NCBI GenBank assembly: GCA_002706095.1
Contig: PAJP01000025.1
Span: 1 to 64,000, forward strand
DNA from: Methylophaga sp.
GTDB lineage: Bacteria > Pseudomonadota > Gammaproteobacteria > Nitrosococcales > Methylophagaceae
Reading direction: 5' to 3'
DNA: 64,000 nt
Made by a program: the position numbers and the translations under genes. This document shows positions 1 through 64,000 of the stretch, one piece after another. The notes beneath the pieces were generated by a model. That model saw only the letters and a list, made by a program, of their open reading frames with translations, did no database searches and was not told the DNA's origin. Within the stretch, counting starts at the first letter, position 1. Each line of letters begins with the position of its first letter.

Positions 1-815
1 CCGTAGTAGAACATGTTCAAGTCAGGATCGTATGAATACCAACCCCAAGTCGTACCACCACCAATTTTCCATTGGTCACCTTGCCAAGTTTTCAAAGATG
101 AATCTTTGCCCACTGGTTTCAGCATAGAAGTGGTTTTTTCTGGGTCAACTAACATTTCATCATCAGGACCGGTGCTGTACGCTTTGTATTTCACGTTACC
201 ATCTAAGTCATACGCTTGAACGTAACCACGTACACCAAACTCACCACCTGAGATACCGACGATGATTTTATCTTTAAATACGTGAGCCGCTGCTGTGCTG
301 GTAGCACCACGTTTTGGATCATCACGTTTGTCAGACCATGCAACACTACCATCAGCTGCATTCAGAGCAACCAGAGTTGTATCCGCTTGATTCAGGAAGA
401 TTTTTCCGTCTGCATAGCTTAAACCACGGTTAACTGTGTCACAGCACATAACAGGTACTGTTTCGTCGTAGTTTTGTTTTGGCTCATATTTCCATTTGAT
501 AGCGCCGTCGTTGTTTAAATCCAACGCGTAAACGATGTTTGGAAATGGTGTGTGAACGTACATAGTGCCGTCGATAACTAAAGCATTACCTTCGTGACCA
601 CGTAAAACACCCGTTGAGAAAGACCATGCCATGTTTAAATCTTTAACATTGTCTTTGTTGATTTGAGTTAATTCAGAGTAACGTTGGTTGTTGTAGTTAC
701 CTGCTGGCATTACCCAGTTGTTTTCGTTTTGTTGCATTTGCAATAGCTCATCAGCAGCAGCCAGACCTGGTACAGCTAATGTCATCATTGCGATTGATAA
801 AGTTTTCAGCTTCAT
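1..815 (-). CDS. xoxF: XoxF-type PQQ methanol dehydrogenase, N-terminal part (runs off the left edge)
   Basis: This is a periplasmic pyrroloquinoline-quinone alcohol dehydrogenase that oxidises methanol and passes electrons to a cytochrome c. The first 271 codons are present. Translation starts at ATG 813-815 behind an AAAGAGGAA ribosome site. A signal peptide ends near LAAA-DE at about residue 22. The vicinal disulfide is visible as [10 protein letters not shown], and the metal-ligand Glu lies in GGEFGVRG. The wording [11 protein letters not shown] and [19 protein letters not shown] matches XoxF rather than MxaF, whose usual forms are ACCD.VNRG and SSGAELGVRG. The extra Asp that marks lanthanide enzymes lies beyond the window, so lanthanide dependence is inferred from family resemblance. 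The usual partners xoxG and xoxJ would lie further left. Confidence 0.9.
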
Positions 816-891
816 AAAGTTTTCCTCTTTATTGCTTTCTAGTTATATACGACACGAAAGTTGTTCAGTGTTGAACCTCATGCGTAGGGCA

Positions 892-920
892 ACAATAATC
901 TCGAAGAAAACGTTAGTCAA
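892..920 (-). promoter_or_regulatory. Candidate sigma-70 promoter of xoxF
   Basis: On the minus strand TTGACT (915-920) is followed, after exactly 17 bases, by TATTGT (892-897). This is a good -35 and a moderate -10 at ideal spacing. It would give a leader of about 70 bases before the xoxF start. It is predicted by eye only. Confidence 0.45.
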
Positions 921-958
921 GCATATTTCCCATCTTTTTTATGATAATTTACTTATAA

Positions 959-982
959 CTTTCGGGAATTTTTTCCCGAAAG
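959..982. repeat. Perfect 10-bp inverted repeat between gltX and xoxF
   Basis: The arms CTTTCGGGAA (959-968) and TTCCCGAAAG (973-982) are perfectly complementary around a TTTT loop. It lies 41 bases past the gltX stop and about 40 bases upstream of the candidate xoxF -35. Neither side has a proper run of T, so it is a weak terminator at best. It could equally be an operator upstream of xoxF. Confidence 0.6.
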
Positions 983-1023
983 CATAAGTAAATGAAATTC
1001 CTATCTTTTTTCCTTTTGCCTGA

Positions 1024-2430
1024 TCATGAGTCCTGATTATTGATCCAGTCGATAGCGAACTCAATTGAAGCCAATGTGCGCTCACGACCAAGCAATTCCA
1101 GTGTCACATCCAAGGAAGGAGACACAGTATTCCCTGTGATTGCCACCCTGATAGGCTGAGCAACTTTCCCCATACCGACTTCATGCATGTCTGCACAGGC
1201 TTTTATTTCTGTATGAATCGGCTCAGCCAACCATTCTGATAAAGCTGATAATCGTGATTGCATATTTTGAAGCAGAGGCAAACTAGCCTGATTCAAGTTT
1301 TTCTTAGCTGCTTTTTCGTCAAAACTGGTGACTTTGTTATAAAAGAATAGGCTGCTTTCTGCCATTTCAACCAGCGTTTTTGCTCTTTCCTGATAAAGCA
1401 CGGCAATTTTTTCAAGACTAGGGCCGACAGAAATATCAACGTCATGCTGCTGCATATGCCAGGCAAGGTGATCAGCAATATGAGTTGGAGTGCTATTTTT
1501 GATGTATTGCTGATTTAACCACAATAATTTCTCTGTATTAAAACTTGACGCTGCCTTGTTGACATCTTCAATGTCAAAAAGCTCAATCATTTCTTGTATT
1601 GAAAAGATTTCCTGATCGCCGTGTGACCATCCCAGTCTGACGAGATAGTTTAGTAAGGCCTCGGGGAGATACCCTTGATCACGATAACTCATCACACCAA
1701 CAGCACCGTGTCGTTTTGAGAGTCTGGCCCCATCATCACCAAGAATCATCGGCACGTGAGCAAACTTAGGCGGCTCAGCCCCCAGTGCTTTGAAGATATT
1801 GATCTGTCTGGGTGAGTTATTGAGATGATCATCACCACGGATAACATGAGTCATCTGCATATCCATATCATCGACAACAACCGTAAGATTATAGGTCGGT
1901 GTGCCATCGGGACGGGCAATAATCAAATCATCTAATTCAGCGTTTTTAAACTCAACATTGCCACGAATCATATCTCTGACGATGACACTACCAGTCGTGG
2001 GATTCTTAAAGCGGATAACCGGTTCAATACCGGGTTTAGGCTCAGTTAATTCCCTGCAACGGCCATCATAACGAGGCTTTTCTTTGTTGGCGCGTTGCTG
2101 CTCACGCATCTCTTCCAGCTCATCTTTCGAGCAATAGCAGTGATAAGCATCACCCTGATCCAGGAGTTGCTGAATGATTTCTTTATAACGGTCAAAGCGC
2201 TGCGTTTGATAAAACGGCCCTTCATCATAATCGAGCCCTAGCCATGACATCCCATCAAGAATGGCTTGCACAGATTCAGCCGTAGAACGTTCAAGATCCG
2301 TATCTTCTATGCGAAGTACAAATCGACCACCGTGTTTACGGGCATAAAGCCAAGAAAACAGAGCTGTTCTCGCCCCACCAACGTGTAAATAACCTGTTGG
2401 ACTTGGAGCAAAACGGGTACGTATAGTCAT
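1024..2430 (-). CDS. gltX: Glutamate-tRNA ligase
   Basis: This class I aminoacyl-tRNA synthetase charges tRNA-Glu in the cytoplasm. The HIGH-type signature [11 protein letters not shown] is at residues 9-19, and the KMSKS-type loop RLSKRHG is near residue 240. A Cys-x-Cys pair near residue 98 with a later Cys near 125 resembles the zinc site of the E. coli enzyme. I chose the ATG at 2430 (468 aa) because a GAGAG ribosome site lies eight bases upstream. A TTG five codons earlier is in frame but has no such site. It is a single gene between xoxF and the SoxYZ-like gene and has no functional link to methanol oxidation. Confidence 0.97.
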
Positions 2431-2708
2431 GTTAGAAACTCTCAACTAGGTAGGTTCAATAAAGGCAGTATTGTAACAGTTGAACATCGAGATATCGCGG
2501 TTCAGACATTCCTAATCTAAATCTAATTTAATTGCTTACATGCCGATTTTATTTGCACATTAGGAAAGCCCAGTCTGATCGGCGAAGGAAATATCCTTTT
2601 TATACAAACTTTTAATAATGATTAGCCGCTGCCAAACCAGGAACTTTTCCCATACAATACATTTCAAAAAAAATAGAATAACAACAACTTCTTATTGGGG
2701 AGAGAGAA

Positions 2709-3506
2709 ATGTTTAGTCGATTATCAACGATCACTTTTGCAGGATTAGTACTCATTCTAAGTAGTCACTCCATCTGGGCGGCCACACCAGAAGAGCCGGT
2801 ATGGCCAACGCTGAAACAAACTTACTTCGGTGACAGGACAATACAGGATGAGGCGGAAGATATATTAAGCTTGGAAGCACCAAAGCGTGCTGAAGATGCA
2901 GCCATTGTGCCCATCACCATAAAATCGTTAAAACCGCAATCGCAGGATAACTATATTGAGAACATCTATATCTTTATAGATAACAATCCAATGCCTTATT
3001 CTGCAAAATTCCATCTTTCACCTGAGCTAGGTAATGTTGATTTATCCACACGCATGCGAGTCGATCAATATACCTATGTTCGAGCTGTCGCTGAAATGAA
3101 CGATGGCAGTTTATACATGGTGTCACGTTTTGTTAAAGCTTCCGGTGGTTGCAGCGCACCCGCTGGCAAGGATGCCGCCGCCGCATTAGCTCGGTTAGGT
3201 AAAATGCAGTTGCGAATGCGTCAACCGAGCGTCGGTGAGCCCGTTCAGGCTCAGATGATCGTTAGCCACCCTAACTACAATGGGCTGCAATTTGATCAAA
3301 AAGCACGTAAATATATTCCGGCTCACTACATCGATAAAATGAATATCAGCTATAACGGACAAGCACTGATTACGGTGGATGCCGGTATTTCGATGAGTGA
3401 AGATCCAAGCATTCGTTTTACATTCACTCCTCAAGAGCATGGTAAGCTAGAAGCAAAAGTACATGACACAAAATCTCAAGAATTTAAAATAGAAAAAGAG
3501 ATCTGA
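2709..3506 (+). CDS. Quinoprotein dehydrogenase-associated SoxYZ-like carrier protein
   Basis: This is a secreted 265-residue fusion of a SoxY-like half and a SoxZ-like half, a family that accompanies PQQ dehydrogenases. A signal peptide is visible with likely cleavage after SIWA (residue 24). The swinging-arm type motif ASGGCSAPAG places the carrier cysteine at about residue 148, between the two halves. The SoxZ-like half follows from about residue 165. In true sulfur oxidation SoxYZ carries sulfur intermediates on this cysteine. In quinoprotein loci the cargo is not settled. No soxABCD genes occur here, but xoxF lies 1.9 kb away. The start has a strong GGGGAGAGAG ribosome site. A strong terminator follows. 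Confidence 0.85.
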   Translation: MFSRLSTITFAGLVLILSSHSIWAATPEEPVWPTLKQTYFGDRTIQDEAEDILSLEAPKRAEDAAIVPITIKSLKPQSQDNYIENIYIFIDNNPMPYSAKFHLSPELGNVDLSTRMRVDQYTYVRAVAEMNDGSLYMVSRFVKASGGCSAPAGKDAAAALARLGKMQLRMRQPSVGEPVQAQMIVSHPNYNGLQFDQKARKYIPAHYIDKMNISYNGQALITVDAGISMSEDPSIRFTFTPQEHGKLEAKVHDTKSQEFKIEKEI

Positions 3507-3523
3507 TTTTTAATGTTTGAAAC

Positions 3524-3552
3524 AAAAAAGGCCGCTTGAGCGGCCTTTTTTT
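3524..3552. terminator. Bidirectional rho-independent terminator
   Basis: GGCCGC and GCGGCC pair around TTGA. The stem is flanked by an A run on the left and a T run on the right, so it works on both strands. It ends the SoxYZ-like gene and the convergent small secreted gene. Confidence 0.9.
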
Positions 3553-3570
3553 AACTAAATAATAGTCATC

Positions 3571-3927
3571 TTAGTTATGGATGCGACATTCTTTATAAGC
3601 AGCTTGATTCACTTCTTCGAACAGTTTTAAGCCCTTTTGAACACCTTTATCATCTCTGAATTCAGCACCTTTATCTGCAGGCATGTTTTTGTACATAAAG
3701 CCAGTACTGATATCTTCGAATTCCTTTTCAGTAAAAGCTTCCGCTAACTTATCTACAACACATGAACATTTATGAACTCCCTCATAAACATTCATTTTTG
3801 AATTCGCATCCATACAATCCATGACGAAATGCACACGGGTAACCGTAGAAAAATCATTGGACATTGCCATTGTTGGCAATAAAGCCAAACCAGTAGCAAA
3901 CAATGCAGCAGCTCCAGCAATCTTCAT
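3571..3927 (-). CDS. Small secreted cysteine-containing protein of unknown function
   Basis: The 118-residue protein begins with a clear signal peptide (hydrophobic residues 5-18, likely cleavage near AMS at 21-23). The mature part of about 95 residues is mostly polar and helical in character. It has four cysteines: C38 in VMDCMD, C54 and C56 in KCSCVVD, and C114 in KECRIHN. The C-x-C plus two flanking cysteines could form disulfides or bind a metal or heme-free cofactor, but no c-type heme motif CxxCH is present. The gene is convergent with the SoxYZ-like gene and near xoxF, so an accessory role in periplasmic quinoprotein metabolism is plausible but only inferred. I cannot assign a family. 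Confidence 0.8.
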   Translation of the reverse strand: MKIAGAAALFATGLALLPTMAMSNDFSTVTRVHFVMDCMDANSKMNVYEGVHKCSCVVDKLAEAFTEKEFEDISTGFMYKNMPADKGAEFRDDKGVQKGLKLFEEVNQAAYKECRIHN

Positions 3928-4166
3928 TCATTCTCTCCTATATTTTATTATTCATTTGTTCGGATGAGTTAAGACTCAACCTTCAAACCTTTAGTTCCAC
4001 TTATCCTGATTTTGATACAGAATTGAATAGACATACTACATGAATTCTTCATAATCTTCTGCCATCACGGCGCGGTAAAAAAACGCTTTATTTTCACACA
4101 AGACCAACATCAGGTAGAATTTCAACCTCACTAAGACACTAATAAACACAGGCGGGAGATAGCCAA

Positions 4167-5033
4167 ATGAAAAAATTGTTATTGCACTTGGATACAGATC
4201 CAGTTGCCAGCACCTTCGACCAAGCAGTGGCTTATGATGCTGGTGTCGATAACATCATTGCTCATGGCGGCGCCACACGTGACAATGTCACACCACATGT
4301 TCACGGAATGATTTTTACCCGTGGTGGAAAAAACCTGAAAAATAGCGCTATTTTCATCGGTGGCTCAAATGTGCCTGCCAGTGATCTTGTCGGTAAAGCT
4401 GTAAAAAAAGCATTTTTCGGTCCTGTCAGCGTATCGGTAATGCTCGATCCAAATGGCTCGAATACAACAGCTGCAGCCATCGCTCGTAAAGTGCTTACTG
4501 ATTACGATGTCAAAGATAAAAATGTCGTCATTCTTGGCTCCGGTCCTGTAGGCCAGCGCACGGCTTTGTACATGCTCAGAGAAGGCGCAAAAAAAGTGAC
4601 GCTGACTTGTCGTAGCATGGAGAGAAGTAAAGCCACGGTCAAAGAAATGAAAGAGCACTACGGTGTCGATGTCATGCCAGGCGAAACACGAAGTGATGAA
4701 GCTGTTAAACAAATCGTATCTGATGCGCATGTGGTGATTGCCGCTGGTCCAGCTGGTGTTTGTGTTGTACCGGAAATGGCACTGGCCAATAACACATCAA
4801 TTGAAGTAGTTGCTGATGTTAACGCTGTCCCACCTCTAGGTGTTGCAGGCATGGAAGTCATGGATAACGGTGTCGAGAAAAATGGCATGCGTTACTACGG
4901 TGCAATAGCTATTGGTAACTTCAAAATGAAAGTTCATCGTGGTGCTATCGCCTCGCTCTTTGAAAGCAATGATGCCTTTCTAGATGAAACCACAATTTAC
5001 GATATAGCCTGCAAGATTGATAACGAACAGTGA
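4167..5033 (+). CDS. mtdA: NADP-type methylene-tetrahydromethanopterin/methylene-tetrahydrofolate dehydrogenase, MtdA-like
   Basis: This cytoplasmic enzyme oxidises methylene-H4MPT (and in known MtdA also methylene-H4F) to the methenyl form. At 288 residues it has the length of Methylorubrum MtdA. It shares the FTRGGK, SAIFIGG, KKAFFGP and MLDPNGSNTTAA stretches with MtdA, and the C-terminal VHRGAIASLFES. The dinucleotide fold is at residues 120-150 (GSGPVGQRTA). The second strand ends in CRSMERSK, with a basic residue where NADP enzymes hold the 2'-phosphate. The ATG follows GGCGGGAGAT. The stop overlaps the next start (GTGA), so it is translationally coupled to the beta-RFAP synthase gene. 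The MtdA subtype rests on remembered family sequences. Confidence 0.82.
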   Translation: MKKLLLHLDTDPVASTFDQAVAYDAGVDNIIAHGGATRDNVTPHVHGMIFTRGGKNLKNSAIFIGGSNVPASDLVGKAVKKAFFGPVSVSVMLDPNGSNTTAAAIARKVLTDYDVKDKNVVILGSGPVGQRTALYMLREGAKKVTLTCRSMERSKATVKEMKEHYGVDVMPGETRSDEAVKQIVSDAHVVIAAGPAGVCVVPEMALANNTSIEVVADVNAVPPLGVAGMEVMDNGVEKNGMRYYGAIAIGNFKMKVHRGAIASLFESNDAFLDETTIYDIACKIDNEQ

Positions 5034-6064
5034 AACAAAAAACTGCTGAAGCGGAGAGCCTAACGGCAATGCCAACTGTCACCGTTCAGGCTCCAGCCAG
5101 GCTTCATCTTGGATTTCTTGATTTAAATGCTGACATTGGTCGCAAGTTCGGTAGTATCGGACTTGCTATCAACAGCCACCACACAATCATTAATATATCT
5201 CCCGCTGAAAACTTCAATATTCAAGGCGCATATGTCACTGACAATATGCGATTGAAGATAAATCAAATATGTACGCTGTTTTATGAAAAGCTCGGGCAAC
5301 ATTTACCCCAAGCCAACCGTAGCGTCGCTATTTCTGTTAATTCAGCTATCCCAGAACATTCAGGGCTAGGCTCGGGAACACAACTCACTCTTACTCTCGG
5401 CGTCGCACTTGCGAAGTTTCATGGTTTATCCATTGATACGCCATTGCTTGCCAAAGAGTTGGGGCGTGGCAAACGTTCAGGAATTGGTATTGCTACTTTT
5501 GATCATGGCGGATTTGTGATTGATGGTGGCCTTAAGCCTCAGCAAACTGTCCCACCTGTTCTTGCTCAGCTTAACTTTCCTGAGAAATGGAAAATCGTGT
5601 TAGTAATGGATCCAAATCATCAAGGTATTCATGGCAGCGCTGAATTGCAGGCATTTAAACAACTGCCCGTGTTTCCTCAGGAAAATGCTCGCATCATCAG
5701 TCATATGACGCTGATGCAGCTATTACCTGCGCTCATTGAACAATCCTGTGATGAATTTGGTAAAGCCGTAACAGATATTCAAGCGTTAATTGGCGATCAT
5801 TTTGCCCAAGCACAAGGAGGCCGATACACCAGTAAACGTGTCGAAGCCTGTCTATTGCAGGCCCAAAAATGGGGGCATACAGGCATTGCTCAGAGCTCTT
5901 GGGGGCCGACAGGATGTATATTCGTCGAAAGTGATGCTCAGGCAGAGCAGCTGATCAAACAGCTTGAGACATTTGCTAAAACGACTTTTTCTGAGGATGA
6001 GGCACCTGTTTTTATTCAAACATCTGCAGATAATCATGGTGCAGTTGTTGAATCCTCTATGTAA
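5030..6064 (+). CDS. Beta-ribofuranosylaminobenzene 5'-phosphate synthase (beta-RFAP synthase)
   Basis: This GHMP-fold enzyme condenses 4-aminobenzoate (or a hydroxybenzoate in archaea) with PRPP. It is the first committed step of tetrahydromethanopterin synthesis. The N-terminal half shows PARLHLGFLDLN and, near residue 115, the glycine-rich PEHSGLGSGTQ loop typical of the GHMP group. The C-terminal half has GIAQSSWGPTG. The frame opens at a GTG overlapping the mtdA-like stop. An in-frame ATG at 5069, preceded by a GAGAG-like site, is an alternative start that would shorten the product by 13 residues. It sits between the two methylene-H4MPT dehydrogenase genes, so cofactor synthesis and use are encoded together. 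Confidence 0.9.
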   Translation: MKQKTAEAESLTAMPTVTVQAPARLHLGFLDLNADIGRKFGSIGLAINSHHTIINISPAENFNIQGAYVTDNMRLKINQICTLFYEKLGQHLPQANRSVAISVNSAIPEHSGLGSGTQLTLTLGVALAKFHGLSIDTPLLAKELGRGKRSGIGIATFDHGGFVIDGGLKPQQTVPPVLAQLNFPEKWKIVLVMDPNHQGIHGSAELQAFKQLPVFPQENARIISHMTLMQLLPALIEQSCDEFGKAVTDIQALIGDHFAQAQGGRYTSKRVEACLLQAQKWGHTGIAQSSWGPTGCIFVESDAQAEQLIKQLETFAKTTFSEDEAPVFIQTSADNHGAVVESSM

Positions 6065-6116
6065 CTGTGGCTATTATCATATTCCAGCCGTAATTTGATT
6101 ATTATAAGGATTAATT

Positions 6117-7022
6117 ATGTCCAAACGTTCGATTATTCACATGCTTAACCCAATGAAGCACAACAGTCCCTTTGACATTAACATGGCACTAGATGCGGGT
6201 TACGATGTATTGATTCCATATTCACATGTTGAGTTAAACGAAGTTGCAGGTCTAACTCAGGATGCTATTTTTTCACGTGGTCCCTCAGGTGTGAAAAAAA
6301 CCGGCATGTTCATCGGTGGACGTGATATCGGATTGGCGATGGACATGTTGGAATCAGCTAAAAAATCCATGGTTCCTCCTTTTGAAATTTCAGTTTTTGC
6401 TGATCCAAGTGGTGCTTTCACTACAGCTGCAGCGTTGGTGGCTTGTGTCGAGCGTGAACTGAAAAATAAATTTAAACAAGAATTAAAAGGCGCTAAAGCC
6501 GTTGTCTTCGGTGGAACCGGACCAGTGGGTATTGCTACAGCAGTTATTGCTGCCCTTCAGGGTGCAGAAACGGCCATTGTTGATCACTTCTCTATTGATA
6601 CTGCACTAGAGTTTGCTGCAGAAGCCAAAAAACGCTATGACGTTGATTTACGAGGCACGACAGCGGCTTCAGATGCTGATAAAGCCCGTTTATTGTACGA
6701 CGCAGACATCGTTTTCTGTGCAGCTAAAGCAGGGGTCCAGGTACTGAATGCATCTGTTTTACGTGATGCGACTAAACTCAAAGTGGCTGGCGATGTTAAT
6801 GCCGTGTCACCACTGGGTATCGAAGGCGTTAAATTGATGGACTTTGGCGCACCGTTGACACATGCCACTAATTCACCTGATGCCGTTGGTATTGGTGCAT
6901 TAGCTATTGGTGATGTTAAATACAAATTACAGCAAGCACTGTTAAGAGAGACATTAGAGTCAGAAAAACCTGTTTATCTTGATTTCCGTAATGCCTTCGA
7001 TGGTGCGCGTAAATTAGTCTAA
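6117..7022 (+). CDS. mtdB: NAD(P)-dependent methylene-tetrahydromethanopterin dehydrogenase MtdB
   Basis: This enzyme oxidises methylene-H4MPT to methenyl-H4MPT in the linear formaldehyde oxidation pathway. The N-terminus (SIIHMLNPMKHNSPFDINMA) and the blocks LTQDAIFSR, GMFIGG and GIGALAIGDVKY match MtdB of Methylorubrum. The length is 301 residues. The dinucleotide-binding GGTGPVGIATA is near residue 140. The following strand ends in IVDHFS, without the basic residue seen in the neighbouring MtdA-like protein, which fits use of NAD as well as NADP. The ribosome site is AAGGA seven bases before the ATG. It follows the beta-RFAP synthase gene by 52 bases and is probably in the same operon. Confidence 0.93.
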   Translation: MSKRSIIHMLNPMKHNSPFDINMALDAGYDVLIPYSHVELNEVAGLTQDAIFSRGPSGVKKTGMFIGGRDIGLAMDMLESAKKSMVPPFEISVFADPSGAFTTAAALVACVERELKNKFKQELKGAKAVVFGGTGPVGIATAVIAALQGAETAIVDHFSIDTALEFAAEAKKRYDVDLRGTTAASDADKARLLYDADIVFCAAKAGVQVLNASVLRDATKLKVAGDVNAVSPLGIEGVKLMDFGAPLTHATNSPDAVGIGALAIGDVKYKLQQALLRETLESEKPVYLDFRNAFDGARKLV

Positions 7023-7034
7023 TCTCATACAACG

Positions 7035-8153
7035 ATGGATGAAGAGCGGTTACCACTTCTCATTTTTGGTCAAACAGCTCGCTTTATTGCACAGTCAGCG
7101 GCTCAGCTTGGATACACAACCTGGGTCGTTGACTGTTTTGCAGATAGAGATACACAAAAAGTTGCTGATCGATGTATCCGTATCCCTCCCCTAGAACTGC
7201 TTTCCATAGAATCCATACTCACATCTTTTGAACTAATTACCCAACAACAGCGCTGCCTGCTGATTTTTTCTACTGGCATTGAACGCTTCTATGAACTCTT
7301 AAACTGCTTGCCCACACATATCCAAATTCTTGGTAATGATTTTCAAGTATTAGATAAATTAAGATCACCACAACGCTTTTTCCCTCTACTTCAACAACTT
7401 GACATTCCTTTTCCAGAAACCCATTGGGTTCAGGCTTTTGATAAAAAGAAAAAACGTTGGATAACAAAAGATCTGATGGGCAGCGGTGGTACACATATTC
7501 AACAGCCGAGTATATCTAACTACGTTGATCGCCATCTCATTTTTCAGGAATATATCAATGGTCGGTCAGGCTCAGTCAGTTTTCTTGCTGACGGTGAGTC
7601 TGTGTTCATCTTTGGGTTTAACGAACAGATACACACAGAAACATTTCAGCTACAGCAAATCATTAATCACTTTGATATCAGCCAGTCTTCTAAAGCAACT
7701 CTTGCTAAGGCACTAGAAAAGCTTGTAACAGCAATCACTTTTCGCGGTTATGGCAGTCTCGACTTTATGATTGACGAGTTAGCTAATATTTATATCCTTG
7801 AGCTGAATCCAAGACTTTCCGCTTCAGCGGAGCTTTACGCCAATAATACGGATATGTTGCGTTGGCATATTCAGGCTTGTATTGGGAAACTACCTGCTGA
7901 AATCCAACAGCAAAATAGTGAAATGACGAACGTTACCAGTCTCTCATACCTTTTTGCAGATAAAGCATTATTCGTAAAGAGCAAGGCAACGTGGCCTGTT
8001 GAGACTCGGGATATTCCCCACGCCAGACAGAAGATTCAGCCTGGCGAGCCTGTGTGCACAGTACTTGTTGAAGCTCAATCACATCTGGATTGCGATAATA
8101 AACGTCATCAAGTGGAAACTGAGATAAGGAAAAATTGTCTTTTTTCTGCTTGA
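7035..8153 (+). CDS. ATP-grasp enzyme in the H4MPT gene cluster
   Basis: This 372-residue protein has a pre-ATP-grasp domain (PLLIFGQTARFIAQSA at the N-terminus) and then an ATP-grasp fold. The fold includes KDLMGSGGTHI (about 150-160), HLIFQEYINGRSGSVSF (about 172-187) and the metal-binding LELNPRLSASAEL (about 255-267). ATP-grasp enzymes join a carboxylate to an amine or thiol with ATP. It begins 12 bases after mtdB, so it is very likely cotranscribed. ATP-grasp proteins of unassigned role are known in methylotroph H4MPT clusters. A role in adding glutamate-like or other groups to the pterin side chain is a reasonable inference. The substrate cannot be read from the sequence. Confidence 0.82.
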   Translation: MDEERLPLLIFGQTARFIAQSAAQLGYTTWVVDCFADRDTQKVADRCIRIPPLELLSIESILTSFELITQQQRCLLIFSTGIERFYELLNCLPTHIQILGNDFQVLDKLRSPQRFFPLLQQLDIPFPETHWVQAFDKKKKRWITKDLMGSGGTHIQQPSISNYVDRHLIFQEYINGRSGSVSFLADGESVFIFGFNEQIHTETFQLQQIINHFDISQSSKATLAKALEKLVTAITFRGYGSLDFMIDELANIYILELNPRLSASAELYANNTDMLRWHIQACIGKLPAEIQQQNSEMTNVTSLSYLFADKALFVKSKATWPVETRDIPHARQKIQPGEPVCTVLVEAQSHLDCDNKRHQVETEIRKNCLFSA

Positions 8154-8209
8154 AAATAGCAGTGTCTCAACCCATATTAACGATGACTTATTAAGACAGG
8201 ATCACATGC

Positions 8210-9091
8210 ATGAAACGCATACTACTTTTTCTTGGTACAAATATCGCTGTACTCGCCGTTCTCAGCATTACAATGCGACTGCTTGGCATAGATAGCCTTT
8301 TAGACGAACAAGGCGTCGGTCTGGATATGAATGCCTTGATTATTTATGCCGCCGTAATCGGCTTCAGTGGCTCGATCATCTCCCTGCTTATTTCAAAATG
8401 GACGGCAAAACATCTGACAGGGGCTCAGGTCATTGAACAACCTAAAAATGAGACTGAACGATGGTTGCTAAGTACCGTTACCCGCCTGGCGCAACAAGCT
8501 AATATTGGTATGCCTGATGTGGCTATTTATAACTCACCACAACCGAACGCGTTTGCCACTGGTGCCAATAAAAATAATGCACTAGTGGCTGTCAGCACGG
8601 GTTTGATGCAGTCCATGACTCAAGATGAAGTGGAAGCCGTTCTCGCCCATGAGGTCAGCCATATAGCCAATGGGGATATGGTGACTATGGCTTTAATACA
8701 GGGTGTAGTGAACACGTTTGTCATTGTTCTATCACGTGTGATTGGACATCTCGTTGATCGTACAGTCTTTAAAGTAGAACGAGGTCATGGCCCGGCATTC
8801 TGGATTACTTCCATCATCGCAGAACTGGTACTGGGTATTCTGGCTAGCATTATCGTGATGTGGTTTAGTCGTCAACGTGAGTTTCGTGCCGACGCCGGTG
8901 CTGCCAGTTTAGTTGGAGCACCAAAAATGGTTGCTGCATTGCAACGCTTAGCTGGCACATCCACCGAAGCGTTACCGGATCAACTTCATGCTATGGGTAT
9001 TTCTGGTGGCAAAGGTGGTGGTCTTTCAGCGTTATTTATGACGCACCCACCATTGGAAGAGAGAATTAACGCTTTACGCGGAAATAGATAA
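8210..9091 (+). CDS. htpX: Membrane zinc metalloprotease HtpX
   Basis: HtpX is an inner-membrane M48 endopeptidase that degrades misfolded membrane proteins. The 293-residue product has two N-terminal membrane segments (about 5-23 and 43-62). The zinc motif HEVSH is at 147-151, two further hydrophobic segments lie near 160-215, and the third-ligand Glu is in RQREFRAD. The C-terminus has the family's THPPLEERI. The ATG is preceded by AGGA. It lies 56 bases after the ATP-grasp gene and ends in its own terminator, so it may be read with the C1 genes or from its own promoter. Confidence 0.97.
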
Positions 9092-9095
9092 AAAT

Positions 9096-9125
9096 AAAGC
9101 CGGGCTTCTGACCCGGCTTTTTTTA
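9096..9125. terminator. Rho-independent terminator after htpX
   Basis: AAGCCGGG and CCCGGCTT pair around a seven-base loop, followed by eight T on the plus strand. The left side is A-rich, so it may also serve the convergent fimX-like gene. Confidence 0.9.
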
Positions 9126-9132
9126 CTAAAGC

Positions 9133-11214
9133 TCACAGCTCGTCATCTTCAAAGTTGTAATTCATTTCAGGTGATGGCTCGTGGATATAATAACCTTGGG
9201 CATAATCTACACCTAAGCGCCACAACAGCGCTAAGCTATTCGCATCTGATACAAACTCCGCGATAGAACGCTTGCCCGCTTCTTTTGTCATTTCAATGAT
9301 GGCTTTGACAGCTGCCTGATTTTCAACATCATGTGCCATATTTTCAACAAATGTACCGTTGATTTTTAGATAATCCACATTAAATGCTTTCAGACTATTT
9401 GAGAAATCTATACCCGATCCAAAGTGCTCTAAACCAAATTCACAGCCCAAGCCTTGTAAACGTTCGATCACGTGCCTGACTTGCTCAACATTATCAATCG
9501 CCATTGTCTCACTGACTTCAAAAATAAGGGCGTGTGCATTCAGCTGTTGTGCTGAAAGTGAAGCGGATAACCAATCTACAAACGCTTCTTCATGAAGACT
9601 TTGCTCTGATAATTTGATGAAGAAACGTGTTTTAGGATAACGTTGACGATGAATGGTTAATGCTTTTAAAGCACTACGAATCACCCACTTATCTATCTCT
9701 GTCATCATTTTTAACTGAACAGCATGTTGGATAAAGCTATCCGCTGCAATCAGTTCGCCATTTACCTCAAGGCGCAATAATACTTCGTAAAATTCCTGCT
9801 CTTCACCATGCAAACTGACAATCGGTTGATAAAATAAAGTGAAGTTATCGTCCTGCAACGCTTTTTGTAGCTGCTGACGCCAGCTTTCGCTGGACTGCTG
9901 TCCAGTTTGATTTGTTTGAGCACGGAACCGTATGACCTGGTTTCCACCCGCATGCTGAGCTTTCATCGCCGCTCTATCTGCATTTTCTAACACAGCTTCA
10001 GCGGTCAACTGACTTTCATTAACGCGAGCGATACCCACACTGCAGCGTAAATCTATCGTTTTACCTGCAACATGTGACACGTAGTCATCAATGGTTCTTC
10101 GGAAAGACTCTGCGCGCTCATCAACATACGTATCGTCATGATTCGGTACGATTATGGTAAAGACCTGATCACCGTAATGGCCGATAACTTCCTGTTCAGC
10201 CAAGTTATCGTGCAATAAATCAGACACACTCTTCAAAATAACTTCGCTGGTAGCCAGTCCCACTTTTTCTTTTATCGAAAAGAAATCATCCAGTACCAAA
10301 TAGAGTAGTTGCGCATCGCCCTCACCCTCAGCAGCACGGTGCACAGTTTTTTCCAACTCAGTAATAAAACGACTACGGTTATATAAGCCGGTAAGTTGGT
10401 CATGATCATCCAGTACTGGGATAACAGCCTTAGGTTGTTGATTGATTACCGTATCGTCTCTGAGCACAACCTGAGTGCAATCTTCCCCTTCAACACGAGC
10501 GTGACTAAATTGAATTTCTGCCTTGAAGGTTATGCCTTCTGCTGTTAATCCATTGCCAGTCATCGTCACTGGGGGAGCATCCGTTTGCTCAGTAAACTGT
10601 CTGAATACCGCCTTAAATTTAGGATGGTCATCTGCACTGAATAAATCGAGAATCGGCAGCCCAGCAATATCTTCCGCCTCTTCATAACCAAACAAATTCA
10701 GGTAAGCCTGGTTTACATAGATATGCATCCCTTCATGCATATAAGCAACAGCATCTCTTGAACTATCAAGCAGTGTTTTAGAGCGTTTCTCACTCTCCCT
10801 GAGTGCTCGCTCATTACGTCGGGCTAAACGTCTGATAAATAGATTATCCAGCTCGCGATTAATCACAAACTGTAATCGTGGTTTATCTTCAAACAAGACA
10901 ACATCTTTTACGATGCTCGAAAAGTATTCCGTTTCATGTGATTTATCATCAGCAATGATGATGCAGGGCAGGTCTTTATCTAGATGCTGTATCAGGTTCA
11001 AAATATCCATCGGCTGAATATCAGCGATATTTTCTCGACATAAAATTAATTCCCAATTCTGGGCTGATAACAGCTTTTCAATTGCTGCAGGCTTATCTTC
11101 CCTTGTTGCTCTGACCGCATGTCCAGCACTACGGAGCACGTTGACGATAGCATCTGCATCGGTCAAAGAACTATCGATAATCAGTACTCGTAAAATGCCT
11201 TCTGCTCTCGCCAC
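9133..11214 (-). CDS. fimX: FimX-like c-di-GMP effector (REC-PAS-degenerate GGDEF-degenerate EAL)
   Basis: The 693-residue protein matches Pseudomonas FimX in length and order: a receiver-like domain (about 8-125), PAS (about 140-255), GGDEF (about 270-430) and EAL (about 440-690). The receiver domain lacks a convincing phosphoacceptor pocket. The GGDEF active site is HYGDQVF and the EAL motif is YEVLLRLE, so both catalytic centres are degraded as in FimX, which binds c-di-GMP rather than making or cutting it. FimX promotes type IV pilus assembly and twitching. No pilus gene is in this window. The gene starts 10 bases after plsC and is the last gene of the glyQ-glyS-gmhB-plsC run. Confidence 0.85.
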   Translation of the reverse strand: MARAEGILRVLIIDSSLTDADAIVNVLRSAGHAVRATREDKPAAIEKLLSAQNWELILCRENIADIQPMDILNLIQHLDKDLPCIIIADDKSHETEYFSSIVKDVVLFEDKPRLQFVINRELDNLFIRRLARRNERALRESEKRSKTLLDSSRDAVAYMHEGMHIYVNQAYLNLFGYEEAEDIAGLPILDLFSADDHPKFKAVFRQFTEQTDAPPVTMTGNGLTAEGITFKAEIQFSHARVEGEDCTQVVLRDDTVINQQPKAVIPVLDDHDQLTGLYNRSRFITELEKTVHRAAEGEGDAQLLYLVLDDFFSIKEKVGLATSEVILKSVSDLLHDNLAEQEVIGHYGDQVFTIIVPNHDDTYVDERAESFRRTIDDYVSHVAGKTIDLRCSVGIARVNESQLTAEAVLENADRAAMKAQHAGGNQVIRFRAQTNQTGQQSSESWRQQLQKALQDDNFTLFYQPIVSLHGEEQEFYEVLLRLEVNGELIAADSFIQHAVQLKMMTEIDKWVIRSALKALTIHRQRYPKTRFFIKLSEQSLHEEAFVDWLSASLSAQQLNAHALIFEVSETMAIDNVEQVRHVIERLQGLGCEFGLEHFGSGIDFSNSLKAFNVDYLKINGTFVENMAHDVENQAAVKAIIEMTKEAGKRSIAEFVSDANSLALLWRLGVDYAQGYYIHEPSPEMNYNFEDDEL

Positions 11215-11224
11215 GGTCGTTACC

Positions 11225-11968
11225 TTATTGTTCTTTCTTTTTGTCCAGAAGCATCGGTTTCTTACCTTCCAACTTGGTTTGTTGTATTTCCATCCACTCG
11301 AACAACTGCTGATTTAATTCAGCTGCAGATAGGCTATCGGTAGCTATCTTCTGACCTATAGTCATTTTTATTACACCAGGGTATTTCAAAAAACCATGTT
11401 TGGGCCATGATTTACCGGCATCATGACAGACAGGAATAACCGGATATCCGGTTTCTTTTGCCAGTCTGGCGCCACCAATTCCAAATCGACCAATATAGCC
11501 TTTTGCTATTCTGGTACCTTCCGGAAAAATCACCACCCAGGCACCCGATGTTAAACGATCTAAGCCTTGCTCTATCACTTGATTCAGGGCTTTCCGGCCT
11601 GCTTTACGGTCTATTGCAATAGGGTTTAGAGATGCTAATCCCCAACCAAAAAACGGAATCCAGAATAATTCACGCTTTAACACCCAGACCTGAGGCGGAA
11701 AGACAGCCTGTAATGCCAGGGTTTCCCATGAAGATTGATGTTTACATATGATTACGGCAGGTTCATCACCGATATGCTGACGACCCTCAACTTCGAGCTT
11801 TACCTGACAAATTTTATCTAATAGCCAGATATTGGATTTCGCCCACTGGCTGACGACGGCATAACGCCATTTAAATGGTAAAGGCCATAGCAGAACGCCT
11901 AAACAGGAAAATAATACTGCCGTCACCGCATGCAAAATAAAGAAAATAGTGGATCGAATATAGATCAT
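11225..11968 (-). CDS. plsC: 1-acyl-sn-glycerol-3-phosphate acyltransferase family protein
   Basis: Members of this family add the second acyl chain in phosphatidate synthesis at the inner membrane. A hydrophobic N-terminal segment spans about residues 5-28. The catalytic HX4D block appears as CKHQSSWET, so the acidic residue is Glu instead of Asp. The FPEGTR block follows near residue 150. Length is 247 aa. The start overlaps the gmhB stop (ATGA). The HX4E variant occurs in related acyltransferases of this group. The exact acyl acceptor is therefore less certain than the fold. Confidence 0.88.
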   Translation of the reverse strand: MIYIRSTIFFILHAVTAVLFSCLGVLLWPLPFKWRYAVVSQWAKSNIWLLDKICQVKLEVEGRQHIGDEPAVIICKHQSSWETLALQAVFPPQVWVLKRELFWIPFFGWGLASLNPIAIDRKAGRKALNQVIEQGLDRLTSGAWVVIFPEGTRIAKGYIGRFGIGGARLAKETGYPVIPVCHDAGKSWPKHGFLKYPGVIKMTIGQKIATDSLSAAELNQQLFEWMEIQQTKLEGKKPMLLDKKKEQ

Positions 11969-12507
11969 TGTAATTTGCGTTCTAATAGGGCTGTAGCGAC
12001 ACTCGCCAGATCATCATAAACCTCTACACCGTCTGGAATGCCTGCAGCCAGAGTCTTCTCACCTTTACCTGTTCTAACCAATATAGGCCGGGCCTGAGAT
12101 AACATCGCCGCCTGAATATCACGAAGAGAATCACCCACAGCAGGTACATTGTCCAGATTCACACGTAAACGATGGGCTAGATCCACGAAAGAGCCATTCT
12201 TTGGCTTGCGACACTGACAATCATCTTCCGGACCATGAGGGCAAAACATGATCGCCTCAATTTTGCCACCAACCTGAGCCAGCATACGACGCATTTTGCT
12301 GTGAATACGGTTTAAGGTTTCTACATCAAACAAACCACGCGCGATACCAGATTGATTGGTAATCACTACCACCCGGTATCCCGCATAATTTAATCGAGCA
12401 ATCGCTTCGAGGCTGCCGTCAATCGGCTCCCACTCTGCCGGATTTTTAATGAAATCATCCGAATCATGATTGATGACGCCATCTCGGTCCAGAATAATCA
12501 GCGACAT
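11965..12507 (-). CDS. gmhB: D-glycero-beta-D-manno-heptose-1,7-bisphosphate 7-phosphatase
   Basis: GmhB is a HAD-family phosphatase of the ADP-heptose pathway for lipopolysaccharide inner core. The nucleophile motif LDRDGVIN is at residues 6-13. The zinc-binding loop CPHGPEDDCQCRKP is near residues 92-105. The motif PAVGDSLRDIQAA supplies the metal-binding Asp. The 180-residue length is typical. It begins 11 bases after glyS and overlaps plsC. This glyS-gmhB-plsC order is common in gammaproteobacteria. Confidence 0.95.
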   Translation of the reverse strand: MSLIILDRDGVINHDSDDFIKNPAEWEPIDGSLEAIARLNYAGYRVVVITNQSGIARGLFDVETLNRIHSKMRRMLAQVGGKIEAIMFCPHGPEDDCQCRKPKNGSFVDLAHRLRVNLDNVPAVGDSLRDIQAAMLSQARPILVRTGKGEKTLAAGIPDGVEVYDDLASVATALLERKLQ

Positions 12508-12518
12508 AATTGCTCCTG

Positions 12519-14597
12519 TTACTCCTGCAAGCAGGAAATATCGGCAACCCCTAAAAATAAGGCTCGGGTTTGATTGAGTAAGGCTAATCGATTGTTTCTC
12601 ACTGCCTCATCATCAGACATTACCATGACTTGCTCAAAAAAAGCATCGATGGTTTCACGCATGCCGGCAAGATAATTCAAAATGCCCGCATAATCTGATG
12701 CAGCATAGAGAGGCATCAAGGCTTGTTGTGCCGCCACAACCTGTTCAGCCAGCGCTTTTTCAGCTGGTTCAACTAACAGGCCAGGCTCAACAACCAGGCC
12801 TTCTTGCTCAGCCTCATTTTTACGCAAAATATTACCAATACGCTTATTACCGGCTGCCAGCGACTCTGCTTGCTCCAATTTTCTAAACTCGGCTACAGCA
12901 TTCAGTCTTTGCATGAAATCAAGCGGTTGCGTTGGTGATACTGCCAGCACTGACTCGTACTCATCCGCTTTAGCCCCTTGGTCGATAACATAACCACGCA
13001 GACGATCGTAAAAATACTGCATCACCTGAGTTGTCACATCATCTTCAGTCAGAATATCAACAAAGTTGTTGACCGCTTCAGAGATAAGCTCGAACAGATC
13101 AAGAGACAGTTGACGCTCAATAATAATACGCAGCACACCTAATGCCGCACGTCGTAAGGCAAACGGGTCTTTAACACCAGAAGGCGGCTGGCCAATACCA
13201 AACAGACCAACAATCGTATCCAGTTTTTCGGCTAAACTGACGGCGATACCAGTTGCTGTTTGCGGCAGCTCATCACCGGCAAACCGTGGACGATATTGCT
13301 CATCCAGTGCTTCCGCGACATCAGCAGGCTCACCATCCAATTGAGCATAATAACGGCCCATGATGCCCTGTAACTCAGGAAACTCACCGACCATTTCCGT
13401 AACAAGATCACATTTTGCTAATAATGCTGCACGTTCAGCTAACTTAGCTTCACTTCCCATCTGTTGTGCAATGCTGGCGGCTAAGGCTGCAACACGCTGA
13501 GATTTGTCATAAACCGTGCCTAACTTATTCTGGAACACAATGGTTTTTAACTGTTCTTGGCGAGCAGCCAAAGGTGACTTGCGATCCGTTTCCCAGAAAA
13601 AGGCCGCATCACTCAGTCGTGGCAGAATCACACGTTCATTACCGGCAATCACTTGTGCCGGATCCTGACTAGCGATATTACAGATAGTGATGAAATGCGG
13701 CAGTAAATCCCCATTCTTTGCTCGTACCGCGAAATATTTCTGATGACCTTCCATTGATGAAATCAACGCTTCAGGAGGTAATTCTAGAAAACGCTGATCA
13801 AAGTTACCTGCTAGGGCCACGGGCCACTCCACTAAGCCAGTCACTTCCTCAAGTAACTCAGGATTAATCACGGCATCACCACCGAGGCTGGCTGCCAGTT
13901 CATTTACCTGCCCATGAATCGCCTGTTTTCTGGCTTCGTAATCCACCATCACATGGCCTTCTGTTTCCAGTTGTGGTGCATAAGTCATCGGTGTGCTGAT
14001 ACGGATAGGCTGAGGATGGTGGAAACGATGACCAACCGTAAAACGGTCTGCGCTCACGCCGAGTAATTCGACAGGAACAATGTCATCCCCCAGTAACACA
14101 ACCAACCAGTGAACAGGACGAACAAACTCACCCGGCAAGTCGCCCCAGCGCATACGCTTGGGAATGGGTAAAGCATTTAACGATTGCTGAATGATGTCTG
14201 GCAATAAAGTGGCGGTTTCAGCCCCTTTTTGCTGTTGTCTGAAGATTAACCATGCGCCTTTTTCTGTCTGCATCGTTTCCAAATCATCAACATCCACGCC
14301 ACAAGAACGAGCGAAGCCTTGTAAGGCTTTGGTCGGATTACCATCTTCATCAAATGCGGCGGTTACGGCCGGGCCACGTCGTTCTACAGTGAGATCATCT
14401 TGTTGCGTTTGTAACTTCGAAATCACTAAAGCCAAACGTCTTGGTGTAGCGTAAGCACGAATTGCATCAAAGCTTAGCTCAGCATTTTTTAGGCCTTGTT
14501 CAACCCCTTGGTGAAATGCCTGACTCAATTTCAACAAAGCCTTCGGCGGTAATTCTTCTGTGCCTACCTCAATAAGCAAATCCTGTGTCTGACTCAT
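12519..14597 (-). CDS. glyS: Glycine-tRNA ligase beta subunit
   Basis: This is the 692-residue beta subunit of the alpha2-beta2 glycyl-tRNA synthetase. It opens with the family's [16 protein letters not shown]. It also contains [10 protein letters not shown] and the HD-like segment [19 protein letters not shown]. It overlaps the glyQ stop by four bases, so the two subunits are translationally coupled. Confidence 0.97.
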
Positions 14598-15532
14598 GCC
14601 TGTGCCTCCTTATTTTCAGACTGAACCATTGGAAAACCTAATGATTCACGTCTGTCGTAATAGGCCTGAGCAACGGCTCTGGCTAAGGTACGTACACGGA
14701 GGATAAATCGCTGTCTTTCTGTCACGGAAATGGCTTTTCTTGCATCGAGTAAGTTAAACGTATGTGACGCTTTCAACACCAGCTCATAGGCAGGTAGCGG
14801 TAAACCTGCTTCTATCATGCGTTGACTTTCACGTTCACAGGTATCAAATGTGGTGAATAAACTGTCCACATCGGCATGTTCGAAGTTGTAAGTCGACATT
14901 TCGACTTCGTTTTGGTGGAACACGTCACCATAAGTGACTTTACCCATAGGACCATCTGCCCAGATTAAGTCATAGACACTGCTCACACCTTGCAGGTACA
15001 TTGCTATACGTTCCAGACCGTAGGTAATTTCACCGGTGACGGGTCGACATTCGAGTCCACCCACCTGTTGGAAATAGGTGAACTGTGTGACTTCCATACC
15101 GTTCAACCATACTTCCCAACCAAGCCCCCATGCACCGAGGGTCGGTGATTCCCAGTTATCTTCGACAAAACGCACATCATGAATAGCAGTATCCAGCCCC
15201 AGCATTTCCAGAGAGCCTAAATAGAGTTCCTGAATGTTGATAGGTGACGGTTTTAAAACGACCTGAAACTGGTAATAGTGTTGGAGACGATTTGGGTTTT
15301 CGCCATAGCGACCATCGGTCGGACGACGTGAAGGCTGAACATAAGCAGCACTCCATGGTTCAGGGCCAATCGCGCGCAAAAATGTCGCTGGATGGAATGT
15401 CCCTGCACCGACTTCCATATCGTAAGGTTGGAGAAGCACACAGCCCTGCTCAGCCCAGTACTGTTGCAGCCTGAGGATCAGTTCCTGAAAGGTTCTTGGC
15501 GTTTCCGCCTTCATCACCGCTGTCTTAGTCAT
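14594..15532 (-). CDS. glyQ: Glycine-tRNA ligase alpha subunit
   Basis: This is the catalytic subunit of the heterotetrameric class II glycyl-tRNA synthetase. It shows [13 protein letters not shown] near the N-terminus, then [20 protein letters not shown], and [20 protein letters not shown] as the class II core. I prefer the ATG at 15532 (312 aa). The frame extends to a TTG at 15559 without an evident ribosome site, and another ATG lies six codons inside. It is the first gene of the five-gene minus-strand run. Confidence 0.95.
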
Positions 15533-15702
15533 TAGCTCGATTTCACAATCCAAAGTCAAAACATACGGGATTATAGCGAATACAGAGCTGACTGTAGAGG
15601 TCGACAGCAGATAAATCTGATACGAGAAAGCCTAAGCACACATTTTCCTCGCCACTCCATTGTCACCATTCAGGTACAATTCACCACCTGAGTCAGGCAA
15701 TC

Positions 15703-16659
15703 ATGAGAGTGACTATGCAACGAACCATTGGCATCGTTATGGATCCGATCGATCGGATTAATACCAAAAAAGACAGTAGTCTTGCGATGATGCTAGCCGC
15801 GCAGCAGCGAGACTGGCAGATTTTATTTATGGAACAGCAAGACCTTTTTCTATCTGAGGGAAAAGTTTTTGCTGAAATGCGCAGTCTTCGCGTGTTTGAT
15901 GACCCGCAGCACTGGTTTGAACTGGGTGAAAAAGTCACTCGACCCATCACTGATGTAGAAGCCATATTGATGCGTAAAGATCCGCCATTTGATATGGAAT
16001 ATATCTACAGCACTTATTTGCTGGAACAAGCTCAGGCTAATGGCGTGCTTATTATCAATGATCCACAAAGCCTGCGTGATGCCAATGAAAAACTCTTTAC
16101 CGCCTGGTTTCCGCAATGCTGTCCTCCCACTCTGGTGACACGCCAGAAACATCTGATAAAAGATTTCCAGCAAACGCATGGCGATATTATTCTTAAACCG
16201 CTTGATGGCATGGGTGGTGCGTCGATATTTCGCATCAATCAGGGCGATCCTAATTTCTCAGTTATCGTCGAAACGCTGTCAGAACATGGAAAACGTTCGG
16301 TCATGGCGCAAAAGTATTTGCCGGCAATCAAAGACGGCGACAAACGTATTCTGTTGATAAATGGTGAGCCGGTGCCTTACGCCCTGGCCCGCATCCCAGC
16401 TGAAGGTGAAACGCGCGGCAACCTTGCTGCAGGTGGGCGAGCCGAAGGTCGGCCACTGACTGACAGGGATCGTTGGATCTGCGAGCAGGTTGGCCCCAAA
16501 CTACGCGAAAAAGGCTTAATTTTTGTCGGACTGGACGTCATTGGTGATTATCTGACAGAGATAAATGTCACCAGCCCGACCTGTATCCGTGAACTTGATA
16601 GACAATTTGGTATCAATATTGGTGCCGACTTAATGACAGCGATAGATAAACTTTTATGA
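15703..16659 (+). CDS. gshB: Glutathione synthetase
   Basis: GshB is an ATP-grasp enzyme that adds glycine to gamma-glutamylcysteine. It shows the GIVMDPIDRIN start, LMRKDPPFDMEYIY, ILKPLDGMGGASIFR and the metal site GLDVIGDYLTEINVTSP near the C-terminus. Length is 318 aa. An ATG four codons later (15715), behind GAGAGTG, is an alternative start. Glutathione matters in methylotrophs for formaldehyde tolerance, though no glutathione-dependent formaldehyde pathway gene is here. The stop overlaps the apbE start (ATGA). Confidence 0.97.
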   Translation: MRVTMQRTIGIVMDPIDRINTKKDSSLAMMLAAQQRDWQILFMEQQDLFLSEGKVFAEMRSLRVFDDPQHWFELGEKVTRPITDVEAILMRKDPPFDMEYIYSTYLLEQAQANGVLIINDPQSLRDANEKLFTAWFPQCCPPTLVTRQKHLIKDFQQTHGDIILKPLDGMGGASIFRINQGDPNFSVIVETLSEHGKRSVMAQKYLPAIKDGDKRILLINGEPVPYALARIPAEGETRGNLAAGGRAEGRPLTDRDRWICEQVGPKLREKGLIFVGLDVIGDYLTEINVTSPTCIRELDRQFGINIGADLMTAIDKLL

Positions 16660-17711
16660 TGAAACTCTTTCCTCTTTTATTAATTCTAGTAGCCCTACTC
16701 ACCGCTTGTGGAGAACAACAAGAAAGCGCCCGCCAAGCGAAGTTTTATGCCTTTGGTACTGAGATTGATGTCAGCCTTTATGGCGTAGATGCTGAAACAG
16801 CTGAAAAAACCGTTGATGCTTTGGAAGACTCATTCAACGCCATCAACGACACCTGGCATGCCTGGAAACCCAGCACCTTAACTCGAATAAATAAAGCTAT
16901 CGCGAATGGCGAATCAGTTGAAATCAAACCTCAAGTCGCTGCCGTTATCGAAGAAGCGGCCACCTATGCCAAGGAAAGTCATCATTTATTCAACCCGGCC
17001 GCTGGTAAATTATTTGAGCTCTGGGGTTACCATCGTGATGATTGGTTTGAATCGCGCCCGCCACCCGCTCAAGACAAAATCGACGCCTGGTTAAAAGCCG
17101 CCCCCAGTATGGAAAATATTCATATTCAAGATAATATTCTCACCAGTGATAATCCTATGGTGAAACTGGGCTTTGGTGGTTTTGCCAAAGGCACAGCGGT
17201 AGATGCCGCCATTGAGGCACTGAAAAAACAAGGTGTGAATAATGCCATCATCAATATCGGTGGTGATTTACGTGCCATTGGTAAGCATGGTCATCGCCCT
17301 TGGGTCATTGGCATCCGTCACCCACGCAAAGAAGCCGCTATGCTGGCTTCCGTAGCCGTTTCGGGTGATGAAAGTGTTTTCACCTCGGGTGACTACGAAA
17401 GATTCTTCACCTATGAAGGTAAACGTTATCCTCATATATTGGACCCAAGAACAGGTTATCCGGCTCAGGATAATATCTCTGCAACGGTTATTCATCAGCA
17501 AGCCGCTCGTGCTGATGCCGCAGCGACCGCATTAATCGTGGCTGGCAAAGACTGGCCAGAGATTGCCGCATCAATGGGGATCAAGGAAGTAATGATTGTT
17601 CGAGCTGATGGTCAAGTCGAAATGACCCCATCCATGCAGAAAAAAATTCATTTTACTGACAAATCAACTCAACCGATTTTACGTGAAATAGGCACAACAA
17701 CGACTCCATAA
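16656..17711 (+). CDS. apbE: FAD:protein FMN transferase, lipoprotein
   Basis: ApbE covalently attaches FMN to threonines of partner flavoproteins such as Nqr and Rnf subunits. The protein has a lipobox LLTACG with the lipidated Cys at residue 18. The family core follows: KFYAFGTEIDVSLYG, LGFGGFAKGTAVD, INIGGDLRAIG, and HILDPRTGYP with its metal ligand. Length is 351 aa. It is coupled to gshB by a four-base overlap and to the TonB-like gene by a two-base gap. In many gammaproteobacteria gshB is followed directly by a tonB gene, so apbE looks inserted into that order here. Confidence 0.93.
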   Translation: MMKLFPLLLILVALLTACGEQQESARQAKFYAFGTEIDVSLYGVDAETAEKTVDALEDSFNAINDTWHAWKPSTLTRINKAIANGESVEIKPQVAAVIEEAATYAKESHHLFNPAAGKLFELWGYHRDDWFESRPPPAQDKIDAWLKAAPSMENIHIQDNILTSDNPMVKLGFGGFAKGTAVDAAIEALKKQGVNNAIINIGGDLRAIGKHGHRPWVIGIRHPRKEAAMLASVAVSGDESVFTSGDYERFFTYEGKRYPHILDPRTGYPAQDNISATVIHQQAARADAAATALIVAGKDWPEIAASMGIKEVMIVRADGQVEMTPSMQKKIHFTDKSTQPILREIGTTTTP

Positions 17712-17713
17712 TC

Positions 17714-18736
17714 ATGGCTACCAGCGCATCATCAGATCGACTTATTTTTACTTTGCTGTTTTCAGTCATCCTGCATCTGGTGATTGTGCTGGGCGTGAGC
17801 TTTGATGTGTTTTCAAAACCCACCAATGCACCTGCGAATAATCTTGATATCACATTGGTGAAACAACAAGACAAAATCAAACCGGAAGAGGCAGACTTTC
17901 TGGCGCAGGCCAATAATGAAGGTGGAGGTGAGCTTGATACACCGACCCCAGAACCAACAAAAGATAAACCTGTCCCGGTCACCAAAGATGTTCCATCAGC
18001 ACCGCCGCCAGCACCAAAAACAGACACTGTCGCCGACACGGAAACAGTTGCGGTACAACCTCCGGCTCCAGAGCCAACACCACCAAAACCCAAAGAAGTA
18101 GAACCTAAGCCTGAAGTCAAAAAACCTAAACCACAGCCCAAGGCAAAACCCGTTCCTCAACCTGAAAAGCCCGTTAAAAAGCTCACTCAGGAAAAAGCGG
18201 AACGCAAGGTAGAAAAAACCGAGACAGCAGAAACCGCAGCTAAAACTGAAGCAGAACCTGAAAAGATCACTAAACCTGACATTTCTGCCCGTGATTTGAT
18301 GATGCAAGCCAGAAGTGAAATCAGCGAGCTGCAGGAAAAACTCGATAAAAGCACTAAAGCACTGAGTGAAAGACCAAAAAAACGACGTATTTCAGCCTCT
18401 ACCAAAGAGTTTGCTGCCGCTGCCTATATGAAAGCGTGGGAAATGAAGGTCGAGCGAATAGGTAATATGAACTACCCGCAGGAAGCGAGGCAAAAAGGCC
18501 TAAGTGGTAGCCTGATGTTGTCTGTAGATATTAATCCTGACGGCAGTGTGCCAGCGGGTGGCATCGTCGTATCACGTTCATCAGGCCATAAAGTACTGGA
18601 TGATGCCGCGGTCAAGATCGTCCGACTGGGTGCGCCTTATGCTGCCATACCGGAAGATGTATTGAAAAATAACGATATGCTGACCGTGATTCGTACCTGG
18701 AAGTTTGAAACTGGTCGAGGCCTGTCAACAAGATAA
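17714..18736 (+). CDS. TonB-like energy transducer protein
   Basis: TonB proteins link the proton motive force at the inner membrane to outer-membrane receptors. One N-terminal membrane anchor is at residues 10-30. A long linker rich in Pro, Lys, Glu and Thr (about 70-190) should span the periplasm. A short coiled-coil-prone part follows near 195-220, then a TonB C-terminal domain (about 250-335) with MNYPQEARQKGLSGSLMLS and TVIRTWKFETG. At 340 aa it is longer than E. coli TonB. No exbB or exbD is beside it, so it may be one of several TonB paralogues. The low-complexity linker produces long false frames on the opposite strand. Confidence 0.88.
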   Translation: MATSASSDRLIFTLLFSVILHLVIVLGVSFDVFSKPTNAPANNLDITLVKQQDKIKPEEADFLAQANNEGGGELDTPTPEPTKDKPVPVTKDVPSAPPPAPKTDTVADTETVAVQPPAPEPTPPKPKEVEPKPEVKKPKPQPKAKPVPQPEKPVKKLTQEKAERKVEKTETAETAAKTEAEPEKITKPDISARDLMMQARSEISELQEKLDKSTKALSERPKKRRISASTKEFAAAAYMKAWEMKVERIGNMNYPQEARQKGLSGSLMLSVDINPDGSVPAGGIVVSRSSGHKVLDDAAVKIVRLGAPYAAIPEDVLKNNDMLTVIRTWKFETGRGLSTR

Positions 18737-18738
18737 AA

Positions 18739-18772
18739 AAAGCCGGCAACAAGGCATTGTTACCGGCTTAAC
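18739..18772 (+). terminator. Probable terminator after the tonB-like gene
   Basis: AAGCCGG and CCGGCTT pair around a loop that itself can pair further (CAACAA with TTGTTA). A run of A precedes the stem. The T run on the plus strand is short, so on the plus strand it is a moderate terminator. On the minus strand the stem is followed by a T run and would end the convergent gene. Confidence 0.7.
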
Positions 18773-18778
18773 TGAATA

Positions 18779-19213
18779 TTACTGAAATAAATACTGGCGA
18801 ATTTCTTGCTCGCTTTTATTGATAAAGTTTTTATTAATGGTCTGACTGATATATTTTTGTGTCACTTCACCCATTTGCTGCTTGAGTGCCCCCAGAAAGC
18901 TGGGTGGGGAAATCAACACAAGGTCGTTGACATCACCTGTGCGGCGAGCCGTCTCCAAACGCTCACTTAAGTCATGAGCAAACATCTGCATTTCCTGTTT
19001 TTTCGGTTCCGTTTTGGACTCCATCGCATGACGCCCTCCAGAACCATAACTATCGAAACCTCGCCCCGGCTCGTCAGATACTAAGTCCTGATTATGAGCG
19101 CGACTGGCAGTGTTGACCATGTCATCGATTTCCTTAAGTGGACTAGTCCGACTCTCAACAGAAAAAATCCGAGCCCGACTGCTCTCGGCGACAACGATCC
19201 ACTTTTTCTTCAT
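18779..19213 (-). CDS. Host attachment protein family (baeRF/eRF1-like fold) member
   Basis: The 144-residue product begins KKKWIVVAESSRARIFSVE and contains RAHNQDLVSDEPGR, AHDLSERLETARR and LVLISPPSFLGALK. This is the pattern of the family named protein required for attachment to host cells, now grouped with bacterial eRF1-like proteins. I chose the ATG at 19213 because AAGGAGAA precedes it. The frame extends 20 codons upstream without support. It stands alone between a convergent tonB-like gene and the CYTH gene. The biochemical role of the family in free-living bacteria is not established. Confidence 0.8.
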   Translation of the reverse strand: MKKKWIVVAESSRARIFSVESRTSPLKEIDDMVNTASRAHNQDLVSDEPGRGFDSYGSGGRHAMESKTEPKKQEMQMFAHDLSERLETARRTGDVNDLVLISPPSFLGALKQQMGEVTQKYISQTINKNFINKSEQEIRQYLFQ

Positions 19214-19316
19214 AGTCGATTCTCCTTCTCGCTTGGGAAAACAAGCAACACAGAGCAATAAGCGGGAAATCACCCTGCATCATCATTAACTTGATAGAAG
19301 CAATGGTTCGACTATA

Positions 19317-19340
19317 ACAGACAATATGGCCTTTGTCTGT
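19317..19340. repeat. Inverted repeat upstream of the host-attachment-family gene
   Basis: ACAGACAA (19317-19324) and TTGTCTGT (19333-19340) are perfect 8-bp arms around an 8-base loop. It lies about 105 bases upstream of the gene at 19213 and 25 bases past the stop of the CYTH gene. No T run follows on either strand, so an operator-like site is as likely as a terminator. Confidence 0.45.
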
Positions 19341-19364
19341 CACTTAACATTTCTAAACAATTCT

Positions 19365-19988
19365 TTACTTATCAGTGTCTTGTGACAATTTATATCCCAA
19401 GCCCGCCTTACTGATATTGCTGTATTTAAGTGGCAGAGCGGCCTTAAGCTTGTCGGCTAATTTTTGGCAATGTTCTATATCGCCGTGCTTTAATTCCAGC
19501 TCAATTTCATGAATCGCTGTTTGTTTGCCACCTGCTCTGACTTCTCCTCTGTCATAAGCCAGTTCAACCACGGTGTCAGCCTCTAACACCAACAACCAGA
19601 CATCTCGTTCAAACTCGGTGGTAAACAAAGGCTGGATGGCATTCCAGACCTGGGCTTGTTCTAATAGCGGCGCAATGGCGGTTTCCGCCAGACGCTCAAG
19701 ATCAAACACTGGCGCCCCCAATTCGTGTTCCCATTCTTGACGTTGGTGCAGACCAGCATTAGCTTGCCCACTGCATTTCACCGTTTGCAGCCATTGTTCA
19801 CCTATTTGACGTAACCTCAACCCTACGCCAAATGTCATTAAGGCTTTGTCCGGCGTATCAAAATAGGTACTCAACAAATGTTGTTGATATACATCCTGTT
19901 TCAACATGGAAGTCAGCCAGCCCAGCGCTTGCAAGTTAAGCGAGTCAGCCTGCGTTACCTGAAGTTTTATTTCTTGTTCTAGGCTCAT
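19365..19988 (-). CDS. CYTH domain protein, probable inorganic triphosphatase
   Basis: CYTH proteins hydrolyse or cyclise phosphate chains inside a beta-barrel tunnel. The signature ExExK appears as LEQEIKLQV at residues 3-11. Later acidic and basic tunnel strands are [35 protein letters not shown] and [11 protein letters not shown]. Length is 207 aa, so it has the CYTH domain alone, without the CHAD domain found in E. coli YgiF. Its start overlaps the uvrA stop by four bases. Confidence 0.85.
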
Positions 19989-22831
19989 GAGTTCAATAAA
20001 GGCTTTAAATATTTACCGGTGTAAGAAGCCGGATGTTCGGCCACCTCCTCTGGTGTACCAACGGCCAGCACTTCACCACCACGTGCACCACCTTCAGGGC
20101 CCATATCAATGATCCAGTCTGCGGTTTTAATCACATCCAGATTATGCTCAATGACCACAATGGTATTGCCACGATCTCGCAGGCTGTGCAGGACTTTGAG
20201 TAACTGTTCGATATCGAAAAAGTGCAGCCCCGTGGTTGGCTCATCTAAGACATACAGGGTTTTACCGGTATCACGCTTGGATAACTCTTTAGCTAATTTG
20301 ACCCGCTGCGCCTCACCACCCGATAAGGTAGTCGCATTCTGGCCAAGCTTGATATAGGTCAGCCCAACATCAATCAATGTCTGTAACTTTTTCGCCACGA
20401 CCGGAATATTTTCAAAAAAGACATTCGCCTCTTCGATGGTCATATCCAGCACTTCGGTAATCGTTTTACCTTTGTAGCGGATATCCAGTGTTTCCCGGTT
20501 ATAACGCTGGCCCTTACACACATCACACGGCACATAAATATCAGGCAGGAAATGCATTTCAACTTTAATCAGACCATCGCCCTGACAGGCTTCACAACGT
20601 CCGCCTTTCACGTTAAAACTGAAACGCCCCGGACCATAACCACGCGAACGCGCTTCTGGTGTACCCGCAAATAACTCACGGATAGGTGTAAACAAACCTG
20701 TATAGGTAGCAGGGTTTGAACGCGGCGTACGCCCAATCGGACTTTGGTTAATCGCCACCACTTTATCCAGCTGCTCTAAACCAATAATTTCAGAATGTGG
20801 GGCGGGTTCTTCTGAATTGCCGTTTAAGTTTTTCGCGGTCAGTTTTAATAAAGTTTCGTTGATTAGCGTGGACTTCCCAGAACCTGACACACCAGTGACA
20901 CAGGTCATCAGACCGATTGGGACATCAATATCCACATTCTTTAAATTGTTACCGCAAGCACCTCTCAAACCAATAACACGGCCTGCATGGGGTGGCTGTC
21001 GTTTCGCTGGCAGTTCAATTTTTCTACGGCCCGACAAGTATTGCCCGGTCAGTGACTCTTCACTTTTCATGATTTCTTCAGGTGTACCCTGAGCCACAAT
21101 TTGACCACCATGCACGCCGGCGCCCGGACCAATATCCAGCACAAAATCGGCCATGCGAATCGCATCTTCATCATGCTCAACCACAATGACCGTGTTACCT
21201 AAATCACGTAGTCGGGTTAAGGTTTCCAGCAGGCGATCATTATCACGTTGATGCAGCCCTATCGAAGGTTCATCCAGAATGTACATGACCCCGACTAAAC
21301 CCGCACCGATCTGACTGGCTAAACGAATACGCTGCGCTTCTCCACCCGATAATGTTTCCGCGCTGCGTGCAAGGTTCAGATAATCAAGACCAACATTCAC
21401 CAGAAAGCTCAGACGCGCTGAAATTTCGGTGACAATCTTTTCTGCAATTTCGCCACGTTTGCCAGGTAAGGTGAGTGTTTCAAAGAAAGTACTCACTTCA
21501 CCGATAGGCATTGCTGTGACTTCAGGTAAGGTAATTTCATTCACAAATACATTACGCGAAGCCAGCGTTAATCTGGCTCCATGACACTCCGGACAAGCAC
21601 GGATGGAATGAAATTTAGCCAGATCTTCACGAACACTGTTTGATTCTGTTTCGTGATAACGACGCTGCATATTCGGAATCACGCCTTCAAACGGATGTTT
21701 ACGACTGACGCTTTTACCACGGTCGCCCATGTAGCTGAAGGCAATCTGCGTTTTACCACTACCATATAAAATGACCTCACGAATCTCATCGGACAAGTCC
21801 TGAAAGGGCGTATCCAGATCAAATTTATAATGCTCCGCTAGCGATAACATTAGTTGGTAGTAATACGCATTTCGGCGATCCCACCCCCGAATGGCACCTG
21901 CTGCCAGACTTAATTCAGGATGAGTCACTACTCGAGCGGGATCAATAAACTGCTTCACCCCAAGCCCGTCACAAGTCGGACAAGCTCCAGCAGGGTTATT
22001 GAACGAGAACATGCGTGGTTCTAATTCAGAAATCGAATAACCACACTCTGGACAGGCAAAACGTGCAGAAAATAAAGTCTCATCAGATTCATCATCCATC
22101 GACACGACTTTCGCCACACCATCCGCCATGGCTAATGCCGTTTCAAAGGATTCAGCTAACCGTTGCTGAATGTCCGGGCGCACTTTAAAACGATCCACCA
22201 CTGCTTCAATGGTATGTTTTTTACGCAGCTCCAATTCAGGCGGATCATCGAGCTCAATAACTTGACCATTCACGCGCGCACGAACAAAACCTTTGATTCG
22301 TAATTCTTCCAAGACATCACGATGCTCACCTTTACGATCCTGAATCACTGGTGCAATCAGCATCAAGCGTTTACCTTCCGGCATATCCAGCACGGCGTCT
22401 ACCATTTGACTCACCGTCTGTGCTGCCAATGTTTGATGATGTGTCGGACAACGTGGTTCACCCGCACGAGCAAATAACAACCTTAAATAGTCATAAATTT
22501 CGGTGATGGTTCCGACTGTTGAGCGCGGATTATGTGATGTTGATTTTTGTTCAATCGATATCGCAGGAGACAAGCCTTCAATATGATCCACATCCGGCTT
22601 TTCCATCATCGATAAGAACTGTCTGGCGTAGGCTGACAAGGATTCCACATATCGACGCTGCCCTTCTGCGTATAATGTGTCGAAGGCAAGCGACGATTTT
22701 CCCGAACCAGACAGGCCAGTAATTACAATCAGAGCATCTCTCGGCAGGTCCAGGTCAATATTTTTAAGATTGTGGGTTCGAGCCCCACGAATGCTTATAT
22801 TTTTCATCCCGGGAACGCTTATATTTTTCAT
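19985..22831 (-). CDS. uvrA: UvrABC excinuclease subunit A
   Basis: UvrA is the damage-sensing ABC ATPase of nucleotide excision repair. The first Walker A is [13 protein letters not shown] (about 38-50). Zinc modules are visible as [19 protein letters not shown] and as [19 protein letters not shown] with CDVCKG. The second Walker A is [13 protein letters not shown], and two LSGGEAQR signatures occur. Length is 948 aa. The extreme N-terminus carries a tandem repeat (MKNIS.. twice), so a second in-frame ATG at 22807 gives the usual shorter start. No SOS box was seen in the short gap to yajR. Confidence 0.97.
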
Positions 22832-22844
22832 CAGGATTCCGTAG
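22794..22844. repeat. 24-base tandem duplication over the uvrA start codon
   Basis: The segment GCTTATATTTTTCATC, with near-identical flanks, occurs twice, 24 bases apart, around 22794 and 22818. On the minus strand this doubles the start codon and the first residues (MKNISVPG then MKNISIRG) and keeps the reading frame. The unit is eight codons long. Confidence 0.8.
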
Positions 22845-22881
22845 TAAAATCAAACGGATCAATATACTCTGTCCGACTACC

Positions 22882-24267
22882 ATGACGCAAAAACAAACTA
22901 CAACAAACTCATTGACCTCGCTGGAAAAGCGGAGTATTTCAGGGCTTTCGTTGATATTTGCCTTGAGAATGCTGGGCTTATTCATGATTTTGCCGGTTTT
23001 TTCGATATCGGCACATCAATACACGGGCAGCACGCCAATGCTTATCGGCATTGCTATTGGCGCATACGGATTGACGCAAGCGCTCTTACAAATCCCATTT
23101 GGGATGTTATCCGACAAAATCGGTCGTAAGCGCGTTATCACTATTGGCTTACTATTATTTGCTGCGGGTAGTGTGATTGCGGCGACCGCACAATCCATTG
23201 AAATGGTCATCGTCGGTCGTTTGTTACAAGGAAGTGGTGCCATCGCTGCTGCCATTATGGCTCTCACCGCCGATCTCACCCGAGATGAACAGCGTACAAA
23301 AGCCATGGCAAGTATTGGTATCAGTATTGGTCTGTCATTTTCTGTTGCATTGGCCACAGGCGCTATTCTTGAACACTGGATTGGTTTGTCAGGTATTTTC
23401 TGGGCCACCGCGCTGCTGGCATTACTTGGTATTGGCATTCTGCATCTATGGGTTCCCTCTCCCAAACGACTGGTGACGCACACTGATCTGGGCCCCGTGC
23501 CAAAGCAATTTGGCAAAGTGTTTGGCAATAAACAAATCATGCGATTAGTGCTCAGCATTATGCTGTTGCATTTGCTACTCACCACCAGCTTTTTCGCATT
23601 ACCCCACGTCTTACAGGATGTAGCGGGCTTAGACAAAAGCCAACACGCCATGGCGTACTTACCGGTATTACTTTTAGCTTTTGTCACCATGGTGCCATTC
23701 ATCATCATCGCTGAGAAAAAACGTAAAATGAAATCTGTTTTCATCAGTGCTATCGCAGTGATTGGTTTGGCAGAATTAGGTTGGGCGTTTTTTGCTCACT
23801 CGTTAACCACTATACTGATTTGTCTGTGGTTATTCTTTACCGCATTCAATATTCTTGAAGCCAGTCTGCCATCGATGATGTCAAAGCTTAGTCCATTGGA
23901 AAACAAAGGCACGGCGATGGGTGTGTATTCCAGCGCTCAATTCATCGGTGCCTTCATTGGCGGTGCTATGGGTGGAACACTATATGGCTCGTTTGGACTC
24001 GAGGGTATCTTTGTTGCCAGTGTTGTCTTGGTGGTTATCTGGTTATTACTTGTTTTCCCAATGCAAGCACCTAAACATTACAGCAGTAAGATTATTCATC
24101 TGAATGACACATCCATGCAGAATTCTGCTCAATTCATTCAGGAGTTAAGAGCTATTGCAGGTATCAAAGAAGCAGTAGTGGTGCCTGAAGAACAGGTGGC
24201 TTATGTCAAATACTCACCAGATGAAATTAATATGGATGAACTAGAGTCATTTGCTTCCCAGCATTAA
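22882..24267 (+). CDS. yajR: MFS transporter of the YajR type with C-terminal YAM-like domain
   Basis: This is a 461-residue 12-helix major facilitator efflux protein of the inner membrane. The signature SDKIGRKRVI follows the second helix. Membrane segments run to about residue 390. The C-terminal cytosolic part (about 400-460) has the ferredoxin-like YAM pattern GIKEAVVVPEEQVAYVKY, as in E. coli YajR. The substrate is unknown for the family. The IclR-type gene 17 bases downstream is probably cotranscribed and may regulate it or a distant target. Confidence 0.88.
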   Translation: MTQKQTTTNSLTSLEKRSISGLSLIFALRMLGLFMILPVFSISAHQYTGSTPMLIGIAIGAYGLTQALLQIPFGMLSDKIGRKRVITIGLLLFAAGSVIAATAQSIEMVIVGRLLQGSGAIAAAIMALTADLTRDEQRTKAMASIGISIGLSFSVALATGAILEHWIGLSGIFWATALLALLGIGILHLWVPSPKRLVTHTDLGPVPKQFGKVFGNKQIMRLVLSIMLLHLLLTTSFFALPHVLQDVAGLDKSQHAMAYLPVLLLAFVTMVPFIIIAEKKRKMKSVFISAIAVIGLAELGWAFFAHSLTTILICLWLFFTAFNILEASLPSMMSKLSPLENKGTAMGVYSSAQFIGAFIGGAMGGTLYGSFGLEGIFVASVVLVVIWLLLVFPMQAPKHYSSKIIHLNDTSMQNSAQFIQELRAIAGIKEAVVVPEEQVAYVKYSPDEINMDELESFASQH

Positions 24268-24283
24268 GGAACATTGAGAAATA

Positions 24284-25033
24284 ATGATCGACAAGTCAAG
24301 AGACAATCAGGGTCAGGTTATTTCTAACACTGCAGCTATTCTTACTGCTTTAAGACATCACCCTGCTGGGCTAAGTATGGATGAGTTAATACGCCGGACT
24401 GAGCTGCCACGATCAACAGTTGAGCCGCTACTATCGTCTCTTGAGAGAGAGGCATTTATTATCCACTCTCATAATCATATTTATCTAGGTCCAGCATTAT
24501 CACAACTGACACGAGTAGCGCATGCTGAGATTATCAGTGTCGTAAGAACACACTTAAATACATTGGCTAATAAAACCGGAGAAACGGTTGAACTGTGCAT
24601 TTTCAGAGGTCAGCATTCGCTGTCTGTTGATCACATTATCAGTCAGCAAGAGCTCCGGGTAGCCTCACCGCTTGGAAAAGCTTTTTCTGTATACACTTCA
24701 GCTCATGGCAAAGCCGTTCTTGCTTCTTTAAGTAATGACGAAGTTAAAGCGATTATTGACGATAAGTGGATACAACAAACAGAGGCGAGTCATATATCTT
24801 ATGACACTCTTTTTCAGGATCTAGACCTCATTCGCAAAAATGGCTGGGCTGTCGATATTGAAGAACACGCAGAGGGCATTTGTGCTGTCGGTGTGGCAAT
24901 TAATGCAGAGATGACCGATCATTATTCTATTGCCGTTTCCCTACCGACGATTCGTTTTAATAGAAATATGTCTAAGGTCACTTCAGCATTGCTTGCGTGT
25001 AAAGCGGAAGTGGAAGAAAGTATTAAGCCTTAA
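24284..25033 (+). CDS. IclR family transcriptional regulator
   Basis: The 249-residue protein has an N-terminal winged helix (about 12-70, with GLSMDELIRRTELPRSTVEPLL as the DNA-reading helices) and a C-terminal effector domain. The effector domain includes ELCIFRGQHSLSVDHI, SPLGKAFSVYTSAHGKAVLA and IEEHAEGICAVGVAI. IclR proteins sense small carbon metabolites. The linked gene is the YajR-like transporter just upstream. The effector is unknown. Confidence 0.9.
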   Translation: MIDKSRDNQGQVISNTAAILTALRHHPAGLSMDELIRRTELPRSTVEPLLSSLEREAFIIHSHNHIYLGPALSQLTRVAHAEIISVVRTHLNTLANKTGETVELCIFRGQHSLSVDHIISQQELRVASPLGKAFSVYTSAHGKAVLASLSNDEVKAIIDDKWIQQTEASHISYDTLFQDLDLIRKNGWAVDIEEHAEGICAVGVAINAEMTDHYSIAVSLPTIRFNRNMSKVTSALLACKAEVEESIKP

Positions 25034-25207
25034 ATTTCTGTGCTCAGTACAGTTGCTCGCAATACGACCCTAGTCATCAACATTCTATTTTGTATTGGGC
25101 ATGAGCGATTGAGATGATATTATCCCTGCTCATTAGCAATCCTTTTTCTACCCACCATAGTGTGGTTGACGGTAGAAATGCTTTTAACTGTTTTTTTTAC
25201 ACCGAGA

Positions 25208-25238
25208 CGGTCACTTGACCGATGTTCAGCAACATCGG
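25208..25238 (+). promoter_or_regulatory. Two overlapping hairpins in the ssb leader
   Basis: CGGTCA (25208-25213) pairs with TGACCG (25216-25221). CCGATGTT (25219-25238 as the whole element) pairs with AACATCGG around CAGC. The arms share bases 25219-25221, so only one can form fully at a time. Neither is followed by a T run. They sit 40 bases before the ssb ATG. Confidence 0.35.
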
Positions 25239-25277
25239 CATAGATTTGACAGTCCCCATTAAACCAAGGAACAAGCC

Positions 25278-25793
25278 ATGTCAGTAAACAAGGTCATTCT
25301 GGTCGGACGACTCGGCGCAGAGCCTGAGAGTCGCGCCTTCCCTAATGGTGGTTCAATTTGTAATTTACGTATTGCCACTTCAGAAAGTTGGAAAGACAGA
25401 CAAACCGGTGAGCGTCAGGAGCGCACTGAATGGCACCGTGTAGTATTACGCAATAAGCTGGGTGAAATTGCTCAGCAGTACCTGCACAAAGGCTCACAAG
25501 TCTATATTGAAGGTCGTATTCAGACCCGCAAATGGCAGAACCAGCAGGGGCAAGATCAATACACCACAGAAATCGTGGGTAACGAAATGACGATGCTGGA
25601 TAGCCGTGGCGGCGGCGGTGGTAATCAAGGTGGTGGCAGTAACTACAATGCCGGCGGTGGTGATACTTCGTTTGACCAACGTCCTCAACAACAATCTGGC
25701 GGCTATAACGCACCACAACCGGCCTCATCCTCTGCAGGTCCTGATTATGGTGGCGGTGGTGACGACTATTACGACGATGATATTCCGTTCTAG
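25278..25793 (+). CDS. ssb: Single-stranded DNA-binding protein
   Basis: SSB coats single-stranded DNA and recruits replication and repair enzymes. The OB fold is at residues 1-112, opening with [16 protein letters not shown] and including [17 protein letters not shown] flexible Gly/Gln-rich linker runs from about 113 to 160. The acidic tail ends in DDDIPF, the conserved protein-docking tip. Length is 171 aa. The ATG follows AAGGAAC. It stands as a single gene with its own terminator. Confidence 0.98.
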
Positions 25794-25808
25794 ACTTGTC
25801 TGAGCCAA

Positions 25809-25840
25809 TAAAAAAAGCCCTGTTTTTCAGGGCTTTTTTG
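25809..25840. terminator. Rho-independent terminator between ssb and the deacetylase gene
   Basis: AAAAAAGCCCTG and CAGGGCTTTTTT pair around TTTTT. The A and T flanks make it work in both directions for the convergent genes. Confidence 0.92.
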
Positions 25841-25860
25841 TGTTTTCAGATCAGAAAATT

Positions 25861-26778
25861 TTATAACAAAGCATCAATATGACTGGCCACACTGCGTCCT
25901 AATGCTGACATGACATAACCGCCTTCAAGTGTTGACACTATCCGACCTTGAGCATAGTTATCGGCTATTTTTTTCATTTCACGGGTCACCCAGGCAAAGT
26001 CCTCTTCCACTAAGTCCAGATCTGACATATCGTCTTCCCGATGCCCATCAAATCCGGCAGAAATAAAAATCAATTCGGGCTGAAATGTTTCCAGCTCCGG
26101 TAACCATTGCTGCTCAACCAACTGACGAAACTGTTCACCGCTGGTCCCGGCAGCTAGGCCAATATTAATCATGTTGTCATGCTTGCCGGGCACGCCAGTA
26201 TCTGGGTAAAACGGATGTTGAAAACTACTGCATAAAAGGACTTGTTCATTACCTCGGAAAATATCTTCTGTGCCATTACCATGGTGTGCATCAAAGTCGA
26301 TAATAGCTACTCGCTCCAGACCATATTGAGCTATTGCATGAGCCACACCGACAGCAACATTGTTAAAGATACAAAACCCCATCGCCTTATTATGTTCGGC
26401 ATGATGCCCGGGCGGCCTGACACAACAAAAGGCGCTATTTGCATCTTGGCTCATCACTAAATCGACTGCTTTTACAACAGCACCGGCTCCGCGCTGTGCC
26501 GCTGTTAATGACGCGGATACCATCAAGGTATCAGCATCCAGCCAAACACGTTCATTGTCTTGCAACTTCTGAAAGATCTCACTGACATAATCAGCATCAT
26601 GGACACGGCATAATTGCTCTACAGAGACCATCGGCGCGTCATAAAAATGCATAATCATTTCCAGGCCGCTGGCAATAAGGCGATCATGAATGGCGGCAAG
26701 CCTTTCTGCCGTATCCGGGTGATATGATGTCGTTTCGTGCAATGCACAGTCAGCATGAGAGATAAACGCGATAGTCAT
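25861..26778 (-). CDS. Histone deacetylase family (AcuC/HdaH-like) zinc deacetylase
   Basis: These enzymes remove acetyl or other acyl groups from protein lysines or from small amines. Catalytic landmarks are RPPGHHAEHNKAMGFC (about 125-140, tandem His), IIDFDAHHGNGT (zinc Asp and His) and SAGFDGHREDD (second zinc Asp). Length is 305 aa. It is divergent from the acetyltransferase gene starting at 26847, with only 68 bases between starts. This suggests it may reverse acetylation made by that enzyme. A polyamine-deacetylase role cannot be excluded. Confidence 0.9.
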   Translation of the reverse strand: MTIAFISHADCALHETTSYHPDTAERLAAIHDRLIASGLEMIMHFYDAPMVSVEQLCRVHDADYVSEIFQKLQDNERVWLDADTLMVSASLTAAQRGAGAVVKAVDLVMSQDANSAFCCVRPPGHHAEHNKAMGFCIFNNVAVGVAHAIAQYGLERVAIIDFDAHHGNGTEDIFRGNEQVLLCSSFQHPFYPDTGVPGKHDNMINIGLAAGTSGEQFRQLVEQQWLPELETFQPELIFISAGFDGHREDDMSDLDLVEEDFAWVTREMKKIADNYAQGRIVSTLEGGYVMSALGRSVASHIDALL

Positions 26779-26846
26779 AACGACACCTTAAACAATCGTA
26801 ATAAAGTTTTTGTAAGCTAATCGTATCAGGAAACTGGACCAGTGAT

Positions 26847-29525
26847 ATGACCACACATTTTTTAGACCGTCTGTTTTCACCTCGCTCAATTGCTGTATTT
26901 GGCGCCAGTCAGACCACAGATGCGGTTGGCAGACGGGTGTTTGACAACCTGATTGATACTGACTTTAACGGACCCGTCTATGCCGTGAACCCTAAATATG
27001 ATCGTATTGATGATCATATTTGCTACCCGAATATGGAAGCCATTAATGAAGCAGTGGACTTGGCTGTTATCGCTACCCCCGCCAGCACCATAGAAGCCAT
27101 CATGCATCAATGTGGTCATGCCGGAGTGAAAGCGGCCATCATTATTTCGGCGGGTTTCAGTGAAGGTCAGGGACAAGGTCTCAAGCTCGAACACGATGTC
27201 GTTAAGGCAGCCCAGCAATACAATATCCGAATTCTCGGACCTAATTGTCTTGGCCTTATCCGCCCCAATATTGGCATGAATGCCACCTTTAGTAAAAATA
27301 CTGCAGCGCCTGGGCAACTAGCTTTAATTTCACAATCAGGCGCTTTATGTACGGCGATTCTAGACTGGGCGGCCGCCAATGAGGTCGGGTTTTCTGCCAT
27401 TATTTCATTGGGTAATGCCGCTGATATTGATTTTGGTGATCTGCTCGACTTTCTAGCTCAGGATCACAAAACCCAGAGTATTCTGCTGTATGTCGAAGGT
27501 ATTCGCGATGCCCGCCGTTTTATGAGCGGGCTACGGATTGCTTCACGCATGAAACCGGTGGTTGTAATCAAAGCAGGCCGCCATCAAGCTGGCTCACAGG
27601 CGGCTTTAACGCATACCGGTGCAATGATGGGTGGTGATGATGTATTTAATGCCGCAATTCAACGAGCTGGTGTGGTCAGAGCCGATACCATTCAGCAGCT
27701 TTTTGCCGCCGCTGAGTTATTAGCCACTCAATGTCGGGTGCATGGCCGGCGTTTGGCGATCGTCACCAATGGCGGAGGCCTTGGGGTGATGGCCACCGAC
27801 AGAGCGATTGATTTAGGCATTGAGTTAGCCAACCTGTCGGAAACGACAATTACCAACCTGGATAAAGTATTACCTCATCACTGGTCGCGCAGTAATCCGA
27901 TTGATGTGCTTGGCGATGCCTCACCAGAACGCTATAAAGCAGCCGTAAATGCCTGCTTGCAGGATGAAGGCATTGATGGGGTATTAGTGATGCTGTCTCC
28001 ACAAGCCATGACCGATCCTGATGCCTGTGCACAAGCCGTTATTGATGCACACCAGACAAGCTCAAAACCCGTTCTGGCTTGCTGGATGGGTCAACAGCTT
28101 ATTGCCAGTGCGGATCGTTTATTTGCCCGTCATCATGTGCCCTGTTTTTCTGATCCGGAATCCTCAGTGGAAGCCTTTGCCTGCCTCGCGCGCTTTTATG
28201 AAAACCAGCAATTATTAATGCAGGTACCAGGCCCATTATCATCACACAGCGAACCGGATATTGAGGGTGCGCGACTGATTATCGAGAGTGTACTGGCTGA
28301 AAATCGACAATCCCTAACCACCGCTGAATCCCGAGCCTTGTTACATGCTTTTGATATCCCGGTTAGTTTGAGCATTCAGTGCCACAGCGCCAATGAAGCG
28401 TTGGTCGCAGCAGAGAGTTTTGGTTATCCGGTGGCGATGAAAATCAATGATCGTCATATCCAGCATAAAACCGATGTAGGTGGTGTTCGGTTAAATATTA
28501 ATAATGCGGCCGCCGTCAGACTGGTTTACAAAGAATTACAGGAAGCGGTGCGTAAGAAACTCCCGGATATGAAGACATTCAGCGTCAGTATCGAACCGAT
28601 GTATACCGATCCCTTCGGTAGAGAATGTCTGGTCGGTGTTAACCGTGACCCAGTGTTTGGTACCACGATTGTATTTGGGGCCGGTGGTGTCAAAGTCGAA
28701 GTCTTGCAAGATACCGCTATCGCTCTGCCACCTTTAAACACGTTCCTGGCAGACAAGCTGATTAACCAAACCAAAATTGCCGCTATGCTCGGCGAGTTCC
28801 GAGATATGCCTGCCGTGAATCGTGACGCTTTAATACAAGTGTTGTTACGGGTGTCTGAAATGGTTTGTGAATTGCCAGAAATTGAATCACTGGACATCAA
28901 CCCACTGGTCGTCGATGAACGCGGAGTACTCGCTTTAGATGTCAGAATCGTCGTTGCACATCATGTAAAGACGATTCACCGCTATGATCATATGGCCATT
29001 CATCCATATCCAACGCATTTAACCAGGCAGGAACAGTTAGCCGATGGCACGGATATTATTATCCGTCCTATTCGCCCCGAAGATGCGCTGATTGAACAGG
29101 TCTTTTTTCGAAAACTGTCTACAGAATCTCGCTACTTCCGCTTTATGCAAGAACTCAACGAATTGTCGCAAGATATGTTGATACGTTTTACACAGCTTGA
29201 TTACAGCCGCGAATTGGCTTTAATGGCAGTGACCATGGAAAACAATGAAGAAATTGAAGTCGGTGTCGCCCGTTACAGTATGAACCCGGATGGCAACAGC
29301 TGTGAGTTTGCTTTGGTTGTTGCTGATGAATGGCAACATAAAGGTATTGGCACACGACTGATGCAGGCCTTGATTTCCAGTGCCCGTCAGCAAGGATTTA
29401 GCCTGATGGAGGGTGAAATTCTCACCAGTAATCAACCCATGCAACGACTGGTCGAAAGCTTAGGGTTTAGCGTGACAGCCAGCCTGGAAGAGCCATCGAT
29501 AAGACTGGCATCCATGTATTTGTAG
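26847..29525 (+). CDS. PatZ-like protein lysine acetyltransferase (acyl-CoA ligase-like domains plus GNAT)
   Basis: The 892-residue protein carries a CoA-binding domain (about 8-140, RSIAVFGASQTTDAVG), succinyl-CoA-ligase-like domains (about 150-460), an ATP-grasp domain (about 480-700) and a C-terminal GNAT acetyltransferase (about 735-890, with ALVVADEWQHKGIGTRLMQ as the acetyl-CoA loop). This is the layout of E. coli PatZ and Salmonella Pat, which acetylate and switch off acetyl-CoA synthetase and other enzymes. A THTG block in the ligase half is seen at about residue 254. Whether the ligase half is active needs alignment. It is divergent from the deacetylase gene. Confidence 0.88.
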   Translation: MTTHFLDRLFSPRSIAVFGASQTTDAVGRRVFDNLIDTDFNGPVYAVNPKYDRIDDHICYPNMEAINEAVDLAVIATPASTIEAIMHQCGHAGVKAAIIISAGFSEGQGQGLKLEHDVVKAAQQYNIRILGPNCLGLIRPNIGMNATFSKNTAAPGQLALISQSGALCTAILDWAAANEVGFSAIISLGNAADIDFGDLLDFLAQDHKTQSILLYVEGIRDARRFMSGLRIASRMKPVVVIKAGRHQAGSQAALTHTGAMMGGDDVFNAAIQRAGVVRADTIQQLFAAAELLATQCRVHGRRLAIVTNGGGLGVMATDRAIDLGIELANLSETTITNLDKVLPHHWSRSNPIDVLGDASPERYKAAVNACLQDEGIDGVLVMLSPQAMTDPDACAQAVIDAHQTSSKPVLACWMGQQLIASADRLFARHHVPCFSDPESSVEAFACLARFYENQQLLMQVPGPLSSHSEPDIEGARLIIESVLAENRQSLTTAESRALLHAFDIPVSLSIQCHSANEALVAAESFGYPVAMKINDRHIQHKTDVGGVRLNINNAAAVRLVYKELQEAVRKKLPDMKTFSVSIEPMYTDPFGRECLVGVNRDPVFGTTIVFGAGGVKVEVLQDTAIALPPLNTFLADKLINQTKIAAMLGEFRDMPAVNRDALIQVLLRVSEMVCELPEIESLDINPLVVDERGVLALDVRIVVAHHVKTIHRYDHMAIHPYPTHLTRQEQLADGTDIIIRPIRPEDALIEQVFFRKLSTESRYFRFMQELNELSQDMLIRFTQLDYSRELALMAVTMENNEEIEVGVARYSMNPDGNSCEFALVVADEWQHKGIGTRLMQALISSARQQGFSLMEGEILTSNQPMQRLVESLGFSVTASLEEPSIRLASMYL

Positions 29526-29613
29526 AGCTGCAAGCAAAAATTATCTGAAAACCATTGATTGTTAGTAACAAGAGTGGGAGCATCAAATAGTAACCACCAA
29601 AGAAGGCGTGTGA

Positions 29614-30972
29614 ATGAAAAAAATCCCTTATACCACTGTTCGTCCGATTCGAAGTCTTAACCTGTTATCACAGGAAGAAATCATCAAACTCAGCTCTCCC
29701 AGCGCTGAGCTACACCAACTATTCAGAGAATGCGCTCTGGCGATTCTCAACACTGACAGCCATGAAGATGATGCCGAAGAAATTCAGCAACTCTATGCGG
29801 ATTTTGATATCCGCCTAAAGTCACAACCCCGTGGTGTGATGCTGGAAATCTTTAATGCGCCAGCCCAATCCTTTGTTGATGGCACGCTGATTCGCGGTAT
29901 TCAGGAGCATTTATCGTCGGTATTACGCGATATTGTCTACACTGACTTTAAAATTTTGGCAGAAGAAACCAATAGCTCGGCGAAAATCACCGATAAAGTC
30001 TTCCGTATCTTGCGTAATGCCAATATGGTCAGGCCAAATGTCTCGCCTAATCTGGTGGTGTGCTGGGGCGGTCACTCTATTCCCCGCGAAGAATATGACT
30101 ATGCCAAACATGTCGGTTATGAGTTTGGTTTGAGAGGGCTGGATATTATTACCGGCTGTGGTATTGGCGCCATGAAAGGCCCCATGAAGGGCGCTGCCGT
30201 CGGTCATGCTAAACAGCAAATCACTCATGGTCGTTATATTGGCATTAGCGAACCGGGCATCATTGCCTCTGAATCACCCAATGCCATCGTCAATGAACTG
30301 GTTATCATGCCGGATATTGAAAAACGTCTGGAAGCCTTTGTTCGTCTAGGTCACGTTATCGTGGTATTTCCCGGCGGGGTTGGCACCGTAGAAGAAATCT
30401 TCTATTTACTCAGTATTCTGCTTCATCCGGAAAATAAATACGGTATCCCGTTAATCTTTGCCGGGCCAGAATCATGCCGTGATTACTTCGACACACTGGA
30501 TGCATTCCTAAAACAATGCTTGGGTGATGAGATTAGTGACTTATACGAAATCGTGATTGGTGAACCAGAGACCGTCGGCCACAAAGTCAAACAGGCCATA
30601 GCTGAAGTCCATGATAACCGTAGAGAAACGGAAGAAGCGTATTACTACAACTGGCAGTTACATATTGACCCAATGCTGCAGCAGCCCTTTATTCCTACTC
30701 ATGAAAATATGGCCGCATTAAATTTAGATCCATCACTGCCTAAGCACCTGCTTGCCAGCCAAATTCGTTCAGCATTTTCTGGCATTGTCGCAGGTAATGT
30801 AAAAAGTTTTGGTATTAAAGAAGTGGCGAAATATGGGCCCTATTTGCTTAAGGGCGATCCCAGCATCATGCGTGCGATTGATAATCTCCTCCATATTTTC
30901 GTTAAGCAACAACGAATGAAACTAGGTCAAGGAGAAGGCGTATATCAACCATGTTACAAATTGGTGGGATAA
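29614..30972 (+). CDS. ppnN: Pyrimidine/purine nucleotide 5'-monophosphate nucleosidase
   Basis: PpnN (YgdH) cleaves nucleoside monophosphates to base and ribose 5-phosphate and is activated by (p)ppGpp in E. coli. The LOG-type core shows GCGIGAMKGPMKGAAVGH and the catalytic FPGGVGTVEEIFY. The N-terminal (about 1-145) and C-terminal (about 350-452) extensions are those of the long YgdH form. Length is 452 aa. It stands alone and faces the next operon tail to tail, with only three bases between stops. Confidence 0.93.
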   Translation: MKKIPYTTVRPIRSLNLLSQEEIIKLSSPSAELHQLFRECALAILNTDSHEDDAEEIQQLYADFDIRLKSQPRGVMLEIFNAPAQSFVDGTLIRGIQEHLSSVLRDIVYTDFKILAEETNSSAKITDKVFRILRNANMVRPNVSPNLVVCWGGHSIPREEYDYAKHVGYEFGLRGLDIITGCGIGAMKGPMKGAAVGHAKQQITHGRYIGISEPGIIASESPNAIVNELVIMPDIEKRLEAFVRLGHVIVVFPGGVGTVEEIFYLLSILLHPENKYGIPLIFAGPESCRDYFDTLDAFLKQCLGDEISDLYEIVIGEPETVGHKVKQAIAEVHDNRRETEEAYYYNWQLHIDPMLQQPFIPTHENMAALNLDPSLPKHLLASQIRSAFSGIVAGNVKSFGIKEVAKYGPYLLKGDPSIMRAIDNLLHIFVKQQRMKLGQGEGVYQPCYKLVG

Positions 30973-30975
30973 CCT

Positions 30976-31572
30976 TTACTCAATAATCTTAAACGATGTG
31001 ACATAAACCACTTCGCAAGCATGAGCACCGGTGTCATCTCTGGTCATAGAACTCTTCCATGACCAGCCATCGGTGGCTTTTGCCTGTATCAACTGCCCCT
31101 CTAAGGCGATAATTTGTCCTTTCCTAACTCTCTTTAACGCTCCTCCAACTTCATTATCAGCTGGAATTAGGTGCATATTAGCGCTCTGGGTTTCAATCTC
31201 ACGTCGCGGTATCGGAAACTGTTGTACCTGCCAGTAATACCAACGGCCAGACTGACTGATATCAATATTCGCTAATACGTTCTCATCTGACATTTTAAGC
31301 CAGCCCAATGCTAAGTCTGTAGGTGATAAGTCACTTTCTCTGTCTAAACGATAATCTTCACGGCCCAACACTTTCGCTTGTAGTGAAAAGTATGCCAGTG
31401 GTGTGATTTGATACCCTTCAAACTTAAACGGTATCGCTTGACTGAGCGGTGATTGCACTGGCGCCTGAGCCACTTTAACACCCGGCCCTAAACTGACTTC
31501 TTGCTTATGCTGACATTGTTTTACAGCAACAACGACAAGCACAATCAACAAAAGCCATTTCACTAGGGTCAT
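30976..31572 (-). CDS. Membrane-anchored protein of unknown function next to ampG
   Basis: The 198-residue product has one N-terminal membrane segment (about 3-19). The remainder is a polar domain that should face the periplasm. It contains LQAKVLGREDYRLDRESDLSPTDLALGW and a C-terminal WSWKSSMTRDD. I recognise no catalytic motif. Its ATG overlaps the ampG stop (ATGA), so it is translationally coupled to the muropeptide permease. This suggests, but does not prove, a role in cell-envelope recycling or sensing. Confidence 0.82.
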   Translation of the reverse strand: MTLVKWLLLIVLVVVAVKQCQHKQEVSLGPGVKVAQAPVQSPLSQAIPFKFEGYQITPLAYFSLQAKVLGREDYRLDRESDLSPTDLALGWLKMSDENVLANIDISQSGRWYYWQVQQFPIPRREIETQSANMHLIPADNEVGGALKRVRKGQIIALEGQLIQAKATDGWSWKSSMTRDDTGAHACEVVYVTSFKIIE

Positions 31573-33113
31573 TGGGGAGTAGTGAGATTAAAGCGTTTGC
31601 CAGCAAGCATAATCAGCAATAAGACCGGCAGCCCCATCAGGGCCGTCATCAAGAAAAAGTTTTCAAAACCGATGGATTCGACCATAGAGCCTGAATAACC
31701 GCCCAACACTTTGGGGATTAAGGTCATCAACGAGCTAAAAATCGCATACTGTACAGCGGTAAAAGAGATATTGGTCAAACTGGATAAAAAGGCAATAAAG
31801 GCGGCATTCGCCAGGCCACCCGATAAATTATCAGCCGTAATCACCACATACAACATGGTTATATCGTGCCCGCTTTGCACCAGCAGCATAAATAACAGAT
31901 TGGTAATAGCAGATAACACCGCGCCCAACATCAATATCGGCATCACGCCATAACGCAAAACCAATATACCACCGTAGAAAGCACCGAAGATGGTCATAAA
32001 CACACCAAAGGTTTTCACCACAGTGGCGATTTCATTTTTGGTAAACCCCAGGCTTTGATAAAGTGGATTTGCCACCACCCCAAGCACAATATCTGAAATC
32101 CGATACAAGCCTACTAAAGCCAATAATAACCAAGCTAAAGACCAGCCATAACGGGTAAAGAAGTCCTGAATAGGCGCCACGTAACTGTGAGTCACACTTT
32201 GTTTATCGATAAATTTTATTTGTGTCATCAGCATCGCAACCAAGGCTGCAGCAAAACCGGCAAATACCAGCCGGATCAATTCGATAATAACTGACACCAA
32301 CTGAGGGTTACTGAGCAACATACTCAGCTTTTGTTTCGCCTGATCCGTTACATCTGCTGTCAGTGCAAAGCTACAGATAAAGGCGCTCACCGCCAGCAAA
32401 AAGGTAATAAAAAATCGCACATGATGGCGACGATTGATCAACGCTGATTCCTGTTGTTGCTTGGGCTCATCAATGATCAAGGTGGTCACAATGCCAAACA
32501 AAAATAAACTGGCCATGCTCCAGTAAGTCAGCTGCCAAGCTTCAAAATGATATTGGTCCATGCCGGTGCCAAAATAACTAGCCAGGAATAAGGCGCCACC
32601 ACCTGCCACTAACATGCCAATTCGATAACCAGCAATGTAACTGGCCGACATCATCGCTTGCAGTTCAGCATTGGCAGATTCAATACGGTAGGCATCGGTG
32701 ACAATGTCCTGAGTAGCAGAGGAAAAGCCCAGACATACGGCTGCTACGCCCATCCAGACCAAAGAATCTTGGGCTGGATCAACCATTGCCATAAAAATAA
32801 TGGAGCCCATTACCATGCATTGGGACAATAATAACCAGGCACGACGACGGCCGAGCAGACGAGTTAATATCGGTAAGGGCATCACATCGACCAGCGGTGC
32901 CCAGACGAATTTAAACGAGTACCCTAGGGCTGCCCAGCTGAAATAAGTGATTTCACTTTTTGCGATACCGACTTCGCCAAGCCATAGACTCAATGTAGAA
33001 AAAATCAGTAATAACGGCAGGCCCGCCATGATGCCAAACACAAGCATTGTGAGCACCCGAGGGTGCATAAATGCCTGTAAACTCTCATGCCATGAACGTA
33101 GTCGTGCTATCAA
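31569..33113 (-). CDS. ampG: AmpG-family muropeptide permease (MFS)
   Basis: AmpG imports GlcNAc-anhydroMurNAc peptides released during wall turnover. The 514-residue protein is strongly hydrophobic with about 14 membrane segments. The first helices carry LTMLVFGIMAGLPLLLIF and FSWAALGYSFKFVWAPLVD, followed by RRRAWLLLSQ, all typical of AmpG. It heads a two-gene unit with the small membrane protein. No beta-lactamase or amidase gene is nearby. Confidence 0.9.
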   Translation of the reverse strand: MIARLRSWHESLQAFMHPRVLTMLVFGIMAGLPLLLIFSTLSLWLGEVGIAKSEITYFSWAALGYSFKFVWAPLVDVMPLPILTRLLGRRRAWLLLSQCMVMGSIIFMAMVDPAQDSLVWMGVAAVCLGFSSATQDIVTDAYRIESANAELQAMMSASYIAGYRIGMLVAGGGALFLASYFGTGMDQYHFEAWQLTYWSMASLFLFGIVTTLIIDEPKQQQESALINRRHHVRFFITFLLAVSAFICSFALTADVTDQAKQKLSMLLSNPQLVSVIIELIRLVFAGFAAALVAMLMTQIKFIDKQSVTHSYVAPIQDFFTRYGWSLAWLLLALVGLYRISDIVLGVVANPLYQSLGFTKNEIATVVKTFGVFMTIFGAFYGGILVLRYGVMPILMLGAVLSAITNLLFMLLVQSGHDITMLYVVITADNLSGGLANAAFIAFLSSLTNISFTAVQYAIFSSLMTLIPKVLGGYSGSMVESIGFENFFLMTALMGLPVLLLIMLAGKRFNLTTPQ

Positions 33114-33277
33114 AATCGGTCTCAGATCGCGTTGAATCAGCTAAAGTAACATTGAAGTATATCTGGTTCCACTTTTGTTGCTTGAGATGCAGATAGCCAC
33201 AAAACATTGCTGCTCATCATGAAGTCAACGATAATGAGAAAATTAAGAGAACAGACTTCTGATATCCTTGATACCTC

Positions 33278-34366
33278 ATGGCTAAGCAACGCAAAATAAT
33301 TCACGTTGATATGGATGCTTTTTTTGCTTCGGTGGAACAGCGTGATTACCCGGAATACAAAGGCAAACCATTGATTGTTGGTGGCCAGCCTAACAGCCGT
33401 GGGGTGGTCGCAGCCTGTAGTTATGAAGCCAGGAAATATGGTATTCACTCGGCCATGCCCTGTTCGCGCGCCTATCGCTTATGCCCCCATGCGCTGTTTG
33501 TGCCGCCGCGTTTTGATGCCTATCGTGAAGTTTCAAGCCAAATCCGTGATATTTTCTGGCGCTATGCCAGTGAAGTTGAGCCTTTATCTCTCGATGAAGC
33601 CTATTTGGATGTCACCTATACCGAGGCCTTTAATGGTTCAGCGACATTGATTGCCCAGGCCATTAAACGTGAGATTTTGCAGGAAACTAGACTCACAGCC
33701 TCTGCTGGTGTTTCCTACAATAAATTCCTCGCCAAAATTGCCTCAGATATGGATAAACCCAACGGGCTCTATGTCATCAGACCTGAGCAAGGCGAAGTCT
33801 TTGTCGCCGATCTTCCTGTCGGTAAATTTCATGGCGTTGGCCCTGCCACAGAAACCAAAATGCATAATCTCGGCATTCATACCGGCAAGGACCTGCGTGA
33901 GAAATCATTAAGCGAACTGACTGAGCGTTTCGGCAAGGCGGGTCAGTATTACTACAACATCGCCCGAGCTATCGACGACCGCCCGGTTCGTAGCCAACGT
34001 ATCCGTAAATCACTCGGTAAAGAAACTACCTTTGCAGAAGATATTCACTCGATTCCTGAATTAACCGCCAAACTGCTCGATTTGGCTGAACGCGTGTTTG
34101 AGAGTTTGGATAAACAACACCTGAAAGCACGTACCGTCACCGTTAAAGTGAAATATGCTGACTTTCAACAAGTCACCCGGGCACACAGCGCCGAGCACAT
34201 CATTGAACTGACTGACTTAAAAAAGATTATTCCGTTGTTGCTGGAGAAAACAGAGGCGGGTCATAAACCAGTAAGACTGGTCGGATTAAGTATGAGTGGG
34301 TTTGATTTGCCTTCTACAGAAACTGTTCAACCACAGCTGGACTTTGAACTGCATGATCAGTTTTAA
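33278..34366 (+). CDS. dinB: DNA polymerase IV
   Basis: This is a Y-family translesion polymerase. Catalytic acids lie in HVDMDAFFASVEQRD (residues 9-23) and SLDEAYLDVT (about 104-113). The steric-gate region, little finger domain and a C-terminal clamp-binding-like QPQLDFEL are present. Length is 362 aa. The ATG has no strong ribosome site. I found no clear LexA box in the 164-base gap upstream. Confidence 0.96.
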   Translation: MAKQRKIIHVDMDAFFASVEQRDYPEYKGKPLIVGGQPNSRGVVAACSYEARKYGIHSAMPCSRAYRLCPHALFVPPRFDAYREVSSQIRDIFWRYASEVEPLSLDEAYLDVTYTEAFNGSATLIAQAIKREILQETRLTASAGVSYNKFLAKIASDMDKPNGLYVIRPEQGEVFVADLPVGKFHGVGPATETKMHNLGIHTGKDLREKSLSELTERFGKAGQYYYNIARAIDDRPVRSQRIRKSLGKETTFAEDIHSIPELTAKLLDLAERVFESLDKQHLKARTVTVKVKYADFQQVTRAHSAEHIIELTDLKKIIPLLLEKTEAGHKPVRLVGLSMSGFDLPSTETVQPQLDFELHDQF

Positions 34367-34465
34367 AAACCACGCACCCTAGAATTGGATTGAAGGGGGA
34401 ACCCCAATGTGAGCTTAATAACGACATTGAGCTCCTCCCTCCTTTTTTATGCCAAGCAGTATTTC

Positions 34466-34813
34466 CTAAAAATCCGATTTAATACGATTTTTCAGGATTT
34501 TATAACGGCTAAACGCACATTTCACAAAGTTGCCATCTCTATGTTTAAAGCGTTTTTTCAAAGCTTTTTTCACTTCCCATGTGCCTTTATAACCATTGGG
34601 GAAAACCACTAAATCCCCGGCTTTAAATGTGGTTGCAGGTCCACCATCATTGGGCGTCATTACACATTCACCCTCCACAATGTATGCCACTTCAGTGGTG
34701 ACAAATGACCAAGGGAAGACAGAGACTTCTTTTTCCCAAGTGGGCCAATGGTCGACGCCCATCTGTTTTAATTGTGCTTCGCTGGGATTGCTGTCCACGG
34801 TAATGTTTTTCAT
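34466..34813 (-). CDS. Small cupin-domain protein (COG3450-like)
   Basis: The 115-residue protein has one small beta-barrel cupin with TTEVAYIVEGECVMTP, TFKAGDLVVFPNGYKGTWEV. The second cupin motif is usual for this family, and the first lacks the classic double His, so metal binding is uncertain. After the usual end WEVKKALKK, a basic tail of about 25 residues (KHRDGNFVKCAF...) extends the protein beyond the common family end. It is divergent from recQ. The substrate is unknown. Confidence 0.82.
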   Translation of the reverse strand: MKNITVDSNPSEAQLKQMGVDHWPTWEKEVSVFPWSFVTTEVAYIVEGECVMTPNDGGPATTFKAGDLVVFPNGYKGTWEVKKALKKRFKHRDGNFVKCAFSRYKILKNRIKSDF

Positions 34814-34989
34814 TTAGATTCCTAGATATAAATTTGCTTAAAACCTGCCATGTTTGGCATGAGCTGAAAGTTGAAGATCCTATATTCTGCCTGTATTTCT
34901 GTAATAAACCGAATTTGCTGTTCATATTCGATATCAGAGTGAAGTCATATTTGCCATAATGCCCCTTTGCTTTAATCACTGATTTATCT

Positions 34990-37116
34990 ATGCATACTGA
35001 AGGACAACCCGCACTGGACGTGCTACAGAACATCTTTGGCTACGATGCCTTTCGACATAATCAAGAGGATATCGTTGAGCACCTTATCCATGGTGGTGAT
35101 GCTCTGGTATTAATGCCAACCGGCGGTGGTAAATCGCTTTGTTATCAGATTCCGGCACTTATCAGAAAAGGCACTGGAATTGTGGTGTCACCGTTAATTG
35201 CCCTGATGCAGGATCAGGTGGTGGCGTTAAACGAATTAGGTGTAAAAGCCGCTTTTCTGAACTCCAGTCTTTCAGCAAATGAAGCCCGTACAGTCGAGCA
35301 AGAACTTGAAGCTGGACTGATTGATGTGCTGTATATCGCCCCAGAGCGTTTATTAAATGAACGCACACTATCTTTGTTGAGTCGTGTCAGTATTGCTTTG
35401 TTTGCGATAGACGAAGCGCACTGTGTGTCGCAATGGGGACATGACTTTCGCCCTGAATACCAACAGCTTCGCTTGCTTCATGAGCGATTTCCCAATGTGC
35501 CGCGTGTCGCCCTGACTGCTACAGCGGATAAACGTACGCGTCAGGAAATCATTGAACAGCTCAATCTGCAGCAAGCCAATGTTTATCTGAATAGTTTTGA
35601 CAGGCCTAATATTTTTTATGCGATTACGGAAGCGACGCAAGCCAAACAACAGCTTTGGCAGTTTATTCAGGAACATCACGTCAACGATGCCGGTATTGTT
35701 TATTGCCTGTCTCGCAAAAAAGTAGAAGCCATTGCTGAGTGGCTTCAGGAGCAAGGTCGGGTTGCCCTGCCTTATCATGCCGGCCTATCTAATGACATCA
35801 GGGCTAAACATCAACAGCGCTTTTTACACGAAGAAGGTGTGATCATTGTCGCCACCATCGCCTTTGGTATGGGTATTGATAAACCCGATGTGCGATTTGT
35901 CGCTCACCTGAATTTGCCGAAAAATATTGAAGCTTATTATCAAGAAACCGGCCGCGCGGGTCGCGATGGTTTACCGGCCAATGCCTGGATGGCCTATGGC
36001 CTGCAGGATGTCATTACCCTGCGGCAGTTTATGCAAGACTCTAATGCGCCCGATATGATCAAGCGGGTTGAACAGCATAAATTAGATGCCATGCTCGGTT
36101 TATGTGAACTCATCACTTGCCGTCGTCAGGCCATACTGGCCTATTTTGATGAAGAAGCTTCTGAAAAATGCGGCCAATGCGATAACTGCCAAACGCCGCC
36201 AGAAAGCTTTGATGCGACAGAAATGGCACAGAAAGCCCTATCCTGCGTTTACCGCACTGAGCAGCGTTTTGGGGTGAATTATTTAATCGATGTGTTACTG
36301 GGTAGTGGCGATGAACGTATCAAACACAACCAGCATGATAAGTTAAGCACTTATGGCATCGGCACTGAACTGAATGCGACACAATGGCGCGGTATTTTCC
36401 GTCAGTTAATTGCCACAGGTTATCTCGATATTGATATTCAACGTTATGGCGCATTACGACTGACAGAAAAATGTCGGCCCGTATTACGCGGCGAGCAAAC
36501 ATTAAAATTAAGAAAACAGCCTCCAAAAAAATCTACGGCTAAAGCCAGTAAAAGACAAACCTCTGTTCGCCCACAAGACGAGCGTCTATGGGAAGCCTTG
36601 CGTCAATTACGTTCTGATATAGCCAAACAGCATGGTGTGCCACCTTATGTTATTTTTCATGATGCGACATTGTTGGAAATGTGTCGTTACCGGCCTGCAG
36701 ATATGGAGGCAATGCAACGGATTTCCGGAGTGGGCGAGCAGAAACTCAATCATTATGGTCATGCGTTTTTAGAGGTGATTCAACAGCATCCCTTATCAGA
36801 ATTACTCAATAACGGCTTGAGTGACACCATTAATGACACGCTGTTATTACTTGAAAAGGGACATGGCATAGATAACATTGCTAAACAGCGTGATTTAAAG
36901 CTCAGCACGGTTTATAGTCATTTGGCTGAAGGCATCAACGCCGGCTTGCTGGATGTGAAAGACGTATTAGACCTGGAAGATGCCGAACTCAACACAATTG
37001 TGCTCACCATTGAATCTTTAGGCGATGAGTCGCAGAGCCTCAAAGCGATTTATCAGGCGCTGGATGAAGCTTATGATTATGGTGTAATTCGTTGCGTGCT
37101 TGCCTCAATGTATTAG
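34990..37116 (+). CDS. recQ: ATP-dependent DNA helicase RecQ
   Basis: RecQ unwinds recombination and stalled-fork intermediates 3' to 5'. The Walker A is [15 protein letters not shown] and the box is [20 protein letters not shown]. The zinc site includes CGQCDNC near residue 400, followed by the winged helix. An HRDC domain lies near 530-605. At 708 aa it exceeds the E. coli enzyme (about 610). The extra C-terminal 100 residues carry [20 protein letters not shown], a helix-turn-helix segment found in some RecQ proteins. Confidence 0.96.
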
Positions 37117-37134
37117 AGTACACATAGACTAAGT

Positions 37135-37311
37135 TCAGGCTTTATCAGACTGCACTTGTTGTAACTGCTTCAATATTGCCTCAGATTCCTGTGTCAGCGA
37201 GGCAAACAGTCGCATATCACCGTTACGCTGAGCAGTTAATGCCTGTTCACGCTTTTGCGCTAGTTGCTTTTTTAACTTTTTCTCTGGATCGGACTTGAAT
37301 AATGACCACAT
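37135..37311 (-). CDS. DUF6435-type small protein
   Basis: This gene encodes 58 residues and starts WSLFKSDPEKKLKKQLAQKR. Next come TAQRNGDMRLFASLTQE and a helical tail. The pattern F-K-S/D-P-x-K-K-L-x-K with AQRNGDMR matches the small conserved family DUF6435. The product is charged, cytosolic and probably all helical. Its ribosome site GAGAG lies inside the right arm of a 13-bp hairpin just upstream. It follows xthA on the same strand by 57 bases. Function is unknown. Confidence 0.8.
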   Translation of the reverse strand: MWSLFKSDPEKKLKKQLAQKREQALTAQRNGDMRLFASLTQESEAILKQLQQVQSDKA

Positions 37312-37312
37312 A

Positions 37313-37350
37313 CATAACTCTCTGATGAATAAATAAGTCAGAGAGTTATG
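37313..37350 (-). promoter_or_regulatory. 13-bp perfect hairpin covering the ribosome site of the DUF6435-type gene
   Basis: The arms CATAACTCTCTGA (37313-37325) and TCAGAGAGTTATG (37338-37350) are perfectly complementary around 12 bases. In the minus-strand transcript the arm nearest the gene contains CAGAGAG, the only ribosome site candidate, one base before the start codon region. The hairpin would therefore block translation. It could also mark the 3' end of xthA mRNA, but no T run follows. Confidence 0.6.
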
Positions 37351-37368
37351 TCGCGATAAAGTTCGTTT

Positions 37369-38148
37369 TTATTCTGCCAGCTCGTAGTCGTAATCAATAA
37401 TAAGTGGTGCATGATCTGAAAATGACTCGTCTCGATAGATTTCAGTTGCTTTAACTTTGCCTTTCATACTTGGCGTTAAGATATGGTAATCAATGCGCCA
37501 TCCGACGTTGTTCGCTCTGGCCTGACCACGGTTTGACCACCAAGTATATTGGTGTTCTTCCTGAGGTAACTCACGGAAGGCATCAATAAAGCCCATGTCA
37601 TCAAACAACTTGTCTAGCCAGGCTCGTTCTTCAGGCAGGAAGCCTGAATTTTTCAAATTGCCTTTCCAGTTACGAATATCTTCATTTTTATGTGCAATAT
37701 TCCAATCGCCGCAGATTAAGACATCGCGACCGGAATCTTTCATTTCCTGCATTTTTATTTCGAAAAAATCCATGCAGCGATACTTAACCAATTGACGCTC
37801 TTCTTTTGATGATCCTGAGGGCATATACAGTGAAATGACGCTCAAATTACCAAAACGCGCTTCGATATAACGACCTTCTGCATCAAACTCCTCATTGCCC
37901 ATACCAACAATGACTTCATCGGGCTCTGCTTTGCAATACAATGCCACACCGCTGTAGCCCTTTTTTTCAGCATCATGGTAATAACAGTGATATCCTTGCG
38001 GCCTGAAAATATCATCTTCGAGTTGATGAACTTGGGCTTTGGTTTCCTGAATACATACAACATCTGCGTTTTGTTTAGGCAACCAGTCAAAAAAACCTTT
38101 ACGGGCGGCGGCTCGAATACCGTTCACATTGGCTGTGATTATGCGCAT
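37369..38148 (-). CDS. xthA: Exodeoxyribonuclease III
   Basis: This AP endonuclease and 3' exonuclease of base excision repair has 259 aa. Catalytic segments are ITANVNGIRAA at the N-terminus, VCIQETKAQ with the metal Glu, ICGDWNIAH, and SDHAPLIIDY with the C-terminal His. The start overlaps no other gene and the neighbour rpsT is divergent. Confidence 0.95.
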   Translation of the reverse strand: MRIITANVNGIRAAARKGFFDWLPKQNADVVCIQETKAQVHQLEDDIFRPQGYHCYYHDAEKKGYSGVALYCKAEPDEVIVGMGNEEFDAEGRYIEARFGNLSVISLYMPSGSSKEERQLVKYRCMDFFEIKMQEMKDSGRDVLICGDWNIAHKNEDIRNWKGNLKNSGFLPEERAWLDKLFDDMGFIDAFRELPQEEHQYTWWSNRGQARANNVGWRIDYHILTPSMKGKVKATEIYRDESFSDHAPLIIDYDYELAE

Positions 38149-38221
38149 GGGTCATCCTATTGAAAAATAATCACATAATACCATTTACAAATCAGATTAA
38201 AATCCGGATAATGTCGGGCTC

Positions 38222-38257
38222 ATCTGTAAATACAGATAGCTAGGTTTAGCTACAGAT
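38222..38257 (+). promoter_or_regulatory. Candidate switching leader of rpsT
   Basis: ATCTGTA (38222-38228) can pair with TACAGAT at 38231-38237 or with a second copy at 38251-38257. The palindrome TAGCTA occurs at 38237-38242 and 38247-38252 between them. Two exclusive folds are thus possible just ahead of the AGGAG ribosome site and the TTG start. In E. coli S20 represses its own translation through the leader and a UUG start, so this may do the same. Confidence 0.45.
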
Positions 38258-38281
38258 AAATGAATTTTTAGGAGAAGCACT

Positions 38282-38542
38282 TTGGCAAATTCGGCACAAG
38301 CAAGAAAACGCGCGCGTCAAGCAGAAGTACACCGTCAGCGTAACGCCAGCCAACGTTCAGCGATGCGTACAACGATTAAAGCACTGAGAAAAGCAATCGC
38401 AGCTGGTGATAAAGAACAAGCTGTTGCTGCTTTCAAAGTTGCAGCGCCTGCATTAGATCGTATGGCGGGTAAAGGCATTATTCACAAGAATACTGCTGCT
38501 CGTGGTAAAAGCCGCTTGAACAACGCTGTTCGCGCAATGTAA
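38282..38542 (+). CDS. rpsT: 30S ribosomal protein S20
   Basis: S20 binds 16S rRNA in the small subunit. The 86-residue basic protein begins [21 protein letters not shown] and ends with [12 protein letters not shown]. It starts at TTG behind AGGAGAAGCAC. The rare start agrees with the UUG start of E. coli rpsT. It is a single-gene unit between xthA (divergent) and proB (convergent). Confidence 0.97.
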
Positions 38543-38561
38543 TTTAAAGTTTCGACTTTAT

Positions 38562-38590
38562 AAAAAAACCGACTTTACGTCGGTTTTTTT
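38562..38590 (+). terminator. Rho-independent terminator after rpsT
   Basis: ACCGAC and GTCGGT pair around TTTAC, followed by seven T. An A run precedes the stem, so it may also serve the convergent proB gene. Confidence 0.9.
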
Positions 38591-38617
38591 ATGTCTGCAA
38601 TTTTGTTTTTTTATTGA

Positions 38618-39748
38618 TTAGCTGGTTAATACCAGATTATCACGGTGAATTAATTCTGGTTCGCCAACATAGCCCAGAATAGATTCAATTTCAGTGCTGG
38701 GTTTGCCTTTAATCAGACGCGCTTCGTCAGCATTATAATTGGCTAAGCCTCTGGCGATTTCTTTACCATTCACATCACGACAAATCACCAGTTCACCGCG
38801 GGTAAACTGGCCTTCCACATGGGTTACGCCAACCGGTAACAAGCTTCTTCCCTGCTCTCTTAACACAGCCACAGCACCATCATCGAGTACCAATTGCCCT
38901 TTAGCAATTAAGTGTCCCACCAACCACTGTTGGCGCGCTGTAATCGGTTTATTGTCAGGCCACAGTAATGTGCCTACGCCGTTTCCCGCGGCCAGATGGC
39001 GAAGATTGTCAGGATGTTTACCGGATAAGATAACGGTGTAAGCACCTGAACGTGCTGCACGACGTGCAGCTAATAGTTTAGTGGTCATACCACCGCGACC
39101 GAGCTCACCTTTGCTATCACCGGCCATTTGATCAAGTGCCGCATTGCTGGCAGCTGATGCGGCAATCATGCGAGCATTCGGATTTGTGCGGGGGTCAGAA
39201 TCAAACAAGCCATCTTGATCTGTCAAAATAACTAATACATCGGCTTCAACAAGATTGGCCGTCATAGCAGCTAAGGTATCGTTATCTCCGAAGCGGATTT
39301 CTTCTGTGGCAATGGTATCGTTCTCATTCACCACGGGCAGAATATCGAGTTCGAGCAGCGTTTGCAGTGCACTTCGTGCATTAAGATGGCGACCACGATC
39401 TGATAAGTCAGAGTGAGTCAGTAAGATTTGGGCCGTATGGATACCGTGCTTGCCACATTCTGTGGCATAGGCGTTGACCAACTCCATCTGACCAACACTG
39501 GCAGCCGCTTGCAGACGATGAATTTCATGTGGACGTCTTTTCCAGCCCAACTTCTGCATGCCTGCAGCCACAGAGCCAGATGTGACTAGCACGACTTCTT
39601 TACCTTGGCGACGCAATTCGGCTATTTCCGCGCTTAACCAACGGATACGATCCGTATCCAAACCTTCACCAATACGGGTCAATAAAGCACTGCCAATTTT
39701 GATAACCCAGCGCTTAGTGTTCAATAATTGCTGATGCGGCTCTGTCAC
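38618..39748 (-). CDS. proB: Glutamate 5-kinase
   Basis: ProB phosphorylates glutamate as the first step of proline synthesis. The amino-acid kinase domain (about 1-260) has VIKIGSALLTRIGEGLD, VTSGSVAAGMQKLGW and FGDNDTLAAMTANLVEADVLVILTD. A C-terminal PUA domain (about 275-372) includes ALLPVG-like RSLLPVGVTHVEGQFTRGE. Length is 376 aa. It starts six bases after obgE. proA is not adjacent. Confidence 0.97.
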   Translation of the reverse strand: MTEPHQQLLNTKRWVIKIGSALLTRIGEGLDTDRIRWLSAEIAELRRQGKEVVLVTSGSVAAGMQKLGWKRRPHEIHRLQAAASVGQMELVNAYATECGKHGIHTAQILLTHSDLSDRGRHLNARSALQTLLELDILPVVNENDTIATEEIRFGDNDTLAAMTANLVEADVLVILTDQDGLFDSDPRTNPNARMIAASAASNAALDQMAGDSKGELGRGGMTTKLLAARRAARSGAYTVILSGKHPDNLRHLAAGNGVGTLLWPDNKPITARQQWLVGHLIAKGQLVLDDGAVAVLREQGRSLLPVGVTHVEGQFTRGELVICRDVNGKEIARGLANYNADEARLIKGKPSTEIESILGYVGEPELIHRDNLVLTS

Positions 39749-39754
39749 TGAAGT

Positions 39755-40834
<1,080 letters not shown>

Positions 40835-40879
40835 TTAATCTTATGTTCTTTCTGGTCATAAAACGTATATGCCAGAAAC

Positions 40880-40906
40880 AAAAAACCCCGCATCAGCGGG
40901 GCTTTG
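40880..40906 (-). terminator. Terminator between rpmA and obgE
   Basis: On the minus strand CCCCGC pairs with GCGGGG around TGAT and is followed by TTTTTTG. It would end most rplU-rpmA transcripts before obgE, so obgE-proB probably depends on read-through or its own promoter. Confidence 0.85.
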
Positions 40907-40939
40907 TGCTGTTTGCCCCATACGGGCTAACAAATATTC

Positions 40940-41197
40940 TTAGTCAGCAACAACACTGACGAAAGTACGGTTTTGAGGACCTTTGGTCTCAAATAATACT
41001 TTACCTTCAGCTGTTGCAAATAAAGTATGGTCTTTACCGATACCTACGTTACGACCTGCATGGTAACGCGTACCACGCTGACGTACTAAAATGTTACCAC
41101 CAGACACTAATTCACCACCGTAGCGTTTTACACCAAGGCGTTTAGACTCTGAATCACGTCCGTTACGAGTACTACCACCAGCTTTCTTATGAGCCAT
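40940..41197 (-). CDS. rpmA: 50S ribosomal protein L27
   Basis: This 85-residue protein opens [20 protein letters not shown] and contains [20 protein letters not shown], the standard L27 pattern close to the peptidyl transfer centre. It follows rplU by 23 bases. Confidence 0.98.
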
Positions 41198-41220
41198 TTC
41201 TTAAACCTCTTTTCCGATTC

Positions 41221-41532
41221 TTAGGCTGAGATGCCTGTGATTTCGATTTCAGTATATGCTTGACGGTGACCCATCTGTTTTTGATGGTGCTTACGACGTT
41301 TGAATTTGACGATTTTCACTTTATCGCCACGGCCGTTAGCTGCCACTTTTGCAGTCACTTTTGCACCGTCCAGGTAAGGCGCACCAACTTTGATGTCTTC
41401 ACCTTCGCCAACTAACAGAACTTTATCAAGCTCAACCGTATCACCGGCTTCAGCAGTCAATTTTTCAATGCGGAGCTTTTCGCCCTCTTTAACTCGGTAT
41501 TGTTTACCGCCAGTCGCGACAATAGCGTACAT
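41221..41532 (-). CDS. rplU: 50S ribosomal protein L21
   Basis: L21 is a 103-residue large-subunit protein that opens [18 protein letters not shown] and ends with the [18 protein letters not shown] block. I chose the ATG at 41532 because GGAG sits eight bases upstream and this is the usual start. The frame runs on to a TTG four codons earlier. It is the first gene of rplU-rpmA. Confidence 0.98.
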
Positions 41533-41592
41533 CGCTGTCTCCAAAGTATAATAGTGTTAATGCGGGTTACCCCACAAAAGACCGGCAATTGT

Positions 41593-41613
41593 ATCTCCTT
41601 TCTTCAAGGAGAT
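41593..41613 (-). repeat. Hairpin in the rplU leader
   Basis: ATCTCCTT and AAGGAGAT are perfect 8-bp arms around five bases, about 60 bases before the rplU start. A second stem, GTGGGGTAACCCGC, lies between it and the start codon. There is no T run, so it is a leader structure and not a terminator. Confidence 0.45.
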
Positions 41614-41700
41614 CAAATTCATATTGAAATATTTGCGCAGTATTCTCGCTCATGAGAAAGTACGCGTTTAAATTACACATTATAGGCAGATTACGGTTCC

Positions 41701-42669
41701 GTGGATATCCAATCCATCTATTCTTTAATTCAAGATGACATGAAAGCTGTAGACGAGTTGATCCAACAACGCTTACAGTCAGATGTTGCCCTCATTAACC
41801 AACTTGGCTTTTATATTATCAATAGTGGCGGCAAAAGGCTTCGCCCCGCCATCGCTATATTATCCGCCAGGGCATGTGGCTATGAAGGTAGCCAACACAT
41901 TAATCTTGCCACCATTATCGAATTCATTCATACCGCCACCTTATTACATGATGACGTCGTGGATAATTCTGATATGCGTCGCGGCCAGGAGACAGCGAAC
42001 TCTCTGTGGGGAAATGAAGCCAGTGTATTGGTCGGTGATTTTCTCTACACTCGGTCGTTTGAAATGATGGTCGAAATTGAATCAATGCGATTGATGCAAA
42101 TTCTCTCTCATACGACGAATGTCATTGCTGAAGGCGAGGTACTACAGCTACTAAATTGTCACGATGCAGATACTACCGAGGCACGGTATCTTGAGGTTAT
42201 CCATCATAAAACCGCGAAATTATTCGAGGCTGCTGGTCAGTTAGGTGCAGTCATCTCTGGCTCTGAGCCCCATATTGAAACCGCAATGGCCAATTACGCC
42301 ATGCACTTGGGCAGCGCCTTCCAATTAGTGGATGACTTACTGGATTACAGCCAATCCAGCGAGACTATTGGTAAAAATATCGGCGATGATCTTGCAGAAG
42401 GCAAACCCACTTTACCACTGATATACGCCATGCAGCATGGCAATGCAGAGCAAGCAGCCATTATTCGAGAAGCGATAGAAAATGGGCAACGGGATAGAAT
42501 CACTGAAATCATCCAGATCATTCAAGAAACCGGCGCCATTGACTACACAGCGAAGGCAGCAGAACAGGAAGTTAAGCAAGCTAAAGATTCACTCGACCTG
42601 CTTGTAGATAGTGAATATAAACAAGCACTATTATCGTTAGCTGACTTTTCAGTACAGCGCGATTACTAA
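41701..42669 (+). CDS. ispB: Octaprenyl diphosphate synthase
   Basis: This all-trans polyprenyl synthase makes the quinone side chain. The first Asp-rich motif is LLHDDVVDNSDMRRG and the second is FQLVDDLLDYS. Length is 322 aa with a GTG start. It is divergent from rplU, the usual gammaproteobacterial arrangement. The chain length (C40 or another) is inferred from the family name and not visible. Confidence 0.94.
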   Translation: MDIQSIYSLIQDDMKAVDELIQQRLQSDVALINQLGFYIINSGGKRLRPAIAILSARACGYEGSQHINLATIIEFIHTATLLHDDVVDNSDMRRGQETANSLWGNEASVLVGDFLYTRSFEMMVEIESMRLMQILSHTTNVIAEGEVLQLLNCHDADTTEARYLEVIHHKTAKLFEAAGQLGAVISGSEPHIETAMANYAMHLGSAFQLVDDLLDYSQSSETIGKNIGDDLAEGKPTLPLIYAMQHGNAEQAAIIREAIENGQRDRITEIIQIIQETGAIDYTAKAAEQEVKQAKDSLDLLVDSEYKQALLSLADFSVQRDY

Positions 42670-42749
42670 ATGCATTTAATGTCATCGATATGCTAACAAG
42701 AGCAGACCATAATCCATCCCGCTCGCATAGCTAGAGGTATTAGCAGCAT

Positions 42750-43835
42750 ATGATCTCAAACAGTGACATTTTAAATGCCAGAATTCTTATTGTTGATGAC
42801 CAGCTCGTCAACATTAAATTACTGGAGAAGATGCTGCATCAGGCTGGTTTCACTTCTCTTTTTTCTACGACACGAGGCGCGGAAGTAGAACAGCGTTATT
42901 TTGAATACGAAATCGATCTCATCCTACTGGATATTCGCATGCCGGATATGGATGGTTTTCAGGTAATGCAAACACTACAAACAGCGATTCAGAACGATTA
43001 CCTGCCAGTTCTCGTTATTACTGCAGAACTTACTCAGGAAATCAGAAAAAAATCGCTCTGTTCCGGTGCCAAAGATTTCATCACCAAACCCTTTGATCAA
43101 ACTGAAGTGATCCAACGTATCAGAAACATGCTGGAAGTCCGCTTGTTACACAAACAGGTAAAGACGCAGAATGAAACACTTGAACAACAGGTCAGACACA
43201 GGACACAACAGCTAGAACAAAGTCGTCTTGAAATTATTAAACGCTTAGGTCGGGCTGCAGAATATAAAGACAATGAAACCGGCAATCACATATTGCGTAT
43301 GAGCCATTTTGCGCAAATGCTAGCGCTTGCAGCAGGTTTAGATGAGAGTTTTGCCGCCGATATACTGACTGCGGCACCAATGCATGATATTGGAAAAATC
43401 GGTATTCCTGACCATATTCTCCTTAAACCTGGAAAGTTAGATGCTGACGAGTGGGAAGTGATGAAAACACACGTCAGGATTGGGGCTGATCTATTAGCTG
43501 ATACGAATGTGCCGCTACTCAAACTGGCCAGCAATATTGCACTGACTCATCATGAAAAATGGGACGGTTCAGGTTACCCACAGGGTTTAAAAGGCAAGGA
43601 TATTCCTATTGAAGGCCGCATCTGTTCCATATCGGATGTTTTTGATGCGTTGACGTCTGAGCGTCCATACAAGAAAGCCTGGCCAATTGAAAAAGCCGTC
43701 GATTATCTCATTGAACAAAAAGGTCGACATTTTGATCCAGAGTTAGTGACACACTTTCTTACCATCATCGAACAAGTCCTTCATTACCGTGCCCGCTTCC
43801 CTGATCATGTCGCAGAAACATCCGATATGGCTTAA
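42750..43835 (+). CDS. Response regulator with HD-GYP domain (RpfG-like c-di-GMP phosphodiesterase)
   Basis: The 361-residue protein has a receiver domain (about 10-130) with ILIVDDQ, the phosphoacceptor Asp in LILLDIRMPDMDG and a conserved Lys in FITKPF. A short coiled coil (about 135-160) follows, then an HD-GYP domain (about 165-350). The metal and catalytic residues are intact in MHDIGKIGIPD, THHEKWDGSGYPQGLKG and the IEGRI segment, so it should degrade c-di-GMP. No histidine kinase gene is adjacent. It is preceded by ispB. Confidence 0.93.
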   Translation: MISNSDILNARILIVDDQLVNIKLLEKMLHQAGFTSLFSTTRGAEVEQRYFEYEIDLILLDIRMPDMDGFQVMQTLQTAIQNDYLPVLVITAELTQEIRKKSLCSGAKDFITKPFDQTEVIQRIRNMLEVRLLHKQVKTQNETLEQQVRHRTQQLEQSRLEIIKRLGRAAEYKDNETGNHILRMSHFAQMLALAAGLDESFAADILTAAPMHDIGKIGIPDHILLKPGKLDADEWEVMKTHVRIGADLLADTNVPLLKLASNIALTHHEKWDGSGYPQGLKGKDIPIEGRICSISDVFDALTSERPYKKAWPIEKAVDYLIEQKGRHFDPELVTHFLTIIEQVLHYRARFPDHVAETSDMA

Positions 43836-43886
43836 TTTCACTTAAATGCTTTTTAGTTGCTGAAAGGTTCGCTATCCTTACTAACT

Positions 43887-44189
43887 ATGGCTCAAATATA
43901 TAAATATCACTTATTCTTCTGTACTCATCAGCGAGACGATGGCAGTGCTAATTGCGGAGAGCATGGTTCACAGTCGCTTCGTGATTACGCAAAACAACGT
44001 GTGAAAGAACTAAAAATAAAGAAAGTCCGGGTGAATAATGCAGGATGTCTAAATCGATGCAAGCTGGGGCCCATGTTAGTTATCTATCCTGAAGGGACTT
44101 GGTATCACTTTGAAACTGAAGCAGATATTGATGAAATCATTGAGTCCCACTTGCTAAACGACACGATTGTGGAACGCCTAGTTAAATGA
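43887..44189 (+). CDS. Thioredoxin-fold [2Fe-2S] ferredoxin-like protein coupled to hpnD
   Basis: The 100-residue protein starts AQIYKYHLFFCTHQRDDG. Its four cysteines fit the thioredoxin-like [2Fe-2S] layout: C11 in LFFCTHQ, a second in SANCGEHG, and CLNRC near the middle. I chose the ATG at 43887. The frame opens ten codons earlier at a TTG without support. The stop overlaps the hpnD start (ATGA), so it is translationally coupled to the squalene genes and may supply electrons to an enzyme of that route. This role is inferred from position only. Confidence 0.85.
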   Translation: MAQIYKYHLFFCTHQRDDGSANCGEHGSQSLRDYAKQRVKELKIKKVRVNNAGCLNRCKLGPMLVIYPEGTWYHFETEADIDEIIESHLLNDTIVERLVK

Positions 44190-45034
44190 CGCCGGATCAA
44201 TACTGCCGCGACAAAGCAGCAAAAAGTGGCTCAAGCTTTTATTACAGCTTTATGTTCTTACCGCCACAACGACGCCAGGCCATCACTGCGTTATACGCTT
44301 TTTGTCGAGAGGTCGATGATGCTGTTGATGAAATAGCGGATCCAGAAGTCGCGGCACAAACCTTAGCTTGGTGGCGAACGGAAGTAGAGAATATATTCAA
44401 CAAAACAGCCACACATCCAGTTGGTAAAGCCTTAGAAGAAGCACTACAGCATTTCGAGCTGCATCAAGAATATTTCCTTGAAATTATTGATGGCATGGAA
44501 ATGGACTTATACCAACACAGATATGAGGCATTTAAACATCTTGCGTTGTATTGTCATCGTGTTGCCAGTGTTGTTGGGTTGCTTGCTGCAGAGATTTTTG
44601 GTTACCAACACCGCCAGACGCTTAAATATGCAGAAAAACTGGGGTTGGCTTTTCAGTTAACCAATATTATTCGTGATGTTCGTGAAGATGCTGAGCGTGG
44701 CCGTATCTATTTACCTCAAGAGGATATGGACCAATTTGGTGTTAAAGCAGATGACATCCTGGCACTTAAGCAAACACCAGAACTAACCGCTCTTCTGGCC
44801 TTTGAAACGGATCGTGCCCGTACTGTTTATCAAGAAGCAAAAGGCTTGTTACCTCCTGAAGATCGTTACGCTCAGCGCACCGGACTCATTATGTCTGCTA
44901 TCTATGAAGCGACACTTGATGAAATAGAAAAAGACCAGTTTCGCGTGATGAAACAGCGCGTCTCTTTAACGCCTTTAAAAAAACTCTGGTTAGCCTGGCG
45001 TACATCCAGAGCAGAAAAAAAACATCAACAATGA
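44186..45034 (+). CDS. hpnD: Presqualene diphosphate synthase
   Basis: HpnD joins two farnesyl diphosphates to presqualene diphosphate, the first step of the bacterial three-enzyme squalene route. The two Asp-rich substrate motifs are FCREVDDAVDE (about 38-48) and QLTNIIRDVREDAERGRIY (about 156-175). Length is 282 aa. The start overlaps the ferredoxin-like gene and the stop overlaps hpnE, four bases each. HpnC is not in the window. A phytoene or C30-carotenoid synthase reading is possible but less likely beside hpnE. Confidence 0.86.
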   Translation: MTPDQYCRDKAAKSGSSFYYSFMFLPPQRRQAITALYAFCREVDDAVDEIADPEVAAQTLAWWRTEVENIFNKTATHPVGKALEEALQHFELHQEYFLEIIDGMEMDLYQHRYEAFKHLALYCHRVASVVGLLAAEIFGYQHRQTLKYAEKLGLAFQLTNIIRDVREDAERGRIYLPQEDMDQFGVKADDILALKQTPELTALLAFETDRARTVYQEAKGLLPPEDRYAQRTGLIMSAIYEATLDEIEKDQFRVMKQRVSLTPLKKLWLAWRTSRAEKKHQQ

Positions 45035-46305
45035 CCACCATAATTGTTGGCGGCGGCTGGAGTGGACTTGCTGCTGCTGTGCGTTTACTTGAACGAGGTG
45101 AGTCGGTCCATCTAATCGAGTCGGCAAAGCAGTTGGGAGGGCGCGCGCGCAATGTTTCCTGGAATGAGCAAACCATTGATAACGGCCAGCACCTGCTGAT
45201 TGGTGCCTATCAGCAGACTTTAAAATTATTGCAGGACATAGGTGCCGAAGAATCTGAATTGTTTCAACGCCTTCCTTTAAATGTATCAATACGCCACCCT
45301 TATTTTGCTGATTTAACCTTGACTGATACCCGGTATCTCCCCTGGCCACTCTCACTCATAATAAAAACTTGGCAACTCAATGGCTTTCCTGTTTTTGTGC
45401 AACTATCTCGGCTTATGTTTAAGGCTCGTTTGCAAAAGAAACTAGACGATATTCCTGTCTTAACCTGGCTAAAAAAAGAAAAACAAAGCGAGCGACTCAT
45501 TAAGCAATTATGGGAACCACTATGTCTCGCGACCATGAACACACCTGTTTCAGAAGCATCTACTCATCTTTTTGCTAACGTTTTATTAGACACCTTCAAA
45601 AAACGTGAATATGCTGACTTTCTCATTCCCAAAGTCCCTCTTGGAGACAGTTTACCTGCCTATGCTGAACGCTATATTCAGCAAAAAGGCGGAGAAATTT
45701 CTTTACAAAAACGTATCAAATCCATTCTGATAGAAGAGAATAAAGCGATGGGTGTTGTCACAGCCGATGATATGCACCTAAAAGCTGACAATATTATTGT
45801 CGCGACAGGATCTCACACGACACAACGTCTGATGGGTAAATATTGGTCATCCCCTCAACCAAGCTTTTACCCAATTATTACCGTCTATTTGCAATATACG
45901 CCTGACACAAAACTGTCCCGTCCACTATTGGGTTTAAGCGGCACTTTAGGGCAATGGGTATTTGATCGGGGTAATGGTCTACTTGCAATTGTCATCAGTG
46001 GGCCAGGCAAGCATCTTGAGTCAACGAATGATGAGCTTATCGATCGCTTACACGATGAACTTTGCCAAGCTGACTTAGTCATTACCTCAGCATTGATTGA
46101 TGGTTATATTATCCGTGAAAAACGAGCTACCTTCAGCAGTTACGTTGATGTCAGCTCAGATCGGCCACATACACAATCCTCAGTAAATGGATTGTATTTA
46201 GCCGGTGATATTATTCATAACCTGTATCCTGCTACACTAGAAGGTGCGGTGATTAATGGTGAGAAAGCCGCCGAATTGATAATGACAATCAACACGGTTC
46301 GCTAA
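45031..46305 (+). CDS. hpnE: Hydroxysqualene dehydroxylase
   Basis: HpnE is an FAD amine-oxidase-fold enzyme that removes the hydroxyl group from hydroxysqualene to give squalene. The N-terminal FAD fold is TTIIVGGGWSGLAAAVRL, and the C-terminal flavin motif is GLYLAGDIIHNLYPATLEGA. Length is 424 aa. Overlap with hpnD by four bases shows coupling. Without hpnC in view, the pathway is incomplete here. Confidence 0.87.
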   Translation: MTTIIVGGGWSGLAAAVRLLERGESVHLIESAKQLGGRARNVSWNEQTIDNGQHLLIGAYQQTLKLLQDIGAEESELFQRLPLNVSIRHPYFADLTLTDTRYLPWPLSLIIKTWQLNGFPVFVQLSRLMFKARLQKKLDDIPVLTWLKKEKQSERLIKQLWEPLCLATMNTPVSEASTHLFANVLLDTFKKREYADFLIPKVPLGDSLPAYAERYIQQKGGEISLQKRIKSILIEENKAMGVVTADDMHLKADNIIVATGSHTTQRLMGKYWSSPQPSFYPIITVYLQYTPDTKLSRPLLGLSGTLGQWVFDRGNGLLAIVISGPGKHLESTNDELIDRLHDELCQADLVITSALIDGYIIREKRATFSSYVDVSSDRPHTQSSVNGLYLAGDIIHNLYPATLEGAVINGEKAAELIMTINTVR

Positions 46306-46362
46306 GCGATTAATCACTTGCTATACTTTATGGCTCAATATTTATAACAATAAGGGAATGCT

Positions 46363-46722
46363 ATGCTGAAACAGATAAAATTACTTTTAATTGCGTTATT
46401 TTTAGGTACATTTATCGTTGCTTGCAGCGATGACAACACCGCCCAAACAGAATCTAACGATGCCTCTACCCCTTCATCTGCTGAAATGAGCAGTGATGAT
46501 ACAACGGACACAGCCGGTACAGTGACTGATGAAACTGACACCATTGCTGGTATGACCAAAGAAGAAGCCATTGCAAAATGGGGTGAACCCGATGTTACCC
46601 AGACACACAAAATCGACTCATTGACGGTTGATCACCTTGAATGGCATAAAAAAGACGGTATTACGGCAGTACAATTCCACAACGATGTTGCACAATTCAG
46701 CCAATTCGTACCAGCTGAATAA
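46363..46722 (+). CDS. Small lipoprotein of unknown function
   Basis: The 119-residue precursor has a lipobox (FIVACS) with the lipidated Cys at residue 21. A Ser/Thr/Asp/Glu-rich linker of about 40 residues follows. A C-terminal domain of about 55 residues begins MTKEEAIAKWGEPDVTQ, which resembles the BamE/SmpA-like repeat that starts with a GxP turn. The family is not certain. The ribosome site is AAGGGA. It sits between hpnE and an SDR gene with only six bases to the latter. Confidence 0.8.
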   Translation: MLKQIKLLLIALFLGTFIVACSDDNTAQTESNDASTPSSAEMSSDDTTDTAGTVTDETDTIAGMTKEEAIAKWGEPDVTQTHKIDSLTVDHLEWHKKDGITAVQFHNDVAQFSQFVPAE

Positions 46723-46728
46723 ATCTTA

Positions 46729-47436
46729 ATGCAATTACATACTGAGGATGGCCAATTGGCTCAGCAAATTATTCTTATCACCGGTGCCGCTCAAGGCATC
46801 GGTGCCTCAGTAGCAAAAGCCTGCGCAAACGCAGGTGCTACAGTCATCCTACTGGACAAACAGGTTCCACAACTTGAGAGTGTTTATGATGAGATTGTAG
46901 AACAAACAGGTATCACTCCAGCCATCTACCCTCTTGATCTCAAGGGAGCAACAGTGGATGACTATAAACAGTTAGCCAAAACTATCTCTGATAACTTTGG
47001 CAGATTAGATGCATTAGTGCACTGCGCCGCTACCTTGGGACAGTTAGCGCCGGTTATCAATCAAGATGCCAAAACATGGGCTGAAACCCTGCATATCAAC
47101 CTGACAGCTGTCTATTTACTTACCCAGGCTTGTCTTCCTCTGCTCAAGCAGCAAAATAGCCAGCTTATTTTCACTACAGATATTCACAAGCATACTGCTT
47201 ACTGGGGCGCTTACGGTATCAGTAAGGCTGCGATAGAAGCCTTTGCGGCTCAACTGCAGGACGAGCTTGAAGCTGAAGGAAAAGTCAGCGTCAGCACCAT
47301 TGATCCTGGTGAAGTGAGAACGAGCTTATTTGCACGGGCTTATCCAGCACGCAATCCTGAAGGCTTGAAATCACCGGATGATATTGTCGGTTTATACTTA
47401 TCCAAACTCATGACAGAAGTGGAACACGCCGGTTAG
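46729..47436 (+). CDS. Short-chain dehydrogenase (YciK-like)
   Basis: This is a 235-residue NAD(P)-dependent oxidoreductase with TGAAQGIGASVA as the cofactor loop, NLTAVYLLTQA, and the catalytic pair in YGISK. The serine normally found 12-14 residues before the tyrosine is a threonine (FTTDIHKH). It resembles E. coli YciK, whose substrate is unknown. It has no strong ribosome site and starts six bases after the lipoprotein gene. Confidence 0.85.
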   Translation: MQLHTEDGQLAQQIILITGAAQGIGASVAKACANAGATVILLDKQVPQLESVYDEIVEQTGITPAIYPLDLKGATVDDYKQLAKTISDNFGRLDALVHCAATLGQLAPVINQDAKTWAETLHINLTAVYLLTQACLPLLKQQNSQLIFTTDIHKHTAYWGAYGISKAAIEAFAAQLQDELEAEGKVSVSTIDPGEVRTSLFARAYPARNPEGLKSPDDIVGLYLSKLMTEVEHAG

Positions 47437-47549
47437 CTTAGCGTCAAAGTTTCGACATCAACAACGTAACATGCTGATTTAATTGCACTAATAGTTGTTG
47501 GCACACTTATAGCAGGTTATAGTCATAACTTGAATAAGGATGTGCTCCC

Positions 47550-48467
47550 ATGGAACACGTATCAACAACAAATCAACAAAGACTAAGCCTTGTTGAAGGC
47601 TTAAAACCAAAACAAGATATCTCGCAGACTAAGACAGCAGAACAAGTTCATCAACAGTTGCCTTATATACTGCAAACCAGTCTTATCCTTGAAGATATGC
47701 TTGGATTATTTCAACGCGAAGTTGATGCCGTTTTCCCTGAGTGCAGTTTCCATTATCAAAACAGTAGCATGAAAGTGCAGATTGATTCCGCACAGAAATT
47801 TCATCATCGTTGCCACTACAAGCTTGAAATGAATGGTGATTATCTGGGCGACATCACCTTCACTCAGCGTAAAAAGTTTTCTGATGCTGACATCCATTTC
47901 CTGGAAGACTTACTCAGCTTGTTGGTTCACCCTCTCAAAAACTGTCTGCTTTATAAAAAAGCGTTAGCTGCAGCATTGTTAGATGATCTGACAAACTTAG
48001 GAAATCGTGCAGCCTATGAGAAGAACTTACAACGAGAAGTAGAAAGAACAAAACGCCATGATACGCCTCTGTCACTTATCGTCATCGATATCGATAATTT
48101 CAAATCTATCAATGATCAATTTGGCCACTCATCTGGTGACAAGGCACTAAAAATACTCGCTGATATGATTAATCATTCACTCCGTAGCAGTGATATGGCA
48201 TTCAGATTTGGTGGCGAAGAGTTTGTTTTATTGCTGCCTGAAACCAATATTCATGATGCAGAAATTGTGGCAGAGAGAGTACGTGAATCTGTCTCTCAAA
48301 TACTGTCACATGATGGAAAAAACAGCTTTAGCTTTACAGTGAGTTTAGGTGTAGCCCAGCTCCAGACGAATGAAGAGGGCTACCACTTGTTTGAGCGCGC
48401 TGATATGGCCCTCTATGAAGCCAAACACACGGGCAAAAATGTGACCGTATGCGCCAGACAACCGTAA
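47550..48467 (+). CDS. Diguanylate cyclase
   Basis: The 305-residue protein has an N-terminal sensory region (about 40-145) without membrane segments, and a GGDEF domain (about 150-303). The active site is FRFGGEEFVLLLPE, intact for making c-di-GMP from GTP. An inhibitory I-site RxxD, seen as LRSSD, lies five residues ahead. ALLDDLTNLGNRAAYEKNL marks the domain start. Its input signal is unknown. Confidence 0.92.
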   Translation: MEHVSTTNQQRLSLVEGLKPKQDISQTKTAEQVHQQLPYILQTSLILEDMLGLFQREVDAVFPECSFHYQNSSMKVQIDSAQKFHHRCHYKLEMNGDYLGDITFTQRKKFSDADIHFLEDLLSLLVHPLKNCLLYKKALAAALLDDLTNLGNRAAYEKNLQREVERTKRHDTPLSLIVIDIDNFKSINDQFGHSSGDKALKILADMINHSLRSSDMAFRFGGEEFVLLLPETNIHDAEIVAERVRESVSQILSHDGKNSFSFTVSLGVAQLQTNEEGYHLFERADMALYEAKHTGKNVTVCARQP

Positions 48468-48482
48468 GTAACTATAAACTGA

Positions 48483-49382
48483 CTAATGTCCTCTGATACG
48501 TGGTCTTCTCTTTGGAGCAGCCTCTTCCGCATCACGCTTTTGTTCAGCTTTATTTGTACTAAACTCTTTTCTCGGGCGCGTTTTTTTAGCTCGTTCTTGC
48601 TTTGCCGCCGGCTGTTTACGTCCAGAGGTGGCTTTGCTAACAGGCTTCATCCCTGCTTGCTCATAGAGATAATCTAAATCTGAGCCTTCAAGCTTAGTCC
48701 AGTGCCCCATACGCAGGTTATTAGGAATAATGATAGGTCCATAACGCACCCGCATCAGACGACTGACTTGTACCCCTTGGCTTTCCCATAAACGACGCAC
48801 TTCACGGTTACGACCTTCCTGAATAACCACGTGATACCACTTATTGGCACCTTCGCCACCAGACTCCTGAATATCAGCAAACTTAGCTTCACCGTCCTCA
48901 AGCATAACGCCGTCACGCAGCGCCTGCATCATGTCTGATGTGACTTCACCCAAGACACGTACCGCATACTCACGATCCATTTCATGGGAAGGATGCATCA
49001 AACGATTCGCCAGCTCACCATCAGTGGTCAGAATAATTAGGCCGCTGGTATTTAAATCGAGTCGCCCAACACTCACCCAACGACCCTGCTCCGGAATAGG
49101 CAGCGACTGAAAGATCGTACGGCGACCTTCAGGGTCCTTACGCGTGCATACTTCACCAACAGGCTTGTTATAAAGAATGACCTGCTTAGCAGGCTCTTGC
49201 CACAAGCGTTTCGGCGAAAGCGGTTTATTATCGAGTTTTAAACGATCACCTTCACTAATCTGATCACCTAAACTTGCAAGCTCACCATTTCGAGTGACGC
49301 GCCCTTCCTTAATCCAGGTTTCAACCTGTCGACGAGAGCCATAACCCGCTCTTGCTAATACTTTTTGAATACGTTCAGCCAT
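48483..49382 (-). CDS. rluB: 23S rRNA pseudouridine synthase RluB
   Basis: RluB modifies U2605 of 23S rRNA in E. coli. The S4 RNA-binding domain is at residues 1-60 (RIQKVLARAGYGSRRQVETW). The catalytic Asp is in VGRLDLNTSGLIILTTDG. The C-terminal 55 residues are a Lys/Arg/Glu-rich tail. Length is 299 aa. It follows trpS by 20 bases; the scpA and scpB genes often found between them are absent. Confidence 0.92.
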   Translation of the reverse strand: MAERIQKVLARAGYGSRRQVETWIKEGRVTRNGELASLGDQISEGDRLKLDNKPLSPKRLWQEPAKQVILYNKPVGEVCTRKDPEGRRTIFQSLPIPEQGRWVSVGRLDLNTSGLIILTTDGELANRLMHPSHEMDREYAVRVLGEVTSDMMQALRDGVMLEDGEAKFADIQESGGEGANKWYHVVIQEGRNREVRRLWESQGVQVSRLMRVRYGPIIIPNNLRMGHWTKLEGSDLDYLYEQAGMKPVSKATSGRKQPAAKQERAKKTRPRKEFSTNKAEQKRDAEEAAPKRRPRIRGH

Positions 49383-49402
49383 AAAACCGCGTCAGCAACC
49401 TT

Positions 49403-50620
49403 TTATTTATAATTTAAACCCATTGATGAACGGACTTCCGCCAAGGTTTCCTGCGCCACTTCACGGGCAGCAGCATTACCATCATCAATAATACGGCGGA
49501 CATCCTCTGGGTGTTGACTTAAATCCAACGCCCGTTCACGGATGGGTCTCAGTTCGGCACTCACAGCATCAATCAGTGGACCTTTACAGTCCAGACACCC
49601 GATACTTGCACTGCGACAACCTTCTTGTACCCATTGTTTTTGATCTTCTGAAGCGTAAACCTCATGCAGCTGCCATACAGGACAGCGCTCAGGTTCACCG
49701 GGATCAGTTCGACGGACACGATTGGTATCCGTTGGCATACGTTTAATTTTCTCGGCAAGACTATCATCAGGCTCGCGCAGCGAAATCGTATTACCATAGG
49801 ACTTGGACATTTTCTGTCCATCCAATCCCGGCATTTTGGATGCCGGTGTTAATAATGCTTTTGGTTCTGGCAAGATCACTTTACCTGCCCCTTCCAGATA
49901 GCCAAACAAACGTTCCATATCACCCAGAGCTAGGTTTTGCTGATTTTTAAGCAACTCTCTAGCCGTAGCAAGTGCGTCCGCGTCACCCTGTTCTTGATAA
50001 GACTTACGCAAGTTATTGTACAACTTTGCGTTTTTCTTACCCATTTTTTTGATCGCAGCTTCTGCTTTTTCTTCAAAATCTTTTTCACGACCATAAAGAT
50101 GATTAAAACGACGAGCGACTTCACGTGTTAACTCAACATGGGCTACCTGATCTTCACCGACAGGTACTTGTCCTGCACGATAAATGAGAATGTCAGCACT
50201 TTGTAATAAGGGATAGCCTAAGAAACCATATGTTGATAGATCTTTTTCTTTCAACTTTTCTTGTTGATCCTTATAGGTCGGAACACGTTCCAACCATGAC
50301 AGTGGCGTCATCATCGACAATAACAAGTGTAATTCCGCATGCTCGGGGACTTTTGACTGTAAAAAAAGCGATGCTGTTGATGGCTCAATGCCAGCGGCTA
50401 ACCAGTCGATCACCATTTCCCAGACACTATTTTCGATAATGCTGCTGTCTTCATAATGTGTTGTCAGCGCATGCCAGTCTGCAACAAAGAAAAAGCAGTC
50501 AAATTCGTGCTGTAATTTAATCCAGTTTTTCAGAACGCCATGATAGTGCCCTAAATGCAGTTGTCCTGTGGGACGCATGCCTGAAACAATGCGACGGGAC
50601 TGTATTGCAACCGTATCCAA
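49403..50620 (-). CDS. trpS: Tryptophan-tRNA ligase, long form with cysteine cluster
   Basis: This class I synthetase is 405 aa, longer than the E. coli type (334). The HIGH-type motif is GQLHLGHYHGV and the KMSKS motif is DGQKMSKSYGN. Near residues 314-345 it has four cysteines spaced C-x21-C-x6-C-x2-C (CPVW...GC...GCLDC). This is one residue off the C-x22-C-x6-C-x2-C pattern known to hold a [4Fe-4S] cluster in Thermotoga TrpRS. It starts 31 bases after the M50 protease gene. Confidence 0.95.
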   Translation of the reverse strand: MDTVAIQSRRIVSGMRPTGQLHLGHYHGVLKNWIKLQHEFDCFFFVADWHALTTHYEDSSIIENSVWEMVIDWLAAGIEPSTASLFLQSKVPEHAELHLLLSMMTPLSWLERVPTYKDQQEKLKEKDLSTYGFLGYPLLQSADILIYRAGQVPVGEDQVAHVELTREVARRFNHLYGREKDFEEKAEAAIKKMGKKNAKLYNNLRKSYQEQGDADALATARELLKNQQNLALGDMERLFGYLEGAGKVILPEPKALLTPASKMPGLDGQKMSKSYGNTISLREPDDSLAEKIKRMPTDTNRVRRTDPGEPERCPVWQLHEVYASEDQKQWVQEGCRSASIGCLDCKGPLIDAVSAELRPIRERALDLSQHPEDVRRIIDDGNAAAREVAQETLAEVRSSMGLNYK

Positions 50621-50651
50621 AATGTTCTCCTGATAAGCCTTAATTAGCTAA

Positions 50652-52896
<2,245 letters not shown>

Positions 52897-52900
<4 letters not shown>

Positions 52901-53280
52901 AACTGTCTCCCCAAGCTCAATCCTACCCATGTCGCCATCAGGCAGAGTAAAACGCTTAGAAGTATATTCAGCATCGCCTTGGTCACATCACCGGCTTCAA
53001 GCAGAGCCATGGTTTCCATTGAAAATGTCGAAAACGTTGTAAAAGCACCAAGTAACCCAATTAAAATGGCAGAACGCCATTCCGTCATGCCTAACTCTCT
53101 CTCGATAAAGATAATGAAGAGAAACCCCATCAGTAGAGAACCGAGCACATTAACAGCCAACGTGCCATATGGAAAGTCCCGGCCTAAAATACGATAGACA
53201 CCATTGGAAACAACAAACCTCAGTACGGCACCCACTGCACCACCTGCGGCAATAGCAATTATTTGATGCACGAACGACAT
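52897..53280 (-). CDS. crcB: Fluoride channel CrcB/Fluc
   Basis: CrcB is a small dual-topology inner-membrane fluoride exporter. The 127-residue product has four membrane segments. Conserved GGAVGAVLRFVVS lies at the start, and GAFTTFSTFSMET (the channel-lining Phe and Thr region) near residues 75-87. It is the first gene of the minus-strand unit leading to serS. I looked for a fluoride riboswitch upstream and saw none. Confidence 0.95.
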
Positions 53281-53416
53281 TCCCTACCCAAAAACAGGTA
53301 GTTTACCGTATTCTGGCCTAAGGCTCGCAACTGATTGTTTAATGAGGAAAATAGCATTCAATCATATGCCAGTCATAGCGAATGCAAATCACTGACAAAC
53401 AAACTGTTATCAAGCA

Positions 53417-54460
53417 TTAGCCGTATCTCTCAACCATTTTGCCTAAGGAAACAGGCACAATTTTGCCAGCATGACCTGCGCTGCCAAACGCCTGATAGCG
53501 CGCTTCACAAATTGTTTGCATAGCTTGAGTAGCTGCTTTAAAGAATTTTCTTGGATCAAATTCAGCTTTATTGTGTTCATCAGTGAGAAACTGACGAATG
53601 GATCCCGTTGATGCCATACGCAAATCGGTGTCAATATTCACCTTACGCACGCCGTATTGAATACCTTCAACAATTTCTTCCACTGGTACACCATAAGTTT
53701 GGCCAATATCACCACCGTGTGTATTAATGATTTTGAGCCAATCTTGCGGCACAGAGCTTGAACCATGCATCACAAAATGCGTATCAGGTAGTTTTTGTTG
53801 CAATGTTTTTAAGTGGCTAATGGCCAGTACATCGCCTGTCGGTGGTTGTGTAAATTTATAAGCACCATGACTGGTGCCAATAGCCACAGCTAAAGCATCT
53901 ACCTGAGTGATTTTGACGAATTCCACTGCCTCTTCAGGATCCGTCAGTAATTGACTGTGGTCTAAGGCTGAATCAGCACCATGACCATCTTCTTCGCCCA
54001 TCATGCCTGTTTCCAGCGAGCCCAGACAGCCCAATTCACCCTCAACAGACACACCACAAGCGTGGGCAATATCGGCCACCGTTTTTGTCACCTGACTGTT
54101 GTATTCAAAGTCTGAAGGCGTTTTCATATCCTCACGTAAAGAGCCATCCATCATCACAGAGGTAAAACCTGACTGAATCGAGCGAATACAAATATCCGGG
54201 CTGGCACCATGATCCTGATGCAGAACGATAGGAATATGAGGATAGGCTTCGACTGCTGCGAGTACCAAGTGACGTAAAAATGGCTCACCGGCGTATTTTC
54301 TGGCGCCAGCACTGGCTTGCATGATCACCGGACTGTCTACCTTGTCAGCCGCTTGCATGATGGCATGTACTTGCTCCATATTACTGACATTAAATGCGGG
54401 AACAGCAAAATCATGTTCAGCTGCATAGTCTAATAATTGTCGCAACGTAATCAGGGCCAT
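53417..54460 (-). CDS. fba: Fructose-bisphosphate aldolase, class II
   Basis: This zinc aldolase interconverts fructose 1,6-bisphosphate and two trioses. At 347 aa it is of the CbbA-type class II subfamily. The zinc ligands lie in [11 protein letters not shown] and [11 protein letters not shown]. In a ribulose-monophosphate methylotroph it splits hexose phosphates made from formaldehyde. It is the last gene of tkt-gap-pgk-pyk-fba, 38 bases after pyk. Confidence 0.96.
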
Positions 54461-54498
54461 AAAGCCTCCTGTAAAGAAAAGTTTATTTTGAGGTGAGC

Positions 54499-55953
54499 TT
54501 AGTCTATCTGTCTGGGTTCAGCCATATCTCCCACCCTGACAATTTTCATGGCATTGGTGCTGCCCTGAATTTCAAGATCACCTTTGGTTATGATGACAAT
54601 ATCCCCCTCAGCAACGACACCCCGGCGCACAAGTTCATCAATCATCTCTTTATTCATCCGTGCATGGTCGTGATGTTCTACATCAAATTCCAACGGATAT
54701 ACACCTCGATATAAGGTGACTTTTCGTGCCGTTTTTTCGTGAGGCGTCAGGGCAAAGATGGGGATGCCTGAACTAATTCTGGACATCCATAATGTGGTCG
54801 CTCCTGAGTCTGTCAACGCTGCGATCGCTTTGACATCAAGATGATTTGCAGTATACATCGCAGCCATCGCGATGGCTTCATCCATGCGTTCAAAATGTGA
54901 GTCTATCCGGTGTCGTGATACCCGTATCTCACGCTCCAGCTCAGCTTGAAGACAGACACGGTCAACCGCTGCTATGGTTTTGATCGGGTTTTTGCCTACA
55001 GCGGTTTCTCCGGATAGCATCACGGCATCCGTGCCATCCAGTACGGCATTAGCCACATCAAAGACTTCTGCCCTGGTCGGAATCGGATTGGTGATCATGG
55101 ATTCCATCATTTGTGTGGCAGTGATGGTCAGGCAGTTTTTCTTACGAGCCAGACCGATGATACGTTTCTGAATAGGCGGTAATGCGGCATCGCCCATCTC
55201 CACCCCCAGATCACCGCGCGCCACCATAATCGCATCCGTCGCCGCAATAATTTCGTCAATCGCCTCAACGGCTTCGGCACGTTCGATTTTTGCCACGATG
55301 GCACCATAGCCGCCTGCATCACGTAACAATTGTCTGGCCTGATGAATATCATCAGCTGAGCGAGGGAAAGACACGGCAAGGTAATCCGCCTGCATACTGG
55401 CAGCAGTCTTTATGTCTTGTTTATCTTTATCTGTTAAGGCTTTTGCAGAAAGGCCGCCACCAAGACGATTGATACCCTTGTTATTGGAGAGAACGCCACC
55501 AAAACTCACTGTTGTATGAATTTTATGTGCATCGACCGTATCCACTCGTAACACGATTCTACCGTCATCTAACAGCAAGGTATCTTTCGCTTTGACGTCT
55601 CGTGGTAGCGCTTTGTAGTCGATACCGACTTGTTGTTCGTTTCCATCCTCTTTGCCAAGCTGGGCATCCAGAATGAAAGGTGCTCCCTCCTCCAGTACTA
55701 CCGAACCTTGCTTGAATCGAGAAATACGAATTTTAGGCCCCTGCAGATCAGCCAGAATACCGACTTGTTTATTCTGCAAACGGGCACGTTCTCTGACAAG
55801 CTCAGCAAGTGCAAGATGTGTGTCAGACTCACCATGAGAAAAGTTGAGCCTGACCACATTCATTCCGGCTGCGATCATCGCATCCAGTACTTGAGGGCTT
55901 TGTGTGGCCGGCCCTAAAGTCGCAACAATTTTTGTTCGTCTTATGGCCGTCAC
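54499..55953 (-). CDS. pyk: Pyruvate kinase
   Basis: This is a 484-residue type that makes pyruvate and ATP from phosphoenolpyruvate. It opens [17 protein letters not shown] and has [12 protein letters not shown], the conserved Lys region, and [20 protein letters not shown]. It starts 11 bases after pgk and so is cotranscribed. Confidence 0.97.
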
Positions 55954-55964
55954 ATGAAACTCCT

Positions 55965-57152
55965 TTATGATTGTGCGGCGCGCTGCTCCAGAATATCAAC
56001 AGCAGGTAACTTCTTGCCTTCAAGAAACTCTAGAAATGCACCGCCACCGGTTGAAATATAAGAAATATCGTCACAAATTTTATATTTAGACACTGCCGCT
56101 AATGTATCACCACCACCAGCAATAGAAAATGCATCAGACTCAGCGATGGCCATCGCGACTTCTTTTGTACCTTCACCAAACTGATTAAATTCAAATACAC
56201 CCACAGGACCGTTCCAAACAATGGTACCGGCATTTTTTAAAATTTCTGTTAAAGCAGCGGCAGATTTTGGACCAATATCAAAAATCATGTCATCAGCCAC
56301 AATATCAGCCACTTTTTTGGTTTCCGCTTCTGCATTCTCAGCAAAGTGCTTTCCACATACGACATCAACAGGGACCGGAATATCCCCGCCTCGATTTTGG
56401 GCTTCTGCGCGTAATTTTTTACAGGTATCAATCAAATCTTCTTCATAAAGTGAATTACCCACTTGATAACCTTCGGCAGCAATAAAGGTGTTGGCGATCC
56501 CGCCGCCGACGATAAGCTGATCCACTTTTTTTGATAATGATTCTAGAACGGTTAATTTTGTTGATACTTTTGAGCCACCCACAATGGCGACAAGTGGTCT
56601 TGCTGGATTATCTAATGCCTTAGCCAGTGCCTCCAATTCTGTTGCCAGTAGTGGACCAGCACAAGCAATGGGCGCATACTTCGCCACACCATGAGTCGAA
56701 GCCTGAGCACGATGGGCGGTGCCAAACGCGTCCATCACAAACACATCACATAACTTCGCCATGCGACGAGATAAAGCTTCATCATTCGCCTTTTCACCCT
56801 TATTAAATCGCACATTTTCGCAAAGTACGACTTCACCCGCTTCAACAGGAATGAACTCGGGTTCCAACCAGTTTTGTTCAAGTCGCACCGGGCGATCTAA
56901 TAAAGCAGATAAATAATTGGCTACCGGCGCCAATGAGTATTGATGTTCGTATTCACCTTCAGTGGGTCTGCCAAGGTGTGACATGATCATGACTTTTGCA
57001 CCTGCTTTTAATGCCATTTCGATAGTAGGCAATGAAGCATGAATTCGGGTGCCATCAGCAACCACACCTTTTTTCAGTGGCACATTGAGATCCTGGCGAA
57101 TCAGTACACGCTTACCCGCCAAATCCAGATCAGCCATCTTGATTACAGACAT
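55965..57152 (-). CDS. pgk: Phosphoglycerate kinase
   Basis: It moves the phosphate from 1,3-bisphosphoglycerate to ADP. The 395-residue protein has [16 protein letters not shown] at the N-terminus, [11 protein letters not shown], and [11 protein letters not shown] in the middle. The nucleotide region [18 protein letters not shown] is near the C-terminus. It lies 131 bases after gap, with a terminator between. Confidence 0.98.
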
Positions 57153-57226
57153 GATGATTTTCCTCGTGAATAATTAAAATTGTGACTTTCATCACAAAGT
57201 ATAACGTTCTAGAACAGTTTGACCAT

Positions 57227-57260
57227 AAAAAAAGGCTTTCTGGATTCAGAAAGCCTTCGT
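57227..57260 (-). terminator. Terminator after gap
   Basis: AGGCTTTCTG and CAGAAAGCCT pair around GATT, and the minus strand continues with seven T. It divides gap from pgk, so pgk-pyk-fba probably has its own promoter within the 131-base gap or depends on read-through. Confidence 0.9.
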
Positions 57261-57283
57261 TTTTTTATTGGAAAAAGAATGAA

Positions 57284-58312
<1,029 letters not shown>

Positions 58313-58365
58313 CTAAGAACTGAAATCTCAGTTTGAAATTTCACTTATTAGACTTTCGAGCTTTA

Positions 58366-58401
58366 GAGAGAGAAAAACCAGTGAGCAGATGCCCACTGGT
58401 T
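58366..58401 (-). terminator. Terminator after tkt
   Basis: On the minus strand AACCAGTG pairs with CACTGGTT around ten bases and is followed by TTTTTCTCTC. The T run is interrupted, so strength is moderate. It separates tkt from gap. Confidence 0.7.
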
Positions 58402-58435
58402 CAATCTCTTTACTTCATTTCTAAACCAGTAATAA

Positions 58436-60424
58436 TTACAGTACTGATTTAACTGTCTTAACGACATTTTCAACGGTGAAGCCGAAGTGTTTCATCAACA
58501 CACCACCTGGCGCAGATTCACCAAATGTGTCGATACCAACAACACCACCTTCCAGGCCAACATACTTGCGCCAGAAGTCAGTCACACCCGCTTCAACAGA
58601 TACACGTTTAACACCTGGTGTTAATACGCTGTCTTTGTAAGCTTGGTCTTGACGATCAAACACGTTAGTAGAAGGCATAGAAACAACGCGTGCTTTCACA
58701 CCGTCAGCTTTCAGTTCTTCTTGTGCTTTAACCGCTAAGTCAACTTCAGAACCTGTCGCGATAATGATGACATCCGCTGCGCCGCCTTCTGCTTCAGACA
58801 GAACATAAGCACCTTTACGGATACCTTCAAAGTCAGCTGTGTCGTGTTTACGACCAGGAATACCTTGACGGCTTAATACTAAGCTTGAAGGACCATCTTT
58901 ACGTTCAACCGCAGCAACCCAAGCAACAGCCACTTCAGTTTCATCAGAAGGACGCCATACATCCATGTTAGGAATGTAACGCAGACCCGCTGTGTTTTCG
59001 ATTGGTTGGTGAGTAGGACCGTCTTCACCCTGACCAATAGAGTCATGAGTTAAGATAGCGATTGTGCGTTGTTTCATCAATGCCGCCATACGCAGTGCAG
59101 ACTTAGCATAGTCAGAGAACATGTGGAACGTACCACCGTAAGGCAGTAAACCACCGTGCAGTGCCATACCATTCATGATGGCATACATACCAAACTCACG
59201 AACACCGTATGAAATGCAGTTACCTGACTCTTTACCAGAAACATGTTTGAAGCTTGAACAGCTTGTCAGATTAGAACCTGTTAAGTCAGCAGAACCACCG
59301 ATAAATTCTGGTAATTCAGGTGCTAAAGCAGTGATAACGTTTTGTGATGCTTTACGTGAAGCAACGCTTTCTGCTTTATCGTTGAAATCAGCGATCATTT
59401 TATCTGTGAATTGTTTCCAGTCAGCGGGTAATTCACCTGCCATGCGGCGTTTAAATTCAGCAGCTAATTCTGGGTATTCAGCAGCATAAGCGTCGAATTT
59501 TTTGTTCCATTCAGCTTCCGCAGCATCACCTTTCGCTTTCGCATCCCAACCCGCATAAACGTCTTCAGGAATAACAAAAGGTTCGTAGTCCCAACCTAAC
59601 TCTTTACGAGTTAATGCAACTTCTTCTTCACCTAATGCCGCACCATGGCAATCATGGCTAGCTGATTTGTTTGGTGAACCGAAACCGATGATGGTTTTAC
59701 AGCAGATCAGTGAAGGTTTGTCAGTGACTTTTTTCGCTGCTTCAATAGCTGCATTGATTGCATCAGAGTCGTGACCATCTACTGATTGAACGTGCCAGCC
59801 GTAAGCTTCGAAACGTTTAACAGTGTCATCTGTGTACCAGCCATCAATGTGACCGTCGATAGAGATGTTGTTGTCATCCCAGAATGCGATCAGATTACCC
59901 AGACCCCATGTACCAGCAAGAGCACATGCTTCATGAGAAACACCTTCCATTAAACAACCATCGCCCATGAAGACATAAGTGTGGTGGTTAACGATGTCAT
60001 GACCTGGCTTGTTGAATTGATCAGCCATCAGTTTTTCAGCCATCGCAAAACCAACACCGTTGGTGATACCTTGACCTAATGGACCTGTTGTTGTTTCAAC
60101 ACCTGGTGCATAACCATACTCTGGGTGACCCGCACATTGTGAATGTAATTGACGGAATGTTTTGAGTGAATCCATTGGCAAGTCATAACCTGACAAATGC
60201 AACAATGAATAAATCAACATTGAACCGTGACCATTAGATAGGATGAAACGGTCACGATCAGCCCAATTTGGGTTATTTGGGTTGTGTTTTAAATGGTCAT
60301 TCCATAACACTTCGGCAATATCTGCCATACCCATAGGCGCACCGGGGTGACCCGAGTTTGCCTTTTGTACTGCATCCATGCTGAGCGCACGGATTGCATT
60401 AGCTAAATGTCTACGTGTAGCCAT
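58436..60424 (-). CDS. tkt: Transketolase
   Basis: This thiamine diphosphate enzyme moves two-carbon units between sugar phosphates and regenerates the pentose acceptor of the ribulose monophosphate cycle. It has 662 aa. It opens [27 protein letters not shown]. The diphosphate-binding site is [33 protein letters not shown]. The cofactor-activating Glu lies in VREFGM. It starts 26 bases after the thioredoxin-like gene. Confidence 0.97.
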
Positions 60425-60450
60425 TATCTACATTCTCCTATTAAAAAAAA

Positions 60451-61005
60451 TTAAGCTGCCCGCCATTTGATCGAGCAACCCATACTAGGTATTTGATTTT
60501 CTGGGCCGTGGCCTGTTTCTGCCACTTGTTTCATTGCTTCAAACAAATCTCGTCTGACATCAGATGCTGCGGCTTCTTTTCTACTGGCATCCAAACGACC
60601 GCGATATTGTAGTTGCAAATCACTGTTATAACCAAAAAAATCGGGTGTGCAGACTGCACCATAAGCCTGGGCAACCTGTTGTGTTTCGTCGTACAGATAT
60701 GGAAATGAGAACGCTTGCTGTATCGCAAGCTGTTTCATATTGTCGAACGCGTCTTCAGGGTACTCGTTCACATCATTAGACATAATCGCGACAGAATTGA
60801 TACCTAATGCTTTCAACTCATTCGTATCACGTACCAATCTATCTATTACCGCTTTTACATAAGGACAATGGTTACAAATGAACATAACTAACAATCCATT
60901 TTCACCACGACAGTCTTCTAATGTCCAGATTTTACCGTCTGTTCCTGGCAGAGAAAAATCCACAGCAGGCAAACCAAATTCACAGACTGGTGTCTCTAAA
61001 GCCAT
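60451..61005 (-). CDS. Thioredoxin-family redoxin (AhpC/TSA-like)
   Basis: This 184-residue protein has a redoxin fold and the motif MFICNHCPYVKAV, where the CNHC pair (about 41-44) replaces the usual peroxiredoxin Cys-Thr motif. It also contains YLYDETQQVAQAYGAVCTPDFF. It lacks a signal peptide. It is the gene just upstream of tkt. A thiol-disulfide or peroxide-handling role is inferred from the fold only. Confidence 0.85.
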   Translation of the reverse strand: MALETPVCEFGLPAVDFSLPGTDGKIWTLEDCRGENGLLVMFICNHCPYVKAVIDRLVRDTNELKALGINSVAIMSNDVNEYPEDAFDNMKQLAIQQAFSFPYLYDETQQVAQAYGAVCTPDFFGYNSDLQLQYRGRLDASRKEAAASDVRRDLFEAMKQVAETGHGPENQIPSMGCSIKWRAA

Positions 61006-61370
61006 AAACGCTCACTACAGTTATACTTTATGTCGTTTAAGATGAAAAACGACGCATGAAACTCTTTTGGAGTTCTGCATATTACCAGACAATTTACATA
61101 ATGCGAAATGAAGCTGTCAGCGATTTTTAGCCTTGCCCTTTGCGATGATCTGTAAAAAAAGTAATGACTTAGATGAGGCACCGATGAAATTCCTCTCAGC
61201 CAATCGCAGCAGAAATAGAATAATTTCTGGCACTGCGCGGTTTCTTTGATCGCCTCAAGCTGAACATCGCATATTAAGGTGAACTGTTATCACTTCATGC
61301 CAACATCATGTTTTAATGTATTTATTGAATTACTACCTTTAATCAGGTTCATTTCCTAGCTGAGAATTTC
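61006..61370. other. 365-base divergent gap between the redoxin gene and mrcB
   Basis: The gap holds no supportable gene. It contains a 7-bp perfect inverted repeat, GTCGTTT/AAACGAC (61032-61038 and 61047-61053), and a smaller AACTC/GAGTT repeat near 61060. A TATAAC-like box at 61020-61025 on the minus strand has a poor -35 at 17 bases. It lies too close to the start codon to be trusted. A possible mrcB promoter is not clear. No tRNA or riboswitch was recognised. Confidence 0.5.
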
Positions 61371-63728
61371 ATGGCTCAAAAAAAAGCGCCTTCTAAAAAG
61401 CGTACCCGCTCAAAAAAGTCATCACCACGTAGAAAAAAACAAACGGGGTTTATCAGCCGCTCAAGTTTGCTGAAAATTGCTTTTACTCTACTGGTTCTAC
61501 TTGGCTTATTAACCCTTTTCCTTGATGTTCAGATTCGTAGTCAGTTTGAAGGCAAGCGCTGGGCTGTTCCTGCCAAGGTATATGCTCGCCCATTAGAGTT
61601 GTATGCCGGGGCTCCTGTCTCACTCTCCGACCTGAAAATTGAATTAAAAGGTTTGGGGTATCAATTTCGTTCAAAAGCCGCACAGCCTGGCCAGGCCGCC
61701 TTCTCCTCATCGAAGGCCATCATCGCCACACGTGGCTTTCGTTTTAGCGATGGCATGGAGCCGGCAAGAAAACTCATTCTCGACTTTAATGCTGAAGGTG
61801 TAACACGCCTAAGAGATTATCAAGGTCAGGATGTGCCATTGGTTCGCCTTGAACCTGTTCTGATAGGAGGCATCTACCCACTTAATAATGAAGACCGGGA
61901 TCTTATTCAGTTAAAAGATGCCCCTCCGATGTTGAGCGAAGCTTTAATCGCTATCGAAGACAGAGATTTTTACCAGCATCATGGCATCTCCCCCAAAGGC
62001 ATAGCCCGAGCTATGGTTGCCAATATTAAGGCTGGTAGTTTTGTTCAGGGCGGTAGTACCCTGACTCAACAGCTTATTAAGAACTTCTATCTCACCTCTG
62101 ACCGTAGTCTGGTTAGAAAGCTACTCGAAATTCCGATGGCTTTATTGTTAGAGCTGCACTACGACAAAGATGACATTTTGGAAGCCTATCTGAATGAAGT
62201 CTATCTGGGACAAGATGGCGCACGTGCCATTCATGGTTTCGGTTTGGGTGCACATTACTTTTTCGCACAACCACTACAAGAGTTGAAACTGCATCAGTTA
62301 GCATTACTTGCCGGCCTGGTGAAGGGGCCTTCTTATTACGACCCAAGGCGCCACCCTGAGCGAGCAAAAAATCGACGCAATCTGGTGCTAAAAGTTTTGT
62401 ATGAGCAAGATAAAATTACACAGCAACAATATCAGCAAGCGAGAAATGCCAGCCTTGATGTTGTCGAGAAAGGCACACTATTAAAAGAAGCGTATCCTGC
62501 CTTTTTGGACTTAGTGAAACGACAATTACGTCGTGATTATCGTGATGAAGATCTGAACTCAGAAGGGCTACGGGTCTATACCAGCCTGGATCCGATCACT
62601 CAAAGTCATGCTGAGTCATCTTTAAAATCCACCATTACGAGTCTGCAACAACACCATGGCTCTAAATTGAAATCGCTACAGGGCAGTATGGTAGTGACAG
62701 ACCCACAAACGGGTGAAGTCCTAGCGGTCATAGGTGACAAAAATACACGCTATAAAGGCTTTAATCGCGCATTGGACTCTGTACGCCCCATCGGCTCGTT
62801 GGTAAAACCTGCCGTGTATTTAACAGCCTTAGAACAAGGTAAAACACTGGCCAGTATGGTGGATGATTCAAGCTTCACTCTGACACTTCCCAATGGTCAA
62901 ACATGGAAACCAAAGAACTTCAGCAAACAATCCCATGAGGATGTTTTACTGATTGATGCCTTAGCTCATTCTTACAACATAGCCACCGTTCGCCTTGGAA
63001 TGGAAGCAGGCTTGGATGAGGTCATTAATACGTTGAACCGATTAGGCATTAAACGTAAGCTAGATGCCTATCCCTCGCTTTTATTGGGTGCTCAGGGCTT
63101 GTCACCACTTGAAGTCGCGACCATGTATCAAACCATTGCTGCCAATGGTTTCCAGACGCCTGCCCGAGCTATTCGCACGGTTACAGACAGTCACGGTGAA
63201 GCACTATCCAGCTACCCATTTCAACTGCGTCAGACTATCGATGCAGATGATGTTTACCTGATTCAAACGGCCATGCAAGAAGTCACTCACAGTGGCACAG
63301 CTGCCAGCATTTATTCCAGTTTACCCAGCCATATCAATACTGCCGGTAAGACGGGCACAACCGATGATCAACGAGATAGCTGGTTTGCAGGGTTCAGCAA
63401 TAACCGACTCGCCGTGGTATGGCTTGGTCAGGATGATAATTCCCCCTTACCATTCACTGGTTCAGGCGGTGCGTTGCGTGTCTGGAAAAACTTTATGAGG
63501 AGTCAGCCTCTGGATTCGTTTGAGGCACCATTGCCAGACGATATAAAATGGCTCTGGATAGACACACAAACGGGCCTTTTATCCGCTCAAGAATGTGAAC
63601 ATTCCCGACAACTGCCTTTCATCTCGGGAACAGAGCCTGTCGAAATGTCTGAATGTGTCACTCAGCCAGGACAGCAATCTAATCCGGTGACTCGGTCACT
63701 GGACTGGATTAAAGATTGGTTTCAATAA
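61371..63728 (+). CDS. mrcB: Penicillin-binding protein 1B, bifunctional
   Basis: This inner-membrane enzyme polymerises glycan strands and crosslinks peptides. A basic cytosolic tail (1-25), one membrane anchor (about 32-50) and a UB2H-like domain (about 65-150) come first. The glycosyltransferase follows, with catalytic Glu in LIAIEDRDFYQHHGISPKG and a second in QGGSTLTQQLIKNFYL. The transpeptidase has SxxK in RPIGSLVKPAVYL, SxN in HSYNIATV and KTGTT. Length is 785 aa. A lipoprotein gene follows nine bases later. Confidence 0.96.
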   Translation: MAQKKAPSKKRTRSKKSSPRRKKQTGFISRSSLLKIAFTLLVLLGLLTLFLDVQIRSQFEGKRWAVPAKVYARPLELYAGAPVSLSDLKIELKGLGYQFRSKAAQPGQAAFSSSKAIIATRGFRFSDGMEPARKLILDFNAEGVTRLRDYQGQDVPLVRLEPVLIGGIYPLNNEDRDLIQLKDAPPMLSEALIAIEDRDFYQHHGISPKGIARAMVANIKAGSFVQGGSTLTQQLIKNFYLTSDRSLVRKLLEIPMALLLELHYDKDDILEAYLNEVYLGQDGARAIHGFGLGAHYFFAQPLQELKLHQLALLAGLVKGPSYYDPRRHPERAKNRRNLVLKVLYEQDKITQQQYQQARNASLDVVEKGTLLKEAYPAFLDLVKRQLRRDYRDEDLNSEGLRVYTSLDPITQSHAESSLKSTITSLQQHHGSKLKSLQGSMVVTDPQTGEVLAVIGDKNTRYKGFNRALDSVRPIGSLVKPAVYLTALEQGKTLASMVDDSSFTLTLPNGQTWKPKNFSKQSHEDVLLIDALAHSYNIATVRLGMEAGLDEVINTLNRLGIKRKLDAYPSLLLGAQGLSPLEVATMYQTIAANGFQTPARAIRTVTDSHGEALSSYPFQLRQTIDADDVYLIQTAMQEVTHSGTAASIYSSLPSHINTAGKTGTTDDQRDSWFAGFSNNRLAVVWLGQDDNSPLPFTGSGGALRVWKNFMRSQPLDSFEAPLPDDIKWLWIDTQTGLLSAQECEHSRQLPFISGTEPVEMSECVTQPGQQSNPVTRSLDWIKDWFQ

Positions 63729-63737
63729 GGGTTAATA

Positions 63738-64000
63738 ATGACAAATTCTGCTTTACGCTTTTTCATGACGGGGTTGATGTTAAGTATGCTTGCGGCATGT
63801 TCAACAACACCTTACCAACCATCTCAACCACCCGTGGATGATCGAAGCAGCGAACCGACACTGCCACAGCCGCCGGAAACACCTGCCTACCCGCCAGTAG
63901 AGGACGTTACTCCTGAACAGCCAAGATCTGCTCAGCCAGCACCATCCCCCCAGGTACAAACACCGATAAAACAAAGTCCTGCTGTCGTGGCGTTACTGGA
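63738..64000 (+). CDS. Lipoprotein beside PBP1b, possible LpoP-type activator (runs off the right edge)
   Basis: The start ATG at 63738 follows AAGGG, nine bases after the mrcB stop. The 87 codons present give a signal peptide with a lipobox (MLAACS, Cys near residue 21). A Pro/Gln/Ser/Glu-rich linker follows (about 25-80), then the start of a folded part (SPAVVALL). An outer-membrane lipoprotein with a disordered linker, cotranscribed with the PBP1b gene, is the arrangement of Pseudomonas LpoP, which activates PBP1b. The expected tetratricopeptide domain lies beyond the window. The assignment rests on context. Confidence 0.7.
   Translation, partial: MTNSALRFFMTGLMLSMLAACSTTPYQPSQPPVDDRSSEPTLPQPPETPAYPPVEDVTPEQPRSAQPAPSPQVQTPIKQSPAVVALL

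Follow-up and report, generated by a model that had tools for sequence, protein, structure and literature searches.

What does an MtdA-like dehydrogenase do when it is kept beside MtdB, among genes of H4MPT biosynthesis? The question arises from a locus of Methylophaga sp. (Methylophagaceae; contig PAJP01000025.1), analysed as one stretch of 64,000 nucleotides, here called the window. The first-pass annotation had proposed that two different Mtd genes flank mptG, and both open reading frames are found on either side of it, Table 1. The loop strings that it quoted, CRSMERSK and IVDHFS, are present in the two proteins.

Table 1. Genes of the cluster, with positions in the window.
Feature	Coordinates	Strand	Description
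MtdA-like dehydrogenase (called MphA in this analysis)	4167..5033	+	288 aa; Mpt_N match; NADP-type loop T-C-R, residues 147-149
mptG, beta-RFAP synthase (H4MPT biosynthesis)	5030..6064	+	TIGR00144; GHMP kinase domains; GTG start overlaps mtdA-like stop
MtdB, methylene-H4MPT dehydrogenase	6117..7022	+	301 aa; Mpt_N match; NAD-type loop V-D-H
ATP-grasp ligase, probable H4MPT biosynthesis gene	7035..8153	+	PF02655

The locus and its conservation in Methylophagaceae

Both dehydrogenases belong to the Mtd family according to the Pfam profile Mpt_N (cut-off 27 bits), with E 4e-28 and 97.8 bits for the MtdA-like protein and E 8.5e-38 and 128.8 bits for MtdB. They are the only Mpt_N matches in the whole genome. 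The MtdA-like protein matches solved MtdA (chains 6tge, 1lu9 and 6tlk, which we take to be MtdA of Methylorubrum/Methylobacterium extorquens) with E about 3e-71 and 46% identity, so its fold is beyond doubt; the match of MtdB is weaker, E 4e-35. The product of mptG scores 179 bits with TIGR00144 (cut-off 113.5) and 205 bits with NF040726, below the cut-off of 328.

The mtdA-like gene and mptG overlap by 4 bp, and gaps of 52 bp and 12 bp separate mptG from mtdB and mtdB from the ATP-grasp gene. This spacing suggests that the four genes form a single transcription unit. A promoter scan of the window found 10 candidates where shuffled sequences gave 10.7, and adds nothing on the operon structure. 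Upstream of the C1 genes, positions 2709-3506 encode a SoxY-SoxZ-like fusion, a carrier of the type associated with quinoprotein dehydrogenases (TIGR04557, 293.6 bits, cut-off 140); two family loci (L053 and L056) show two tandem matches of this type.

The pair is retained throughout the family. An Mpt_N match was found in 54 of the 57 family genomes; 51 contain both Mtd types, as judged by match position, and each genome that has an MtdA-type gene has just one. Relatives were searched by a contig scan from which the best 80 matches were listed, and less common members in other groups may have escaped it. In all of the best 40 of these (69-98% identity) the MtdA-like gene is followed by MtdB on the same strand, with 1911-2137 bp from start to start, and this order is therefore not due to chance; in one relative (L082) the contig ends within MtdB. 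mptG was detected in 40/40 of the same loci and the ATP-grasp gene in 38/40. All four genes are also present in 20/20 loci taken from family genomes, the organisms of which largely overlap with the 40 relatives. From their identity and gene order, the 40 loci appear to be Methylophagaceae. The MtdA-like protein of M. aminisulfidivorans (L058) is 98% identical to that of the window, and matches 41-80 of those listed have at most 50% identity.

The mean pairwise identity is 78.1% for the MtdA-like protein, 77.3% for MtdB and 54.1% for mptG (18 sequences each, omitting L053, L054 and L040), i.e. the MtdA-like protein is conserved as strongly as MtdB and more than mptG. The ATP-grasp gene changes fastest of the four, with a mean of 40.8% (18 sequences), though its position is kept (homologues in L038-L057).

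In two family genomes, one of the same species (G036, loci L054 and L249-L252) and one other (G034, locus L053), mtdB is broken by a homopolymer change at window position 6294. Taken at face value, this would leave the MtdA-like protein as the sole such dehydrogenase. However, at nine places over the 64 kb an A/T run of G036 is one base shorter than in the window, and six of these places fall in open reading frames; for this genome the split is far more probably due to a sequencing error.

Phylogeny, cofactor loops and partner genes

To place the two proteins we used the tree that the first-pass annotation had suggested. In a tree of 127 sequences the family splits into an MtdA side and an MtdB side with a support of 100, the MtdA-like protein falls on the first and MtdB on the second, and the MtdA-like sequences of the family form one clade. 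A tree of 62 sequences, in which the MtdA side with the Methylophagaceae and solved MtdA has a support of 100/100, divides that side into three clades: Methylophagaceae (100/99), Gemmatimonadota (100/99) and canonical MtdA including solved MtdA (99/90). With the MtdB side as outgroup, the Methylophagaceae proteins lie outside the clade of solved MtdA. Nesting them among the canonical MtdA of gamma- and betaproteobacteria is rejected (AU p 0.012). We make no claim on the order of the three clades, because grouping Methylophagaceae with Gemmatimonadota (AU p 0.51) and with all canonical MtdA (p 0.496) are equally good. Canonical MtdA shares a mean identity of 46.4% with the MtdA-like protein, two Gemmatimonadota sequences share 47.5% and the MtdB-side groups 30-32%.

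The smaller tree holds 14 of the 41 family sequences, 18 of the 38 canonical ones and one from Chloroflexota (L122); it omits L246, which is MtdB-like, and L247 and L248, which repeat L131 and L120. Mtd frames shorter than 270 aa, among them MtdB of L082, were dropped, and MtdA-like sequences beyond 20 are left out of the larger tree. Long branches between the MtdA and MtdB sides were flagged in both trees. MtdB of the window forms a clade (support 100) with 11 sequences from other genomes, mostly Methylococcaceae, in a tree that holds no biochemically studied MtdB; the name follows a passage of PMC6548844. Five other MtdB-side proteins (L190, L192, L197, L198 and L200) sit on a long separate branch (support 99) and have Q-L at the cofactor-loop positions (5/5); they are possibly a further Mtd subfamily.

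In Rossmann folds, use of NAD is usually marked by an acidic residue where the second strand ends, and use of NADP by an arginine at the same place. The difference between the two loops seen in the first-pass annotation extends to the whole family: at residues 148-149 (MtdA-like numbering) 41/41 MtdA-like sequences have S/C-R, and 40/40 MtdB sequences have D-H. Canonical MtdA has S/G-R at these positions in 38/38 sequences and the MtdA-side proteins of Gemmatimonadota S-R in 19/19, i.e. the arginine of the NADP loop is found in every family and every canonical sequence. These residues point to NADP as the cofactor of the MtdA-like protein and NAD as that of MtdB. Residues 195, 221 and 254 separate the Methylophagaceae clade from canonical MtdA and are common to Gemmatimonadota. 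Positions fixed differently from canonical MtdA were tried as evidence on the substrate and dropped, as the Chloroflexota sequence L122 has the same letters at 195, 218, 221 and 254. Its genome has an fch match, so residues 195, 221 and 254 are silent on the substrate.

The first-pass annotation saw no gene of the H4F cycle and suggested a genome search for fch and ftfL. For the window this is correct, but the genome has both ftfL and folD. The search for fch (PF04961) gave no match in this genome nor in any of the 57 family genomes, 36 of which have a completeness of 90% or more. In contrast, 38/40 genomes of the other MtdA-type matches (ranks 41-80 of the matches listed) have PF04961. Of these, 37 have a frame of 207-262 aa, accompanied in 31 cases by an Mpt_N gene nearby on the same contig; the remaining match, in a Gemmatimonas genome (G079), is a frame of 512 aa and probably FTCD. 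Among the family genomes, ftfL is present in 52/57 and folD in 37 of the 40 searched, compared with folD in 17/40 genomes of the other MtdA-type matches. FolD carries out the same NADP-linked methylene-H4F step in most bacteria. Given its frequency in the family, the H4F dehydrogenase and cyclohydrolase steps are covered without MtdA. Methylophagaceae thus lack the usual MtdA-Fch module, which FolD can replace.

Related arrangements in other bacteria

In a sample of 200 Gemmatimonadota genomes, 19 have Mpt_N, with one match each. Twenty loci were examined (the 19 and G079), and in 19 of them an MtdA-side gene lies near at least one further gene of the operon found in L131 and L120; two of the 19 loci (L247 and L248) supplied the query genes themselves. 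The remaining locus, L246, holds an MtdB-like gene and has no such neighbours. Pfam identifies query genes of this operon as Fae (225 bits), DUF1464, an ATP-grasp protein and an amidohydrolase, and gives no match for the query gene that this analysis calls fhcB; the name fhcA is likewise ours. A lone Mtd gene beside fae should serve methylene-H4MPT. None of the other 38 MtdA-type loci has these H4MPT markers in the flanks taken, which reach 5 kb on either side in 21 of all 40 loci. PF04961 is found in 16 of the 19 Gemmatimonadota genomes with Mpt_N. The best frame is at least 447 aa long in 11 of the 16, presumably the fused FTCD of histidine breakdown, and 216-297 aa long, with weaker scores, in the other five, which may encode a stand-alone Fch-like protein.

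Of the 40 comparison genomes (those of the other MtdA-type matches), 14 have two neighbouring MtdB-side genes. Ten of the 14 pairs were examined, and each has one copy with G-R and one with D in the loop, the G-R copy first (10/10). Another set of methylotrophs therefore holds an Arg/Asp pair, drawn from a different subfamily. The genomes are mostly Methylococcaceae or their relatives (e.g. L181, Methylotuvimicrobium buryatense), with one Methyloversatilis MAG (G067).

Function and comparison with known systems

Gene order, family-wide retention, loop residues, the lack of an fch match and the separate clade are direct observations, and the substrate, cofactor use and physiological role described below are our reading of the sequences. 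We consider it rather likely that the MtdA-like protein acts on methylene-H4MPT as an NADP-dependent dehydrogenase beside the NAD-dependent MtdB, MtdC-like in its role. In favour of this are the gene order, the missing fch together with the frequency of folD, the loop residues, a conservation equal to that of MtdB, the H4MPT-type neighbours of MtdA-side genes in Gemmatimonadota and the adjacent Arg/Asp pairs found mostly in Methylococcaceae. Formaldehyde bound as methylene-H4MPT would be oxidised to methenyl-H4MPT by either enzyme, and the same step could be steered to NADPH for biosynthesis or to NADH for respiration as the cell needs. A side activity with H4F is possible. The proposal of the first-pass annotation, a source of NADPH in a RuMP organism, is retained as the best reading, in these qualified terms. 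A run of genes for transketolase, GAPDH, phosphoglycerate kinase, pyruvate kinase and a class II aldolase at 53417-60424 on the minus strand is consistent with RuMP rearrangement and lower glycolysis. The NADP and H4MPT reading is slightly weakened by the possible Fch-like protein in five Gemmatimonadota genomes and by fhcB, with its lack of a Pfam match. The retention of ftfL and the PF04961 matches of many Gemmatimonadota genomes, mostly in long fused frames, also speak against it, and the main contrary evidence is the proteome of M. thiooxydans.

That proteome would suit a protein that is an H4F enzyme in vivo. Here methylene-H4F, from the methyl-H4F of DMS or methylated amines, would be oxidised with NADP, FolD would act as the cyclohydrolase, FtfL or PurU would release formate, and the site beside mptG would be historical. 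The frequency of ftfL and folD agrees with such a route, but FolD already does the NADP-linked step in most bacteria, fch is missing from every family genome searched, and the place among H4MPT genes is kept in all 40 loci; we find the route unlikely. According to the passage in PMC6548844, the MtdA protein of M. thiooxydans rises 5.3-fold and formate-H4F ligase 2.2-fold on DMS, from which its authors infer H4F oxidation. The passage gives no locus tag, and this MtdA is probably the orthologue of the MtdA-like protein, since each family genome with an MtdA-type gene has one. An H4MPT operon is in itself compatible with H4F use, because M. extorquens MtdA accepts both H4F and H4MPT (stated in part of PMC539335).

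The protein might also be bifunctional in vivo and serve both pools with NADP, as M. extorquens MtdA does in vitro. The 46% identity is to an enzyme that is described as methylene H4F/H4MPT dehydrogenase (in part of PMC539335), and both pathways occur in the genus (by the passage in PMC6548844). However, the missing fch partner speaks against a major function with H4F and the residues give no evidence for either substrate, which leaves this the least probable of the alternatives. We are less doubtful, though still doubtful, of the idea that the protein is MtdC of the planctomycete class, by descent or transfer, which overlaps with the NADP-dependent H4MPT dehydrogenase favoured above: the role is the same and the family label differs. 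The MtdA-side clade outside canonical MtdA and the H4MPT gene neighbours support it, as does the description of planctomycete MtdC as a group apart from both MtdA and MtdB, but the same passage reports MtdC from no organisms other than planctomycetes and one uncharacterised microbe (PMC3505017). An MtdA-side sequence in an MtdB-like place among H4MPT genes, as would suit MtdC, is what we observe. A search for planctomycete MtdC found no planctomycetes among 36 plasmid records and no relative in viral contigs.

A wider scheme can be drawn tentatively, and we would put its chances somewhat below even. Methylophagaceae would hold an unrecognised H4MPT-specific, NADP-linked class of the MtdA side; taken with Gemmatimonadota, the MtdA side would have served H4MPT first, with the H4F- and fch-linked MtdA derived; and two gammaproteobacterial groups of RuMP methylotrophs would have built an NAD/NADP pair for the same step from different parts.

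The co-occurrence of mtdA and mtdB has been published before: mtdA, mtdB and folD are named jointly in a figure legend on a mussel symbiont of the Methylophagaceae (PMC10199937), and mtdB, folD and fhs are listed, with the RuMP cycle present, for M. thiooxydans (PMC6548844). A 2012 review held that MtdA occurs only in serine-cycle methylotrophs (PMC3505017). In titles, abstracts and passages of the open-licence literature, with subscription papers mostly outside the search, we found no account of the lack of fch, of the clade of its own or of the present operon. At least one proteomic study assigns MtdA of Methylophaga to folate and builds its DMS route on this (passage in PMC6548844). Should it use H4MPT, both the carbon route and the NADPH balance would change for these marine bacteria that live on methanol and DMS, and mtdA by itself would no longer reliably indicate H4F or serine-cycle metabolism.

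Compared with MtdA of M. extorquens, the Methylophaga protein has 46% identity, lies on the same side of the tree (100/100) and shares the arginine in the cofactor loop. It differs in lying outside that clade, in a genome with no fch match, and in having mptG and mtdB as neighbours and not serine-cycle genes. The MtdA-side proteins of Gemmatimonadota (L120, L131, L229-L245) resemble it in identity (47% for L120 and L131), H4MPT-type neighbours, a distantly related ATP-grasp gene and the arginine loop, but each is the sole Mpt_N match of its genome, adjoins fae and belongs to a separate clade. The pairs of the Methylococcaceae type also have Arg and Asp loop copies side by side with the Arg copy first, whereas both copies are MtdB-side and the genomes hold canonical MtdA as well. 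From Vorholt et al. in 2005, planctomycete MtdC is reportedly specific for NADP and H4MPT, closer to MtdA in sequence and MtdB-like in role. The Methylophaga protein would be like it in these traits, a comparison by description and not by sequence, and MtdC is the nearest known kind.
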